Shown piece after piece: positions 1-33,863 of a DNA stretch of 33,863 bases. Made by a program: the position numbers and the translations under genes. The stretch comes from Minisyncoccota bacterium (GTDB lineage: Bacteria; Patescibacteriota; Minisyncoccia; Phycocordibacterales; UBA9973): positions 1-33,863 of the forward strand of contig JAGOQQ010000001.1 in NCBI GenBank assembly GCA_017991395.1, given 5' to 3'. Below the pieces are notes generated by a model. The model did no database searches and was not told where the DNA came from. It saw nothing but the letters and a program-made list of their open reading frames with translations. Every line of letters begins with the position of its first letter. Positions within the stretch are counted from its first letter, which is position 1.

Positions 1-2576
1 ACACGTCCACGAACATTTTTTGAGAGAGGAATTTCAACTCCAGAAATATTGTCTTTTGAAAGACGCTTTCCTTCTTTACTTCCACAGTCTTTGTCAGTGA
101 TCATCACATCTTGTGACACATCCACGAGACGTCGTGTGAGGTATCCGGCCTTAGCTGTTGAGAGCGCAGTGTCCGCAAGTCCCTTACGTGAACCGTGAGT
201 TGTAATAAAGTATTCAAGCGGTGAAAGTCCTTCGATGAATGATGGAATAACTGGGAACTCAATTGTCTTACCTTGAGTGTTTTGAATAAGTCCTTTCATA
301 CCTGACATCTGTGAAAGTGATCCCATAGATGCTCGAGCACCTGAGATAATCATGTCGTATGTTGAACTATTTTTTTCGAGAGTTCCTGGAATGAACTTTT
401 CGATTTCTGCTTTTTTGTGTCCCCAAATTTCAATAAGTTTTTGATATTTTTCTTCGAGTGAAAGTAGACCTTCTTCAAATTGTCCAATGACTTCGAGTTC
501 TTCTTTTCGTCCTTGTGCAATGATGCCTTTCTTTTCTTCTGGAACACGCACACTATCAAGACTCCATGTCACACCCGCGCGAGTTGCGTAAGTATAACCA
601 AATTGCTTGATTGCATCAAGAACCTTTGGAGTATTGTCGATTCCATATTGACTAATGAGTTCATCTACAAGTGATGAAAGTCTCTTTTGTGTCATTTCCT
701 CATTTACGAATGGGAAATCATCTGGAAGAATTGTGTTGAAAATAAGTCGTCCTGGTGATGTTTCAAATATTTTTCCTTCAAAAATATTGTACTTTGCCTT
801 GTCTGTTGGAAGTACTTTGATTTTTGCACGCATTCCGATTTGTCCGTAGTCATATGCAGTGAGCACTTCGTTTGGACTTGAGAAAATATTTCCTTCTCCT
901 TTTTCTCCATCAACTGATTTAGTCATCCAGTATGATCCAAGCACCATGTCCATACGTGGGTGCACGATTGGATCTCCTGAAGCTGGCTTCAAAAGGTTTT
1001 TGTTTGCGGCGATAAGATCACGTGCTTCAGCTTGTGCTTCAACAGAAAGTGGAAGATACACCGCCATTTGGTCTCCGTCGAAGTCAGCGTTGAACGCTTG
1101 ACACACGAGTGGGTGCACTTGAATCGCATTTCCTTCAATAAGAATTGGGTTGAATGCTTGAATACCAAGTCGGTGAAGTGTAGGCGCACGGTTTAAGAGC
1201 ACATACTTTCCTTGAATAGATTCTTCAAGAAATGCCCATACGTCTGGATCTCCTTCTTCAATAAGTTTGTTTGCACCTCGAATATTGTGTGCGCGTTCAC
1301 TTGCGATAAGTTTTGAAATCACGAATGGTCGGAAAAGTTCAAGTGCCATGTGTTTTGGAAGACCACATTGGTTGAGCTTGAGTGTAGGACCGACAACGAT
1401 CACCGAACGTCCTGAGTAGTCCACACGCTTTCCAAGCAAGTTTTGTCGGAACAAACCTTGTTTTGATTTCAAGTTGTCTGAAAGTGACTTCAATGCACGT
1501 CGCTGTGATTGACTCATTGCTTGAGAATCACTTTGTGAGGCGATTGAGTTGTCGATGAGTGCGTCTACCGCTTCTTGCAAGATACGCTTTTCGTTTCTCA
1601 AGATTACATCTGGTGCACCAATTTCTTTCAATTTTTTGAGACGATTGTTTCGGTTGATTACTCGTCGGTACAGGTCGTTAATATCAGAAGTTGCATGTCG
1701 TCCACCATCAAGAGCCACCATCGGGCGTAGCAGTGGTGGGATCACAGGAAGCGCTGAGAGGAACATCCATTCTGGGCGAATGTGCGCGTGGATCATTGAT
1801 CGAAGAAGTGCAAGTCGCTTGTGGAGTTTTTCCTTTTCGAGTGCACTTGCTGTTTCAATCATTTGCTCAGTTTTTGCTTTGAGCTTTGGAAGATCCATAT
1901 TTTTGAAAATATTGTAAATTGCTTCCGCGCCAATTTGCGCTTCAAAACATGTTCCGTATTTGAGTGAGAAATGATGATATGAAATTTCGTTCAATACCTT
2001 CCCTTCATAAATATCACCAATTTCTTTTTTTGCACCAGTCAAAAGTTCTTTGAGTTTTTCACGATCAGCTTCATCATTTGCACCTTTTACTTTTGATTTG
2101 TATTCATTCTCGAGATTTTTGAGGATTGATTCTTTTTCTTCTTGATTCACTTTCGTGATCATGTACCCTGCAAAGTAAATTACTTTTTCAAGATCAGTGA
2201 TCGGCGTGTTCATCAAAATAGACATTCGAGATGGAACACCACGAAGGAACCAGATGTGCGCAACAGGCGAAGAGAGCTCAATGTGTCCCATTCGCTTTCG
2301 GCGAACGATTGATTCAGTGACTTCCACTCCACATTTTTCACACACAATATCCTTGTATCGAACTCGTCGATATTTTCCACAGTAACACTCAAAATCTTTT
2401 TCCGGTCCAAAGATTCGCTCATCGAAAAGTCCTCCTCGTTCTGAACGACCAGTTCGGTAGTTGATTGTTTCTGGTTTTGTGATTTCTCCATATGACCACT
2501 CGCGGATTCTCTCAGGAGATGCGAGTTTCAGACTGATTTGATCGAAGTCTGTTGTGTCGATAGTTTTTGAATTCAT
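1..2576 (-). CDS. rpoC: DNA-directed RNA polymerase beta' subunit (3' end outside window)
   Basis: This is the catalytic beta' subunit of RNA polymerase, read on the minus strand from ATG at 2576 and running off the left edge, so about 858 residues of the N-terminal part are present. The N-terminal zinc site is visible (ECYCGKY followed by VCEKCG). The absolutely conserved Mg-binding loop NADFDGDQM lies near 1065-1090 and provides the three catalytic aspartates. Other hallmarks are GKRVDYSGRSVI, RAPTLHRLGIQAF and, near the edge, FITTHGSRKGLADTALSTA of the bridge/trigger region. It follows rpoB after 35 bp, the usual rpoBC order, with no promoter visible between them. No frameshift or insertion is seen in the part present. 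Confidence 0.97.
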   Translation of the reverse strand, partial: MNSKTIDTTDFDQISLKLASPERIREWSYGEITKPETINYRTGRSERGGLFDERIFGPEKDFECYCGKYRRVRYKDIVCEKCGVEVTESIVRRKRMGHIELSSPVAHIWFLRGVPSRMSILMNTPITDLEKVIYFAGYMITKVNQEEKESILKNLENEYKSKVKGANDEADREKLKELLTGAKKEIGDIYEGKVLNEISYHHFSLKYGTCFEAQIGAEAIYNIFKNMDLPKLKAKTEQMIETASALEKEKLHKRLALLRSMIHAHIRPEWMFLSALPVIPPLLRPMVALDGGRHATSDINDLYRRVINRNNRLKKLKEIGAPDVILRNEKRILQEAVDALIDNSIASQSDSQAMSQSQRRALKSLSDNLKSKQGLFRQNLLGKRVDYSGRSVIVVGPTLKLNQCGLPKHMALELFRPFVISKLIASERAHNIRGANKLIEEGDPDVWAFLEESIQGKYVLLNRAPTLHRLGIQAFNPILIEGNAIQVHPLVCQAFNADFDGDQMAVYLPLSVEAQAEARDLIAANKNLLKPASGDPIVHPRMDMVLGSYWMTKSVDGEKGEGNIFSSPNEVLTAYDYGQIGMRAKIKVLPTDKAKYNIFEGKIFETSPGRLIFNTILPDDFPFVNEEMTQKRLSSLVDELISQYGIDNTPKVLDAIKQFGYTYATRAGVTWSLDSVRVPEEKKGIIAQGRKEELEVIGQFEEGLLSLEEKYQKLIEIWGHKKAEIEKFIPGTLEKNSSTYDMIISGARASMGSLSQMSGMKGLIQNTQGKTIEFPVIPSFIEGLSPLEYFITTHGSRKGLADTALSTAKAGYLTRRLVDVSQDVMITDKDCGSKEGKRLSKDNISGVEIPLSKNVRGR

Positions 2577-2611
2577 AATAGTTTAAGTAGTGATTAGATT
2601 AATGTGTGCGA

Positions 2612-5600
2612 TTAACGATTTTGATCGTCTCTCTTTTGCAAATCAACATCGAGTGCAAGTCCTCTCAAATAATTGAGGAGCACGTTGAATGATGCTGGAA
2701 TACCTGGGTCTTTAATCACTTCACCCTTGATGATACTGTCAAATGTTGCTGATCGACCTTTGATATCGTCTGACTTAATAGTGAGCATTTCTCGAAGTGC
2801 GTGTGCTGCACCGTATCCTTCAAGTGCCCACACTTCCATTTCTCCAAATCTCTGTCCTCCACCTTGTGCTTTACCTCCAAGTGGTTGCTGAGTGATGAGA
2901 GAGTACGGTCCGATTGAACGCATGTGAATCTTGTCTTCCACCATGTGGTGCAATTTGAGAATGTACATATATCCCACCGCAATGTCTTGTTCAAACGCTT
3001 CTCCTGTGCGTCCGTCGTAGAGAGTTATTTTTCCGTTTTCTGGAAATCCTGCTTTTTTGAGTTCACCTTTGATTTCATCAATCGATGCTCCTCCAAACGG
3101 TGGAACGATTGCTTGATATCCAAGTGTGTGAGCGGCATATCCAAGATGCATCTCGAGAATTTGTCCGAGGTTCATACGTGATGGAACACCGAGTGGTGTA
3201 AGAATCACATCCACTGGAGTACCGTCTGCCATGTATGGCATTTCTTCTTCAGGTAAGATTGTTGAGATAACACCTTTGTTTCCGTGTCGTCCTGCGAGCT
3301 TGTCTCCCACTGAAATATTTCGAATTTGAGCAACCTCAATCACAATCTTTTTGATGATTCCTGATTCAAGCTGGTGACCTTGGTCACGTGAGAATATTTT
3401 TACATTGATAACACGTCCGCGCTTTCCGTGTTCAAGTCGAAGTGATGTGTCTTTTACGTCACGAGCTTTTTCAGCAAAGATAGATCGAAGAAGTCGCTCT
3501 TCTGGCGTGAGTTCTGTTTCTCCTTTTGGAGTAATTTTTCCAACGAGAATATCGTTTTCGCGAATTTCTGCACCAACACGAATGATTCCATCTTCATCGA
3601 GATCCTTGAGTTTTGCTTCACCAACGTTTGGAATATCACGAGTAGTGACTTCTGGACCAAGTTTCGTATCACGCACGGCACAAATATATTCTTCAATATA
3701 AATAGATGTGAACTTTGAATTTTTTACGAGGCGTTCTGAAAGAATAATCGCGTCTTCGTAGTTGTTTCCATTCCAACACATAAATGCCACACACACGTTT
3801 TGTCCAAGTGCGATTTGACCATTGTCTGATGTTGAAGTGTCTGCGAGCACATCACCTTTTTTCACTTTGTCTCCAAGGTTTACACTTGGGCGCTGATGAA
3901 AGGCTGCGAAGTTGTTGGTTCGAGAATATGCAACAAGAGTATATGTTTTTGATTTTCCAGATTTCCCTTCAACAGTAATTTTCTTTCCATCAACTTGTGT
4001 TACAGTTCCGTCTTCTTCCGAAAGGATGACACGTCCTGAATCTCGTGATGCGACTTCTTCAATACCGGTCGCAACAAGTGGAGCTTCTGGCACGATACAT
4101 GGGAGTGCCTGCTTTTGCATGTTACTTCCCATGAGTGCTCGGTTTGCGTCGTCGTGTTCGAGGAACGGAATCATTGATGTAGCGATTGAGAACGCTTGGT
4201 TTGTTGCAACATCAATAAAATCAATTTCACTTCGATCAACAAGTCCTGGCTCTGTTTTTACACGAGCTTCAACTTTTTCATCAAGCAAACTTCCCTTTTC
4301 ATCATAACGAACACCTGCGTGCGCAATGTTGTATTTTTCTTCTTCAAGCGCGTTCATATACACCACTTCGCCAGTGATTTTTCCGTTCTTGACTTTGATG
4401 TATGGAGTTTCAATAATTCCAAATTCATCCACGCGTGAATAACATGACAAGTGCAAGATAAGACCAATGTTTGGACCTTCTGGTGTGTGAATAGGACACA
4501 CGCGTCCGTAGTGAGATGTGTGCACGTCACGAACTTCGAGACCTGCTCGCTCTCGAGTAAGACCTCCGGGTCCAAGTGCTGAGAGTGTTCGAATGTGTTC
4601 CACTTCCGCCAAGACGTTTTCTTGGTTCATAAATTGTGAGAGTTGGTTTGTGGTGAAAAATTCTTTGACTCTCGCTTGGAGTGGACGCTGGTTGATGATT
4701 TGAATTGGCATCGCACTTGTGACATCAATGGTAGACATTCGGTCTTGAATGTTTCGCTTGATTTGAGTCATACCCACACGAACTTTTCCTTGGAGCATTT
4801 CACCGACAAATCTAACACGTCGCTTTCCGAGGTGGTCAATATCGTCTGCTTGCGCACCTGGTGTTGCGTTCAATGTAAGCACATGGTTCACAATGAGCGC
4901 CACATCTTCTTTGGTGAGTGTGCGGTGTTCAAGATCTTTCTTTTCTGTACCTTTTCCAAAACGTTTGTTGAGAGAAAAACGTCCTACTGGTGAAAGGTCA
5001 TAACGCTCTGATGAAAAGAGTGTGTCAATAAATTCTTTTGCGTTGTCAGGAGTAGCAAGGTCTCCATCTCGAAGACGCTTGTAAATTTCGATGTATGAAT
5101 CATTGAGAGTTTTAGCCGAATCCTTCTCAATAGAAATTTTCATAAGTTTTTCAAATGCTTCATTGCCCTGTACGAGCTTGAGCATTGCCTCATCTGTATG
5201 AAATCCAAGCACACGTAGCAAAGACGTGATTGGGAACTTACGTTTTTTGTCGATGCGAACATAGAGTGTTCCATCTGCATCAGATTCTATTTCAATCCAA
5301 ACACCACGAGCTGGAATAATCTTTGCACCAAAAAGCTTCTTGCCTTTGATTTCAAGATCAGTGAAAAACACACCTGCACTACGTGCGAGCTGTGGCACAA
5401 TAACACGTTCAACACCATTAATAATGAATGTTCCGTGCGCAGTCATGAGTGGAATATCTGTAAGGAAAATTTCTTGTTCCTTTGATGGACCACCGATAAC
5501 TTTGTTGATGAGTTTTACTCGAGCTTTCAACTGACCTTCGTATGAAAGTTTGTTGACCTTTGAGTAGTGTTCGTCGTGTTTCGGTTCTGAAAGAGTGAAT

Positions 5601-5797
5601 GAGACGAATTCAAGTTGAAACTTTTTCTCCGAGTAATCATTGATTGGAGAAAATTCTTTGAATACGTCACGAAGTCCTTCTTCAACAAACCAACGAAAAG
5701 AACTGACTTGAGTTTCTAATAAGTTAGGAAATTCGACCAGGGGTTTTTTATACTTTGAGAAATATTTCTTTTCTCGTGCCTTTGTGGTTCGTGCCAT
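2612..5797 (-). CDS. rpoB: DNA-directed RNA polymerase beta subunit
   Basis: Beta subunit of RNA polymerase, 1061 residues, complete. It is shorter than the 1342-residue E. coli protein, as in other small genomes lacking the lineage-specific insertions. Core signatures are present: the fork/rifampicin region at about residues 384-420 (NQLSQFMNQ to GPGGLTRERAG), GRVCPIHTPEGPNIGLI, GQNVCVAFMCWNGNNYEDAI, the KITPKGETELTPEE segment, the GRHGNKGVIS motif and the C-terminal GGKAQGGGQRFGEMEVWALE clamp motif. The start at 5797 gives MARTTKAREKKYFSKYKKPL. In the rifampicin pocket, the positions equivalent to E. coli D516 and R529 are N and T, while H526 and S531 are kept. It is transcribed with rpoC from promoters at 5867-5994. 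Confidence 0.98.
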   Translation of the reverse strand: MARTTKAREKKYFSKYKKPLVEFPNLLETQVSSFRWFVEEGLRDVFKEFSPINDYSEKKFQLEFVSFTLSEPKHDEHYSKVNKLSYEGQLKARVKLINKVIGGPSKEQEIFLTDIPLMTAHGTFIINGVERVIVPQLARSAGVFFTDLEIKGKKLFGAKIIPARGVWIEIESDADGTLYVRIDKKRKFPITSLLRVLGFHTDEAMLKLVQGNEAFEKLMKISIEKDSAKTLNDSYIEIYKRLRDGDLATPDNAKEFIDTLFSSERYDLSPVGRFSLNKRFGKGTEKKDLEHRTLTKEDVALIVNHVLTLNATPGAQADDIDHLGKRRVRFVGEMLQGKVRVGMTQIKRNIQDRMSTIDVTSAMPIQIINQRPLQARVKEFFTTNQLSQFMNQENVLAEVEHIRTLSALGPGGLTRERAGLEVRDVHTSHYGRVCPIHTPEGPNIGLILHLSCYSRVDEFGIIETPYIKVKNGKITGEVVYMNALEEEKYNIAHAGVRYDEKGSLLDEKVEARVKTEPGLVDRSEIDFIDVATNQAFSIATSMIPFLEHDDANRALMGSNMQKQALPCIVPEAPLVATGIEEVASRDSGRVILSEEDGTVTQVDGKKITVEGKSGKSKTYTLVAYSRTNNFAAFHQRPSVNLGDKVKKGDVLADTSTSDNGQIALGQNVCVAFMCWNGNNYEDAIILSERLVKNSKFTSIYIEEYICAVRDTKLGPEVTTRDIPNVGEAKLKDLDEDGIIRVGAEIRENDILVGKITPKGETELTPEERLLRSIFAEKARDVKDTSLRLEHGKRGRVINVKIFSRDQGHQLESGIIKKIVIEVAQIRNISVGDKLAGRHGNKGVISTILPEEEMPYMADGTPVDVILTPLGVPSRMNLGQILEMHLGYAAHTLGYQAIVPPFGGASIDEIKGELKKAGFPENGKITLYDGRTGEAFEQDIAVGYMYILKLHHMVEDKIHMRSIGPYSLITQQPLGGKAQGGGQRFGEMEVWALEGYGAAHALREMLTIKSDDIKGRSATFDSIIKGEVIKDPGIPASFNVLLNYLRGLALDVDLQKRDDQNR

Positions 5798-5831
5798 ATG
5801 ATGTGTGTTCTATAAAAACGAAAAATTCAGG

Positions 5832-5847
5832 GGTAGTTAAAACTACC
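5832..5847 (-). promoter_or_regulatory. Inverted repeat in the rpoBC leader
   Basis: GGTAGTT and AACTACC form 7-bp arms separated by two bases, 35 bp upstream of the rpoB start codon and downstream of both candidate promoters. It could be an operator for a dimeric protein or part of an RNA fold. There is no U-tract, so it is not a terminator. Confidence 0.4.
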
Positions 5848-5866
5848 TTACTGTTTTCAAGGCTAA

Positions 5867-5895
5867 CTTATAAATGTTATTAACTTTTTTAGCAA
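5867..5895 (-). promoter_or_regulatory. Candidate second rpoBC promoter
   Basis: On the minus strand TTGCTA (5890-5895) and TATAAG (5867-5872) are separated by 17 bp. It lies about 70 bp upstream of the rpoB ATG and inside the leader of the stronger upstream promoter. A further stem (AGCAAT with ATTGCT) overlaps its -35 box. Confidence 0.45.
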
Positions 5896-5965
5896 TCTAA
5901 TCGGCTAATTAATTGCTTATAATAGATTGAAGCCACCAAAAACTCAATCAATTTCAATCACCCAC

Positions 5966-5994
5966 AGTATACGCCAAGCCCTATTCGATGTCAA
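5966..5994 (-). promoter_or_regulatory. Main candidate rpoBC promoter
   Basis: On the minus strand TTGACA (5989-5994) and TATACT (5966-5971) are separated by exactly 17 bp, close to the sigma-70 consensus. Transcription would start near 5959, giving rpoB a leader of about 160 nt. The promoter sits inside an inverted-repeat context (AAGCCC with GGGCTT). Confidence 0.7.
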
Positions 5995-6012
5995 ACTGGG
6001 CTTGTGTGGGTA

Positions 6013-6043
6013 CAAAAAGAGGCCTCGCGCATACGCGAGGCCT
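6013..6043 (-). terminator. Intrinsic terminator of the 100-residue membrane gene
   Basis: AGGCCTCGCG and CGCGAGGCCT form a perfect 10-bp GC-rich stem (6020-6043) with loop CATA. On the minus strand it is followed by a T-rich run (6013-6019). It insulates the rpoBC promoter just beyond it. Confidence 0.85.
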
Positions 6044-6050
6044 CACAATT

Positions 6051-6353
6051 CTACTTCCTTAAAGATCTTAGAAAACACCACATCCAGAGGGCAACTACAA
6101 GACCCATACCTACCGCAACGACAACGACGGCAGTTAGGAATTTTGTAAAATCTCGAAGATTCGAATTCGTGATTGAACTAAATTTGGGATGATTGACCAA
6201 TGCTTTTGCCGATGGGTAATAACAATCTCTCATCCACTTGAATTGTTTTGGAATATTGACGGTAAAAAACCTTTCAATATATCCAAAGATGAATCCGAGT
6301 AGCCAATCAGTTACATTTGAACCACTTTTAACTGCACTTGATACAGAAGCCAT
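6051..6353 (-). CDS. Small membrane protein of unknown function
   Basis: A 100-residue protein I do not recognise. The N-terminal half is polar to amphipathic with many aromatic residues. One clear membrane helix lies at about residues 70-93 (FLTAVVVVAVGMGLVVALWMW), followed by a short basic tail RSLRK, so the C-terminus is probably cytoplasmic. A strong promoter at 6377-6405 would start transcription about 17 nt upstream of the ATG, and a perfect terminator follows the stop codon, so it is a monocistronic unit. No Shine-Dalgarno sequence is visible. The well-formed transcription unit is the main reason to call it real. Confidence 0.7.
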   Translation of the reverse strand: MASVSSAVKSGSNVTDWLLGFIFGYIERFFTVNIPKQFKWMRDCYYPSAKALVNHPKFSSITNSNLRDFTKFLTAVVVVAVGMGLVVALWMWCFLRSLRK

Positions 6354-6376
6354 ATTGTGTGTTTTTGTTTAGATAT

Positions 6377-6405
6377 AGTATAGCACAAAAAGCTTGACAA
6401 GTCAA
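6377..6405 (-). promoter_or_regulatory. Promoter of the 100-residue membrane gene
   Basis: On the minus strand TTGACT (6400-6405) and TATACT (6377-6382) are separated by 17 bp. The -35 box overlaps the spacer of the promoter that reads the other way, so the two polymerases would exclude each other. Confidence 0.75.
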
Positions 6406-6422
6406 TATATTTGGTCTATAAT
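6394..6422 (+). promoter_or_regulatory. Perfect consensus promoter of the 71-residue gene
   Basis: TTGACA (6394-6399) and TATAAT (6417-6422) are separated by 17 bp, an exact sigma-70 consensus. The predicted start near 6429 gives a leader of about 13 nt. Confidence 0.85.
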
Positions 6423-6441
6423 ACAACAAATCCAAAATAAC

Positions 6442-6657
6442 ATGTACACAACAGATCAAATCCGCGCAATGGCGCAATCCGAAAATGATGGCAAAAAAAG
6501 AGCGATGCTCTTGACTCTAAAAGGCAAAAGCGAGCGAGTAGAGCTTGCAAATATGGCTTTTATGGTCGAAAAAACTTCGGGAAAAGTCATCCCCAACGAT
6601 AAAAACCAACCCGCCTTTCAAGTAGAAGACATACTTGAAATTTCATTCAAAGAATAA
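6442..6657 (+). CDS. Hypothetical small cytoplasmic protein
   Basis: A 71-residue protein I do not recognise, beginning MYTTDQIRAMAQSENDG and ending ILEISFKE. It is soluble, with an alternating hydrophobic pattern after residue 20 that suggests a small beta-rich domain (RAMLLTLKGKSERVELANM). The frame is open further upstream, but the ATG at 6442 is the only start downstream of the consensus promoter. There is no Shine-Dalgarno motif. A perfect promoter for so small a gene suggests high expression. Confidence 0.7.
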   Translation: MYTTDQIRAMAQSENDGKKRAMLLTLKGKSERVELANMAFMVEKTSGKVIPNDKNQPAFQVEDILEISFKE

Positions 6658-6895
6658 TGCAATGCCAGCAAAATACAAAGCTGACCGAATTAGGAACATT
6701 TCATATGGAGCTAAAAGCAGTAATCTAATGATGTTTATTCAAGTGAGAAAATTTATTTTTTTTACTAAAAAATATTTTCTCACTCCAGGAACAGAAAAAG
6801 TTTGCGATAATCACGTTGTTATTCCTCACAAAAAATCATCGTTGATAATACCATATGAAAAAATCCTTCTTGTAGACACAAGGAAGCGAAAACAA
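6658..6895. other. Gap with only a weak open frame
   Basis: About 240 bp between the 71-residue gene and the next terminator. An open frame from ATG at 6662 runs into the terminator hairpin at 6896 and ends at 6916. Its product (MPAKYKADRIRNISYGAKSS...) is basic and low in complexity and resembles no family I know. I do not call it a gene. The region may be a 3' untranslated tail. Confidence 0.4.
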
Positions 6896-6924
6896 AAACC
6901 CCGCACACATGTGTAGGGGTTTAT
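6896..6924. terminator. Bidirectional intrinsic terminator
   Basis: A stem of AAACCCC with GGGGTTT, extended inward by CACA/TGTG-type pairs, lies between the plus-strand 71-residue gene and the minus-strand trmD stop codon. T-rich stretches flank it on both strands. The trmD stop codon (6921-6923) is inside the outer stem. Confidence 0.75.
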
Positions 6925-7595
6925 TTTGTGTTCTTTTTCCACTCCTCAATTTCTTTGTGATTTCCAGACAAAAGCACTTTTGGTGTCTTATGTTTTTTAC
7001 CCTTCCATTCCAAAATTTCTGGCCGAGTATACACTTCTCCGGTTGATATACGTTCTTCTTCTCGTGAATCAAAATTTCCAAGCACTCCTTCGACTTGCCG
7101 AGAAATACAATCCATCACCACCATCGCAGGAAGCTCACCACCAGTAAGCACATACTCACCTATCGACACTTCTTCTGCTTTTAATATTTTCTTAACTCGT
7201 GCATCAATACCTTCGTATCGTCCACAAATCAAAATAATATCAGTATACTTTTTTTTGAGCACATCTTTTGCGTACTTTGTTTTAAAGAGTGTGCCACCTG
7301 GTGCGAAAAAAATAATTTTTGTTTTCCCTTTCGCCTTTTTTTGTGCACTTTCCACTGCTTTCAATATAGGTTCTGCGCGCATCACCATTCCTGGTCCGCC
7401 TCCAAATGGCCGATCGTCAATAATCCGTGAGACATTTCCATCTGGCCACACACGTTTAAATTTCCCCGTAACAAAATCACGAGGATTGTAGAAAGACACT
7501 TTTATTCTCTTTTCTTTTATTGCCCGTCCAATAATCGATTCATTCATATATGAATCAAATGAATCTCTGAACAATGTAATAACGTGGAATGTCAT
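6921..7595 (-). CDS. trmD: tRNA (guanine-N1)-methyltransferase TrmD
   Basis: A 224-residue SPOUT methyltransferase that makes m1G37 in tRNAs reading CNN codons, using SAM. It begins MTFHVITLFRDSFDSYMNES. The conserved motifs are IDDRPFGGGPGMVM, the SAM-knot segments ICGRYEGIDARV and SIGEYVLTGGELPAMVVMD, and the C-terminal EILEWKGKKHKTPKVLLSGNH. Length is close to the usual 230-250. The frame is open further upstream, but those codons translate repeat DNA and a terminator, so the start at 7595 is chosen. It lies downstream of rpsP and khpA, the usual neighbourhood, but rimM is absent and 258 bp with a terminator separate it from khpA, so it probably has its own promoter (TTGCAT-17-TATCCT, weak). 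Confidence 0.95.
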   Translation of the reverse strand: MTFHVITLFRDSFDSYMNESIIGRAIKEKRIKVSFYNPRDFVTGKFKRVWPDGNVSRIIDDRPFGGGPGMVMRAEPILKAVESAQKKAKGKTKIIFFAPGGTLFKTKYAKDVLKKKYTDIILICGRYEGIDARVKKILKAEEVSIGEYVLTGGELPAMVVMDCISRQVEGVLGNFDSREEERISTGEVYTRPEILEWKGKKHKTPKVLLSGNHKEIEEWKKNTK

Positions 7596-7598
7596 AAG

Positions 7599-7640
7599 GA
7601 TAGTAAGTAATAAGTAGCTAGTAGTTAGTAGGATAGTACG
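7599..7640. repeat. TAGTAAGTA-type low-complexity repeat
   Basis: A 40-bp run of TAGTAAGTA/TAGCTAGTAG words directly upstream of trmD. The same word family occurs at 24841-24872, 25246-25280 and 30070-30098, always in intergenic DNA. Confidence 0.6.
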
Positions 7641-7670
7641 CAACACAAATAAATGCAACACGCCTATACA

Positions 7671-7700
7671 AAAAAATTCACCAAACTTGGTGAATTTTTT
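7671..7700. terminator. Bidirectional terminator between khpA and trmD
   Basis: AAAAAATTCACC and GGTGAATTTTTT form a perfect 12-bp stem with loop AAACTT. The built-in A and T runs make it work on either strand. It would end rpsP-khpA transcripts before trmD. Confidence 0.85.
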
Positions 7701-7853
7701 CTCTGCAAAATGCCCTGTCGAAAAGCGTTGCAGGCACTGATCTGTCTTGTTCAAATGAACATAGCGTAGACAAATCGTGTAAAACTTTATTTTTTAGCTT
7801 TGAGCTTTCCTGTTTCTTTCTTTAAACTTTTAGCTTTAAACTTTCAGCTCTAT

Positions 7854-8159
7854 CTAGATTCCTTTCAAATCTTCCATAGCGGCGTCAACTGAAGATGCGT
7901 GTGCACTTCCTTTTCCACCCTCTGGTTCGTTGATTTTCAGATTTACACGTGCATTGTTTTTCATTCCAATGACTCGAAGCAGAGTTCGAATTGCCTTCGC
8001 GGTGTTTCCTTGTCGGCCAATAATCTTACCCATATCTTCTGCGTTTACTGAAAGAGTAATCAACACTCCCATTTCGTCGACGGTCCGATCGATTTTCACT
8101 TCTTCTGGTTTATCGACCAGCGCCTTCACAACGTACTCGAGAAATTCTTTGTCCATCAT
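7854..8159 (-). CDS. khpA: KH-domain RNA-binding protein KhpA
   Basis: A 101-residue single-KH RNA-binding protein of the KhpA (YlqC) family, which acts with KhpB in RNA binding, cell-size control and small-RNA function. The GxxG loop is GKIIGRQG (about residues 44-51), followed by the typical NTAKAIRTLLRVIGMKNNARV. The N-terminus DKEFLEYVVKALVDKPEEVK is characteristic. Of two adjacent ATG codons (8159 and 8156) either may be used; a purine-rich GAGAAG lies 5-8 nt upstream. A longer reading from 8177 would bury that site. It follows rpsP on the same strand, as in most bacteria. The C-terminal EGGKGSAHASSVDAAMEDLKGI is a low-complexity tail. Confidence 0.93.
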   Translation of the reverse strand: MMDKEFLEYVVKALVDKPEEVKIDRTVDEMGVLITLSVNAEDMGKIIGRQGNTAKAIRTLLRVIGMKNNARVNLKINEPEGGKGSAHASSVDAAMEDLKGI

Positions 8160-8301
8160 ATATTCTTCTCTTTTCATTTTGTTGTTAATCTACTTGCAGT
8201 GCGTCGACCACAACTGCTGTATTTTTATTATAACAAGTGTTAACCTTGTTGCAACAAAATTTCACACGTGCGTGTGCATAAAAGAAAAACCATAGCGTGT
8301 G

Positions 8302-8607
8302 CTATGATTTTTTCAATTCTTTCTTTTTCTTTGTTGGAGTTTTCTTAGAGAGAACGTTTTTTGTTTTCGCTGAGATGATTCCTTGCTTCACAAGAAAGTT
8401 GTGAACGGTGTCAGAAGTCTTTGCACCATTTTTTATCCAGTGAGTAATTCGATCTTTTTTGAAAATCGCCTCTCCTCCCTTTGGATTATATGAGCCAAGT
8501 ACTTCCAAAAACTTTCCGCTTTTTGTGCTGTTTTTAGAATCGGTAAGAACTACTCGAAACTGAGCTTCGTTCTTGCGACCAATACGTTGTAATCTGATCA
8601 TTAACAT
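8302..8607 (-). CDS. rpsP: 30S ribosomal protein bS16
   Basis: Small-subunit ribosomal protein S16, 101 residues, a 5'-domain 16S rRNA binder. The hallmark N-terminus is MIRLQRIGRKNEAQFRVVLTDS, then LEVLGSYNPKGG and DRITHWIKNGAKTSDTVHNFL. The C-terminal extension is lysine-rich (KKTPTKKKKELKKS). Starts at 8607 (MLMIRL) and 8601 (MIRL) are both possible. A promoter -10 box ends 7 nt from 8607, so the mRNA may be leaderless and begin at 8607. Confidence 0.96.
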   Translation of the reverse strand: MLMIRLQRIGRKNEAQFRVVLTDSKNSTKSGKFLEVLGSYNPKGGEAIFKKDRITHWIKNGAKTSDTVHNFLVKQGIISAKTKNVLSKKTPTKKKKELKKS

Positions 8608-8614
8608 AACGCCC

Positions 8615-8643
8615 ATAGTAACAGAGTATTTGAGTTTTTGCAA
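8615..8643 (-). promoter_or_regulatory. rpsP promoter
   Basis: On the minus strand TTGCAA (8638-8643) and TACTAT (8615-8620) are separated by 17 bp. The -10 box ends only 7 nt before the ATG at 8607. The same TTGCAA -35 box recurs upstream of rpmF and of the pheS operon. Confidence 0.65.
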
Positions 8644-8687
8644 GAGTCTAGCGAGATTGGTCAATTTGTGTTATAAATGAATCACAA

Positions 8688-10682
8688 ATGAACAAAGAAA
8701 CTCCTCGCAAGAAAAGCACAGAAGACCATAATTCGCACAAAAAAGAGAGCGCATTTATACCCACTCAAAATATCACCGGAACACTCACTGTTACCCGAAA
8801 AGGCGGTGGCTTTGTGCGTCCAAGTGATCCAGAGCTCTACAAAAAACTCGAGAAAATAGATATTGAATCAACATTTCTAAACACCGGACTTCACGGTGAC
8901 ACGGTGGAGGTCTTTCTCCATCCTCACAAAAAAGGAATGCCCTACAGTGGCGAAGTCGTCAAAATAATCTCACGCGGAAAATTTGGCTTTTCTGGAGTAC
9001 TCGAAGAAAAAGCGGGTGCATACTTTCTGATTCCAGCTGACAGCAGAATGTACACAAATATTCTCATTCCAAAAGAATCTCTTGGCGGTGCACAAGTCGG
9101 AGAGAAAGTATTTGGCATAATTACAAAATGGGAAAATCGTCACACAGTACCACTTGGAGAAATCACTCACGTTCTCGGAAAAAAAGGTGACAACAATGCC
9201 GAAATGCTCGCTATCGCACTTGAAAAAGGATTTGATGAGACCTTCCCTAGCGATGTCGTCGCTGAAGCACATGCACTTCAAGTCCCTATTTCAGATGAAG
9301 AAATTAGAAGTCGGCGTGATTTTCGAAGCGTTACCACATTTACTGTTGACCCAGTCGATGCAAAAGATTTTGACGATGCACTTTCATTCAAAGATTTGAA
9401 AGATGGTACATATGAAATCGGAATCCATATCGCTGATGTATCACACTATGTCCGTCTGGGTACACGACTTGATGAAGAAGCGCGAAAACGTGCGACATCG
9501 GTATATCTCGTCGACCGCACAATCCCCATGCTTCCGGAAGCACTTTCAAATGATTTGTGTAGTCTCAATCCAAACACTGACAAGCTCACCATGAGTGCGG
9601 TATTTGTAATGGACGGTAATGGTGTAATAAAAGATGAATGGTACGGACGTACAATCATCCACTCAGACAAAAGATTTTCATACGAAGAAGCGCAAGAAAT
9701 TCTCGACAACGGCGAAGGACTCTACCACAGTGAACTTTCTATTTTAAACTCTATTGCAAAAAAACTCACCACAAAGCGTTTTGAAATGGGAGCGATTTCG
9801 CTTGATCAAGATGAAGTGAGATTTACACTCGACGACAAGGGTGTCCCTGTTGATGTCTACCGAAAAGTACGCGGAGACACAAACAGAATGATTGAAGAGT
9901 TCATGCTTATTGCAAACAGAAAAGTTGCGGAGCATATTGGTAAAACAAAAAAGGGTGAAGAAGAAAAAGTATTCGTATACCGAATTCACGACAAACCAAG
10001 CAAAGAGAGACTCGACGCGCTTGTCTTTTTTCTCAAATCACTCGGATACAATCTTCCATTAAAAAACGGCGAAGTGTCACCAAAGGCATTGAATGCGCTC
10101 ATTCACTCGCTCGAAGGAAAACCCGAAAAAGAAACCATCCACACAGTGATTATTCGCTCTATGGCAAAGGCTATATATTCTACAAAAAATATCGGTCACT
10201 TTGGACTCGCCTTTTCATTTTATACACACTTCACCTCACCTATCAGACGCTATCCTGACGTCGTCGTACACAGACTCCTCGATGAATACCTTCATGGTCA
10301 TTCGATCAAAAAATCTTCATGGAAAGAATACGAGGATGTATCGCTCTTTTCATCACGCCGTGAAAAAGAAGCATCCGACGCAGAACGTGGGAGTATCAAA
10401 TACAAACAAGTTGAATATATGTCTACTCGCATTGGACAAGTTTTTGATGGTGTTATCACTGGAATTACAGAATGGGGACTCTATGTCGAAGAAAAAAATA
10501 CTAAATGTGAAGGAATGATTCGATTCAAAGATCTCCCTGGAGATTTCTACGAATTTGACCCGAAACATATGACACTTGTTGGAAAGAAAAGTAAAAAGAA
10601 ATTTCGACTTGGTGATGGACTCAAAATCAAAGTATCAAACGCAGATTTGGAACATCAAATTATTGACTACGCGCCTGCCTAA
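8688..10682 (+). CDS. rnr: Ribonuclease R
   Basis: A 664-residue processive 3'-5' exoribonuclease of the RNase II/R family that degrades structured RNA and takes part in rRNA and tmRNA quality control. It has an N-terminal cold-shock-like RNA-binding region (about 25-160), an RNB catalytic core from about 205, and a C-terminal S1 domain (about 585-660). The catalytic Mg-binding cluster DPVDAKDFDDAL is at 221-232. Other RNB motifs are IGIHIADVSHYV, RATSVYLVDRTIPMLP, FMLIANRKVAEHI and HFTSPIRRYPDVVVHRLL. It is shorter than E. coli RNase R (813) because the N-terminal helix-turn-helix and the basic tail are missing. A -10-like TATAAA (8672-8677) lies 10 nt before the ATG. Two CapA-like genes follow within 7 bp each, suggesting one operon. 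Confidence 0.96.
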   Translation: MNKETPRKKSTEDHNSHKKESAFIPTQNITGTLTVTRKGGGFVRPSDPELYKKLEKIDIESTFLNTGLHGDTVEVFLHPHKKGMPYSGEVVKIISRGKFGFSGVLEEKAGAYFLIPADSRMYTNILIPKESLGGAQVGEKVFGIITKWENRHTVPLGEITHVLGKKGDNNAEMLAIALEKGFDETFPSDVVAEAHALQVPISDEEIRSRRDFRSVTTFTVDPVDAKDFDDALSFKDLKDGTYEIGIHIADVSHYVRLGTRLDEEARKRATSVYLVDRTIPMLPEALSNDLCSLNPNTDKLTMSAVFVMDGNGVIKDEWYGRTIIHSDKRFSYEEAQEILDNGEGLYHSELSILNSIAKKLTTKRFEMGAISLDQDEVRFTLDDKGVPVDVYRKVRGDTNRMIEEFMLIANRKVAEHIGKTKKGEEEKVFVYRIHDKPSKERLDALVFFLKSLGYNLPLKNGEVSPKALNALIHSLEGKPEKETIHTVIIRSMAKAIYSTKNIGHFGLAFSFYTHFTSPIRRYPDVVVHRLLDEYLHGHSIKKSSWKEYEDVSLFSSRREKEASDAERGSIKYKQVEYMSTRIGQVFDGVITGITEWGLYVEEKNTKCEGMIRFKDLPGDFYEFDPKHMTLVGKKSKKKFRLGDGLKIKVSNADLEHQIIDYAPA

Positions 10683-10685
10683 TTC

Positions 10686-11831
10686 ATGAACAATGAAATT
10701 CAAAAAATAATACGTAGTGGATTCTTTGTGGTACTCGTATTGATCTCGGGTTTTTTTATGTCGCACGTGGCACTCGCACTCAAGGTGGCACTCGAACCTG
10801 AGCAAGTCGCGTCTGTCGCACTCTCTCAAAATCGTCCACAAGATGAAATGGTGCTCGGTGAAAACTCACTCGGGAAAATAACAATTGGATTTGTTGGCGA
10901 TATTGCACCCGCTCACAGAGAAAACGAATTTGAAATCAAAAACTTTTTTGCCCACGTAGAGACTCACCTACAGGCTCCGGATATTATGGTTGGAAATTTG
11001 GAAGGAACATTTTCAATGATGGGTACTCCAAAATGCGATGAATCAATCAGTGGATGTTATCTTTTTTCTGGTACTCAAGAATTTCTCGACGAAATAACAA
11101 ATAGCGGATTCGATGTACTCTCTCTCGCCAACAACCATGCGTACGATTATGGCAAAGAAGGATTTGATGAGACAAAGAGAGTCATAGCCCAAAATGGATT
11201 GCTCGCTGTTGGTGACAAAGACAGTATTGGATACAAAAGATTTGGCGACACAATGGTCGCATTTGTGGGCGCAACCTCATACTACTGGTCTCCTTCTTTG
11301 ATTGAAATCGATAGTCTCATTGCACAAATTCACGAAGCCCGAGAAAATGCAGATATTGTAATTGTGGTATTTCATGGTGGAGGCGAAGGTAGAGATTTTA
11401 CACATACACCAAATGAGACCGAGTGGTACATGGGAGAAAATCGTGGTGACCTTCGAATGATGGCGCGTCGTTCAATCGATGAAGGCGCTGACCTGATTTT
11501 GGGTTCTGGTCCTCATGTCCTTCGTGGAATGGAAGTATACAAACAACGTCTGATTGCATACTCACTTGGAAATTTTGCATTCTCTGGTACAAAAACAATT
11601 AGTCAAAAAGATATACTTGGTATTTCAGCGATTCTCAATGTTGAACTTTTGAAAAATGGTGAGTTTGATAGTGGTACACTCGTACCGATTCAAATTACTT
11701 CTCAAGGAATGCCAATGCTTGATCCAGAAAAAACCGCGCTCAAAATGGTTCAAACACTATCCCAAGAAGACTTCACCTATACAGGTGTACACATTGATGA
11801 GAATGGTGGTATTTTTATTCCCGCAAACTAA
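10686..11831 (+). CDS. CapA/PgsA-family metallophosphatase, first copy
   Basis: A 381-residue extracytoplasmic protein of the CapA (PGA_cap) family, related to calcineurin-like phosphoesterases and to the PgsA subunit of poly-gamma-glutamate synthesis. An N-terminal hydrophobic helix (about 12-32, FFVVLVLISGFFMSHVALAL) is a signal peptide or anchor. The metal-site motifs are GDI (71-73), NLEG (104-107), ANNHAYDYG (148-156), VFHGGGEG, GPHVLRG and YSLGNFAFSG. It starts 3 bp after rnr. No pgsB/pgsC-type partner is present, so an actual role in polymer synthesis is not shown. A role in envelope or peptidoglycan-linked phosphoester or peptide hydrolysis is an inference. The two cysteines at about 117 and 124 may form a disulphide. 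Confidence 0.87.
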   Translation: MNNEIQKIIRSGFFVVLVLISGFFMSHVALALKVALEPEQVASVALSQNRPQDEMVLGENSLGKITIGFVGDIAPAHRENEFEIKNFFAHVETHLQAPDIMVGNLEGTFSMMGTPKCDESISGCYLFSGTQEFLDEITNSGFDVLSLANNHAYDYGKEGFDETKRVIAQNGLLAVGDKDSIGYKRFGDTMVAFVGATSYYWSPSLIEIDSLIAQIHEARENADIVIVVFHGGGEGRDFTHTPNETEWYMGENRGDLRMMARRSIDEGADLILGSGPHVLRGMEVYKQRLIAYSLGNFAFSGTKTISQKDILGISAILNVELLKNGEFDSGTLVPIQITSQGMPMLDPEKTALKMVQTLSQEDFTYTGVHIDENGGIFIPAN

Positions 11832-11837
11832 TTCATT

Positions 11838-12833
11838 ATGAAGAAAATTTTTCCTGCTCTTGTATTTGCATTCACCACAACCACATTAGGAGTGGTGAGT
11901 ATATTTCCTGATACACTTACCTATACTCAATCATCCGAAATTGAAAAAGTACCCGAAAAGAAAGTGGATGTTCCTATCACAATTATCTTTTTTGGTGATG
12001 GAATGTTTGACCGTGGTGTAAAAAATTCGGTAAGAAAAAATTTTAATGATGATTTCAATCAGCTTTTTGTGAACCTTCCTGAAATAAAAACATATGATAT
12101 CGCATTTCTTAATCTTGAAGGTCCAATATCTCTAAACGGAAGAAATGTGGGTAGTAAATATTCGTTTCGATTTGAACCGCGCGTGGCACAAGCGCTAAGC
12201 TCGGCGGGATTCGACATTGTATCGTCTGCCAACAATCACATGGGCGACTGGACAGTGACGGCATTCAAAGATACACTCACTCATCTCACCGACAACAACA
12301 TCAAATTCACTGGTGGGGGTATGACAAAAATGGATGCGGAATCCCCTACCATTATTTCAGTTCGTGGAAAAAATATTGGATTTCTCGGATTTACTGACGT
12401 TGGACCTGCTTGGCTCGAAGCAAAAGAAAGTACTCCCGGAATACTTCTTGCAAGCGACCCGAGATTTTCTGAAATTATTTCTACTGCAAAATCGCAAGTC
12501 GACTTCCTGATTGTTTCTTTCCATTGGGGTGATGAATATGTAGTGCACAGCACTCGACAAACCACCCTTGCACACACCGCAATAGACAATGGTGCAGATG
12601 CAATCATCGGACACCATCCGCACGTTGAACAAGCAACCGAATGGTATAAAGAAAAGTTTATTGCATACTCACTTGGAAATTTTGTATTTGATCAATACTT
12701 CAGTCCTGAGACAATGAATGGACTTGCGATTGAACTCAGTCTTTCACAAGATACCAATCTTTATACTGTAAAAAAATTTGATGTATCGCTTTCAAAATAC
12801 TATCAGCCTCAAAGTCTTGTTGAAAGAATATAA
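11838..12833 (+). CDS. CapA/PgsA-family metallophosphatase, second copy
   Basis: A 331-residue paralogue of the preceding gene, 6 bp downstream. It has an N-terminal signal peptide (MKKIFPALVFAFTTTTLGVVS) followed by the same motif order: FFGDGMFDRG (about 51-60), NLEGP (92-96), ANNHMGDWT (131-139), SFHWGDEY, GHHPHVEQ and YSLGNFVFDQ. This copy keeps the canonical GHHPHV motif, whereas the first copy has GPHV, so it is nearer to the family norm and the two may differ in substrate. Its last 42 bp overlap the convergent minus-strand gene ending at 12792. Confidence 0.88.
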   Translation: MKKIFPALVFAFTTTTLGVVSIFPDTLTYTQSSEIEKVPEKKVDVPITIIFFGDGMFDRGVKNSVRKNFNDDFNQLFVNLPEIKTYDIAFLNLEGPISLNGRNVGSKYSFRFEPRVAQALSSAGFDIVSSANNHMGDWTVTAFKDTLTHLTDNNIKFTGGGMTKMDAESPTIISVRGKNIGFLGFTDVGPAWLEAKESTPGILLASDPRFSEIISTAKSQVDFLIVSFHWGDEYVVHSTRQTTLAHTAIDNGADAIIGHHPHVEQATEWYKEKFIAYSLGNFVFDQYFSPETMNGLAIELSLSQDTNLYTVKKFDVSLSKYYQPQSLVERI

Positions 12834-13358
12834 AAAAACCGCAGAGAAGTTCTCTGCAGTACGCGATGCGTTTTTGTTTTTAAACTTAAACTGGTTTCCT
12901 TGAATTGGTCGGGTTCCCCACACCGGTGTATATTTCTCATCGGCAATGAGTACATAGATATCACCCACCTTCACTGCAAAATAATTGCCTTGAATTGATC
13001 TTTTTTCAAGTGTACTACCTTGTAATGCACTTTCGGATTGTACTTTTGGTACATATCCTTTTACTTGCACAATCTCTGCGTCCTCCAACAAATCAACAAG
13101 TGCCGAATCCGACATTGAAAGGTACGTAGAATCCTCGAGCGATTTCATCAGAGAAATTCTCAGTAATTCCAAATACTTTTTATCAGGTGAATTTTGGAGC
13201 GACTGCTTCCAGTTGGAAATATTCTTAGCTCCAACTGGATTTCGGAATGTATCATTAAACACCATCATTACTGTAATCATAACCACCACAGCGACAATTA
13301 GTGCACCAAGTGCAGATCCAATACTTTTGTCTTTTTCGGAAGGAGTGAGAGTGCTCAT
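12792..13358 (-). CDS. Single-pass membrane protein of unknown function
   Basis: A 188-residue protein I do not recognise. One membrane helix is at about residues 15-34 (ALGALIVAVVVMITVMMVF), followed by an extracytoplasmic domain with an alpha-helical part (SDSALVDLLEDAEI) and a beta-like part ending VGDIYVLIADEKYTPVWGT. The reading frame continues through the terminator hairpin at 12841-12857 and stops inside the convergent gene. A one-base shift near 12890 would instead end the protein immediately after RPIQGNQ, so the true 3' end is uncertain. The promoter is at 13385-13413 and there is no Shine-Dalgarno motif. Confidence 0.7.
   Translation of the reverse strand: MSTLTPSEKDKSIGSALGALIVAVVVMITVMMVFNDTFRNPVGAKNISNWKQSLQNSPDKKYLELLRISLMKSLEDSTYLSMSDSALVDLLEDAEIVQVKGYVPKVQSESALQGSTLEKRSIQGNYFAVKVGDIYVLIADEKYTPVWGTRPIQGNQFKFKNKNASRTAENFSAVFLYSFNKTLRLIVF
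12832..12857 (-). terminator. Intrinsic terminator inside the 3' end of the minus-strand frame
   Basis: GCAGAGA and TCTCTGC form a 7-bp stem (12841-12857). On the minus strand it is followed by GG and a run of seven T (12833-12839). It precedes the stop codon of the gene it should serve, which is odd. Confidence 0.75.
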
Positions 13359-13384
13359 ATTTTTTTGTTTTTAGGTTTGTATCG

Positions 13385-13413
13385 AGAATACAGCTTTTGA
13401 AACAATTAGTCAA
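13385..13413 (-). promoter_or_regulatory. Promoter of the 188-residue membrane gene
   Basis: On the minus strand TTGACT (13408-13413) and TATTCT (13385-13390) are separated by 17 bp. The -35 box overlaps the end of the T-tract of the preceding terminator. Confidence 0.65.
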
Positions 13414-13447
13414 AAAAAAAAGAGCCGTTTGCTTTCGCAAACGGCTC
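13411..13447 (-). terminator. Strong intrinsic terminator after the lipoprotein-like gene
   Basis: GAGCCGTTTGC and GCAAACGGCTC form a perfect 11-bp stem with loop TTTC (13422-13447). On the minus strand it is followed by ten T. Confidence 0.92.
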
Positions 13448-13463
13448 AAACACAGAACATGAC

Positions 13464-14255
13464 TTACTTCTTATCTTCCTTATTATCCGTCGCCTGATCA
13501 GAAGGTGCTGACTTCTCAGTCTCAGTCTTCTTTTCTTTCTCTACCGGCTTTTTGGCGGAATTTTTCAAATGGAGTTCGTGACCATTTGTCCTGTAATCCA
13601 ATTCTGTTGTACCGGTTTCTTGCATTGTCTTCATAAGATTTTGCAGATGAGTTACTATTTCCTGATGACCAGGATTTGCAGGCGTTGGTGTAGGTGTCGG
13701 ACTCGGCGTTGGTGGATTTCCACCAGAACCTGGGTTTACGGCAGCTGCAGCTCCAGGAGCGGCAGATGTAACAGATGTCGCACCCCTTGCTTTCCAAGGT
13801 TGTTGATTGAGCAACCACCAGAGAATCCAAGCAACTATCGCAAACATCAGAATCGCCAACAAAAATGCTGCAAAATCCTCTAACCATCCCCACGAACTCG
13901 AAATCGGTGTCGGGGCTGAAAACGAAGGTTCTGTTGTTTCAACAGTAGGCTCAATTCCCGGCATGTAGATGTATCCAATTTCATTCAAGGAATCATCAGA
14001 CAGAAATACTGACTCTGTATCTGCTACAGATACCAATTTTGGATCAGAGCCAAGATATTTATCATGCGTCAATCTCTTTCCTGAACCGCATGCATAACGC
14101 GGTGCGGTGAGCGGAGTCTCAACGATAATTGATGTATCCGCAATTGCTGTTACTGTAATTCCAGGACCCTTTTGAAGGTTTCCTGATTCTGATCCGCAAG
14201 ATGCGAACAACATTGCAATAAGGACGCCGAGCATCCAGAGGAAGTCTTTTTTCAT
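13464..14255 (-). CDS. Lipoprotein-like membrane protein with proline-rich linker
   Basis: A 263-residue protein I do not recognise. The N-terminus is a lipoprotein-type signal ending FASC, with Cys20 the likely lipidation site. Residues 21-125 form an extracytoplasmic region with a second cysteine at 56. A strong tryptophan-rich membrane helix is at about 126-149 (FLLAILMFAIVAWILWWLL). Then come an alanine/glycine stretch, a PTPSPTPTPTP linker (about 181-192), a helix (EIVTHLQNLMKTMQETG), and a very charged tail rich in K, E, D and T. If both predictions hold, the protein is tethered by lipid at one end and by a helix in the middle, with a cytoplasmic tail. It has its own strong promoter and terminator. 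Confidence 0.8.
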   Translation of the reverse strand: MKKDFLWMLGVLIAMLFASCGSESGNLQKGPGITVTAIADTSIIVETPLTAPRYACGSGKRLTHDKYLGSDPKLVSVADTESVFLSDDSLNEIGYIYMPGIEPTVETTEPSFSAPTPISSSWGWLEDFAAFLLAILMFAIVAWILWWLLNQQPWKARGATSVTSAAPGAAAAVNPGSGGNPPTPSPTPTPTPANPGHQEIVTHLQNLMKTMQETGTTELDYRTNGHELHLKNSAKKPVEKEKKTETEKSAPSDQATDNKEDKK

Positions 14256-14282
14256 ATAAGAAGTTTGTTAAGGTTTGAGTAT

Positions 14283-14311
14283 ATTGTATCACATATACTA
14301 TACTTTGTCAA
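14283..14311 (-). promoter_or_regulatory. Promoter of the lipoprotein-like gene
   Basis: On the minus strand TTGACA (14306-14311) and TACAAT (14283-14288) are separated by 17 bp, giving a leader of about 20 nt before the ATG at 14255. Confidence 0.8.
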
Positions 14312-14315
14312 TATA

Positions 14316-14341
14316 CCAAAAACACCCTATTTCTAGGGTGT
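14316..14341 (-). terminator. Intrinsic terminator after smc
   Basis: ACACCCTA and TAGGGTGT form a perfect 8-bp stem (14322-14341) with a 4-nt loop, followed on the minus strand by a short T run. It is 8 bp beyond the smc stop. Confidence 0.8.
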
Positions 14342-14349
14342 CTTCTATG

Positions 14350-16605
14350 CTATTTCGCAACCTTCACTGCTTCATCAAACTGTATTGAGAGGAGCTTTGA
14401 GCCTCCATCTGCACCCACAGTGACACCATAGAGGACATCCGCTCGAGACATTGTCTCGCGATTGTGAGTGACTACGAGAAGCTGTGAGAATTCTGAAAGT
14501 CGCTCTATCATATCTCCATATCGTCTAGAATTCGCTTCGTCGAGCGCAGCATCCGTCTCGTCGAGCACAAGAAATGGCGGTGGATTGACTTGTGTGATTG
14601 CAAAAAGAAGTGCGATTGATGTCAGTGATCTCTCACCTCCAGAGAGCATTGAAAGTTCTTTTACCTTCTTTTGCGGAAGAGAGACATTGATATCGATTCC
14701 ATGTTCAAACACTTCTTCTTCTGCTTCAACATCACTCATTTCTTCTTCATCTTCACCTTTCTTTTTCTTTTTAGATTCCGCAACAAGTGAGAGGAACGCT
14801 GTTCCTCCTCCAAACATCACACTGAAAAATGTTTGGAACTCTTTGTTGATTTTGTCGATTCCACCTTTAAATTCATGATCAAGCTTTTCTTTGAGCTCAC
14901 GGATGAGTGATTCTAATGATTCCATACTTGATGTCAAATCCTCCACTTCTTTTGACAAGAAGCTGTCTCGCTCTGTGACATCTTTGTATTCTGTAATCAC
15001 ATCGCCTCCACCTCCTGCGCCCACATCTTCGAGCTTAATTTTTATTCGTTCAATTTTCCGACGTCGCTCTTCTTGGAGTGTATCTGTGTCATCTTTATTT
15101 ATTTCAAGATTTTTGTACGAAAGTACACTTTGCCCAATAAGTACTGATGCCTCACGCACTTCTTCCACAAAACGTTGCTCGCGCGATTCCAACTGTTCCC
15201 TTCGCACAGAAAGCAAAGTCTTTTCTGAGACGAGCTCATTTTTCTTCATCATTATCTCGTATCGGGCACGATCTTTTTCTCGATTTTTTTCAGATTGCTC
15301 GCGCGTGAGTGCGTCGATTTGTGCAATTTCTGACGAGAGTGATTGTTCTTTTTGAGAAAGGGTGTGAACCTCTTTTGAAATTTGCTCATGTGAAGTACGG
15401 AGTTCACCTAAGACATCTTTTTGTGTATTTTCAGAAAGTGATTCTCCTGATACTACTTCTTCAGAGATTATTCGCTTGAGTGAATCTTTGAGAGATCGTA
15501 GTGTTGAAAGAAGTGCCTCTGTAGAATGCAGACTGCTATCAGACAATGAGTGTTCAATATCATCAATGAGTCGCACCACATCATTTCTACCCACGACAAA
15601 TGATTCTTTGTGTTCCACCACTTTTGGTGATGACACTTCAAGTTCTTTCATTTCAATCATTCCCTCGAGACGTCCAAGCTTTCGTGTGAGTTCATCAATT
15701 GCACGGCGTACTTCATCGAGTTCACGACTTTTTTCATTTCGTTCTTGATTTGTTTCTTGCGCTGACGTAGATGATTCTGCAACTGACACATCAGAAAGTG
15801 CAGTATCAAATTCATCAAGTTTTGCGTGAAGTATTTTTTCTTCTTCGACAAGAGAATGTTTTATTGTACGAATAGATTCTTCTTCCCGTTTCAAATACTC
15901 TCCATAGAGTGTCTCGAGCTCATTTCGCATTGATTCAGCTTTTTCAATCTTCTCTACTTGTTTTTTGAGGTACACAATATGTGGCGCAATTTCACGACGA
16001 AGCAATCCAACTTCTTTGATGTTGGCACGTGTGCGTTCGAGTTTGCGTTCGCTTTCTTTGAGACGATACTGATACACCTTGAGTCCGAGTGCGTCTTCAA
16101 TCATTTGTCGTCGGTCTTTTGAAGATGCAGAAAGTATTCGGTCTGCTTCACCCTGTGAGATGATATGGTGGCCCGATGATCCAATATGCACACGTGAAAG
16201 AATCTCAAGTACATCCTTGAGTCTCACCTCACTTCCGTTTACTAGATACTTGTTTCCACCATCAGCATACACTTCTCTTGAAATAACAATTTCATCAAAA
16301 TCAAGTTTGAGGCTGTCGGAAAGCTGACCTTCGGTGAAAATTCTTTTTTTATTATCAAATACGATAGACACTGATGCACGAGAAAGTTTCGCAAGTACTT
16401 TTGAACCCTTAAAGATGAGGTCAGAGCCACTTTTTCCACGAAGAGATTTCATTGACTGTTCCCCAAGTACAAAACGAATTGCTTCAACTACATTAGACTT
16501 ACCTGAGCCGTTTGGTCCCACAATTGCAGTCACCGAAGAAGTGAAATCAAGTTTTGATTTCTTGGCAAATGATTTAAACCCTGCAATCTCTAAGCTTTTG
16601 AGCAT
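14350..16605 (-). CDS. smc: Short SMC-type chromosome segregation ATPase
   Basis: An SMC-family ABC ATPase of 751 residues, against about 1150-1200 for canonical bacterial SMC. The N-terminal head has FKSFAKKSKLDF and Walker A GPNGSGKSN (30-38). The C-terminal head has the signature LSGGERSL (654-661), Walker B FLVLDETDAALDE (678-690) and the H-loop VVTHNRETM. Between them are two coiled-coil stretches (about 170-320 and 370-575) joined by a region without the usual globular hinge of about 150 residues. The C-terminal head carries a charged insertion (KKKKKGEDEEEMSDVEAEEE). rnc and smc are adjacent, as in many bacteria. No scpA or scpB is in the window. The N-terminus fits SMC better than SbcC or RecN. 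Confidence 0.9.
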   Translation of the reverse strand: MLKSLEIAGFKSFAKKSKLDFTSSVTAIVGPNGSGKSNVVEAIRFVLGEQSMKSLRGKSGSDLIFKGSKVLAKLSRASVSIVFDNKKRIFTEGQLSDSLKLDFDEIVISREVYADGGNKYLVNGSEVRLKDVLEILSRVHIGSSGHHIISQGEADRILSASSKDRRQMIEDALGLKVYQYRLKESERKLERTRANIKEVGLLRREIAPHIVYLKKQVEKIEKAESMRNELETLYGEYLKREEESIRTIKHSLVEEEKILHAKLDEFDTALSDVSVAESSTSAQETNQERNEKSRELDEVRRAIDELTRKLGRLEGMIEMKELEVSSPKVVEHKESFVVGRNDVVRLIDDIEHSLSDSSLHSTEALLSTLRSLKDSLKRIISEEVVSGESLSENTQKDVLGELRTSHEQISKEVHTLSQKEQSLSSEIAQIDALTREQSEKNREKDRARYEIMMKKNELVSEKTLLSVRREQLESREQRFVEEVREASVLIGQSVLSYKNLEINKDDTDTLQEERRRKIERIKIKLEDVGAGGGGDVITEYKDVTERDSFLSKEVEDLTSSMESLESLIRELKEKLDHEFKGGIDKINKEFQTFFSVMFGGGTAFLSLVAESKKKKKGEDEEEMSDVEAEEEVFEHGIDINVSLPQKKVKELSMLSGGERSLTSIALLFAITQVNPPPFLVLDETDAALDEANSRRYGDMIERLSEFSQLLVVTHNRETMSRADVLYGVTVGADGGSKLLSIQFDEAVKVAK

Positions 16606-16674
16606 GTGATATTATTTTACTTTAAAAATGCAAAATTTTCTAGTTGGTAAACTCTCCTCAATTTCCGACTTGGT

Positions 16675-16703
16675 AAAAAATAAAATAGCATTTTATAATG
16701 CTA
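16675..16703 (-). terminator. Candidate terminator between rnc and smc
   Basis: TAGCATT and AATGCTA form a 7-bp stem (16686-16703) with loop TTAT, followed on the minus strand by TTTTATTTTTT. If active, smc needs its own start signal downstream. Confidence 0.6.
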
Positions 16704-16737
16704 GTTTAAATTTCTGAGTTCTCTTTGAATAACAGTT

Positions 16738-16787
16738 TTACCCCTCCGCCCTTCGGGCACCTCCCCTCTATGGGAGGCTTCAATTCA
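16738..16787. repeat. Dispersed GC-rich palindromic repeat, intact copy
   Basis: The 25 bp at 16738-16762 (TTACCCCTCCGCCCTTCGGG then CACCT) recur exactly at 29929-29953. This copy contains two hairpins, GCCC/GGGC and CCTCCC/GGGAGG, and ends CTTCAATTC. The surrounding 250-bp gap (16606-16869) otherwise holds only low-complexity words such as AAGACTAGTGACTAAGGACT. I see no gene there. Confidence 0.7.
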
Positions 16788-16869
16788 CCAAAGCCTAAAG
16801 ACTAGTGACTAAGGACTGTATTCTTTCCGCGTCTTGTCAGCGTTTAGTCTGCGTAAGTCCGCGTCAAAA

Positions 16870-17568
16870 TTAGTCAGCCCACGAATTCTTCTCAAGTGCC
16901 TCTTTTGCAGCCTCTTGTTCTGCCTCTTGTTTTGATTTACCTTTTCCTGATGCGATGAGCTGACCGTCAAAATATACTCCGACGTTAAATCTCTTGTCGT
17001 GATCGGGACCTGATTGAGAAATAACTTGGTACGAAGGAGTCACGCCGACATGTTCTTGGGCTTTTTCTTGAATAAGACTTTTTGCATCTCTCCAAAGCTT
17101 CTTTGCCACAATCTCATCAACTCGATGCAAGAGTGTGCGAGTGATAAACTGATCTGCTACGTCATATCCTTGATCAAGGTACACTGCGCCGACATATGCT
17201 TCATATGTATTTGCAAGAATATATTGTCGTGCTTTTCCTGTATCTTTTGATTCCCCTTTCGAAAGCAGGAGAAATTCGTTCATGCCGAGTTCTAGTGCAA
17301 CCTCAGAAATAATCACTGCATTAACAAGTGCACTTCGATATGCGGTGAGCTCTCCTTCGTTTCTTGAGGGAAATTTTTTATACAAAAAATCTGTCACAGA
17401 AAGTTCGAGTACTGCGTCACCGAGAAATTCGAGACGTTCATTGTGCTCAAATCCATTGCTTGGATTTTCATTAATATACGAACGATGAACAAACGCTTGC
17501 TTAAGCAAATGTTTATCGTTGAACACTATCTTCATTTTTTCTTCAAATTCACCAAAATCTATCATCAT
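16870..17568 (-). CDS. rnc: Ribonuclease III
   Basis: RNase III, 232 residues, cleaving double-stranded RNA in rRNA maturation and mRNA turnover. The RIII signature ERLEFLGDAVLE (44-55) carries the metal-binding acidic residues, and ANTYEAYVGAVYLD supplies the second glutamate (E123). The C-terminal dsRNA-binding domain runs from about 158, with PSYQVISQSGPDHDKRFNVG and GKGKSKQEAEQEAAKEAL. Length matches E. coli (226). ATG at 17568 or 17565 is chosen because upstream codons translate a long hairpin. That hairpin (17588-17625) sits where an RNase III autoregulatory site would be. It follows nusB-nudix and rpmF. Confidence 0.96.
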   Translation of the reverse strand: MMIDFGEFEEKMKIVFNDKHLLKQAFVHRSYINENPSNGFEHNERLEFLGDAVLELSVTDFLYKKFPSRNEGELTAYRSALVNAVIISEVALELGMNEFLLLSKGESKDTGKARQYILANTYEAYVGAVYLDQGYDVADQFITRTLLHRVDEIVAKKLWRDAKSLIQEKAQEHVGVTPSYQVISQSGPDHDKRFNVGVYFDGQLIASGKGKSKQEAEQEAAKEALEKNSWAD

Positions 17569-17587
17569 AATATCTAGCACGAAGTAT

Positions 17588-17625
17588 GAATTAGGAATGA
17601 ATACATCCGTATTCATTCACAATTC
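17588..17625 (-). promoter_or_regulatory. Long hairpin in the rnc 5' region
   Basis: GAATGAATAC and GTATTCATTC form a perfect 10-bp stem with a 4-nt loop (17595-17618). A 2x2 internal loop leads to an outer 5-bp stem (GAATT with AATTC). It lies 20-58 bp upstream of the rnc start and has no T-tract, so it is not a terminator. Confidence 0.6.
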
Positions 17626-17692
17626 TTATTTCACGAAATTAATACCAATAAGTGACCACCTTTACCTTGCTAAGGAAAGAACAATACGCTGG

Positions 17693-18604
17693 CTATTTAT
17701 GCTCCTCTGTGATGAACTGTATTGCTTGAATCATAAATCCAAGTACATCATCATAAATAGTCAGACCTTCGATTTCGTTTATTTCAAACCATCGCGCATC
17801 TTTGAGTCCACCAGATACTGAGTGGAGAACAAGAGGCACAAATTGAGCTTTTGCGAGAAAGTATGATACTTGCTTTCGAATCTCTCCCTTTTCAGGATGA
17901 TGAGCGATGTATTCATTTTCACCGAGCTTCTTGACTATTTCTACATCAAGCCCTATCTCTTCTTTGACTTCACGCACTGTTCCATCTTCAGGAGTTTCGT
18001 TTTCTTCTATTCCCCCTTTTGAAAGAGTCCATCGTCCAAATACATCAAACACCATCGCAAATCGCACGACATCTTTTTCATCAATTGAATAAATGATTGC
18101 GCCTCCCTTTTTTTCGATTGGGAGTTTTTCGTATGGTACTTTTTCCGGCTGAGGCTTTTTCTTTCCCATATCGTCTTTACCCGGCTCGCCTATTTCTTTG
18201 TACACTGCACCAAGAACACCGTTTACAAACTTACCAGAATTTTCTCCGCCAAATGTTTTTGCGAGTTCAATAGCTTCATTGATAGCAACTTTTGGTGGCA
18301 CCTCTTGTCTGTCTCCAAACAAAAGTTCAACAAGACCGATACGAAGAACGTTTCGGTCAACAACTGAAATTTTGTCAATTGGCCAATCAGGCGCGGCTTT
18401 CTCAATAATATCGTCAATGATTTTTTTCTTCTTGACCACTAGGTCAGAAAGGTTCGACATAAATGTCATGTCATTTAAACCTGGGCCAAACTCATCAGTG
18501 TTTCGATTGAGAATATCAGAAATATCCTCATCTTGATGAGAACCGAAATCCCACTCAAAGAGTGATTGGAGAACTATTGAACGTGAGAGGTGCCTATTTG
18601 CCAT
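17693..18604 (-). CDS. nusB: NusB antitermination factor fused to a Nudix hydrolase
   Basis: A 303-residue two-domain protein. Residues 1-138 are a NusB domain (MANRHLSRSIVLQSLFEWDF; WPIDKISVVDRNVLRIGLVE; AINEAIELAKTFGGENSGKF with VNGVLG), which binds NusE/S10 and boxA RNA in rRNA antitermination. A charged linker (about 139-165, GKKKPQPEKVPYEKLP) joins it to a Nudix hydrolase domain (166-300). The Nudix box at 197-219 fits GX5EX7REUXEEXGU exactly (GGIEENE, then REVKEEIGL). The Nudix substrate is not predictable; (d)NTP or Ap4A-like dinucleotides are typical. The frame is unbroken across the junction and the linker has no internal stop, so a true fusion is more likely than two genes. It lies between rpmF and rnc. 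Confidence 0.93.
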   Translation of the reverse strand: MANRHLSRSIVLQSLFEWDFGSHQDEDISDILNRNTDEFGPGLNDMTFMSNLSDLVVKKKKIIDDIIEKAAPDWPIDKISVVDRNVLRIGLVELLFGDRQEVPPKVAINEAIELAKTFGGENSGKFVNGVLGAVYKEIGEPGKDDMGKKKPQPEKVPYEKLPIEKKGGAIIYSIDEKDVVRFAMVFDVFGRWTLSKGGIEENETPEDGTVREVKEEIGLDVEIVKKLGENEYIAHHPEKGEIRKQVSYFLAKAQFVPLVLHSVSGGLKDARWFEINEIEGLTIYDDVLGFMIQAIQFITEEHK

Positions 18605-18632
18605 AAAAGAACAAGTGAAAAATTAATAAATA

Positions 18633-18842
18633 CTAGTTTTTTGCTTTGCTAAGCTTTTTTTCTACTTTCTTGACCACATCAATAACCTTTCGTCCTTTGT
18701 ACATTCCTGTCTTCATGTCTACATGGTGACGAAGGTGTGTACTTCCTGATTCTTTATCAACTCCAAGGTTAATAGCCGTGAGCGCGTGGTGCGATCGGCG
18801 GTTTTTTGTGTGGGAACGCGTATGTCTCATTCGTACTGTCAT
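18633..18842 (-). CDS. rpmF: 50S ribosomal protein bL32
   Basis: Large-subunit ribosomal protein L32, 69 residues. The start [20 protein letters not shown] is the conserved N-terminus of L32. The zinc-binding cysteines found in some L32 proteins are absent, so this is the zinc-free form. The open frame extends further upstream through a promoter and an RNA-like region, which is not coding. The -10 box of its promoter ends 9 nt from the ATG. It heads the rpmF, nusB-nudix, rnc cluster. Confidence 0.95.
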
Positions 18843-18851
18843 AGTGGTTCC

Positions 18852-18880
18852 ACTATACCCCAAAAGGTTTAAATTTGCAA
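18852..18880 (-). promoter_or_regulatory. rpmF promoter
   Basis: On the minus strand TTGCAA (18875-18880) and TATAGT (18852-18857) are separated by 17 bp. AGTGG and CCACT flank the start point as a short palindrome. The mRNA would start within a few bases of the ATG. Confidence 0.7.
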
Positions 18881-18929
18881 GAATCCGTAAAAGCAACTTT
18901 TGAGGGTACTGTGAGGGAAAATGTTGGGT

Positions 18930-18960
18930 AAAAAAAACCCCTGCGAAATATGCAGGGGTT
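18930..18960 (-). terminator. Terminator of the tRNA-Thr / kinase / rRNA-mimic unit
   Basis: AACCCCTGC and GCAGGGGTT form a perfect 9-bp stem with a 7-nt loop (18936-18960), followed on the minus strand by a T run. It begins 6 bp after the 23S-like sequence ends, as expected for a small RNA with its own terminator. Confidence 0.9.
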
Positions 18961-18965
18961 GGGAT

Positions 18966-19022
18966 ACGGCGAGCTGTTACGCACTCTTTAAGGGAATTGC
19001 TGCTTCCAAGCAAACACACCGT
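18966..19022 (-). ncRNA. Free-standing mimic of the 23S rRNA GTPase-associated centre
   Basis: On the minus strand these 57 nt closely match the 58-nt GTPase-associated centre of 23S rRNA (E. coli 1051-1108, helices 42-44), the binding site of L11 and thiostrepton and the contact region of EF-G. The matching blocks are GCTTGGAAGCAGC (E. coli GCTTAGAAGCAGC) and TTAAAGAGTGCGTAACAGCT (E. coli TTAAAGAAAGCGTAATAGCT). The closing stem ACGG/CCGT and the TTGC/GCAA stem can both form. No other continuous 23S sequence flanks it and no rRNA operon is in the window. A promoter-like pair lies about 90 bp upstream (19113-19140) and a strong terminator 6 bp downstream, so it could be the core of a small RNA. 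Whether it is expressed or folds is inference. Confidence 0.75.
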
Positions 19023-19045
19023 GAAGTAAAGAACAGTTATATATT

Positions 19046-19165
19046 GAGCCCCGTTGTCGGGAATCTTCCATTACCCTTCTTCGTGAAAACTACGAACGGG
19101 CAAAGCATAGACAGTATACCTTATCTAATTATTCGGACAAAGTCCTTATGTCTAACGAAAAGCTT
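19046..19165 (-). repeat. tRNA-linked structured element, Thr copy B (degenerate)
   Basis: A second copy of the element beside tRNA-Thr, directly after the kinase stop codon. It keeps the core TTCGGACAAAGTCCTTATG (plus strand), the TTCCATTAC hairpin start and the tRNA T-arm copy TGTCGGGAATC. About 30 bp with its own hairpin (TTCGT/ACGAA) are inserted in the TTACA hairpin. The outer stem of the large hairpin is mismatched, and the partner strand of the closing stem is missing. It carries a promoter-like pair reading toward the 23S mimic. Confidence 0.75.
19113..19140 (-). promoter_or_regulatory. Promoter-like pair inside element copy B
   Basis: On the minus strand TTGTCC (19135-19140) and TATACT (19113-19118) are separated by 16 bp, pointing at the 23S-like RNA. 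Confidence 0.45.
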
Positions 19166-19173
19166 AAGAAAAA

Positions 19174-19707
19174 TTACAGACCTATATCATCGGTCATTTT
19201 TTCTATCAACTCTTTTTCATCTCTAATCCTCCTTAATATAAAAATCTGTTTATTCTCACGATGTTCCAATACTTTCTTAATAATGTCGTCAGAAGAATAG
19301 CTCCAAATATATTTAATTAAATTCCAATCAAAAAATGTCTTTTGACCTTCTGGCATGTCTGAACGCTCTTTTCCATAATTTTTTATCACTCTCTTTAACA
19401 ATCTATAGTAAATAATCCTTTTTGGAAAATCAAAAAAAATTATAATATCTGAAGCATTAAGTCTTATATCAAAAGTTTTCGATTTCCAAAAATGACCATC
19501 GATTATCCATTCATCCTTTTGCAAAATATCATCTTGATGTTTAATAAATACATCTTGTTTTATTCCACCCTTTTCTTTCCAAAAAATCTTATCAAGATGA
19601 TAGACTGGAATACCTAATAACTTGCCAAGGTAATTTGACATGGTTGTTTTTCCAGAAGCTGGACAGCCTATTATTGATATTTTTTTAGCTAATTTCACTT
19701 GAGCCAT
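19174..19707 (-). CDS. P-loop kinase of the FlaR / adenylate-kinase-like family
   Basis: A 177-residue P-loop NTPase resembling the family annotated as DNA topology modulation protein FlaR, which is related to small nucleotide kinases. Walker A is GCPASGKTT (14-22), followed by the family pattern VYHLDKIFW, EWIIDGHFW, RLNASDIIIFFDFPKR, RLLKRVIKNYGKERSDMPEG and IKYIWSY. The substrate is unknown. The start chosen is ATG 19707 (MAQVKLAKKISIIG), which lies inside the copied tRNA-Thr end (CAATGGCT); GGAAG lies 10 nt upstream. The gene is clearly more AT-rich than its neighbours and is bracketed by two copies of the tRNA-linked element, which suggests it arrived as cargo. Its stop codon is 9 bp from copy B. 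Confidence 0.85.
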   Translation of the reverse strand: MAQVKLAKKISIIGCPASGKTTMSNYLGKLLGIPVYHLDKIFWKEKGGIKQDVFIKHQDDILQKDEWIIDGHFWKSKTFDIRLNASDIIIFFDFPKRIIYYRLLKRVIKNYGKERSDMPEGQKTFFDWNLIKYIWSYSSDDIIKKVLEHRENKQIFILRRIRDEKELIEKMTDDIGL

Positions 19708-19823
19708 TGTCGGGAATCTTCCATTACATGGACAGTATACCTTTTCGAAACATTCGGACAAAGTCCTTATGTTTAACGAAAAGCTTTTCGATTCCCGAAC
19801 ACAAGCAAAGCAGTTTGCTTGTT
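19701..19823 (-). repeat. tRNA-linked structured element, Thr copy A
   Basis: On the plus strand this holds, in order: a closing stem TCGGGAATC (19710-19718) pairing with GATTCCCGA (19790-19798), which copies the tRNA-Thr T-arm; hairpin TCCA-TTACA-TGGA (19720-19732); a long hairpin 19741-19783 with stems CTTTTCG, AAACAT and GGAC and an unpaired AA; and hairpin ACAAGCAAA-GCAG-TTTGCTTGT (19801-19822). The tRNA-Asp copy (21167-21279) has the same layout, loops and AA bulge with different, compensating stem sequences. The end of the element supplies the start codon of the kinase gene. Confidence 0.85.
19734..19761 (-). promoter_or_regulatory. Promoter-like pair inside element copy A
   Basis: On the minus strand TTGTCC (19756-19761) and TATACT (19734-19739) are separated by 16 bp, with a predicted start about 20 nt before the kinase ATG. 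The tRNA-Asp copy of the element lacks the TATACT. Confidence 0.5.
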
Positions 19824-19882
19824 CAATGGCTCCCATTTAAAAAGAAGCGACATGCGCGCTTCTTTTTAAATGGGAGCCATTG
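19824..19882 (-). repeat. 26-bp inverted repeat that includes the tRNA-Thr 3' end
   Basis: Perfect 26-bp arms (19824-19849 and 19857-19882) with a 7-nt loop. The tRNA-side arm contains CAATGGCT, the 3' acceptor strand and discriminator base of tRNA-Thr, so the second arm is antisense to the tRNA end. The inner AAGAAGCG/CGCTTCTT with A and T runs also resembles a terminator. Confidence 0.85.
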
Positions 19883-19947
19883 TCGGGAATCGAACCCGAG
19901 ACCTCATTCTTACCATGAATGCGCTCTACCGACTGAGCTACAACGGC
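19875..19947 (-). tRNA. tRNA-Thr (anticodon GGT)
   Basis: A 73-nt cloverleaf on the minus strand. The acceptor GCCGTTG pairs with CAATGGC, the D-arm is AGCTCAGTCGGTAGAGC, the anticodon loop ATGGTAA gives GGT, and the T-arm is TCGGG-TTCGATT-CCCGA. The discriminator base is T and CCA is not encoded (CCC follows). The 3' end is part of an inverted repeat and is copied twice downstream. Confidence 0.96.
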
Positions 19948-20004
19948 TTATGTGTTTCCTGTAAACAACTCTTATTGTATATCATCAAACCCAAATTTTT
20001 CCAA

Positions 20005-20040
20005 TCAAAAAATCCCGCACAATTGTGCGGGATTTTTTGA
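20005..20040. terminator. Bidirectional terminator after the DUF305 gene
   Basis: A perfect 36-bp palindrome centred on AATT, with ATCCCGCAC/GTGCGGGAT flanked by A and T runs. It ends the DUF305 gene and insulates the tRNA-Thr unit. Confidence 0.9.
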
Positions 20041-20043
20041 TTA

Positions 20044-20421
20044 TTATTTTGACCACTCCACTTTCCACGCTTTCATCTGATTTATTTCTTTTGTCTGTAC
20101 GTCGATTATTTCTTGTGCCATTTTCAAAAGCTCAGGACGTGTGGTGCTTGTGAGTACAAGCTTTGCCATATCCACCGCGCCTTCATGGTGCACTATCATT
20201 TCATCCACAAACGCGTTGTCGAACTCAGCACCAGTCTTACCCCGAAGTGATGCATTCATATCTTCCATCATTCCACTCATTGAATGATTCATCATCATAC
20301 TCCCATCATCCATTTTGTGTATATCGTCCATGCGATCCATTTTTGAGTTTCCAAAAAAATACCCTCCCAAAAGACCCACCACGAGCACAAGAACAATGAC
20401 ACCGTAATTAGTTTTTTGCAT
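20044..20421 (-). CDS. DUF305-family ferritin-like protein, membrane-anchored
   Basis: A 125-residue DUF305 protein. An N-terminal membrane helix (about 7-24, GVIVLVLVVGLLGGYFFG) anchors a methionine- and histidine-rich stretch (about 28-55, MDRMDDIHKMDDGSMMMNHS). The DUF305 helical domain follows with FDNAFVDEMIVHHEGAVDM (HH at 78-79) and ELLKMAQEIIDVQTKEINQM. Members of this family are often found with copper-handling genes. The Met/His stretch fits metal binding, but no copper genes are nearby. It stands alone between two terminators. Confidence 0.88.
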   Translation of the reverse strand: MQKTNYGVIVLVLVVGLLGGYFFGNSKMDRMDDIHKMDDGSMMMNHSMSGMMEDMNASLRGKTGAEFDNAFVDEMIVHHEGAVDMAKLVLTSTTRPELLKMAQEIIDVQTKEINQMKAWKVEWSK

Positions 20422-20460
20422 AATGTGTATTTCGATTAATTGTATAGTTACAAGTATATC

Positions 20461-20485
20461 AAAAAGGCGCCAAATTGGCGCCTTT
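20461..20485 (-). terminator. Terminator after the HAD-like gene
   Basis: AAAGGCGCCA and TGGCGCCTTT form a near-perfect stem, followed on the minus strand by a T run; it begins 2 bp after the stop codon region of the 20488-21018 gene. Confidence 0.88.
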
Positions 20486-20487
20486 AC

Positions 20488-21018
20488 TTATGCTCTTTTA
20501 AATTGGATCTTGTTCATAATTTCACCAAAAATCCTTTTTGGATCTGCTAGTATTGTAAAGTGTTTTTGGTGTGTTCTGAACTCGCAACCTTCTTTTTCGT
20601 CAGGATTAAAAAGTATCAAATTGATTGAAGGGTCACTTTCATGTATATGATGCAAAACCTCCCTTCTGTCATCTATGAATTGCGTAATCCCTCTTTGTGC
20701 ACACACTATTGCCTTTTCTTTTCGCTCTTTGCAGAAAATTAAATTTTTTGTACAAGCACCTGTTCGTTTCAAAATATTATTCTTTTCAAGCCAATACAAA
20801 ATCGTATTCCTCAGCAAACCATCTGCGCTGGATACAATAAACACATTTTCTTGCCGAAAACGATTCACTATCCCATTCACTGCCTTTACAATTCCATACG
20901 TCTCAGGAATTCCTTTGCAGAGCTGAAGTGGGATATCCCCATTGTATATTCTGAGTAAATCAGAGAGTGGTGAGCGCTTCATTATCACTCCAACGATGTC
21001 AATACCAATTTTTTCCAT
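20488..21018 (-). CDS. HAD-superfamily-like protein lacking the second catalytic aspartate
   Basis: A 176-residue protein that resembles a small HAD hydrolase. The N-terminal strand IGIDIVGVI has the motif I nucleophile Asp7, but the usual +2 Asp is Val9. Motif II is IVSSADG (Ser63 or Ser64), a lysine-rich segment near 98-102 can supply motif III, and motif IV is FIDDRREVL (Asp116, Asp117). Loss of the +2 acid/base would impair ordinary phosphatase chemistry, so it may be a non-enzymatic or altered member. It has its own promoter (21036-21064) and terminator. The substrate is unknown. Confidence 0.75.
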   Translation of the reverse strand: MEKIGIDIVGVIMKRSPLSDLLRIYNGDIPLQLCKGIPETYGIVKAVNGIVNRFRQENVFIVSSADGLLRNTILYWLEKNNILKRTGACTKNLIFCKERKEKAIVCAQRGITQFIDDRREVLHHIHESDPSINLILFNPDEKEGCEFRTHQKHFTILADPKRIFGEIMNKIQFKRA

Positions 21019-21035
21019 AGTGTGCGTTTTTTATA

Positions 21036-21064
21036 AGTATAGTGTGGAACGCAAAATAAATCAA
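21036..21064 (-). promoter_or_regulatory. Promoter of the HAD-like gene
   Basis: On the minus strand TTGATT (21059-21064) and TATACT (21036-21041) are separated by 17 bp, about 18 bp from the ATG. Confidence 0.65.
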
Positions 21065-21100
21065 AAATCACCCTAATTCATTTTGAGGGATTATTTTGAT
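21061..21100 (-). terminator. Weak terminator of the tRNA-Asp unit
   Basis: CCCT (21071-21074) and AGGG (21086-21089) lie inside a longer imperfect stem (TCAAAAATCACCCT against AGGGATTATTTTGA). On the minus strand a T run follows. Its outer part overlaps the -35 box of the HAD-like gene. Confidence 0.45.
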
Positions 21101-21103
21101 AAA

Positions 21104-21166
21104 GAACGGGACTTGGTCACAAGTTACTAAGTCTACTCACACACTTCGTGTATTGTGGATTGATTG
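21104..21166 (-). other. Short cargo-like segment between two tRNA-Asp T-arm copies
   Basis: GAACGGGACTT, the plus-strand image of the tRNA-Asp T-arm/acceptor junction, occurs at 21104-21114, again at 21167-21177, and in the tRNA at 21337-21347. The 52 bp between the first two copies contain small inverted repeats (ACAC/GTGT) and no frame. The position matches that of the kinase at the Thr locus. Confidence 0.5.
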
Positions 21167-21279
21167 GAACGGGACTTTGCTATTACATAGCCAGGTGCTT
21201 TTCAATTTATTCAAAGCGGAGCTTTTCATAAATAATGAAAAGCCTTTCAAGTCCCGCACGGAGCCAAGCAGTTGGCTCC
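21167..21279 (-). repeat. tRNA-linked structured element, Asp copy
   Basis: On the plus strand: closing stem CGGGACTT (21170-21177) with AAGTCCCG (21249-21256), copying the tRNA-Asp T-arm; hairpin GCTA-TTACA-TAGC (21179-21191); a long hairpin 21197-21243 with stems GCTTTTCA, ATTTAT and AAGC, triloop GGA and an unpaired AA; and hairpin GGAGCCAA-GCAG-TTGGCTCC (21260-21279). The order, loops, AA bulge and linker (CTTTC) are the same as at tRNA-Thr, while stem sequences differ with pairing kept. Confidence 0.88.
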
Positions 21280-21339
21280 TTCACTGCGCCATAATAAAAA
21301 ACTCAGCATATGCTGAGTTTTTTATTATGGCGCAGTGAA
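21280..21339 (-). repeat. 60-bp perfect palindrome that includes the tRNA-Asp 3' end
   Basis: Two 30-bp arms with no spacer, centred on CATATG. The tRNA-side arm contains the tRNA-Asp acceptor 3' strand TTCACTGC, the discriminator G and the encoded CCA. The core AAAAAACTCAGC/GCTGAGTTTTTT is a terminator-like hairpin. Confidence 0.9.
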
Positions 21340-21404
21340 CGGGACTTGAACCCGCAACCTCTCGCGTGACAGGCGAGTGCTCTAACCAGTTGAGCTACCA
21401 CTGC
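21328..21404 (-). tRNA. tRNA-Asp (anticodon GTC), CCA encoded
   Basis: A cloverleaf on the minus strand. The acceptor GCAGTGG pairs with TCACTGC (one G-U), the D-arm is AGCTCAACTGGTTAGAGC, the anticodon arm is CTCGC-CTGTCAC-GCGAG giving GTC, and the T-arm is GCGGG-TTCAAGT-CCCGT. The discriminator is G and CCA is encoded, unlike the other three tRNAs here. The 5' end (17 nt) recurs three times upstream, and the 3' end recurs downstream. Confidence 0.96.
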
Positions 21405-21405
21405 A

Positions 21406-21720
21406 TTTTTTGTTTTTTTCAACTTCTACTAAACAGTGTAAATTTTCTTTTCTTACACTCGCCTTGGGCGAGGCTCACACATAGTCTAATTTAGTTGAGC
21501 TACCACTGCATTTTTTGTTTTTTTCAACTTCTACTAAACAGTGTAAATTTTCTTTTCTTACACTCGCCTTGGGCGAGGCTCACACATAGTCTAATTTAGT
21601 TGAGCTACCACTGCATTTTTTGTTTTTTTCAACTTCTACTAAACAGTGTAAATTTTCTTTTCTTACACTCGCCTTGGGCGAGGCTCACACATAGTCTAAT
21701 TTAGTTGAGCTACCACTGCA
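21406..21720. repeat. Three identical 105-bp tandem repeats carrying the tRNA-Asp 5' end
   Basis: Units 21406-21510, 21511-21615 and 21616-21720 are identical. On the minus strand each begins TGCAGTGGTAGCTCAACT, the first 17 nt of tRNA-Asp plus one preceding base. The remaining 87 bp contain hairpins CTCGCC-CAA-GGCGAG and GTGTAA/TTACAC, and CAGTG/CACTG can close the unit into a tRNA-sized fold of about 77 nt. There is no frame and there are no variable spacers. Confidence 0.9.
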
Positions 21721-21768
21721 AACTATTTTCAATTACACGATATAAACCTACTGCCCTTTCGAGCATTG

Positions 21769-21842
21769 TGTCGGTGACAGGAGTTGCACCTGTGACCTTC
21801 GCTTTATGAGTGCGATGCTCTAACTACCTGAGCTACACCGAC
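21769..21842 (-). tRNA. tRNA-Met (elongator, anticodon CAT)
   Basis: A cloverleaf on the minus strand. The acceptor GTCGGTG pairs with CACCGAC, the D-arm is AGCTCAGGTAGTTAGAGC, and the anticodon loop CTCATAA gives CAT. The variable region and T-arm (AGGTC, ACAGG-TGCAACT-CCTGT) are like elongator Met. The T-loop reads TGC where TTC is usual, and the last anticodon-stem pair is an A-A mismatch. CCA is not encoded. The tRNA-Ile (lysidine) alternative is less likely. Confidence 0.88.
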
Positions 21843-21895
21843 ATATTCGACGATGTGACTGCACAAGTGGAAATGACATGTCACCTGCCGAAATG

Positions 21896-21966
21896 TTGCG
21901 GGTACACGAATCGAACGTGTTTCTTAAGGTTATGAGCCTTACGAGGTACCATTCCTCTAACCCGCT
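21896..21966 (-). tRNA. Initiator tRNA-fMet (anticodon CAT)
   Basis: A cloverleaf on the minus strand, about 71 nt. The acceptor AGCGGGT faces ACCCGCA, leaving the A1-A72 mismatch typical of initiators. The D-arm is GAGG-AATGGTA-CCTC, the anticodon loop is CTCATAA and the T-arm is ACACG-TTCGATT-CGTGT. The anticodon stem TAAGG/CCTTA has only two of the three conserved G-C pairs. CCA is not encoded. Confidence 0.92.
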
Positions 21967-21994
21967 ATAAAAAGAGACGCCTTTTAGACGTCCC
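21967..21994 (-). terminator. Terminator abutting tRNA-fMet
   Basis: GGGACG and CGTCTC (one G-U) form a stem with a 9-nt loop (21974-21994). The T run that follows on the minus strand ends exactly at the tRNA-fMet 5' end. It serves the gene at 22033. Confidence 0.7.
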
Positions 21995-22032
21995 TCCATA
22001 ATACAGGATTGATAAGAAAAATTCAAGGTCCT

Positions 22033-22464
22033 TCACGAGAGCCATTTCTCAAACTTTTTTCTAAGTTGATCAGTAGAAATGTCTATTTCGCCATGTTTTT
22101 TGAAAACTGAAAAATTGCGGAGCGCACGCTTTCGCAAATCCACCTCAATATCTTCCTTAAGATAGTGCTCGATATACAGACACGCGGCGCAAATTATTTC
22201 ACACGAATCCCTATCGAGAATGTGCGGACTAAATTTTTCACACTTGTTTAAAATACTTTCCACATGGTCTTTAATCGGAGGATGTTTTGTCAAAATTCCT
22301 TTTTTAATAACGACAATAATTCCCACAATATGTGCAACCTTGTTTTTTACAATAATCCTTCTTCGCCTTTTTGAAATAAATTCAAAGGCGTTTTTAAATG
22401 GCGCGCATATACTGGCACCAAGTTGTCTTGAGGAAAAGACCACCTTCCAATTATTTTCTTCCAT
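22033..22464 (-). CDS. Hypothetical protein
   Basis: A 143-residue protein I do not recognise. It has a basic patch (KRRRRIIVKNKV, about 32-43), a hydrophobic segment (HIVGIIVVIKKGIL), then a helical region with several cysteines (NKCEKF, RDSCEIICAACLYIEHYL) and a charged C-terminus. The composition is AT-rich and lysine-rich. A good promoter (22480-22507) is followed by a small hairpin (TGCAG/CTGCA) that ends 1 nt before the ATG. A terminator at 21967 closes the unit. Expression signals support it as a gene; I cannot assign a function. Confidence 0.65.
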   Translation of the reverse strand: MEENNWKVVFSSRQLGASICAPFKNAFEFISKRRRRIIVKNKVAHIVGIIVVIKKGILTKHPPIKDHVESILNKCEKFSPHILDRDSCEIICAACLYIEHYLKEDIEVDLRKRALRNFSVFKKHGEIDISTDQLRKKFEKWLS

Positions 22465-22479
22465 TTGCAGTTTTTCTGC

Positions 22480-22507
22480 ATTATACTGTTATTTTTCAAA
22501 ATATCAA
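22480..22507 (-). promoter_or_regulatory. Promoter of the 143-residue gene
   Basis: On the minus strand TTGATA (22502-22507) and TATAAT (22480-22485) are separated by 16 bp. It is divergent from thrS, which starts at 22550. Confidence 0.7.
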
Positions 22508-22549
22508 ATACTGTGAAGAAGTCTCAAAAATATGATATTATTGAGCCAT

Positions 22550-24292
22550 ATGAATCACGAAGAATTACACCCATTACGGCACTCACTGGCACACCTTCTC
22601 GGTGCAACAGTGGTCAAACTTTATCCAGGTAGCAAGCTCACTATTGGTCCATCAGTGGACAATGGATTTTATTATGATTTCGACGCGAGTACCAAAATCA
22701 CTGAAAATGACCTCGAGAACATCGAACAAGAAATGCGATCAATGCTCAAATCATGGAGTACATTTTCACACAAAGAAGTATCAGCGGACGAAGCTCGAGA
22801 ATTTTTCAAAGGAAACGAATACAAAACCGAACTCATAAATGAACTCGCAGAAAAAGGTGAGAAAATTTCTCTCTACACATCTGGAGATTTTACAGACCTT
22901 TGCCGTGGCGGACATGTTGAAAATATGGAGACTATTGACCCACTTTGTTTCAAGCTCGACCGAGTAGCAGGAGCATATTGGCGGGGTGACGAAAAAAACA
23001 AGATGCTCACTCGAGTATACGGACTTGCATTTGAATCAAAGGAAAAACTTGATGAGTATTTGGCAATGCGAATCGAAGCTGAAAAGCGTGACCATCGCAA
23101 ACTAGGAAAAGAAATGTCGCTATTTACATTTGATGATGATGTGGGTGGAGGACTCCCACTTTGGATGCCAAACGGAACAGTGATTATCGAAGAGCTCGAA
23201 AAACTCGCGAAAGAAGCTGAGTTCAAACAAGGATATGTGAGAGTTCGTACTCCTCACCTTGCAAAAGAATCTATGTATCTCACATCAGGTCATCTTCCCT
23301 ACTACGAAGATTCAATGTATCCCCCAATGGAATATGAGGGTGGAAAATATTATCTCAAAGCAATGAACTGTCCGCACCATCACAAGATTTTTGGTGCCGA
23401 ACAACGTAGTTATCGAGACCTTCCACTTCGGCTTGCAGAATATGGCACTTGTTATCGACACGAAAAATCTGGCGAGCTTTTTGGACTTATGCGTGTACGA
23501 TCGCTTCAAATGAATGATGCGCACATCTATTGTACCGAAGAACAATTCGCTGAAGAATTTCGAAAAGTAAATGATCTCTATCTTCAATATTTCAAAATTT
23601 TTGGCGTTGAAAAATATGTCATGAGACTTTCACTTCACGATCCAAAACGACTTGGAGAAAAATACCTCAACGATCCAGAACTCTGGAAGAAGACAGAAGA
23701 TATGGTGCGCAAAGTGCTTATCGATTCAAACATTCCTTTTGTAGAAGTAGAAAATGAAGCTGCATTCTATGGTCCAAAAATCGATGTACAAGTATGGAGT
23801 GCAATCGGACGTGAATTTACACTTGCGACAAACCAAGTAGACTTTGGAATTCCTGCACGATTTGGACTTACCTATACTGATGCTGATGGAAAACAAAAAA
23901 CTCCGCTTTGTATTCACCGCGCACCACTTGGCACACATGAACGATTTACAGGATTTCTGATTGAACACTTTGGAGGCGCGTTCCCTGCCTGGATTTCGCC
24001 ACTTCAAGTAGCAATTGTTCCCGTAAAAGACACACACATCGAATCAGCAAAAAAACTCCACGAGGTACTTCATGCATCAATGATTCGAAGTGAATTGTTT
24101 GCAGATGGAAATAGTCTTGGAAAAAGAATCCACGCCTCAAAGACCCTTCGACCACCGTACGTAATTGTACTTGGTGACAAAGAAATAGAATCACAGATGC
24201 TCACTGTAGAAACACGTTCAGGTGAAAAACTTTCACTCTCACAAGAAGAATTTTTGAGTAAACTAAAAACTGAAATCGACTCACGCTCATAA
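22550..24292 (+). CDS. thrS: Threonyl-tRNA synthetase without TGS domain
   Basis: Class II ThrRS, 580 residues, against 642 in E. coli; the N-terminal TGS domain is missing. The protein begins almost directly with the editing domain: HSLAH (11-15) with CRGGH (118-122) gives the HxxxH...CxxxH editing site that removes Ser-tRNA(Thr). The catalytic core has MNCPHHHKIF (zinc ligand Cys275), RHEKSGELFGLMRVRSLQMN, EVENEAAFYGPKID and HRAPLGTHERF. The C-terminal anticodon domain has WISPLQVAIVPV and PPYVIVLGDKEIES. ATG 22550 is preferred because a -10-like TATTAT (22536-22541) lies 8 nt upstream; an upstream in-frame ATG at 22532 adds only MILLSH. Three small genes follow on the same strand. Confidence 0.96.
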   Translation: MNHEELHPLRHSLAHLLGATVVKLYPGSKLTIGPSVDNGFYYDFDASTKITENDLENIEQEMRSMLKSWSTFSHKEVSADEAREFFKGNEYKTELINELAEKGEKISLYTSGDFTDLCRGGHVENMETIDPLCFKLDRVAGAYWRGDEKNKMLTRVYGLAFESKEKLDEYLAMRIEAEKRDHRKLGKEMSLFTFDDDVGGGLPLWMPNGTVIIEELEKLAKEAEFKQGYVRVRTPHLAKESMYLTSGHLPYYEDSMYPPMEYEGGKYYLKAMNCPHHHKIFGAEQRSYRDLPLRLAEYGTCYRHEKSGELFGLMRVRSLQMNDAHIYCTEEQFAEEFRKVNDLYLQYFKIFGVEKYVMRLSLHDPKRLGEKYLNDPELWKKTEDMVRKVLIDSNIPFVEVENEAAFYGPKIDVQVWSAIGREFTLATNQVDFGIPARFGLTYTDADGKQKTPLCIHRAPLGTHERFTGFLIEHFGGAFPAWISPLQVAIVPVKDTHIESAKKLHEVLHASMIRSELFADGNSLGKRIHASKTLRPPYVIVLGDKEIESQMLTVETRSGEKLSLSQEEFLSKLKTEIDSRS

Positions 24293-24295
24293 TCC

Positions 24296-24646
24296 ATGAC
24301 CGAACATACACAAAACACACTCATAGGTGTCAGACAAGAAGCACTTATTCATTTGAGTGATTCTGAAAAACTACTTGGTGAATATGGACGTTATGCTGAA
24401 AATTTAGAGCAAATGATCGACAAGCTTTCACTTGATCTCAGTGATGAGACAATGGATTCATACAACAAACTCAAAATTGAATTCCAAAATATTCAAGACA
24501 AAATCACCCAAGAAACTGCGTGGTTTGACCAATTGTATGCACTCATGAATACCTTAAATCAATCAGAAGACCTGGATGAAAATCTCGCACAGGAAATTAT
24601 TTCAAAATACCAAGAACTTCGAGATAAAAAAGTTCACAGTGTTTAG
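24296..24646 (+). CDS. Hypothetical coiled-coil protein
   Basis: A 116-residue, almost wholly alpha-helical acidic protein 3 bp after thrS, so probably co-transcribed. Heptad-like spacing (GEYGRYAENLEQMIDKLSLD; YNKLKIEFQNIQDKITQET) suggests a short coiled coil. There are no cysteines, signal peptide or membrane segment. I do not recognise it. Confidence 0.75.
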   Translation: MTEHTQNTLIGVRQEALIHLSDSEKLLGEYGRYAENLEQMIDKLSLDLSDETMDSYNKLKIEFQNIQDKITQETAWFDQLYALMNTLNQSEDLDENLAQEIISKYQELRDKKVHSV

Positions 24647-24651
24647 ACGTT

Positions 24652-24843
24652 ATGAAAAAGAAACCCTCACCGCCTTCAAATGGTACATATTCTGTAGAAC
24701 AGCTCTATCATTTTCGTTGTGCAAAGTGTGCAAAATGGTGGTCAATCGGTGACCCAAAAATTGCAGGTTGGGTGTCTAAGAATGAACTTTTTTGCCCACT
24801 ATGTGGACATAAGCAGAAAGTGGTAAAGGATACGAAAAAATAG
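24652..24843 (+). CDS. Small zinc-ribbon protein
   Basis: A 63-residue protein with two CxxC knuckles, RCAKCAKWW (about 22-30) and FCPLCGHKQ (about 48-56), spaced as in a zinc ribbon. It ends in a lysine-rich tail. It lies 5 bp after the coiled-coil gene in the thrS cluster. Nucleic-acid or ribosome binding is plausible for such a protein but not shown. Confidence 0.8.
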   Translation: MKKKPSPPSNGTYSVEQLYHFRCAKCAKWWSIGDPKIAGWVSKNELFCPLCGHKQKVVKDTKK

Positions 24844-24872
24844 TATGAGTATAAGTAGATAGTATAAGTATG
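24841..24872. repeat. Left inverted repeat of the four-helix-bundle cassette
   Basis: A TAGTATGAGTATAAG-type run of about 32 bp. The reverse complement of 25246-25280 reads TAGTATAAGTATAAG and ends AAGTATA, so the two match over most of their length in opposite orientation. They bracket the gene at 24870-25232. Confidence 0.6.
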
Positions 24873-25232
24873 AAAATACAACACTTCAAGGATTTGATTG
24901 CGTGGCAAAAAGCTCACAAAACGGCTGTTCTTGTGTATTCTCTTTCGAAAAAATTCCCAAAAGAGGAATTTTTTGCACTCACAAGTCAGATTCGAAGGTC
25001 GGTGGTTTCTATTACTTCAAATATTGCTGAAGGGTTTGGGAGGAGCACTCTAAATGATAAAAATCATTTCTTTACAATGGCAAAGGGCTCCGCAAATGAG
25101 ACCGAAAGCCAGCTGTTAATTGCAAAAGACTTAGGATATATTACACTAAAAGAGTGTACTGAAGTCGAGCAACAATTGGTCGAAATTCAAAAGATTCTCG
25201 CTGGACTAATGAAATCATCATTCAACAAATAA
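24870..25232 (+). CDS. Four-helix-bundle protein (23S rRNA intervening-sequence type)
   Basis: A 120-residue member of the four-helix-bundle (S23-like, TIGR02436-type) family, first known from proteins encoded in intervening sequences of 23S rRNA genes. The diagnostic pattern is present: FKDLIAWQKAHKTAVLVYSL, KFPKEEFFALTSQIRRSVVS, ITSNIAEGFGR and FTMAKGSANETESQLLIAKD. Members occur as single genes in many CPR genomes and no biochemical function is established. It is flanked by imperfect inverted repeats, suggesting it moves as a small unit. A TATAAG lies directly before the ATG, in the left repeat. Confidence 0.92.
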   Translation: MKIQHFKDLIAWQKAHKTAVLVYSLSKKFPKEEFFALTSQIRRSVVSITSNIAEGFGRSTLNDKNHFFTMAKGSANETESQLLIAKDLGYITLKECTEVEQQLVEIQKILAGLMKSSFNK

Positions 25233-25245
25233 ACGTATCAGCAAT

Positions 25246-25280
25246 TTATACTTACTACTTATTCTTATACTTATACTATT
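25246..25280. repeat. Right inverted repeat of the four-helix-bundle cassette
   Basis: A run of ATACTTA/TATACTT words, inverted relative to 24841-24872. It also provides TATACT (25272-25277), 5 bp before the start codon of the next gene. Confidence 0.6.
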
Positions 25281-25282
25281 CC

Positions 25283-25480
25283 ATGTTTACAAACAATCTG
25301 TACAACTTAATGCTTCAAGCAGTAGAAGAGCACAAAAGCCTTTGGCGTATCAAGGATGATTACATGCAAGACGCAAGTCAATCACCTGAGTCTCTCGCCT
25401 TTTGGGAAAAAGCAATTGAAGATAAAGAAAATCATATTCGTGAATTAAAAGTGCTGATTCGAGAGGAACTTAATAAATAA
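25283..25480 (+). CDS. Hypothetical small helical protein
   Basis: A 65-residue charged, helical protein (MFTNNLYNLMLQAVEEHKSL to ELKVLIREELNK) that I do not recognise. The TATACT in the preceding repeat would give an almost leaderless mRNA. It is followed by a low-complexity stretch and a strong terminator. Confidence 0.65.
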   Translation: MFTNNLYNLMLQAVEEHKSLWRIKDDYMQDASQSPESLAFWEKAIEDKENHIRELKVLIREELNK

Positions 25481-25515
25481 GTCTTTAGTAGCTAGTCTTT
25501 AGCCTTTAGAGAATT
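25481..25515. repeat. GTCTTTAG / CTTTAGAGAA repeat
   Basis: Words GTCTTTAG and CTTTAGAGAATTC here recur as GTCTTTAGACTTTAGAGAA with ACTC at 29625-29647. Both follow or precede small genes and have no coding content. Confidence 0.5.
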
Positions 25516-25517
25516 CC

Positions 25518-25562
25518 AATACAAAAAGAAGGGGCGCCTACGGCGCCCTTTCTTTTTGTATT
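25518..25562. terminator. Bidirectional terminator between the 65-residue gene and gyrB
   Basis: A 21-bp stem with one G-U: AATACAAAAAGAA plus GGGCGCC pairs with GGCGCCC plus TTCTTTTTGTATT, around a TAC loop. A and T runs serve both strands. Confidence 0.92.
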
Positions 25563-25629
25563 CACTTTGTGTAATTAAGTATTTTACGTTCTGCGCTCCA
25601 CGCTCTACGTTTTTTGTAATCCCTACCCT

Positions 25630-27702
25630 CTAGATATCTATCTCTGCAATTTTAGCGTATGACTGAATGAAGCTCTTTCGAGGTCCCACTTCACTTCCCA
25701 TCAATGTGTCAAAAATATGATTCGCACTTTCTGCGTCGTCAATTGTAACTTGTTTTATCACACGTTGTGACGGATCCATTGTTGTCTCCCAAAGTTCTTC
25801 TGGGTTCATTTCTCCGAGACCTTTATATCGCTGGATTGAAACTTTTGGTGATTTCTTTGTCTTTTCTTCTACTTCGTTTTCTTCTGTCTCCGACGCATCG
25901 CCACCCTCTTCATCTGTTCCATCAATCAAGTCTGACATATCAATATCACCTCCGAGAATCTTCGCTTTTTCTTCATCAGAATACGCATAAGAAATTTCTT
26001 TACCTTGTTTGATTTTGTATAGTGGTGGCTGAGCAATATAAATATATCCTGCGTCAATCACTGCTTTGAAATAGCGATAGAAAAGAGTTAGAAGAAGTGT
26101 ACGAATGTGCGCACCGTCCACGTCGGCGTCTGTTGCGATAATGATTTTATGGTAACGCATTTTTGTAAGATCAAACGTATCACCAATAGAAGTACCAAGC
26201 GCTATCACAAGAGATTTTACTTCCTTTGATGCAAGCATTTTGTCGAGACGTGCACGCTCAACATTCAAAATTTTACCCTTGAGTGGCAAGATTGCTTGTG
26301 TGCGTCGATCGCGTCCCTGTTTTGCAGAACCTCCCGCAGAGTCTCCCTCCACAATGAAGAGTTCAGATTCACTCGCATCTTTTGTCTGACAGTCTGCGAG
26401 CTTTCCTGGAAGCGTCATTCCTTCGAGTGCACCTTTTCTCAAAATAGAATCCTTTGCAGCTTTTGCAGCTTTTCGTGCACGGAGCGCAAGAATTCCTTTG
26501 TTGATGATTGCCTTTGCCTCATCTGGATGTTCTTCAAAAAATTCTGAGAGTGCATTTCCAAATACGTTTGTCACTGCCCCTTGTGCTTCTGTTGATCCAA
26601 GTTTTGCTTTTGTCTGACCTTCAAATTGAATTTCTGGAAGCTTTACAGAAATTACCGCAGTCACACCTTCGAGTACATCATCTCCAGTGAGTGCTCCATC
26701 TGCTTCTTTGATGAGATTGTTCTTCTTTCCGTATGTGTTTATGACACGTGTGAGCGCCATCTTAAATCCAGCAATGTGCGTACCACCTTCTGGTGTGTAG
26801 ATATTGTTTGCAAATGGCACAATACGATCAGAAATATCATCCACGTACTGAAGCGCCACTTCCACGCCAACATTGTCGACTTCTTTTTCACAATAGAAAA
26901 TAGTATCTTGAATAACTTTTTGAGTCTTGTTGTAGTATCGTACGAGCGACACAAGTCCTCCTTCAAAATAAAATGTTGTCGATGGATGCTCAAGTCCCAA
27001 ATCTTCAAGTCGGATAACTTCATCAAGATCAAGCTTTCCTTCGTGAAGTCGCGCATCGATAATTGTAATACGAAGACCCTTCACAAGATATGCTTGTTGT
27101 CGAAGTCTATTTACAATCACATCCCAATCAAACTTTATTCCCTCTTTAAAAATTTCTACATCTGGTTCAAATGTAATGATCGTACCGTTGTATTTTGATT
27201 TTGCGACTTGCTTCACCGCAGCCTTCTTTTTTCCTTGAGAATATTCCTGGACAAATTTTCCACCATCGCGATGAACTTCCGCTTTTGTATAAATAGAAAG
27301 TGCGTTTACCACAGATGCTCCCACTCCGTGAAGACCTCCAGACACTTTGTATCCACTTTCATCACCTCCAAATTTTCCTCCAGCGTGAAGTGTGGTCATA
27401 ACAGTTTCAAGCGCAGATACTTTTGTTTTTGGGTGAATTGCAGTCGGAATACCTCGTCCATTGTCCACTACTCGAATTCGATTGCCTGGCAAAAGTGCAA
27501 CCTCAATGTGATTACAAAATCCTCCCATCGCTTCATCGCGAGAGTTATCAAAAATTTCCCATATCAAGTGATGCAACCCTTCAGGGCCTGTGGTACCAAT
27601 GTACATTCCGGGACGCTTTCGTACTGGTTCGAGTCCTTCTAGAACAGAGATTGCCTCAGCACCATAGTTTCCACCTTTTTTTATTTTTTCGTCTTTTGCC
27701 AT
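25630..27702 (-). CDS. gyrB: DNA gyrase subunit B
   Basis: ATPase subunit of DNA gyrase (type IIA topoisomerase), 690 residues. The GHKL ATP site shows EIFDNSRDEA (about 49-58), VVDNGRGIP (78-86) and SGGLHGVGASVVNAL (121-135). The TOPRIM domain shows EGDSAGGSAKQGRDR, LPLKGKILNVERAR and DADVDGAHIRTLLLTLFYR. The C-terminal end has QRYKGLGEMNPEELWETTMD. It lacks the long insertion of the E. coli enzyme but has an acidic insertion (DGTDEEGGDASETEENEVEE) before the last motif. ParE is the alternative, but the overall pattern and single copy favour gyrase. A palindrome and a terminator-like hairpin lie between its promoter and start codon. Confidence 0.94.
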   Translation of the reverse strand: MAKDEKIKKGGNYGAEAISVLEGLEPVRKRPGMYIGTTGPEGLHHLIWEIFDNSRDEAMGGFCNHIEVALLPGNRIRVVDNGRGIPTAIHPKTKVSALETVMTTLHAGGKFGGDESGYKVSGGLHGVGASVVNALSIYTKAEVHRDGGKFVQEYSQGKKKAAVKQVAKSKYNGTIITFEPDVEIFKEGIKFDWDVIVNRLRQQAYLVKGLRITIIDARLHEGKLDLDEVIRLEDLGLEHPSTTFYFEGGLVSLVRYYNKTQKVIQDTIFYCEKEVDNVGVEVALQYVDDISDRIVPFANNIYTPEGGTHIAGFKMALTRVINTYGKKNNLIKEADGALTGDDVLEGVTAVISVKLPEIQFEGQTKAKLGSTEAQGAVTNVFGNALSEFFEEHPDEAKAIINKGILALRARKAAKAAKDSILRKGALEGMTLPGKLADCQTKDASESELFIVEGDSAGGSAKQGRDRRTQAILPLKGKILNVERARLDKMLASKEVKSLVIALGTSIGDTFDLTKMRYHKIIIATDADVDGAHIRTLLLTLFYRYFKAVIDAGYIYIAQPPLYKIKQGKEISYAYSDEEKAKILGGDIDMSDLIDGTDEEGGDASETEENEVEEKTKKSPKVSIQRYKGLGEMNPEELWETTMDPSQRVIKQVTIDDAESANHIFDTLMGSEVGPRKSFIQSYAKIAEIDI

Positions 27703-27717
27703 ATGTAATAAGAAACT

Positions 27718-27746
27718 AAAAAGACCTTATCATACAAGGTCTTTTT
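27718..27746 (-). terminator. Terminator-like hairpin in the gyrB leader
   Basis: AAAAAGACCTT and AAGGTCTTTTT form an 11-bp stem with a 7-nt loop, 16 bp upstream of the gyrB ATG and downstream of its promoter. It could act as an attenuator; no plus-strand gene ends here that would need it. Confidence 0.7.
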
Positions 27747-27751
27747 ATCTA

Positions 27752-27793
27752 TTTGTATATACAAAGTATAGCATTTTTTCACCCAAAATGTAA
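27752..27793 (-). promoter_or_regulatory. gyrB promoter overlapped by a perfect palindrome
   Basis: On the minus strand TTACAT (27788-27793) and TATACT (27765-27770) are separated by 17 bp. A perfect 14-bp palindrome TTTGTATATACAAA (27752-27765) covers the predicted start site and is a good operator candidate. Confidence 0.6.
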
Positions 27794-27860
27794 CTTCCCA
27801 AACACTGGTTGTGGATATGTAATATGGCGAAACAGCCTTATTTTGCGAGGTTTTTTACTA

Positions 27861-27888
27861 TTGACTTAATATGTAAAAATGATATAAT
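27861..27888 (+). promoter_or_regulatory. Promoter of the small membrane gene
   Basis: TTGACT (27861-27866) and TATAAT (27883-27888) are separated by 16 bp, about 28 bp before the ATG at 27917. Confidence 0.75.
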
Positions 27889-27916
27889 GTTTATAAACAA
27901 CTTAATAGTTTCTATC

Positions 27917-28186
27917 ATGAAAAAAGACCAAGTTTGGGCAATAATAACCAAAATTCTAGTGTTTACTTATGTAACAGTAGGAGGTGGTTACGAAATCTAT
28001 TGCGGTATTTTCCACGGACAAGTACATTCAAGTTTTATCTTCGCTTTTCTGTCCGGTAGTATATTTATCGGAAGAATTGGATATGGAATCACTTCAGGAG
28101 CAAACAAAACAGTTCCAGCTGATATCTACGGATTAGTAATCATGTGGTCAGTGGCTTTTCTACGGCTATACCTGAATGGACTTTAA
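27917..28186 (+). CDS. Small three-helix membrane protein
   Basis: An 89-residue protein I do not recognise, with three probable membrane helices (IITKILVFTYVTVGGGY; FIFAFLSGSIFIGRIGYG; IYGLVIMWSVAFLRLYL). ATG 27917 (MKKDQVWAIITK) is chosen because the longer frame begins upstream of the promoter. It is a monocistronic unit with a strong promoter and terminator, convergent with the pheS operon and divergent from gyrB. Confidence 0.72.
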   Translation: MKKDQVWAIITKILVFTYVTVGGGYEIYCGIFHGQVHSSFIFAFLSGSIFIGRIGYGITSGANKTVPADIYGLVIMWSVAFLRLYLNGL

Positions 28187-28189
28187 AAA

Positions 28190-28228
28190 AAAATCAAGAG
28201 CAAGGCATTTCGCCTTGCTCTCTTTTTA
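28190..28228. terminator. Bidirectional terminator between the membrane gene and pheS
   Basis: AGAGCAAGGC and GCCTTGCTCT form a perfect 10-bp stem (28197-28221) with loop ATTTC. T runs follow on both strands. Confidence 0.92.
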
Positions 28229-28234
28229 TTTCTT

Positions 28235-29371
28235 TTATCTCACCACTGCACCAAATGTCGCCTTTGTTTCTTCTTCGAGTTTTTTGTGGAGGTCGTTCAC
28301 TTCTTCATCCGTAAGTGTTCGTTCGAGTGAGCGGTAGGTGATTCGGTACGCATAGCTTTTTTTCCCTTCGCCAAACTTAGCTGCGTTTTCATATTCATCA
28401 ATGAGTGCCATCTCTTCTGCCATGTCACCAATCACATCTCGCACAAGATCAAAATAGTTGTTTGGTGCAAATCCTGCCTTATCGACAAGAAAAGAAATAT
28501 CTCGAACAATCGCTGGGTACTTGCTCACCTCTTTAAATTTTTGCCCGAGAGTAAGCTGTTTCTTCACTCGTTCATCATCAGACCAAAGTAGTCTAATGTC
28601 TGGCAAATCCATACTCGTCATCGCCCAACGTTCAATTCCTGAACCAAACGCCCAGCCGTTGTAGACAGTCGAATCAACACCAAGCATTTCAAGCACACTT
28701 GGCTTCACAACACCACTACCTAGAATTTCAAGCCAGTCATCACCCTTTTTGATTTCAATTTCTGTTGAGGGATGAGTGTATGGAAATGTTTCTTCCATAA
28801 ATTTGTATTCAACATCGCCAAAAATAGCTTTCACAATCTTTGTCTCAACATCTTTCAAGGTATCGAGATCAATCACCTTCACTTCTTTTGGTGCAATATA
28901 GAGTGCATCAATCTGATGAAAGACATTCATGTGTTTTCGGTCGATTTCATCTTTTCGATATACTTTTCCATAACAAAATACTCCGAGTGGTTCTTTGTTT
29001 TCAAGTTTCTTTTTTATTTCTTCTTGCTTGAAATAGTAATACCACATCACTGTTGTCTGTGTGCGAAGAATGTGTGTGTCATCTGCATAGTACGTATCAG
29101 ATTTACTTCGTGCAGGATGATCAGCTGGAAAATCAAAAAGATCAAACGCGATTTCTGTCGACATAATTTCAGGAACGTGAATAATATCAAATGTCTTAAA
29201 ATCATCGATTGTGGTGATACGATGTACCAATTCTTTGATAGGACTTCCTTCTGTGCGAGAAAGGTCGGGCATATTCAAATATCGCTTCATTCGTACTGCT
29301 TCAGCATCTGTCCGAACATCGAGCTCTTTAATGAGTGCCATTTCTTCAGTTGTATCAATTTTTATTTCCAT
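28235..29371 (-). CDS. pheS: Single-chain phenylalanyl-tRNA synthetase, mitochondrial type
   Basis: A 378-residue PheRS. Residues 20-275 are the class II alpha catalytic core (EIAFDLFDFPADHPARSKSD, ILRTQTTVMWYYYF, GKVYRKDEIDRKHMNVFHQ, FGSGIERWAMTSMDLPDIR). Residues 284-378 are an FDX-ACB anticodon-binding domain (KYPAIVRDISFLV; SYAYRITYRSLERTL), which in ordinary bacteria is at the C-terminus of the separate beta chain. The N-terminal coiled coil of bacterial PheS is missing. This layout is that of the monomeric mitochondrial enzyme (FARS2), and the RITYR-ERTL block is very like it. No pheT is in the window, and the B3/B4 editing domain is absent. The gene overlaps an upstream 64-residue frame by 17 bp. 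Confidence 0.93.
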   Translation of the reverse strand: MEIKIDTTEEMALIKELDVRTDAEAVRMKRYLNMPDLSRTEGSPIKELVHRITTIDDFKTFDIIHVPEIMSTEIAFDLFDFPADHPARSKSDTYYADDTHILRTQTTVMWYYYFKQEEIKKKLENKEPLGVFCYGKVYRKDEIDRKHMNVFHQIDALYIAPKEVKVIDLDTLKDVETKIVKAIFGDVEYKFMEETFPYTHPSTEIEIKKGDDWLEILGSGVVKPSVLEMLGVDSTVYNGWAFGSGIERWAMTSMDLPDIRLLWSDDERVKKQLTLGQKFKEVSKYPAIVRDISFLVDKAGFAPNNYFDLVRDVIGDMAEEMALIDEYENAAKFGEGKKSYAYRITYRSLERTLTDEEVNDLHKKLEEETKATFGAVVR

Positions 29372-29549
29372 GTTGTATATATTTCTTTTGCCAATAGTCG
29401 CTATTTGAGCTGTAATAATTCTTTATTGTTTCTAGGTGCGTGGCGTAGAATTCACTCTCTTTCTCGTCCAGCACCTGCCCTTCAAGGGTTTTTTCATCAA
29501 GTCTCCACATCTCCTTGAGAATTATATTGAGTTCTGGGTTTAGTGCCAT
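29355..29549 (-). CDS. Hypothetical 64-residue protein upstream of pheS
   Basis: A short polar, helical protein (MALNPELNIILKEMWRLDEK to YWQKKYIQHGNKN) overlapping the pheS start by 17 bp, which suggests translational coupling. GAAG lies 3 nt before the ATG. The predicted promoter 29574-29602 serves it first. I do not recognise a family. It may be a small partner or leader peptide of the synthetase. Confidence 0.6.
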   Translation of the reverse strand: MALNPELNIILKEMWRLDEKTLEGQVLDEKESEFYATHLETIKNYYSSNSDYWQKKYIQHGNKN

Positions 29550-29573
29550 ATCTTCATATTCTACTAGAGATTC

Positions 29574-29602
29574 ATACTACAGTCGAGAACGGTATTTTGC
29601 AA
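29574..29602 (-). promoter_or_regulatory. Promoter of the pheS operon
   Basis: On the minus strand TTGCAA (29597-29602) and TAGTAT (29574-29579) are separated by 17 bp. This is the third promoter here with a TTGCAA -35 box, again for a translation gene. Confidence 0.5.
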
Positions 29603-29679
29603 CCATGAATCAGACTTTAGTGGTTAGTCTTTAGACTTTAGAGAACTCATAATCCATAAAAATATACTATAATGCATAT

Positions 29680-29811
29680 ATGAAAAAAATGTATCTTTGG
29701 AGCATAGTAATAATTCTCGGACTGGGAAGTATTGGGTATATTCTTGGATGGATCGACAATGGTCCAAAAAAAGTAAACGTCGAAGAAATTCCTAGTAGGT
29801 TGGATGAGTAG
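29680..29811 (+). CDS. 43-residue single-pass membrane peptide
   Basis: A short frame that reads MKKMYLWSIVIILGLGSIGY and then ILGWIDNGPKKVNVEEIPSR before LDE. It has a basic N-terminus, one membrane helix (residues 5-24) and a charged exterior or cytoplasmic tail. A perfect -10 box TATAAT (29668-29673) lies 6 nt upstream of the ATG, which fits a leaderless mRNA. No -35 consensus or terminator is obvious. Function unknown. Confidence 0.55.
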   Translation: MKKMYLWSIVIILGLGSIGYILGWIDNGPKKVNVEEIPSRLDE

Positions 29812-30085
29812 AAAGTAGGTTATACCTAGAACGCAAAGCGTAGAGCGTAAAAACAAGATTCCGTGTCATCCTGAACTTGTTTCAGGATCTCGAAAGTTTT
29901 TTTAATATGATCAATTCTTGATTCATTCTTACCCCTCCGCCCTTCGGGCACCTTTTCTTACAGAAACTGTACACCTTTTGGATATATTTCTTCACAAGTT
30001 CGAAATCTATCACAAAAGGTCTTGCGCTTGGGTCTCTATCCCAAGCTCACCTCGCGGGGAGGATTGAATTTCTACTTCCTACTAT
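29812..30085. repeat. Repeat-rich intergenic region
   Basis: About 270 bp without a gene, made of several repeat families. 29828-29850 holds GTAGAGCGT words, also found near 25590-25615. 29866-29890 is a REP-like hairpin (ATCCTGAA-CTTGT-TTCAGGAT). 29929-29953 is the second exact copy of the 25-bp GC-rich repeat. 29970-30060 holds ACCTTTTG/CAAAAGGT and GCTTGGG/CCCAAGC inverted repeats. 30070-30098 is a TAGTAAGTA-type run. Confidence 0.7.
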
Positions 30086-33082
30086 CTACTTACTACTCAC
30101 TGCCCCATACACTCTCTTCGCCAGTTCACAATGTTCACACACACTCGCTCCGCTACCTAATGGCTTGAAGTTGCACGGACGGTCCACCCATTCTCCCGAA
30201 GAAAGAAGTCGCACATAATCCGAAATATCACGCACAAGCAAGTCTATTTCTTCATTTCCAACATGAGTACTGTACACGCCATTTTTATCATCCAAATCTG
30301 CTTCAAGAAAAAGAAGTCTTGAACTATCTACCACCTTGCCCTTTTCAGCTCCATACACAAGATATGAATACATCGCGAGCTGGCGCATAAAGCTTGAGAG
30401 TCTGCCTTCATCATCCCGTTTCTCAATCATTCCGCTAGTTTTACTTGTTCCAGTTTTAAAATCTGTCACCACAAGTCTGCCGTCTGGAAATCGCTCTGTG
30501 AGGTCAATTTTCCCATACATGGTGAGATCAGGAAATCGTGAGTCACGATACGAAAGTGAACGCTCTGTTGTGCGGTCTTTGGCGAGATGCGGATAATACT
30601 TTTCCATCCATACTTCGACAGCTTCCATTCCCTCTCGGGTAAGTCGAGTGAGTGCACTTGTATCTGTCACACCTTCGTATTCAAGTTCTTCGCTGATTGT
30701 TTTTTTAATAAATGCGCTTGTTGGTTTTTTGTCTTCAAGAAGAATTTTTTCAATTGTACTGTGTACTGCGCTACCAAATTTTAGGCTTTCGGTTTTGAGA
30801 TCAGGAAGTTTGAGCAAATTTCTAAAATACCATTTCCATGGACATTCGAAAAAGTTGTTCAGTAGCGTCACAGACACCTTTGCATCAGTATATATTTCAC
30901 TCACATTTTCTTTGAGTATTACAAGTGCGTCACTTTCTGGCTTCTCTTCCATCGACACATACACACGCGGATCATCAGCCAAAAGTTCGTTTTGTGTATG
31001 AGTCGCGTCCTTTTTATCAAAAATATCTTGCGGGATTTCTTGCAAAATTTCTGCAAGCTCTAGTGTTCCACCTGTATGAGAAGTTGTTGCATGCGAAATA
31101 ATACAATGCTTTTTTGCACGAGTGATTGCCACATACAGTTCACGCTTTGCAACTGCTTTATCTTTTTGTTCAACTTTTGCCTGAAGTGATTCTGGAAGTA
31201 CAAACATTGCTTTCTTACTCGCCATGAGCACGCTTTCATTCATATGACCAATCCACACATGTTCAAACTCAAGACCTTTTGAGCCGTGAAGTGTCATTAC
31301 CGACACACCCTTATCACCGCCAAGTGTAGCCATTGAAAGTGAGTGATTGTACTGTTCGAGTCTGTTAAGGTAATTCAAAAAATCTGCCAATGTTGCTTTT
31401 TTATTTTTTTCAGAAAACTCAGTTGCAAGATGAATACTTGTCCGTACAATCTCCACGCGCAAAACAAGCTCTTCATGCCCAACCGCTTTTTCCACCAAAA
31501 GTTCATTTCCTATTTTGTGAATAATTTCAATCAGTGAATGAGTATGTGAATAGGTGATCCACAAAGAAAGTGTTTTGCCCCATTTTGAAATTGTATTTGC
31601 ATCATCAAAAAGACTTCCACTTTTGCCGTGCCCTACGAGTGTATCCACGGACAATTTTCTTGTGTCAGTCTCATGCAAAAAAGTATGAGCGTCCAAAATT
31701 GGAATATTTGAAGTACGATCCAAAATTGTCTGTGAAAGTGCAATGGTATCAAATGGATTTACCATCACCGAAAGAACATTTCTAAATGACTGCGTTTCGT
31801 GCGCATCAAAAAACGACACACCATGAGTTGATCTGACTGGGATACCCAAATTTTGAAGTGTTGAGAGCGCAGAAAGTACATGACGATTTTTGGGCACAAG
31901 CAGCGCACACTCTTCTGGTGCGATACCATTTTCTATCTGTTGTTTAAAATACAATCCTGCGCCAATGATTTCATCCCGAGGATACACATATTCAAAAAGT
32001 GACACAGGATGAGTCTCCTCACGATTACTGTTTAGTTTTTCATGAGTGAGGCTACTTTTCAAAAGAGTGTCCGCAAGTGAAAGGATGGGTGCTGTAGAGC
32101 GATAATTTTCTGTGAGTGTTATCAAATGCGCTTTACCAAACGCAGTTTTGAATTCTTCAAAATACGAAAGCGACGCTCCTCCAAATCCATAGATAAGCTG
32201 TCGATCATCTCCCACCACAAAAATATTTGGCTTCTCGGTGCTTTTCCAGACAGCTTGAAGAAACGCATTTTGAACTCCTGAAGAATCTTGGTGTTCATCT
32301 ACCAGTACATACAAATATGCCTCTCGAAGATCAGCACACACACCATCATTTTCCTCCACAAGTTTTACGGCGTACTCAAGTACATCATCGTAGTCAACAA
32401 GATCATTCTCTTTTTTGTACGATTCATACAGTTCATAAAAAATGGCGACTTCTTTTGTGCGAGAAAGTGACTCAATTTTCTTTTGAATTTCCTTCTTGAG
32501 ATTTCCTTTGGATTCTCCGCGTGTTGATATGCTGTCTGGATCATTTTTCAATCGATCAATATCTCGATCAATTTCGACCATAAAATCAAAATGAGAAAGT
32601 CGCTCACGTTTCAATAGAGACACCAAGTTTTTTAAATCATTAAAATAGAGTGCGGGATTGCCTCGTGAATGAAGATGTTTCCAGTCTCGAGCATGGAGCA
32701 ACTGGTCCACCACAAGTACTGCATCCTCTTCTTTCAGAAGTTTTGGCGGCATCTCAAATTCGAGAAGTTCGTAGTATTTTTCAACAAGTGTATTCGCAAA
32801 ACTGTGAAATGTCTGGATTCCTACAGATCGCGCATCTTCACCAATATATTTATGGAGGCGCTCACGCATTGCCTTTACCCCTGCTCGCGTAAATGTGAGG
32901 CACAAAATCCCATCACCAGAAGTGTCTGTCTCCTGCAAAATCCGGGCAATTCGGAGAGTCAAAATCTGGGTCTTTCCTGTACCTGGACCGGCTATGACCA
33001 TGACTGGACCTTCTATGGTGTCCACTGCCTCCTTTTGGCGAAGATTGAGACCTTTGTATGCTTCCTGAAATAGATTACTCAT
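30086..33082 (-). CDS. UvrD/AddA-like helicase with C-terminal Fe-S PD-(D/E)XK nuclease
   Basis: A 998-residue SF1A DNA helicase fused to a nuclease. Helicase motifs: Walker A GPGTGKT (32-38), Ia LCLTFTRAGVKAMRERL, II LVDEHQD, III VVGDDRQLIYGFGGA, IV TLTENYRS, V MTLHGSKGLEFEHVWIGH and VI YVAITRAKKH. The C-terminal domain has GKIDLTERFPDG and VVTDFKTG of a RecB/AddB-type nuclease. The cysteines in FECPWKWYF, PCNFKPLG and VCEHCELAKRVY have the spacing of the AddB Fe-S staple. It probably resects or processes DNA ends as one polypeptide instead of AddAB or RecBCD. ATG 33082 (MSNLFQEAYKGLNLRQKEAV) is chosen. TATACT (33090-33095) lies 7 nt upstream, which fits a leaderless start. Confidence 0.93.
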   Translation of the reverse strand: MSNLFQEAYKGLNLRQKEAVDTIEGPVMVIAGPGTGKTQILTLRIARILQETDTSGDGILCLTFTRAGVKAMRERLHKYIGEDARSVGIQTFHSFANTLVEKYYELLEFEMPPKLLKEEDAVLVVDQLLHARDWKHLHSRGNPALYFNDLKNLVSLLKRERLSHFDFMVEIDRDIDRLKNDPDSISTRGESKGNLKKEIQKKIESLSRTKEVAIFYELYESYKKENDLVDYDDVLEYAVKLVEENDGVCADLREAYLYVLVDEHQDSSGVQNAFLQAVWKSTEKPNIFVVGDDRQLIYGFGGASLSYFEEFKTAFGKAHLITLTENYRSTAPILSLADTLLKSSLTHEKLNSNREETHPVSLFEYVYPRDEIIGAGLYFKQQIENGIAPEECALLVPKNRHVLSALSTLQNLGIPVRSTHGVSFFDAHETQSFRNVLSVMVNPFDTIALSQTILDRTSNIPILDAHTFLHETDTRKLSVDTLVGHGKSGSLFDDANTISKWGKTLSLWITYSHTHSLIEIIHKIGNELLVEKAVGHEELVLRVEIVRTSIHLATEFSEKNKKATLADFLNYLNRLEQYNHSLSMATLGGDKGVSVMTLHGSKGLEFEHVWIGHMNESVLMASKKAMFVLPESLQAKVEQKDKAVAKRELYVAITRAKKHCIISHATTSHTGGTLELAEILQEIPQDIFDKKDATHTQNELLADDPRVYVSMEEKPESDALVILKENVSEIYTDAKVSVTLLNNFFECPWKWYFRNLLKLPDLKTESLKFGSAVHSTIEKILLEDKKPTSAFIKKTISEELEYEGVTDTSALTRLTREGMEAVEVWMEKYYPHLAKDRTTERSLSYRDSRFPDLTMYGKIDLTERFPDGRLVVTDFKTGTSKTSGMIEKRDDEGRLSSFMRQLAMYSYLVYGAEKGKVVDSSRLLFLEADLDDKNGVYSTHVGNEEIDLLVRDISDYVRLLSSGEWVDRPCNFKPLGSGASVCEHCELAKRVYGAVSSK

Positions 33083-33120
33083 ACAAAGTAGTATACCGCT
33101 TTCTTTTGAAGTCACGAAGG

Positions 33121-33148
33121 TTGACAATTTCCCAGATTTTGATACTAT
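33121..33148 (+). promoter_or_regulatory. Promoter of the 69-residue gene
   Basis: TTGACA (33121-33126) and TACTAT (33143-33148) are separated by 16 bp, about 28 bp before the ATG at 33177. Confidence 0.65.
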
Positions 33149-33176
33149 AAAATTCTCACTAAAAAATGTTCTTTAT

Positions 33177-33386
33177 ATGGGATTAAGTCCACAGCAACAA
33201 AATGCTCGAACGAATGCGCTCAAGCACATGCAACAATTTATTTCATCAGGAGAGACTGACCTTGCTCATCTTCAAGAAGCCAAAAAAATCATGAAGAATG
33301 TTAAGCTCACGCTCAACAAAACAGCACCCCCAGAAGTACTGGCAAAAATTAAGCCTCACTGGGAAAAAATCCCACAAACGTCTTAA
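33177..33386 (+). CDS. Hypothetical 69-residue helical protein
   Basis: A small soluble protein (MGLSPQQQNARTNALKHMQQ to KIKPHWEKIPQTS) that I do not recognise. The N-terminal two-thirds is amphipathic helix and the C-terminus is proline-containing. It has its own promoter and terminator and is divergent from the helicase-nuclease gene. Confidence 0.7.
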   Translation: MGLSPQQQNARTNALKHMQQFISSGETDLAHLQEAKKIMKNVKLTLNKTAPPEVLAKIKPHWEKIPQTS

Positions 33387-33399
33387 TTGACAAAAACCC

Positions 33400-33427
33400 C
33401 AGCCACTCACAAGGTGGCTGTTTTTTT
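33400..33427 (+). terminator. Terminator of the 69-residue gene
   Basis: CAGCCAC and GTGGCTG form a perfect 7-bp stem with a 7-nt loop, followed by seven T. Confidence 0.92.
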
Positions 33428-33503
33428 ATTTCACGCACTAAAAATCTACCTCGCTTCTTAAGTTATTTTTACAATATAAATCAGCATATCCACAACAAAG
33501 TTC

Positions 33504-33537
33504 AATAAAAATACCCTCAGATGAGGGTATTTTTATT
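33504..33537 (-). terminator. Terminator of the right-edge membrane gene
   Basis: AATAAAAATACCCTC and GAGGGTATTTTTATT form a 15-bp stem with loop AGAT, with built-in T run on the minus strand. Confidence 0.92.
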
Positions 33538-33544
33538 CATTGAT

Positions 33545-33863
33545 TTATGACGCACTTTCTACTTGTTCTGTTTCAGCTGGACTGATGGGTGCGATTACTT
33601 CCTCTACTTTTGGTGTTTCCTCCGCCATTGCTACATTTTCACCTTTTAGTGCCATGTATATATGTGCCACCATCAACATTGAGATTGGTGCAGTGAATAT
33701 CCATCCGATAAATGTAATACCTCCCACAAAATTCAACATCCCAACAATTATCATTACAAGCAAAAGCTTGAGGCGATTTCCACTCGACATCATCTCTGCT
33801 TCAGTCATGACTTCTTTTGCCGAAATAGATTTTTCGATCGAAATATAACTGAAAAAATAATAT
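33545..33863 (-). CDS. Membrane protein, C-terminal part (5' end outside window)
   Basis: The frame is open from the right edge to the stop at 33545, about 105 codons. An internal ATG at 33808 exists, but the sequence before it (FFSYISIEKSISAKEV) reads like protein, so the gene very probably starts outside the window. A hydrophobic region (LKLLLVMIIVGMLNFVGGIT, then FIGWIFTAPISMLMVAHIYM) forms one or two membrane helices. The C-terminal tail is acidic, rich in E, P and A. The shape resembles small multi-pass membrane proteins of unknown function, and I cannot assign a family. Confidence 0.7.
   Translation of the reverse strand, partial: YYFFSYISIEKSISAKEVMTEAEMMSSGNRLKLLLVMIIVGMLNFVGGITFIGWIFTAPISMLMVAHIYMALKGENVAMAEETPKVEEVIAPISPAETEQVESAS

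Follow-up and report, generated by a model that had tools for sequence, protein, structure and literature searches.

The window, positions 1 to 33,863 of contig JAGOQQ010000001.1 (Minisyncoccota bacterium, assembly GCA_017991395.1; 33,863 nucleotides in all), carries two structured elements, at 19701–19823 and 21167–21279, adjoining tRNA-Thr(ggt) and tRNA-Asp(gtc), respectively. Both were found by sequence and folding where the initial annotation had placed them, with the layout that it gave: a closing stem, a hairpin with a TTACA loop (TAC once the stem is folded), a long hairpin with an unpaired AA and a hairpin with a GCAG loop. As had been claimed, the T-arms of the neighbouring tRNA-Thr and tRNA-Asp recur as the closing stems, TCGGGAATC/GATTCCCGA and CGGGACTT/AAGTCCCG, respectively. 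The layout was correct as far as it went but was drawn too small: each element also takes in the acceptor 3′ strand that follows the GCAG hairpin (19824–19834 and 21281–21291) and runs into the terminator palindrome of the tRNA, so that the inverted copy spans approximately 20 nt of the tRNA 3′ end. The apical stem of the Asp element was slightly corrected, to AAAGC/GCTTT. The segment 19046–19165, which had been put forward as a further copy, is an older Thr unit, truncated and missing the internal T-arm copy and the GCAG hairpin; it was matched by the covariance model (CM) at 19112–19162 with 25.9 bits and also by blast in the source genome. Features are listed with coordinates, strand and, in brackets, the basis of assignment.

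19046–19165, +, older Thr-type unit, truncated; retains the left T-arm copy, hairpin 1 in a long-loop variant and most of the long hairpin (sequence)
19174–19707, −, array cargo gene for a kinase-like P-loop (AAA_18) protein of 177 aa (ORF; Pfam AAA_18, 4e-07)
19701–19718, +, antisense distal (left) copy of tRNA-Thr positions 57–74, a direct repeat of that tRNA's 3′ end (exact repeat)
19720–19732, +, Thr hairpin 1, 5 bp, TAC triloop (folds, alignment)
19733–19740, +, Thr conserved linker CAGTATAC (alignment)
19741–19783, +, Thr long hairpin, unpaired AA at 19775–19776 (folds, alignment)
19787–19798, +, internal tRNA-sense copy of tRNA-Thr positions 54–65 (T-arm), pairing with the distal copy
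19801–19822, +, Thr hairpin 3, 9 bp, GCAG tetraloop, inserted at the T-stem/acceptor junction (65/66)
19824–19834, +, internal sense copy, acceptor 3′ strand of tRNA-Thr from position 66 (sequence)
19835–19870, no strand, bidirectional terminator-like palindrome, element to tRNA-Thr (sequence, fold)
19871–19948, −, target gene tRNA-Thr(ggt) (ARAGORN)
20488–21018, −, putative cargo gene at tRNA-Asp encoding 176 aa, without Pfam match (ORF; Pfam)
21104–21114, +, extra tRNA-Asp T-arm copy, then GGTCACAAG, type C motif (sequence; comparison with type C cores)
21167–21177, +, distal copy of the tRNA-Asp 3′ end, GAACGGGACTT (sequence)
21179–21191, +, Asp hairpin 1, TAC loop (sequence, alignment)
21197–21243, +, Asp long hairpin, unpaired AA (sequence, alignment)
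21246–21257, +, internal sense copy of the tRNA-Asp T-arm
21260–21279, +, Asp hairpin 3, GCAG loop (fold)
21281–21291, +, internal sense copy of the tRNA-Asp acceptor 3′ strand (sequence)
21292–21327, no strand, Asp terminator-like palindrome (sequence, fold)
21328–21404, −, target gene tRNA-Asp(gtc) (ARAGORN)

The extra copy at 21104–21114 is a remnant of another unit. Two readings of core segments were dropped: TATACT in the linker as a promoter, because the linker varies between copies (AGTACCC, CAGGT), and the likeness of TTATGTTTAA in the long hairpin to a XerD arm, because this segment is variable among copies.

Stem covariation and copied tRNA sequence

Compensatory changes in the stems, described initially from the two copies, were confirmed in a 12-copy alignment, in which 90.0% of cells were paired (70.4% after shuffling), two-sided changes occurred at 29 of 39 pairs and the covariation score was 0.538, against 0.173 for shuffled alignments and 0.09–0.12 for slid controls. 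The TAC and GCAG loops were conserved on variable stems. Pairs in hairpins 1 and 3 comprised 1,319 Watson–Crick and 9 G.T (9/1,359), against 31 G.T of 539 in tRNA acceptor stems (Fisher P = 1e-10), and two-sided changes exceeded one-sided changes by 501 to 5. The avoidance of G.U pairs by such fast-changing stems favours folding as DNA over folding as RNA; templated correction of palindromes could be another source of their Watson–Crick perfection.

The same correction could keep the hairpins perfect if the units were passive products of replication: switches of template between the palindromic T-arm and the terminator hairpin would triplicate the tRNA end in inverted form, and the cores would be chance captures. 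The order of copies in the unit (direct, inverted, direct), with turns at the terminator and the T-arm, agrees with such an origin, which we nevertheless consider improbable, given that the linker and hairpins 1 and 3 hold conserved, family-specific sequence whose position is constant from family to family within the order, and that the majority of close relatives carry copies.

The internal T-arm copy matched its own tRNA at 10.54 of 12 positions, against 7.92 after permutation (highest of 200 permutations, 8.21). In a model-free check of the source genome, an inverted T-arm copy was present downstream of 12 of the 36 tRNAs and upstream of one, and arms of other tRNAs occurred at 0.006 per tRNA. 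Among 69 scorable copies, the GCAG hairpin split the internal copy after position 65 in 42 and after position 64 in 22, placing the split at the T-stem/acceptor junction (65/66) in 64 of the 69. The unit ended in a direct copy of tRNA positions 57–74, whose start lay at 57 in 13 and whose end lay at 74 in 10 of the 29 cases that were intact; good preservation was seen for this distal copy in only some 45% of elements and for the internal copy in 90%. For 23 of 50 cores, the nearest other core came from the same genome, and for 3 of 50 from the same tRNA in another genome. Cores therefore resemble those of their own genome and not those at the same tRNA elsewhere, which indicates that the arms are derived anew from the tRNA.

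In its topology the tRNA-sense strand resembles a tRNA, and it might be transcribed into a tRNA-like RNA, either regulatory or the mobile form itself, that recruits RNase P or a different tRNA enzyme. Such an RNA would be composed of an acceptor 5′ strand, the 65/66 hairpin in place of the D/anticodon domain, the T-stem, an enlarged T-loop and the intact tRNA 3′ end, and both the junction position of the hairpin and the constancy of the TAC and GCAG loops on variable stems are compatible with it. We regard this as unlikely, since G.U pairs are nearly lacking from the fast-changing stems, the T-loop is complemented too in the inverted copy, the real 5′ acceptor strand is not copied (GCCATTG in the Thr element, GCCGTTG in the tRNA) and a terminator-like hairpin stands between element and tRNA transcript. 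An Rfam scan of the window at lax thresholds also gave nothing relevant, with the gathering score reached by tRNA models only. No Rfam family covers the element and the literature search found no description of it; the initial annotation likewise knew of no described family with this layout.

Distribution and probable mobility of the units

Units without cargo measured about 145–165 bp and occurred in one order of Parcubacteria. The CM matched 42 of 60 related genomes with up to 35 copies per genome; in the source genome, for which the stretches around matches and tRNAs were taken, there were 22 CM matches and 13 blast matches. Copies lay mostly antisense, 15–50 nt behind the 3′ end of tRNAs of nearly all isotypes, and 67 of 92 CM matches ended within 100 nt of the 3′ end of a tRNA on the opposite strand. 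The prediction of further copies at other tRNAs, each with a closing stem matching its own tRNA, thus held at many isotypes and in many genomes. An exact 16-mer was located in 52 stretches among genome contigs, eight of which, from the Parcubacteria group, were real elements (some truncated) and the others were without the structure. In viral contigs it gave four chance matches only and it was absent from phage and plasmid collections, so that nothing in these sets pointed to a phage or plasmid as vector.

Orthologous tRNAs of one genus, compared in three draft genomes, were polymorphic for the element and included empty sites. The Cys–Leu gap was about 46–48 nt when empty and about 156 nt with the element, and a unit at Lys-ctt was present in genome G020 between exact GATTCCCTCACGGGGCAC repeats and absent from G029 and G035; presence/absence within the genus was also observed at Tyr, Trp, Pro and Gly-tcc. 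Tandem units and gene-carrying arrays were observed as well. Of the two alternatives originally offered, the empty sites and polymorphism within the genus, the direct repeats of 57–74 and the near-absence of G.U pairs favour a mobile element that recognizes tRNA ends as folded DNA, and weaken an RNA that pairs with the tRNA 3′ end.

The ATG of the kinase-like gene (19707–19705), as read from the sequence, falls inside the distal tRNA-Thr end copy, as might be expected if the element were non-mobile and served as a cis-regulatory leader for the gene that lies behind the tRNA. Of 74 distal genes, 44 pointed away from the tRNA and 30 toward it, and on this ratio the idea of a leader RNA was rejected. 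With downstream genes that differ, empty sites in sister genomes and polymorphism already seen, a cis-regulatory role of any such kind is most improbable.

Recombinases and comparison with known systems

No dedicated recombinase was found among the families tested in ten element-rich genomes. The only tested family present in all ten was the Xer-type tyrosine recombinase, which element-free genomes also have, and many element-rich genomes had one Xer-type protein only. The sole PF00589 protein of the source genome is Xer-like, passing the XerA_Arch cut-off only and falling far below the integron integrase cut-offs, and no integron integrase (IntI) was found there. Large serine recombinases (PF00239) numbered four in the source genome and were not found in element-rich genomes G057, G049, G038 and G051; G049 was also devoid of reverse transcriptase, IS110 and Cas1, its sole tyrosine recombinase being Xer-like. 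Reverse transcriptase RVT_1 (PF00078) was present in three of the ten, the IS110 DEDD transposase (PF01548) in one and Cas1 (PF01867) in none. As universal partners, PF00078, PF01548, PF01867 and PF00239 were excluded by patchy or nil presence and the Y1 HUH transposase (PF01797) by its absence from the source genome. By elimination, the enzyme is most likely the housekeeping Xer or an unrecognized enzyme.

These searches also bear on two RNA-based explanations. A tRNA-primed or tRNA-derived retroelement, resembling a bacterial SINE and copying its arms from the tRNA, would account for arms re-derived from the host tRNA and for a distal copy of about 18 nt similar to a primer-binding site, but is very improbable, with no RVT_1 in seven of the ten element-rich genomes, the source genome among them, and with Watson–Crick-only stems. 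Like the IS110 bridge RNA, the element has a two-part target-complementary segment within a structured noncoding end, and the split internal copy could be a guide directing a transposase to the tRNA 3′ end. Its bipartite form with a central hairpin, its better conservation than the distal copy and the many tRNAs occupied speak for such guidance; the IS110 transposase was, however, not found in the source genome and eight of the other element-rich genomes, both halves pair with the same strand and G.U pairs are avoided, making RNA guidance improbable.

Tyrosine-integrase elements at tRNA 3′ ends, including genomic islands and tycheposons, encode an integrase specific for one tRNA site. The element shares with them insertion at the tRNA 3′ end, a flanking direct repeat (positions 57–74, 29 cases, with empty sites) and an intact tRNA, but has no integrase within the unit, measures 145–165 bp, occupies nearly all isotypes and carries an extra, hairpin-split inverted copy. 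IS200/IS605 and REP/RAYT systems recognize single strands by hairpins, with guide nucleotides that pair with the target; their guides are 4–5 nt and a Y1 HUH transposase is needed, which the source genome does not have. Integron attC sites and gene cassettes resemble the element in a folded architecture conserved in pairing while sequence varies, in one strand with extrahelical bases or a hairpin (here the AA bulge and the hairpin at 65/66) and in tandem arrays of recombination site and cargo gene. Unlike attC, the element has several hairpins per site, targets the neighbouring tRNA and not attI, and has a stem that tracks the tRNA; no integron integrase gene was found for it and the core boxes RYYYAAC/GTTRRRY occurred together in 0 of 80 copies (shuffled mean 0.1). 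In CTXphi (an IMEX), housekeeping Xer recombines a folded single-stranded attP(+) with a double-stranded chromosomal site (PMC4246890). Its target is dif, whereas that of the element is the tRNA T-arm/acceptor, with a role for Xer suggested by elimination only.

Proposed mechanism and significance

With moderate confidence, we interpret the elements as one family of small mobile units with tRNA gene 3′ ends as their insertion target, in which a folded strand rebuilds the target duplex and functions in the manner of an integron attC, although the unit, having no core boxes, is not one; we infer that the unit acts as single-stranded DNA. Outward from the tRNA 3′ end, the unit consists of the terminator-like hairpin, the inverted copy (54–74) split at 65/66 by the GCAG hairpin, the long bulged hairpin, the CAGTA linker with the TAC hairpin and the direct copy of 57–74, followed by cargo or older units. 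On one folded strand, pairing between the inverted and direct copies would restore a duplex identical to that of the tRNA, made up of two halves of 9 bp each; the GCAG hairpin would stand extrahelically at its centre, and the remaining hairpins would lie in the loop. Recombination of this mimic with the double-stranded tRNA gene by a recombinase would then add one unit and keep the tRNA intact, in parallel with integron integrase on folded attC and XerCD on folded CTXphi attP(+); folded single-strand substrates have precedent (PMC2727003, PMC4246890). A pure two-arm att model does not account for the poorer preservation of the distal copy. As the arms are copied at two places with element-specific hairpins between them, simple strand exchange alone cannot make a new tRNA-specific unit.

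More tentatively, the family may represent a previously undescribed class of mobile DNA, in which folded single-strand units, as they insert, take up the target tRNA's sequence in their own recombination site; one family could thereby serve nearly every tRNA gene and build gene-cassette arrays without a dedicated integrase of any tested class. The folded 120-nt strand and a tRNA gene provide a directly testable substrate, and the element is a ready marker of gene cassettes in uncultured genomes. If the interpretation is true, site choice would follow a new principle, in which the recombination site assumes its target's sequence, and this might also serve as a tool. Parcubacteria, with tiny genomes in which gene acquisition is poorly understood, would then possess an integron-like gene-capture system that, unlike integrons, uses the cell's own tRNA genes as docking sites.

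Structure and anatomy of the element

Both elements that the initial annotation had described at tRNA-Thr and tRNA-Asp were present with the reported sequence and folds, each standing behind a tRNA encoded on the opposite strand, and the finding was confirmed and extended. In a 12-copy alignment, 90.0% of cells were paired against 70.4% after shuffling, two-sided changes were found at 29 of 39 pairs, and covariation reached 0.538 against 0.173 for shuffled and 0.09–0.12 for slid versions; the tested structure was derived from one of the 12 sequences, so the controls and the independent measures that follow carry more weight. The fold is strongly supported.

On the element strand, a unit consisted of an antisense copy of tRNA positions 74–57, hairpin 1 (TAC loop), the linker CAGTA, the long hairpin with an unpaired AA, a sense copy of positions 54–65, AC, hairpin 3 (GCAG loop), T, a sense copy of positions 66 onward, a terminator-like palindrome and the tRNA itself. 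Hairpin 3 split the internal tRNA-end copy, nearer the tRNA, where T-stem meets acceptor stem: of 69 scorable copies, 42 were interrupted after position 65 and 22 after 64. The distal copy directly repeats the tRNA end; it started most commonly at position 57 (13 of 29 intact cases) and ended at 74 (10/29) or 75 (4/29). Positions 57–74 divide into two nine-position halves centred on hairpin 3. Good preservation (at least 10/12) was seen for the distal copy in 45% of copies and for the internal copy in 90%.

The expectation that the arm tracks the adjacent tRNA was borne out. Over 80 distinct tRNA-adjacent copies, identity of the internal 12-nt T-arm copy to its own tRNA averaged 10.54/12 versus 7.92/12 for permuted tRNAs, the highest of 200 permutations being 8.21. 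By a model-free count in the window's own genome (763 kb, eight contigs), an inverted T-arm copy lay at most 800 nt downstream at 12 of 36 tRNAs and upstream at one, with 0.006 per tRNA for T-arms of other tRNAs.

Distribution, gain or loss, and neighbouring repeats

Model matches numbered 22 in the same genome and were found in 42 of 60 related genomes, with a maximum of 35 in a single genome. An opposite-strand tRNA lay on the downstream side of 85 of 92 examined matches, within 100 nt for 67. As had been predicted, copies stood beside other tRNAs, the isotypes including Thr, Asp, Lys, Ile, Val, Arg, Glu, Ala, Gly, Pro, Leu, Cys, Ser, Tyr, Trp, Asn, His, Gln, Phe and Met. Named relatives with the element were Candidatus Nomurabacteria, Paceibacterota, Parcubacteria-group and unspecified Patescibacteria assemblies. 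At a stricter threshold, 13 of 380 genomes sampled across the phylum matched, ten of the same order, the remaining matches being weak. A 16-mer search returned 52 genome stretches, eight from the Parcubacteria group with the structure (some truncated) and the others without it. A weak match in the window (29952–30026, 30.5 bits) had TTTCTTACAGAAACTGTACACCTTTT and a long hairpin with no tRNA nearby, suggesting an orphan or decayed element.

Among three genomes of one genus, tRNA loci matched through their orthologous neighbours differed in element presence. The Cys-Leu gap measured ~46–48 nt in two genomes and ~156 nt in the third, which has the element there. At tRNA-Lys(ctt) a unit lay between two exact GATTCCCTCACGGGGCAC copies in one genome, and a plain terminator in the others. 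Filled and empty sites also contrasted at Tyr, Trp, Pro and Gly(tcc). At Pro, Leu, Lys, Val, Arg, Tyr and Ser, cargo-free units stood in tandem at spacings of ~165–200 bp. Gene-carrying units were found at Thr in the window (with a P-loop kinase), at Glu, at Ala, where 2.6 kb separate element and tRNA, and at Val, with genes between two near-identical element copies. Those of the tRNA-Val array at L011 3880–5520 include the terminator, are ~1.5 kb apart with different genes beside each, and are a candidate recent event in which excision might be sought. In related genome G020, a 3.3-kb insert parts the element from tRNA-Leu(tag) (L197 1180–4430), absent from sister genome G029; it carries inverted terminal repeats of ~150 bp and, besides an XRE-type regulator, two larger genes.

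Other repeats were recorded near tRNAs. Next to copies of the local tRNA end, both inverted and direct, lay a second structured core, type B (GCCTCTCCTTTCAGTCGAGATGCTCAATTTTTAGC...AAAAATTGGCACC).

Type B cores, by numbered stretch around matches or tRNAs
L009 9080–9180, at tRNA-Arg(gcg)
L009 3110–3200, at tRNA-Lys
L014 2870–2970, at tRNA-Tyr

A third, type C (GAAAGCCGGAGGCG...GCCGAGGCGGGGTCGCG-hairpin-GTGACCGA), had the same plan and was found at L135, L140, L141, L149 and L014 (tRNAs Gly-tcc, Leu-tag, Val-gac, Gln-ctg and Trp), with fragments at window 21104–21159 (Asp). A perfect 105-bp tandem repeat (3.2 copies, window 21388–21720) lay 5' of tRNA-Asp, each unit holding the first ~18 nt of that tRNA and its upstream region; short tRNA 5'-end copies also lay 5' of tRNA-Lys (L009 near 3500) and tRNA-Val (L011 near 5700).

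Level of constraint and candidate enzymes

Hairpins 1 and 3 varied almost freely in sequence yet kept Watson-Crick pairing: 105 copies gave 483 and 836 such pairs with 3 and 6 G.T, and 501 two-sided changes versus 5 one-sided. Acceptor stems of tRNAs in the same genomes had G.T at 31 of 539 pairs (Fisher P = 1e-10 against the hairpins). Since an RNA helix is expected to pass via G.U pairs, this scarcity favours a constraint at the DNA level, although templated correction of palindromes could also yield such hairpins. The tRNA-like topology of the tRNA-sense strand keeps open that the element works as RNA; the inverted copy, however, is complementary to the T-loop as well, and reproduces the exact complement of the 3' strand instead of the tRNA 5' strand. 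Between the two alternatives first proposed, a mobile folded-DNA element is favoured and the tRNA-pairing RNA weakened.

The window's genome had one tyrosine recombinase, Xer-like, and no Y1 HUH transposase. Element-rich genomes, G057, G049, G045 and G012 among them, likewise had a single tyrosine recombinase scoring like this Xer, as did most element-free genomes. Among ten element-rich genomes, Cas1 was absent from all, IS110 transposase from nine, reverse transcriptase from seven and serine recombinase from four, including G049 and G057. In G049 (25 copies, listed as 100% complete) an Xer-type protein alone was present among the enzymes tested, so by elimination the enzyme would be Xer or a member of a family outside those tested. 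The window's genome also encodes four large serine recombinases (527–582 aa; C5:67839, C7:446, C1:94558 and C6:50436), three of which lie near a tRNA, at a distance of ~1 kb: tRNA-Leu(caa), tRNA-Ser(tga) and tRNA-Ser(gct). The regions downstream of both tRNA-Ser share a further repeated motif, AAAAAGTACGGTTCGA.

Proposed mechanism and relation to known systems

Folded single strands serve as substrates in integron attC (PMC2727003) and in CTXphi attP(+) with XerCD (PMC4246890). Whereas the layout of the unit and its gain or loss were observed, we infer, at about even chances, a comparable route, and with it the single-stranded substrate, the recombining enzyme and the sequence of steps. A single strand of the unit would fold, its inverted and direct tRNA-end copies pairing into a duplex identical to tRNA positions 57–74. 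Hairpin 3 would sit extrahelically at the centre of this duplex, and the remaining hairpins would occupy the terminal loop. A recombinase would recombine this mimic with the tRNA gene and replication would settle the junction; the tRNA would be restored and older units would be displaced outward.

The attC core-box pair was missing in 80 of 80 copies, so the element would work like attC without being one. No dedicated integrase of the kind that marks ordinary tRNA islands was found; the enzymes of IS110, casposons and retroelements were no consistent partners across the element-rich genomes, and that of IS200/IS605 was absent from the window's genome. No Rfam family describes it, and no description was found in the open-access literature, in line with the initial annotation, although one may exist elsewhere; the kind of element appears to be new. 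Of 50 cores, 23 had their nearest relative within the same genome and 3 had it at the same tRNA in a different genome, so cores spread from tRNA to tRNA inside a genome and the arms match whichever tRNA is local. This spread of a core with locally matching arms is the strangest feature of the element.

Follow-up and report, generated by a model that had tools for sequence, protein, structure and literature searches.

Three identical repeats, each opening with the 5′ end of a tRNA gene, stand directly upstream of that gene in a 33,863-nt stretch of a Minisyncoccota bacterium contig (JAGOQQ010000001.1; hereafter the window), which raises the question of what such copies are and how they arose. 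On the minus strand, the gene order is tRNA-fMet, tRNA-Met, three 105-bp units and tRNA-Asp, the last being the intact tRNA-Asp(GTC) gene at 21328-21404, identified by ARAGORN and Rfam and present as a single copy in the genome (one match in G000). The tandem array at 21388-21720 was obtained by Tandem Repeats Finder with a period of 105, 3.2 copies, 100% matches, no indels and a score of 666, and a repeat search returned three 123-nt copies with 100% identity. No further occurrence of the 105-bp unit was found in the 763-kb genome. The three identical tandem repeats and their opening with 17 nt of the tRNA-Asp 5′ end had been recognised in the initial annotation, and both observations were borne out: the first base of every unit is nt 1 of tRNA-Asp, and nt 1-17 (GCAGTGGTAGCTCAACT) are carried in each. 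The span previously given was 21389-21720; the bounds of the units according to the repeat analysis are 21719-21615 (distal copy), 21614-21510 (middle copy) and 21509-21405 (proximal copy), all on the minus strand, while 21388-21404 is the genuine tRNA-Asp and not part of a unit.

The sequence following the 17 nt had been described as unrelated to the tRNA, which is correct for the AT-rich leader, the sole part of the unit unrelated to tRNA-Asp, but not for the remainder. Nucleotides 1-17 (21493-21509 in the proximal unit) are followed by an altered D-loop (AAATTAGACTATGTGT), by GAGC and CTCGCC, which correspond to the D-stem 3′ strand and the anticodon-stem 5′ strand of the tRNA, respectively, and by a short loop, AGGCGAGTG (21456-21464 in the proximal unit) and the AT-rich leader, which in the proximal unit adjoins the tRNA gene as its new leader. 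AGGCGAGTG is an inverted copy of tRNA-Asp's own CACTCGCCT, and an inverted copy as long was obtained in none of 200 shuffles. The end copies are parts of cassettes with a conserved anatomy, not loose copies. The proposed closing of each unit into a tRNA-sized fold received little support, as the fold (77 nt, -20.3 kcal/mol) had a weak z-score of -2.4 and its acceptor-closing pairing was absent in the eight relatives compared. A processed RNA of about 77 nt from each unit was rejected, the predicted closing stem not being conserved, and the D-stem of the 5′ unit was invariant and thus uninformative for covariation. A scan for sigma-70-like promoters produced no match within the array.

The units of the array may be compared with a wider set of cassettes, about 70-220 bp overall, which have a common design: an intact gene, a new leader or terminator, an inverted copy of the gene end, a structured core (in the 3′ forms), and a displaced direct copy of the gene end. 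In the 3′ forms (about 110-220 bp), the tRNA is succeeded by a terminator-like hairpin, its last ca. 19 nt in inverted orientation, the core, and finally those ca. 19 nt again as a direct copy; a hairpin with AAACTGCTTT often interrupts the inverted stretch. The copies of 3′ ends which the initial annotation had placed on the other side of tRNA-Asp were confirmed as a 60-bp palindrome and two occurrences of CAAGTCCCGTTC (21104 and 21167), and they belong to such a 3′ cassette, also on the minus strand. The perfect palindrome (21280-21339, z -12.9) comprises the tRNA-Asp 3′ end, a symmetric terminator-like hairpin and the inverted acceptor 3′ strand as the left arm, which continues at 21246-21279 with a hairpin (GGAGCCAACTGCTTGGCTCC, 21260-21279) and an inverted T-arm copy (GCGGGACTTGAA, 21246-21257). 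The A-type core with its closing arms (21169-21257) matched covariance model R1 with 77.9 bits and an E-value of 3.7e-17, being itself among the 12 building sequences of R1. Right arm 1 (21167-21178) is a direct T-arm copy (AAAGTCCCGTTC) that has lost its acceptor part, and the tail of a second core (TAGACTTAGTAACTTGTGACC) with right arm 2 (CCAAGTCCCGTTC) follows at 21104-21135, with a weak R2 match across 21105-21258 (E-value 0.006).

The tRNA-Asp 3′ cassette is decayed, whereas that of tRNA-Thr(GGT) (gene at 19871-19948, by tRNA gene search; cassette at 19701-19870, minus strand) is complete and of A-type, with 90.9 bits and an E-value of 2.1e-20 against R1, of which it is also a building sequence. 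Its parts are a symmetric terminator (19836-19870), left arm (19824-19834), hairpin (19802-19823), core (19710-19798) and right arm (GATTCCCGACAATGGCTC, 19701-19718). Another A-type module (29944-30031, minus strand; R1 E-value 5e-8) lies within an interspersed palindromic repeat, on the 3′ side of the gene for a UvrD/PcrA-like helicase (30086-33127). The same strand of the window also codes, at 28235-29371, for a protein matching PheS-type phenylalanyl-tRNA synthetase models together with the C-terminal part of PheT, in a mitochondrial-like arrangement or as a PheS-related ligase.

In the genome of origin, with 38 tRNAs, 5′ cassettes were identified at Val, Phe and Asp. Cassettes of the 3′ form accompany Gly, Val, Ile, Thr, Gln (a tandem pair) and Arg; Lys, Trp and Leu have more degenerate ones. 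About one third of the tRNAs examined carry a cassette. The idea of tRNA-Asp as a hotspot for copying of its own ends was accordingly abandoned, similar cassettes being present in most genomes of the order as well. Among the early loci, a downstream copy of the own 3′ end was present in 49 of 345 tRNA contexts and a 5′ copy in 32 of 345 (55 of 631 with later loci added). The end copies follow the local gene, and the 3′ cores are common to different genes and genomes, core types A to E recurring at different tRNAs. A covariance model of one 3′-cassette core (R2) matched 102 of 119 genomes of the order, with up to 30 copies per genome, and in a sample of 239 genomes of the phylum it matched 27; in the genome of origin, all nine listed matches lie downstream of a tRNA, 37-213 nt away and on its strand. 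An exact core pattern was found in at least 117 stretches of named genomes, mainly of Nomurabacteria, Kaiserbacteria, Adlerbacteria and other Patescibacteria, with many in Elusimicrobia, and 62 of the 83 matches inspected were just 3′ of a tRNA, the others following tmRNA, topA or rpsI. D-type cassettes with the 3′ end of tmRNA as arms were observed after this gene (L172, L254), and the same D-type core was repeatedly present in Elusimicrobium (L238-L240, L245, L260), far from Patescibacteria, which may reflect either horizontal spread or a deeper ancestry. In one locus (L095:1220-1504, genome G042), an ORF for a GIY-YIG endonuclease separates tRNA-Asp from the displaced 3′ end, and the last codons of this ORF overlap the tail of a B-type core, which resembles GIY-YIG C-terminal coding sequence.

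The cores are structured. In two alignments with hand-specified helices (A1 and A2), 90% of the cells were paired, and changes on both sides of a pair numbered 48 in A1 (15.3 in shuffled alignments) and 43 in A2 (14.6), values reached in none of 500 shuffles each, with far lower values in slid-helix controls. Covariation was also found in helices outside the target-derived arms, and the closing stem of the 3′-form core is made of the inverted and the displaced copy. In two topA cassettes (G028, G129), a composite core of 191-194 nt is predicted to form one multi-branch fold with A- and D-type parts both inside, on which basis the core types may all be shortened forms of a single larger fold. 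In Rfam, only tRNA and tmRNA were matched, with nothing convincing for the cores or the 5′ unit, and a self-cleaving ribozyme or a group I/II intron was rejected in the absence of a match even at relaxed threshold. Since the 5′ units are without the 3′ cores, they are grouped with the 3′ forms by shared anatomy only; with the same layout, the two appear to be one class.

The direction of insertion was read from relatives, for which 109 tRNA-Asp loci were surveyed alongside a DNA search. Nine further genomes, of genera g12, g16 and g21, proved to have a single 5′ unit, each time upstream of tRNA-Asp, and among 147 genomes of the family a strict 5′ pattern matched eight, at the tRNA-Asp locus only. 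The copied 5′ end was that of the genome's own acceptor strand in eight of the nine genomes (permutation p 0.0002, with relatedness ignored). Within genus g21, the unit heads were 88% identical and the linkers 66%, compared to 59% when shuffled. The three identical copies in the window together with the single unit in relatives suggest recent tandem amplification, as had originally been proposed from the identity of the repeats, and the divergence of the relatives' linkers to near-random identity agrees with this. The leader of relatives with an empty site was aligned to five g21 genomes that carry the unit: the best z was 8.4-10.5 for sequence beyond the displaced copy and 0.0-3.2 for the leader adjoining the tRNA. 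As the ancestral leader is outside the displaced copy, the 5′ unit is best interpreted from these alignments as an insertion between the ancestral leader with the tRNA 5′ end and the present tRNA-Asp. In the window, nt 1-17 of the distal unit (21703-21719, minus strand) would then be the displaced original tRNA 5′ end, in an insertion order taken from the relatives, and the leader outside the array, from tRNA-Met to the distal copy (21720-21767, minus strand), is the proposed ancestral tRNA-Asp leader by analogy with the five g21 genomes.

A significant inverted copy of the own functional tRNA, of up to 14 nt, was present in 14 of 42 5′ units including that of the window, and absent or short in the 28 other contexts. 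In G000, G073 and G011, it was closer to the functional than to the displaced copy. Tandem forms were found elsewhere at L080, L050, L083 and L278. L080 (G046) has a different 5′ type upstream of both tRNA-Thr genes, tRNA-Met and tRNA-Asp, in which TAGCTGTTTTGGTAG replaces TAGCTCAGTTGGTAGAGC, and the 5′ units of its tRNA-Thr genes are tandemly doubled with 36- and 38-nt periods. L278 (bacterium DBS2-1.bin102) contains three tandem D-type cores ca. 140 nt apart, downstream of tRNA-Arg. Displaced 5′ copies at L026, L029, L032, L058, L191, L192 and L285 often have small perfect D-arm hairpins inserted. Upstream of tRNA-Phe in L147, a second partial tRNA-Phe (nt 1-40) runs into an A-type module in which the anticodon/variable region is repeated in inverted orientation, which amounts to an insertion inside the anticodon arm of the displaced copy.

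Cassettes behind a protein-coding gene have the same order. In G043, G028 and G129, representing two families, the sequence behind a complete topA consists of a terminator-like hairpin, an inverted arm, a core and another topA end, and the functional and displaced ends begin at the same codon (KTIPERCSN); in G039 and G034, the topA sites are empty. The two ends are almost identical in G129, and in G043 they code for nearly the same residues and are different at most synonymous sites. As the differences are mostly synonymous, both G043 ends evolved as coding sequence before they were joined, and their divergence is suggestive of import. The topA layout is that of an integration with a replaced gene end.

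On balance, we consider the array to be probably, though far from certainly, three tandem copies of the 5′ form of a gene-less integrative tRNA-end cassette. Such a cassette would insert at one end of a tRNA gene, or in some cases of tmRNA, topA or rpsI, bringing with it a fresh copy of the gene end and, as the 5′ form, a new leader or, as the 3′ form, a new terminator. The gene would thereby stay intact, and its original end would be pushed outward as the displaced partial copy. The hallmark of integrative elements, i.e. a duplicated gene end with the gene intact and the original end displaced, is present. Integration would be by a recombination activity acting in trans, and one unit may have become three by recombination between the 105-bp repeats or by repeated insertion. 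Neither an integrase nor another mobility gene is contained in the 105-bp unit or in the 3′ cassettes, a search for a larger autonomous form of the cassette returned none, and no recombinase linked to the cassettes was found; the genome's single tyrosine recombinase, which is not nearby, is a candidate driver. The GIY-YIG genes of this genome are not flanked by tRNA copies, on which ground a homing endonuclease of this type was rejected as the driver. Carriage by phages was also rejected, with one viral contig having a core and none a 5′ unit, as was a nested or permuted tRNA with the outer 5′ half pairing to the outer 3′ half, most tRNAs carrying one kind of copy only. The patchy presence and the diverged topA ends are suggestive of movement between genomes, with neither excision nor transfer seen. 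A more speculative and rather improbable extension is that the cassettes are RNA-bearing mobile elements, in which the inverted arm would be a guide and the core, through a strand complementary to a particular gene end, would direct insertion beside it and rewrite the arms from the new target without an element-encoded protein.

A resident regulatory RNA, the main rival, is in our view possible but doubtful: the 5′ units and 3′ cassettes would be cis-acting, tRNA-like decoys in the precursor that tune tRNA supply, where the copied strand competes for pairing with the other half of the tRNA or binds a processing enzyme, and three units would be three decoys. The conserved head and unconserved linker of the unit, the tracking of the own acceptor strand by the copies and the covarying core helices are all as a decoy would have them, and alignment folding was stronger on the tRNA strand in four of the five core types, which is a weak hint only, since the comparison is biased by structures predicted on the scored strand. 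The scattered presence, with the strict pattern in so few family genomes, is however difficult to reconcile with a resident function, as are the ancestral leader outside the unit, the same cores behind protein genes such as topA, the terminator-like hairpin between the tRNA and the 3′ cassette, and the lack of conservation in the closing stem predicted for the 5′ unit.

Plain replication errors, with tandem slippage and foldback template switching at hairpins and no dedicated element, are improbable for the class. The 60-bp palindrome around the terminator is what foldback would leave, and the unit in G097 repeats its own leader exactly, but cores common to different tRNAs, tmRNA, protein genes and genera are left unexplained, as are their covariation, the fixed topA entry codon and the diverged topA ends, and it is the shared covarying cores that disfavour this explanation. 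For the array alone, from one unit to three, such errors are likely. The initial annotation had named an assembly artefact as the alternative to genuine amplification, the cell then holding one or another number of units; a 333-bp array could exceed the length of short reads, yet tandem units were also assembled in L080 and L278 and nine relatives genuinely have the single-unit version; this is the least probable explanation and a very remote one.

The favoured integrative cassette has partial counterparts among known systems. Phages, ICEs and tycheposons use the ends of tRNA genes as integration sites and leave the gene restored, and the cassettes resemble them in the whole gene, displaced original end, direct gene-end repeat, tandem accretion and use of conserved protein gene 3′ ends, but are about 70-220 bp long, gene-less and without an integrase, and they have the inverted gene-end copy, a conserved multi-helix core, and insertions at 5′ ends too. 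The 178-bp repeats (rtT) situated downstream of tyrT in Escherichia coli contain the 3′ end of the tRNA; they are likewise tandem repeats each opening with a piece of the neighbouring tRNA, whereas the window array carries the 5′ end upstream of tRNA-Asp and has single-unit relatives and a genome-wide sister class. Like MITEs, REP and other palindromic repeats, the cassettes are short, gene-less, hairpin-rich and present in many copies; the inverted ends of those repeats belong to the element, whereas the inverted arms of the cassettes are the local gene end and change with the target gene. In integron attC cassettes and CTX-type folded single-strand att sites, an imperfect stem rebuilds a duplex similar to a recombination site, and an imperfect stem of that kind and tandem cassettes are shared here, in contrast to the gene-specific arms, the core of several helices and the lack of a dedicated integrase among the genes found. 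TIGR arrays, which have dual repeats with box C/D motifs, varying spacers and 36-nt RNAs beside a tas gene, are similar in their tandem, in that case RNA-coding, repeats and in their CPR bacterial hosts (PMC12045711), and differ from the three identical 105-bp copies at a tRNA, which are without variable spacers (PMC12045711).

No description of these elements was found by title or abstract in the open literature searched, outside which most subscription papers and preprints lie, and the class is apparently undescribed; its newness is in the anatomy, a gene-less element with ends that match the resident gene, and not in a proven mechanism. Partial tRNAs and false ORFs arise from the cassettes, and genome annotation is affected by them. 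The finding also raises the question of what copies the end of the target gene into the element; if the guide reading were true, one core family could spread to the end of any tRNA, tmRNA or conserved protein gene. In this order of minimal bacteria, most genomes have such cassettes, which occur in Elusimicrobia as well and are located at the most conserved genes. As the cassettes keep the tRNA genes intact and add promoter-side or terminator-side sequence, they may shape tRNA expression in these organisms.
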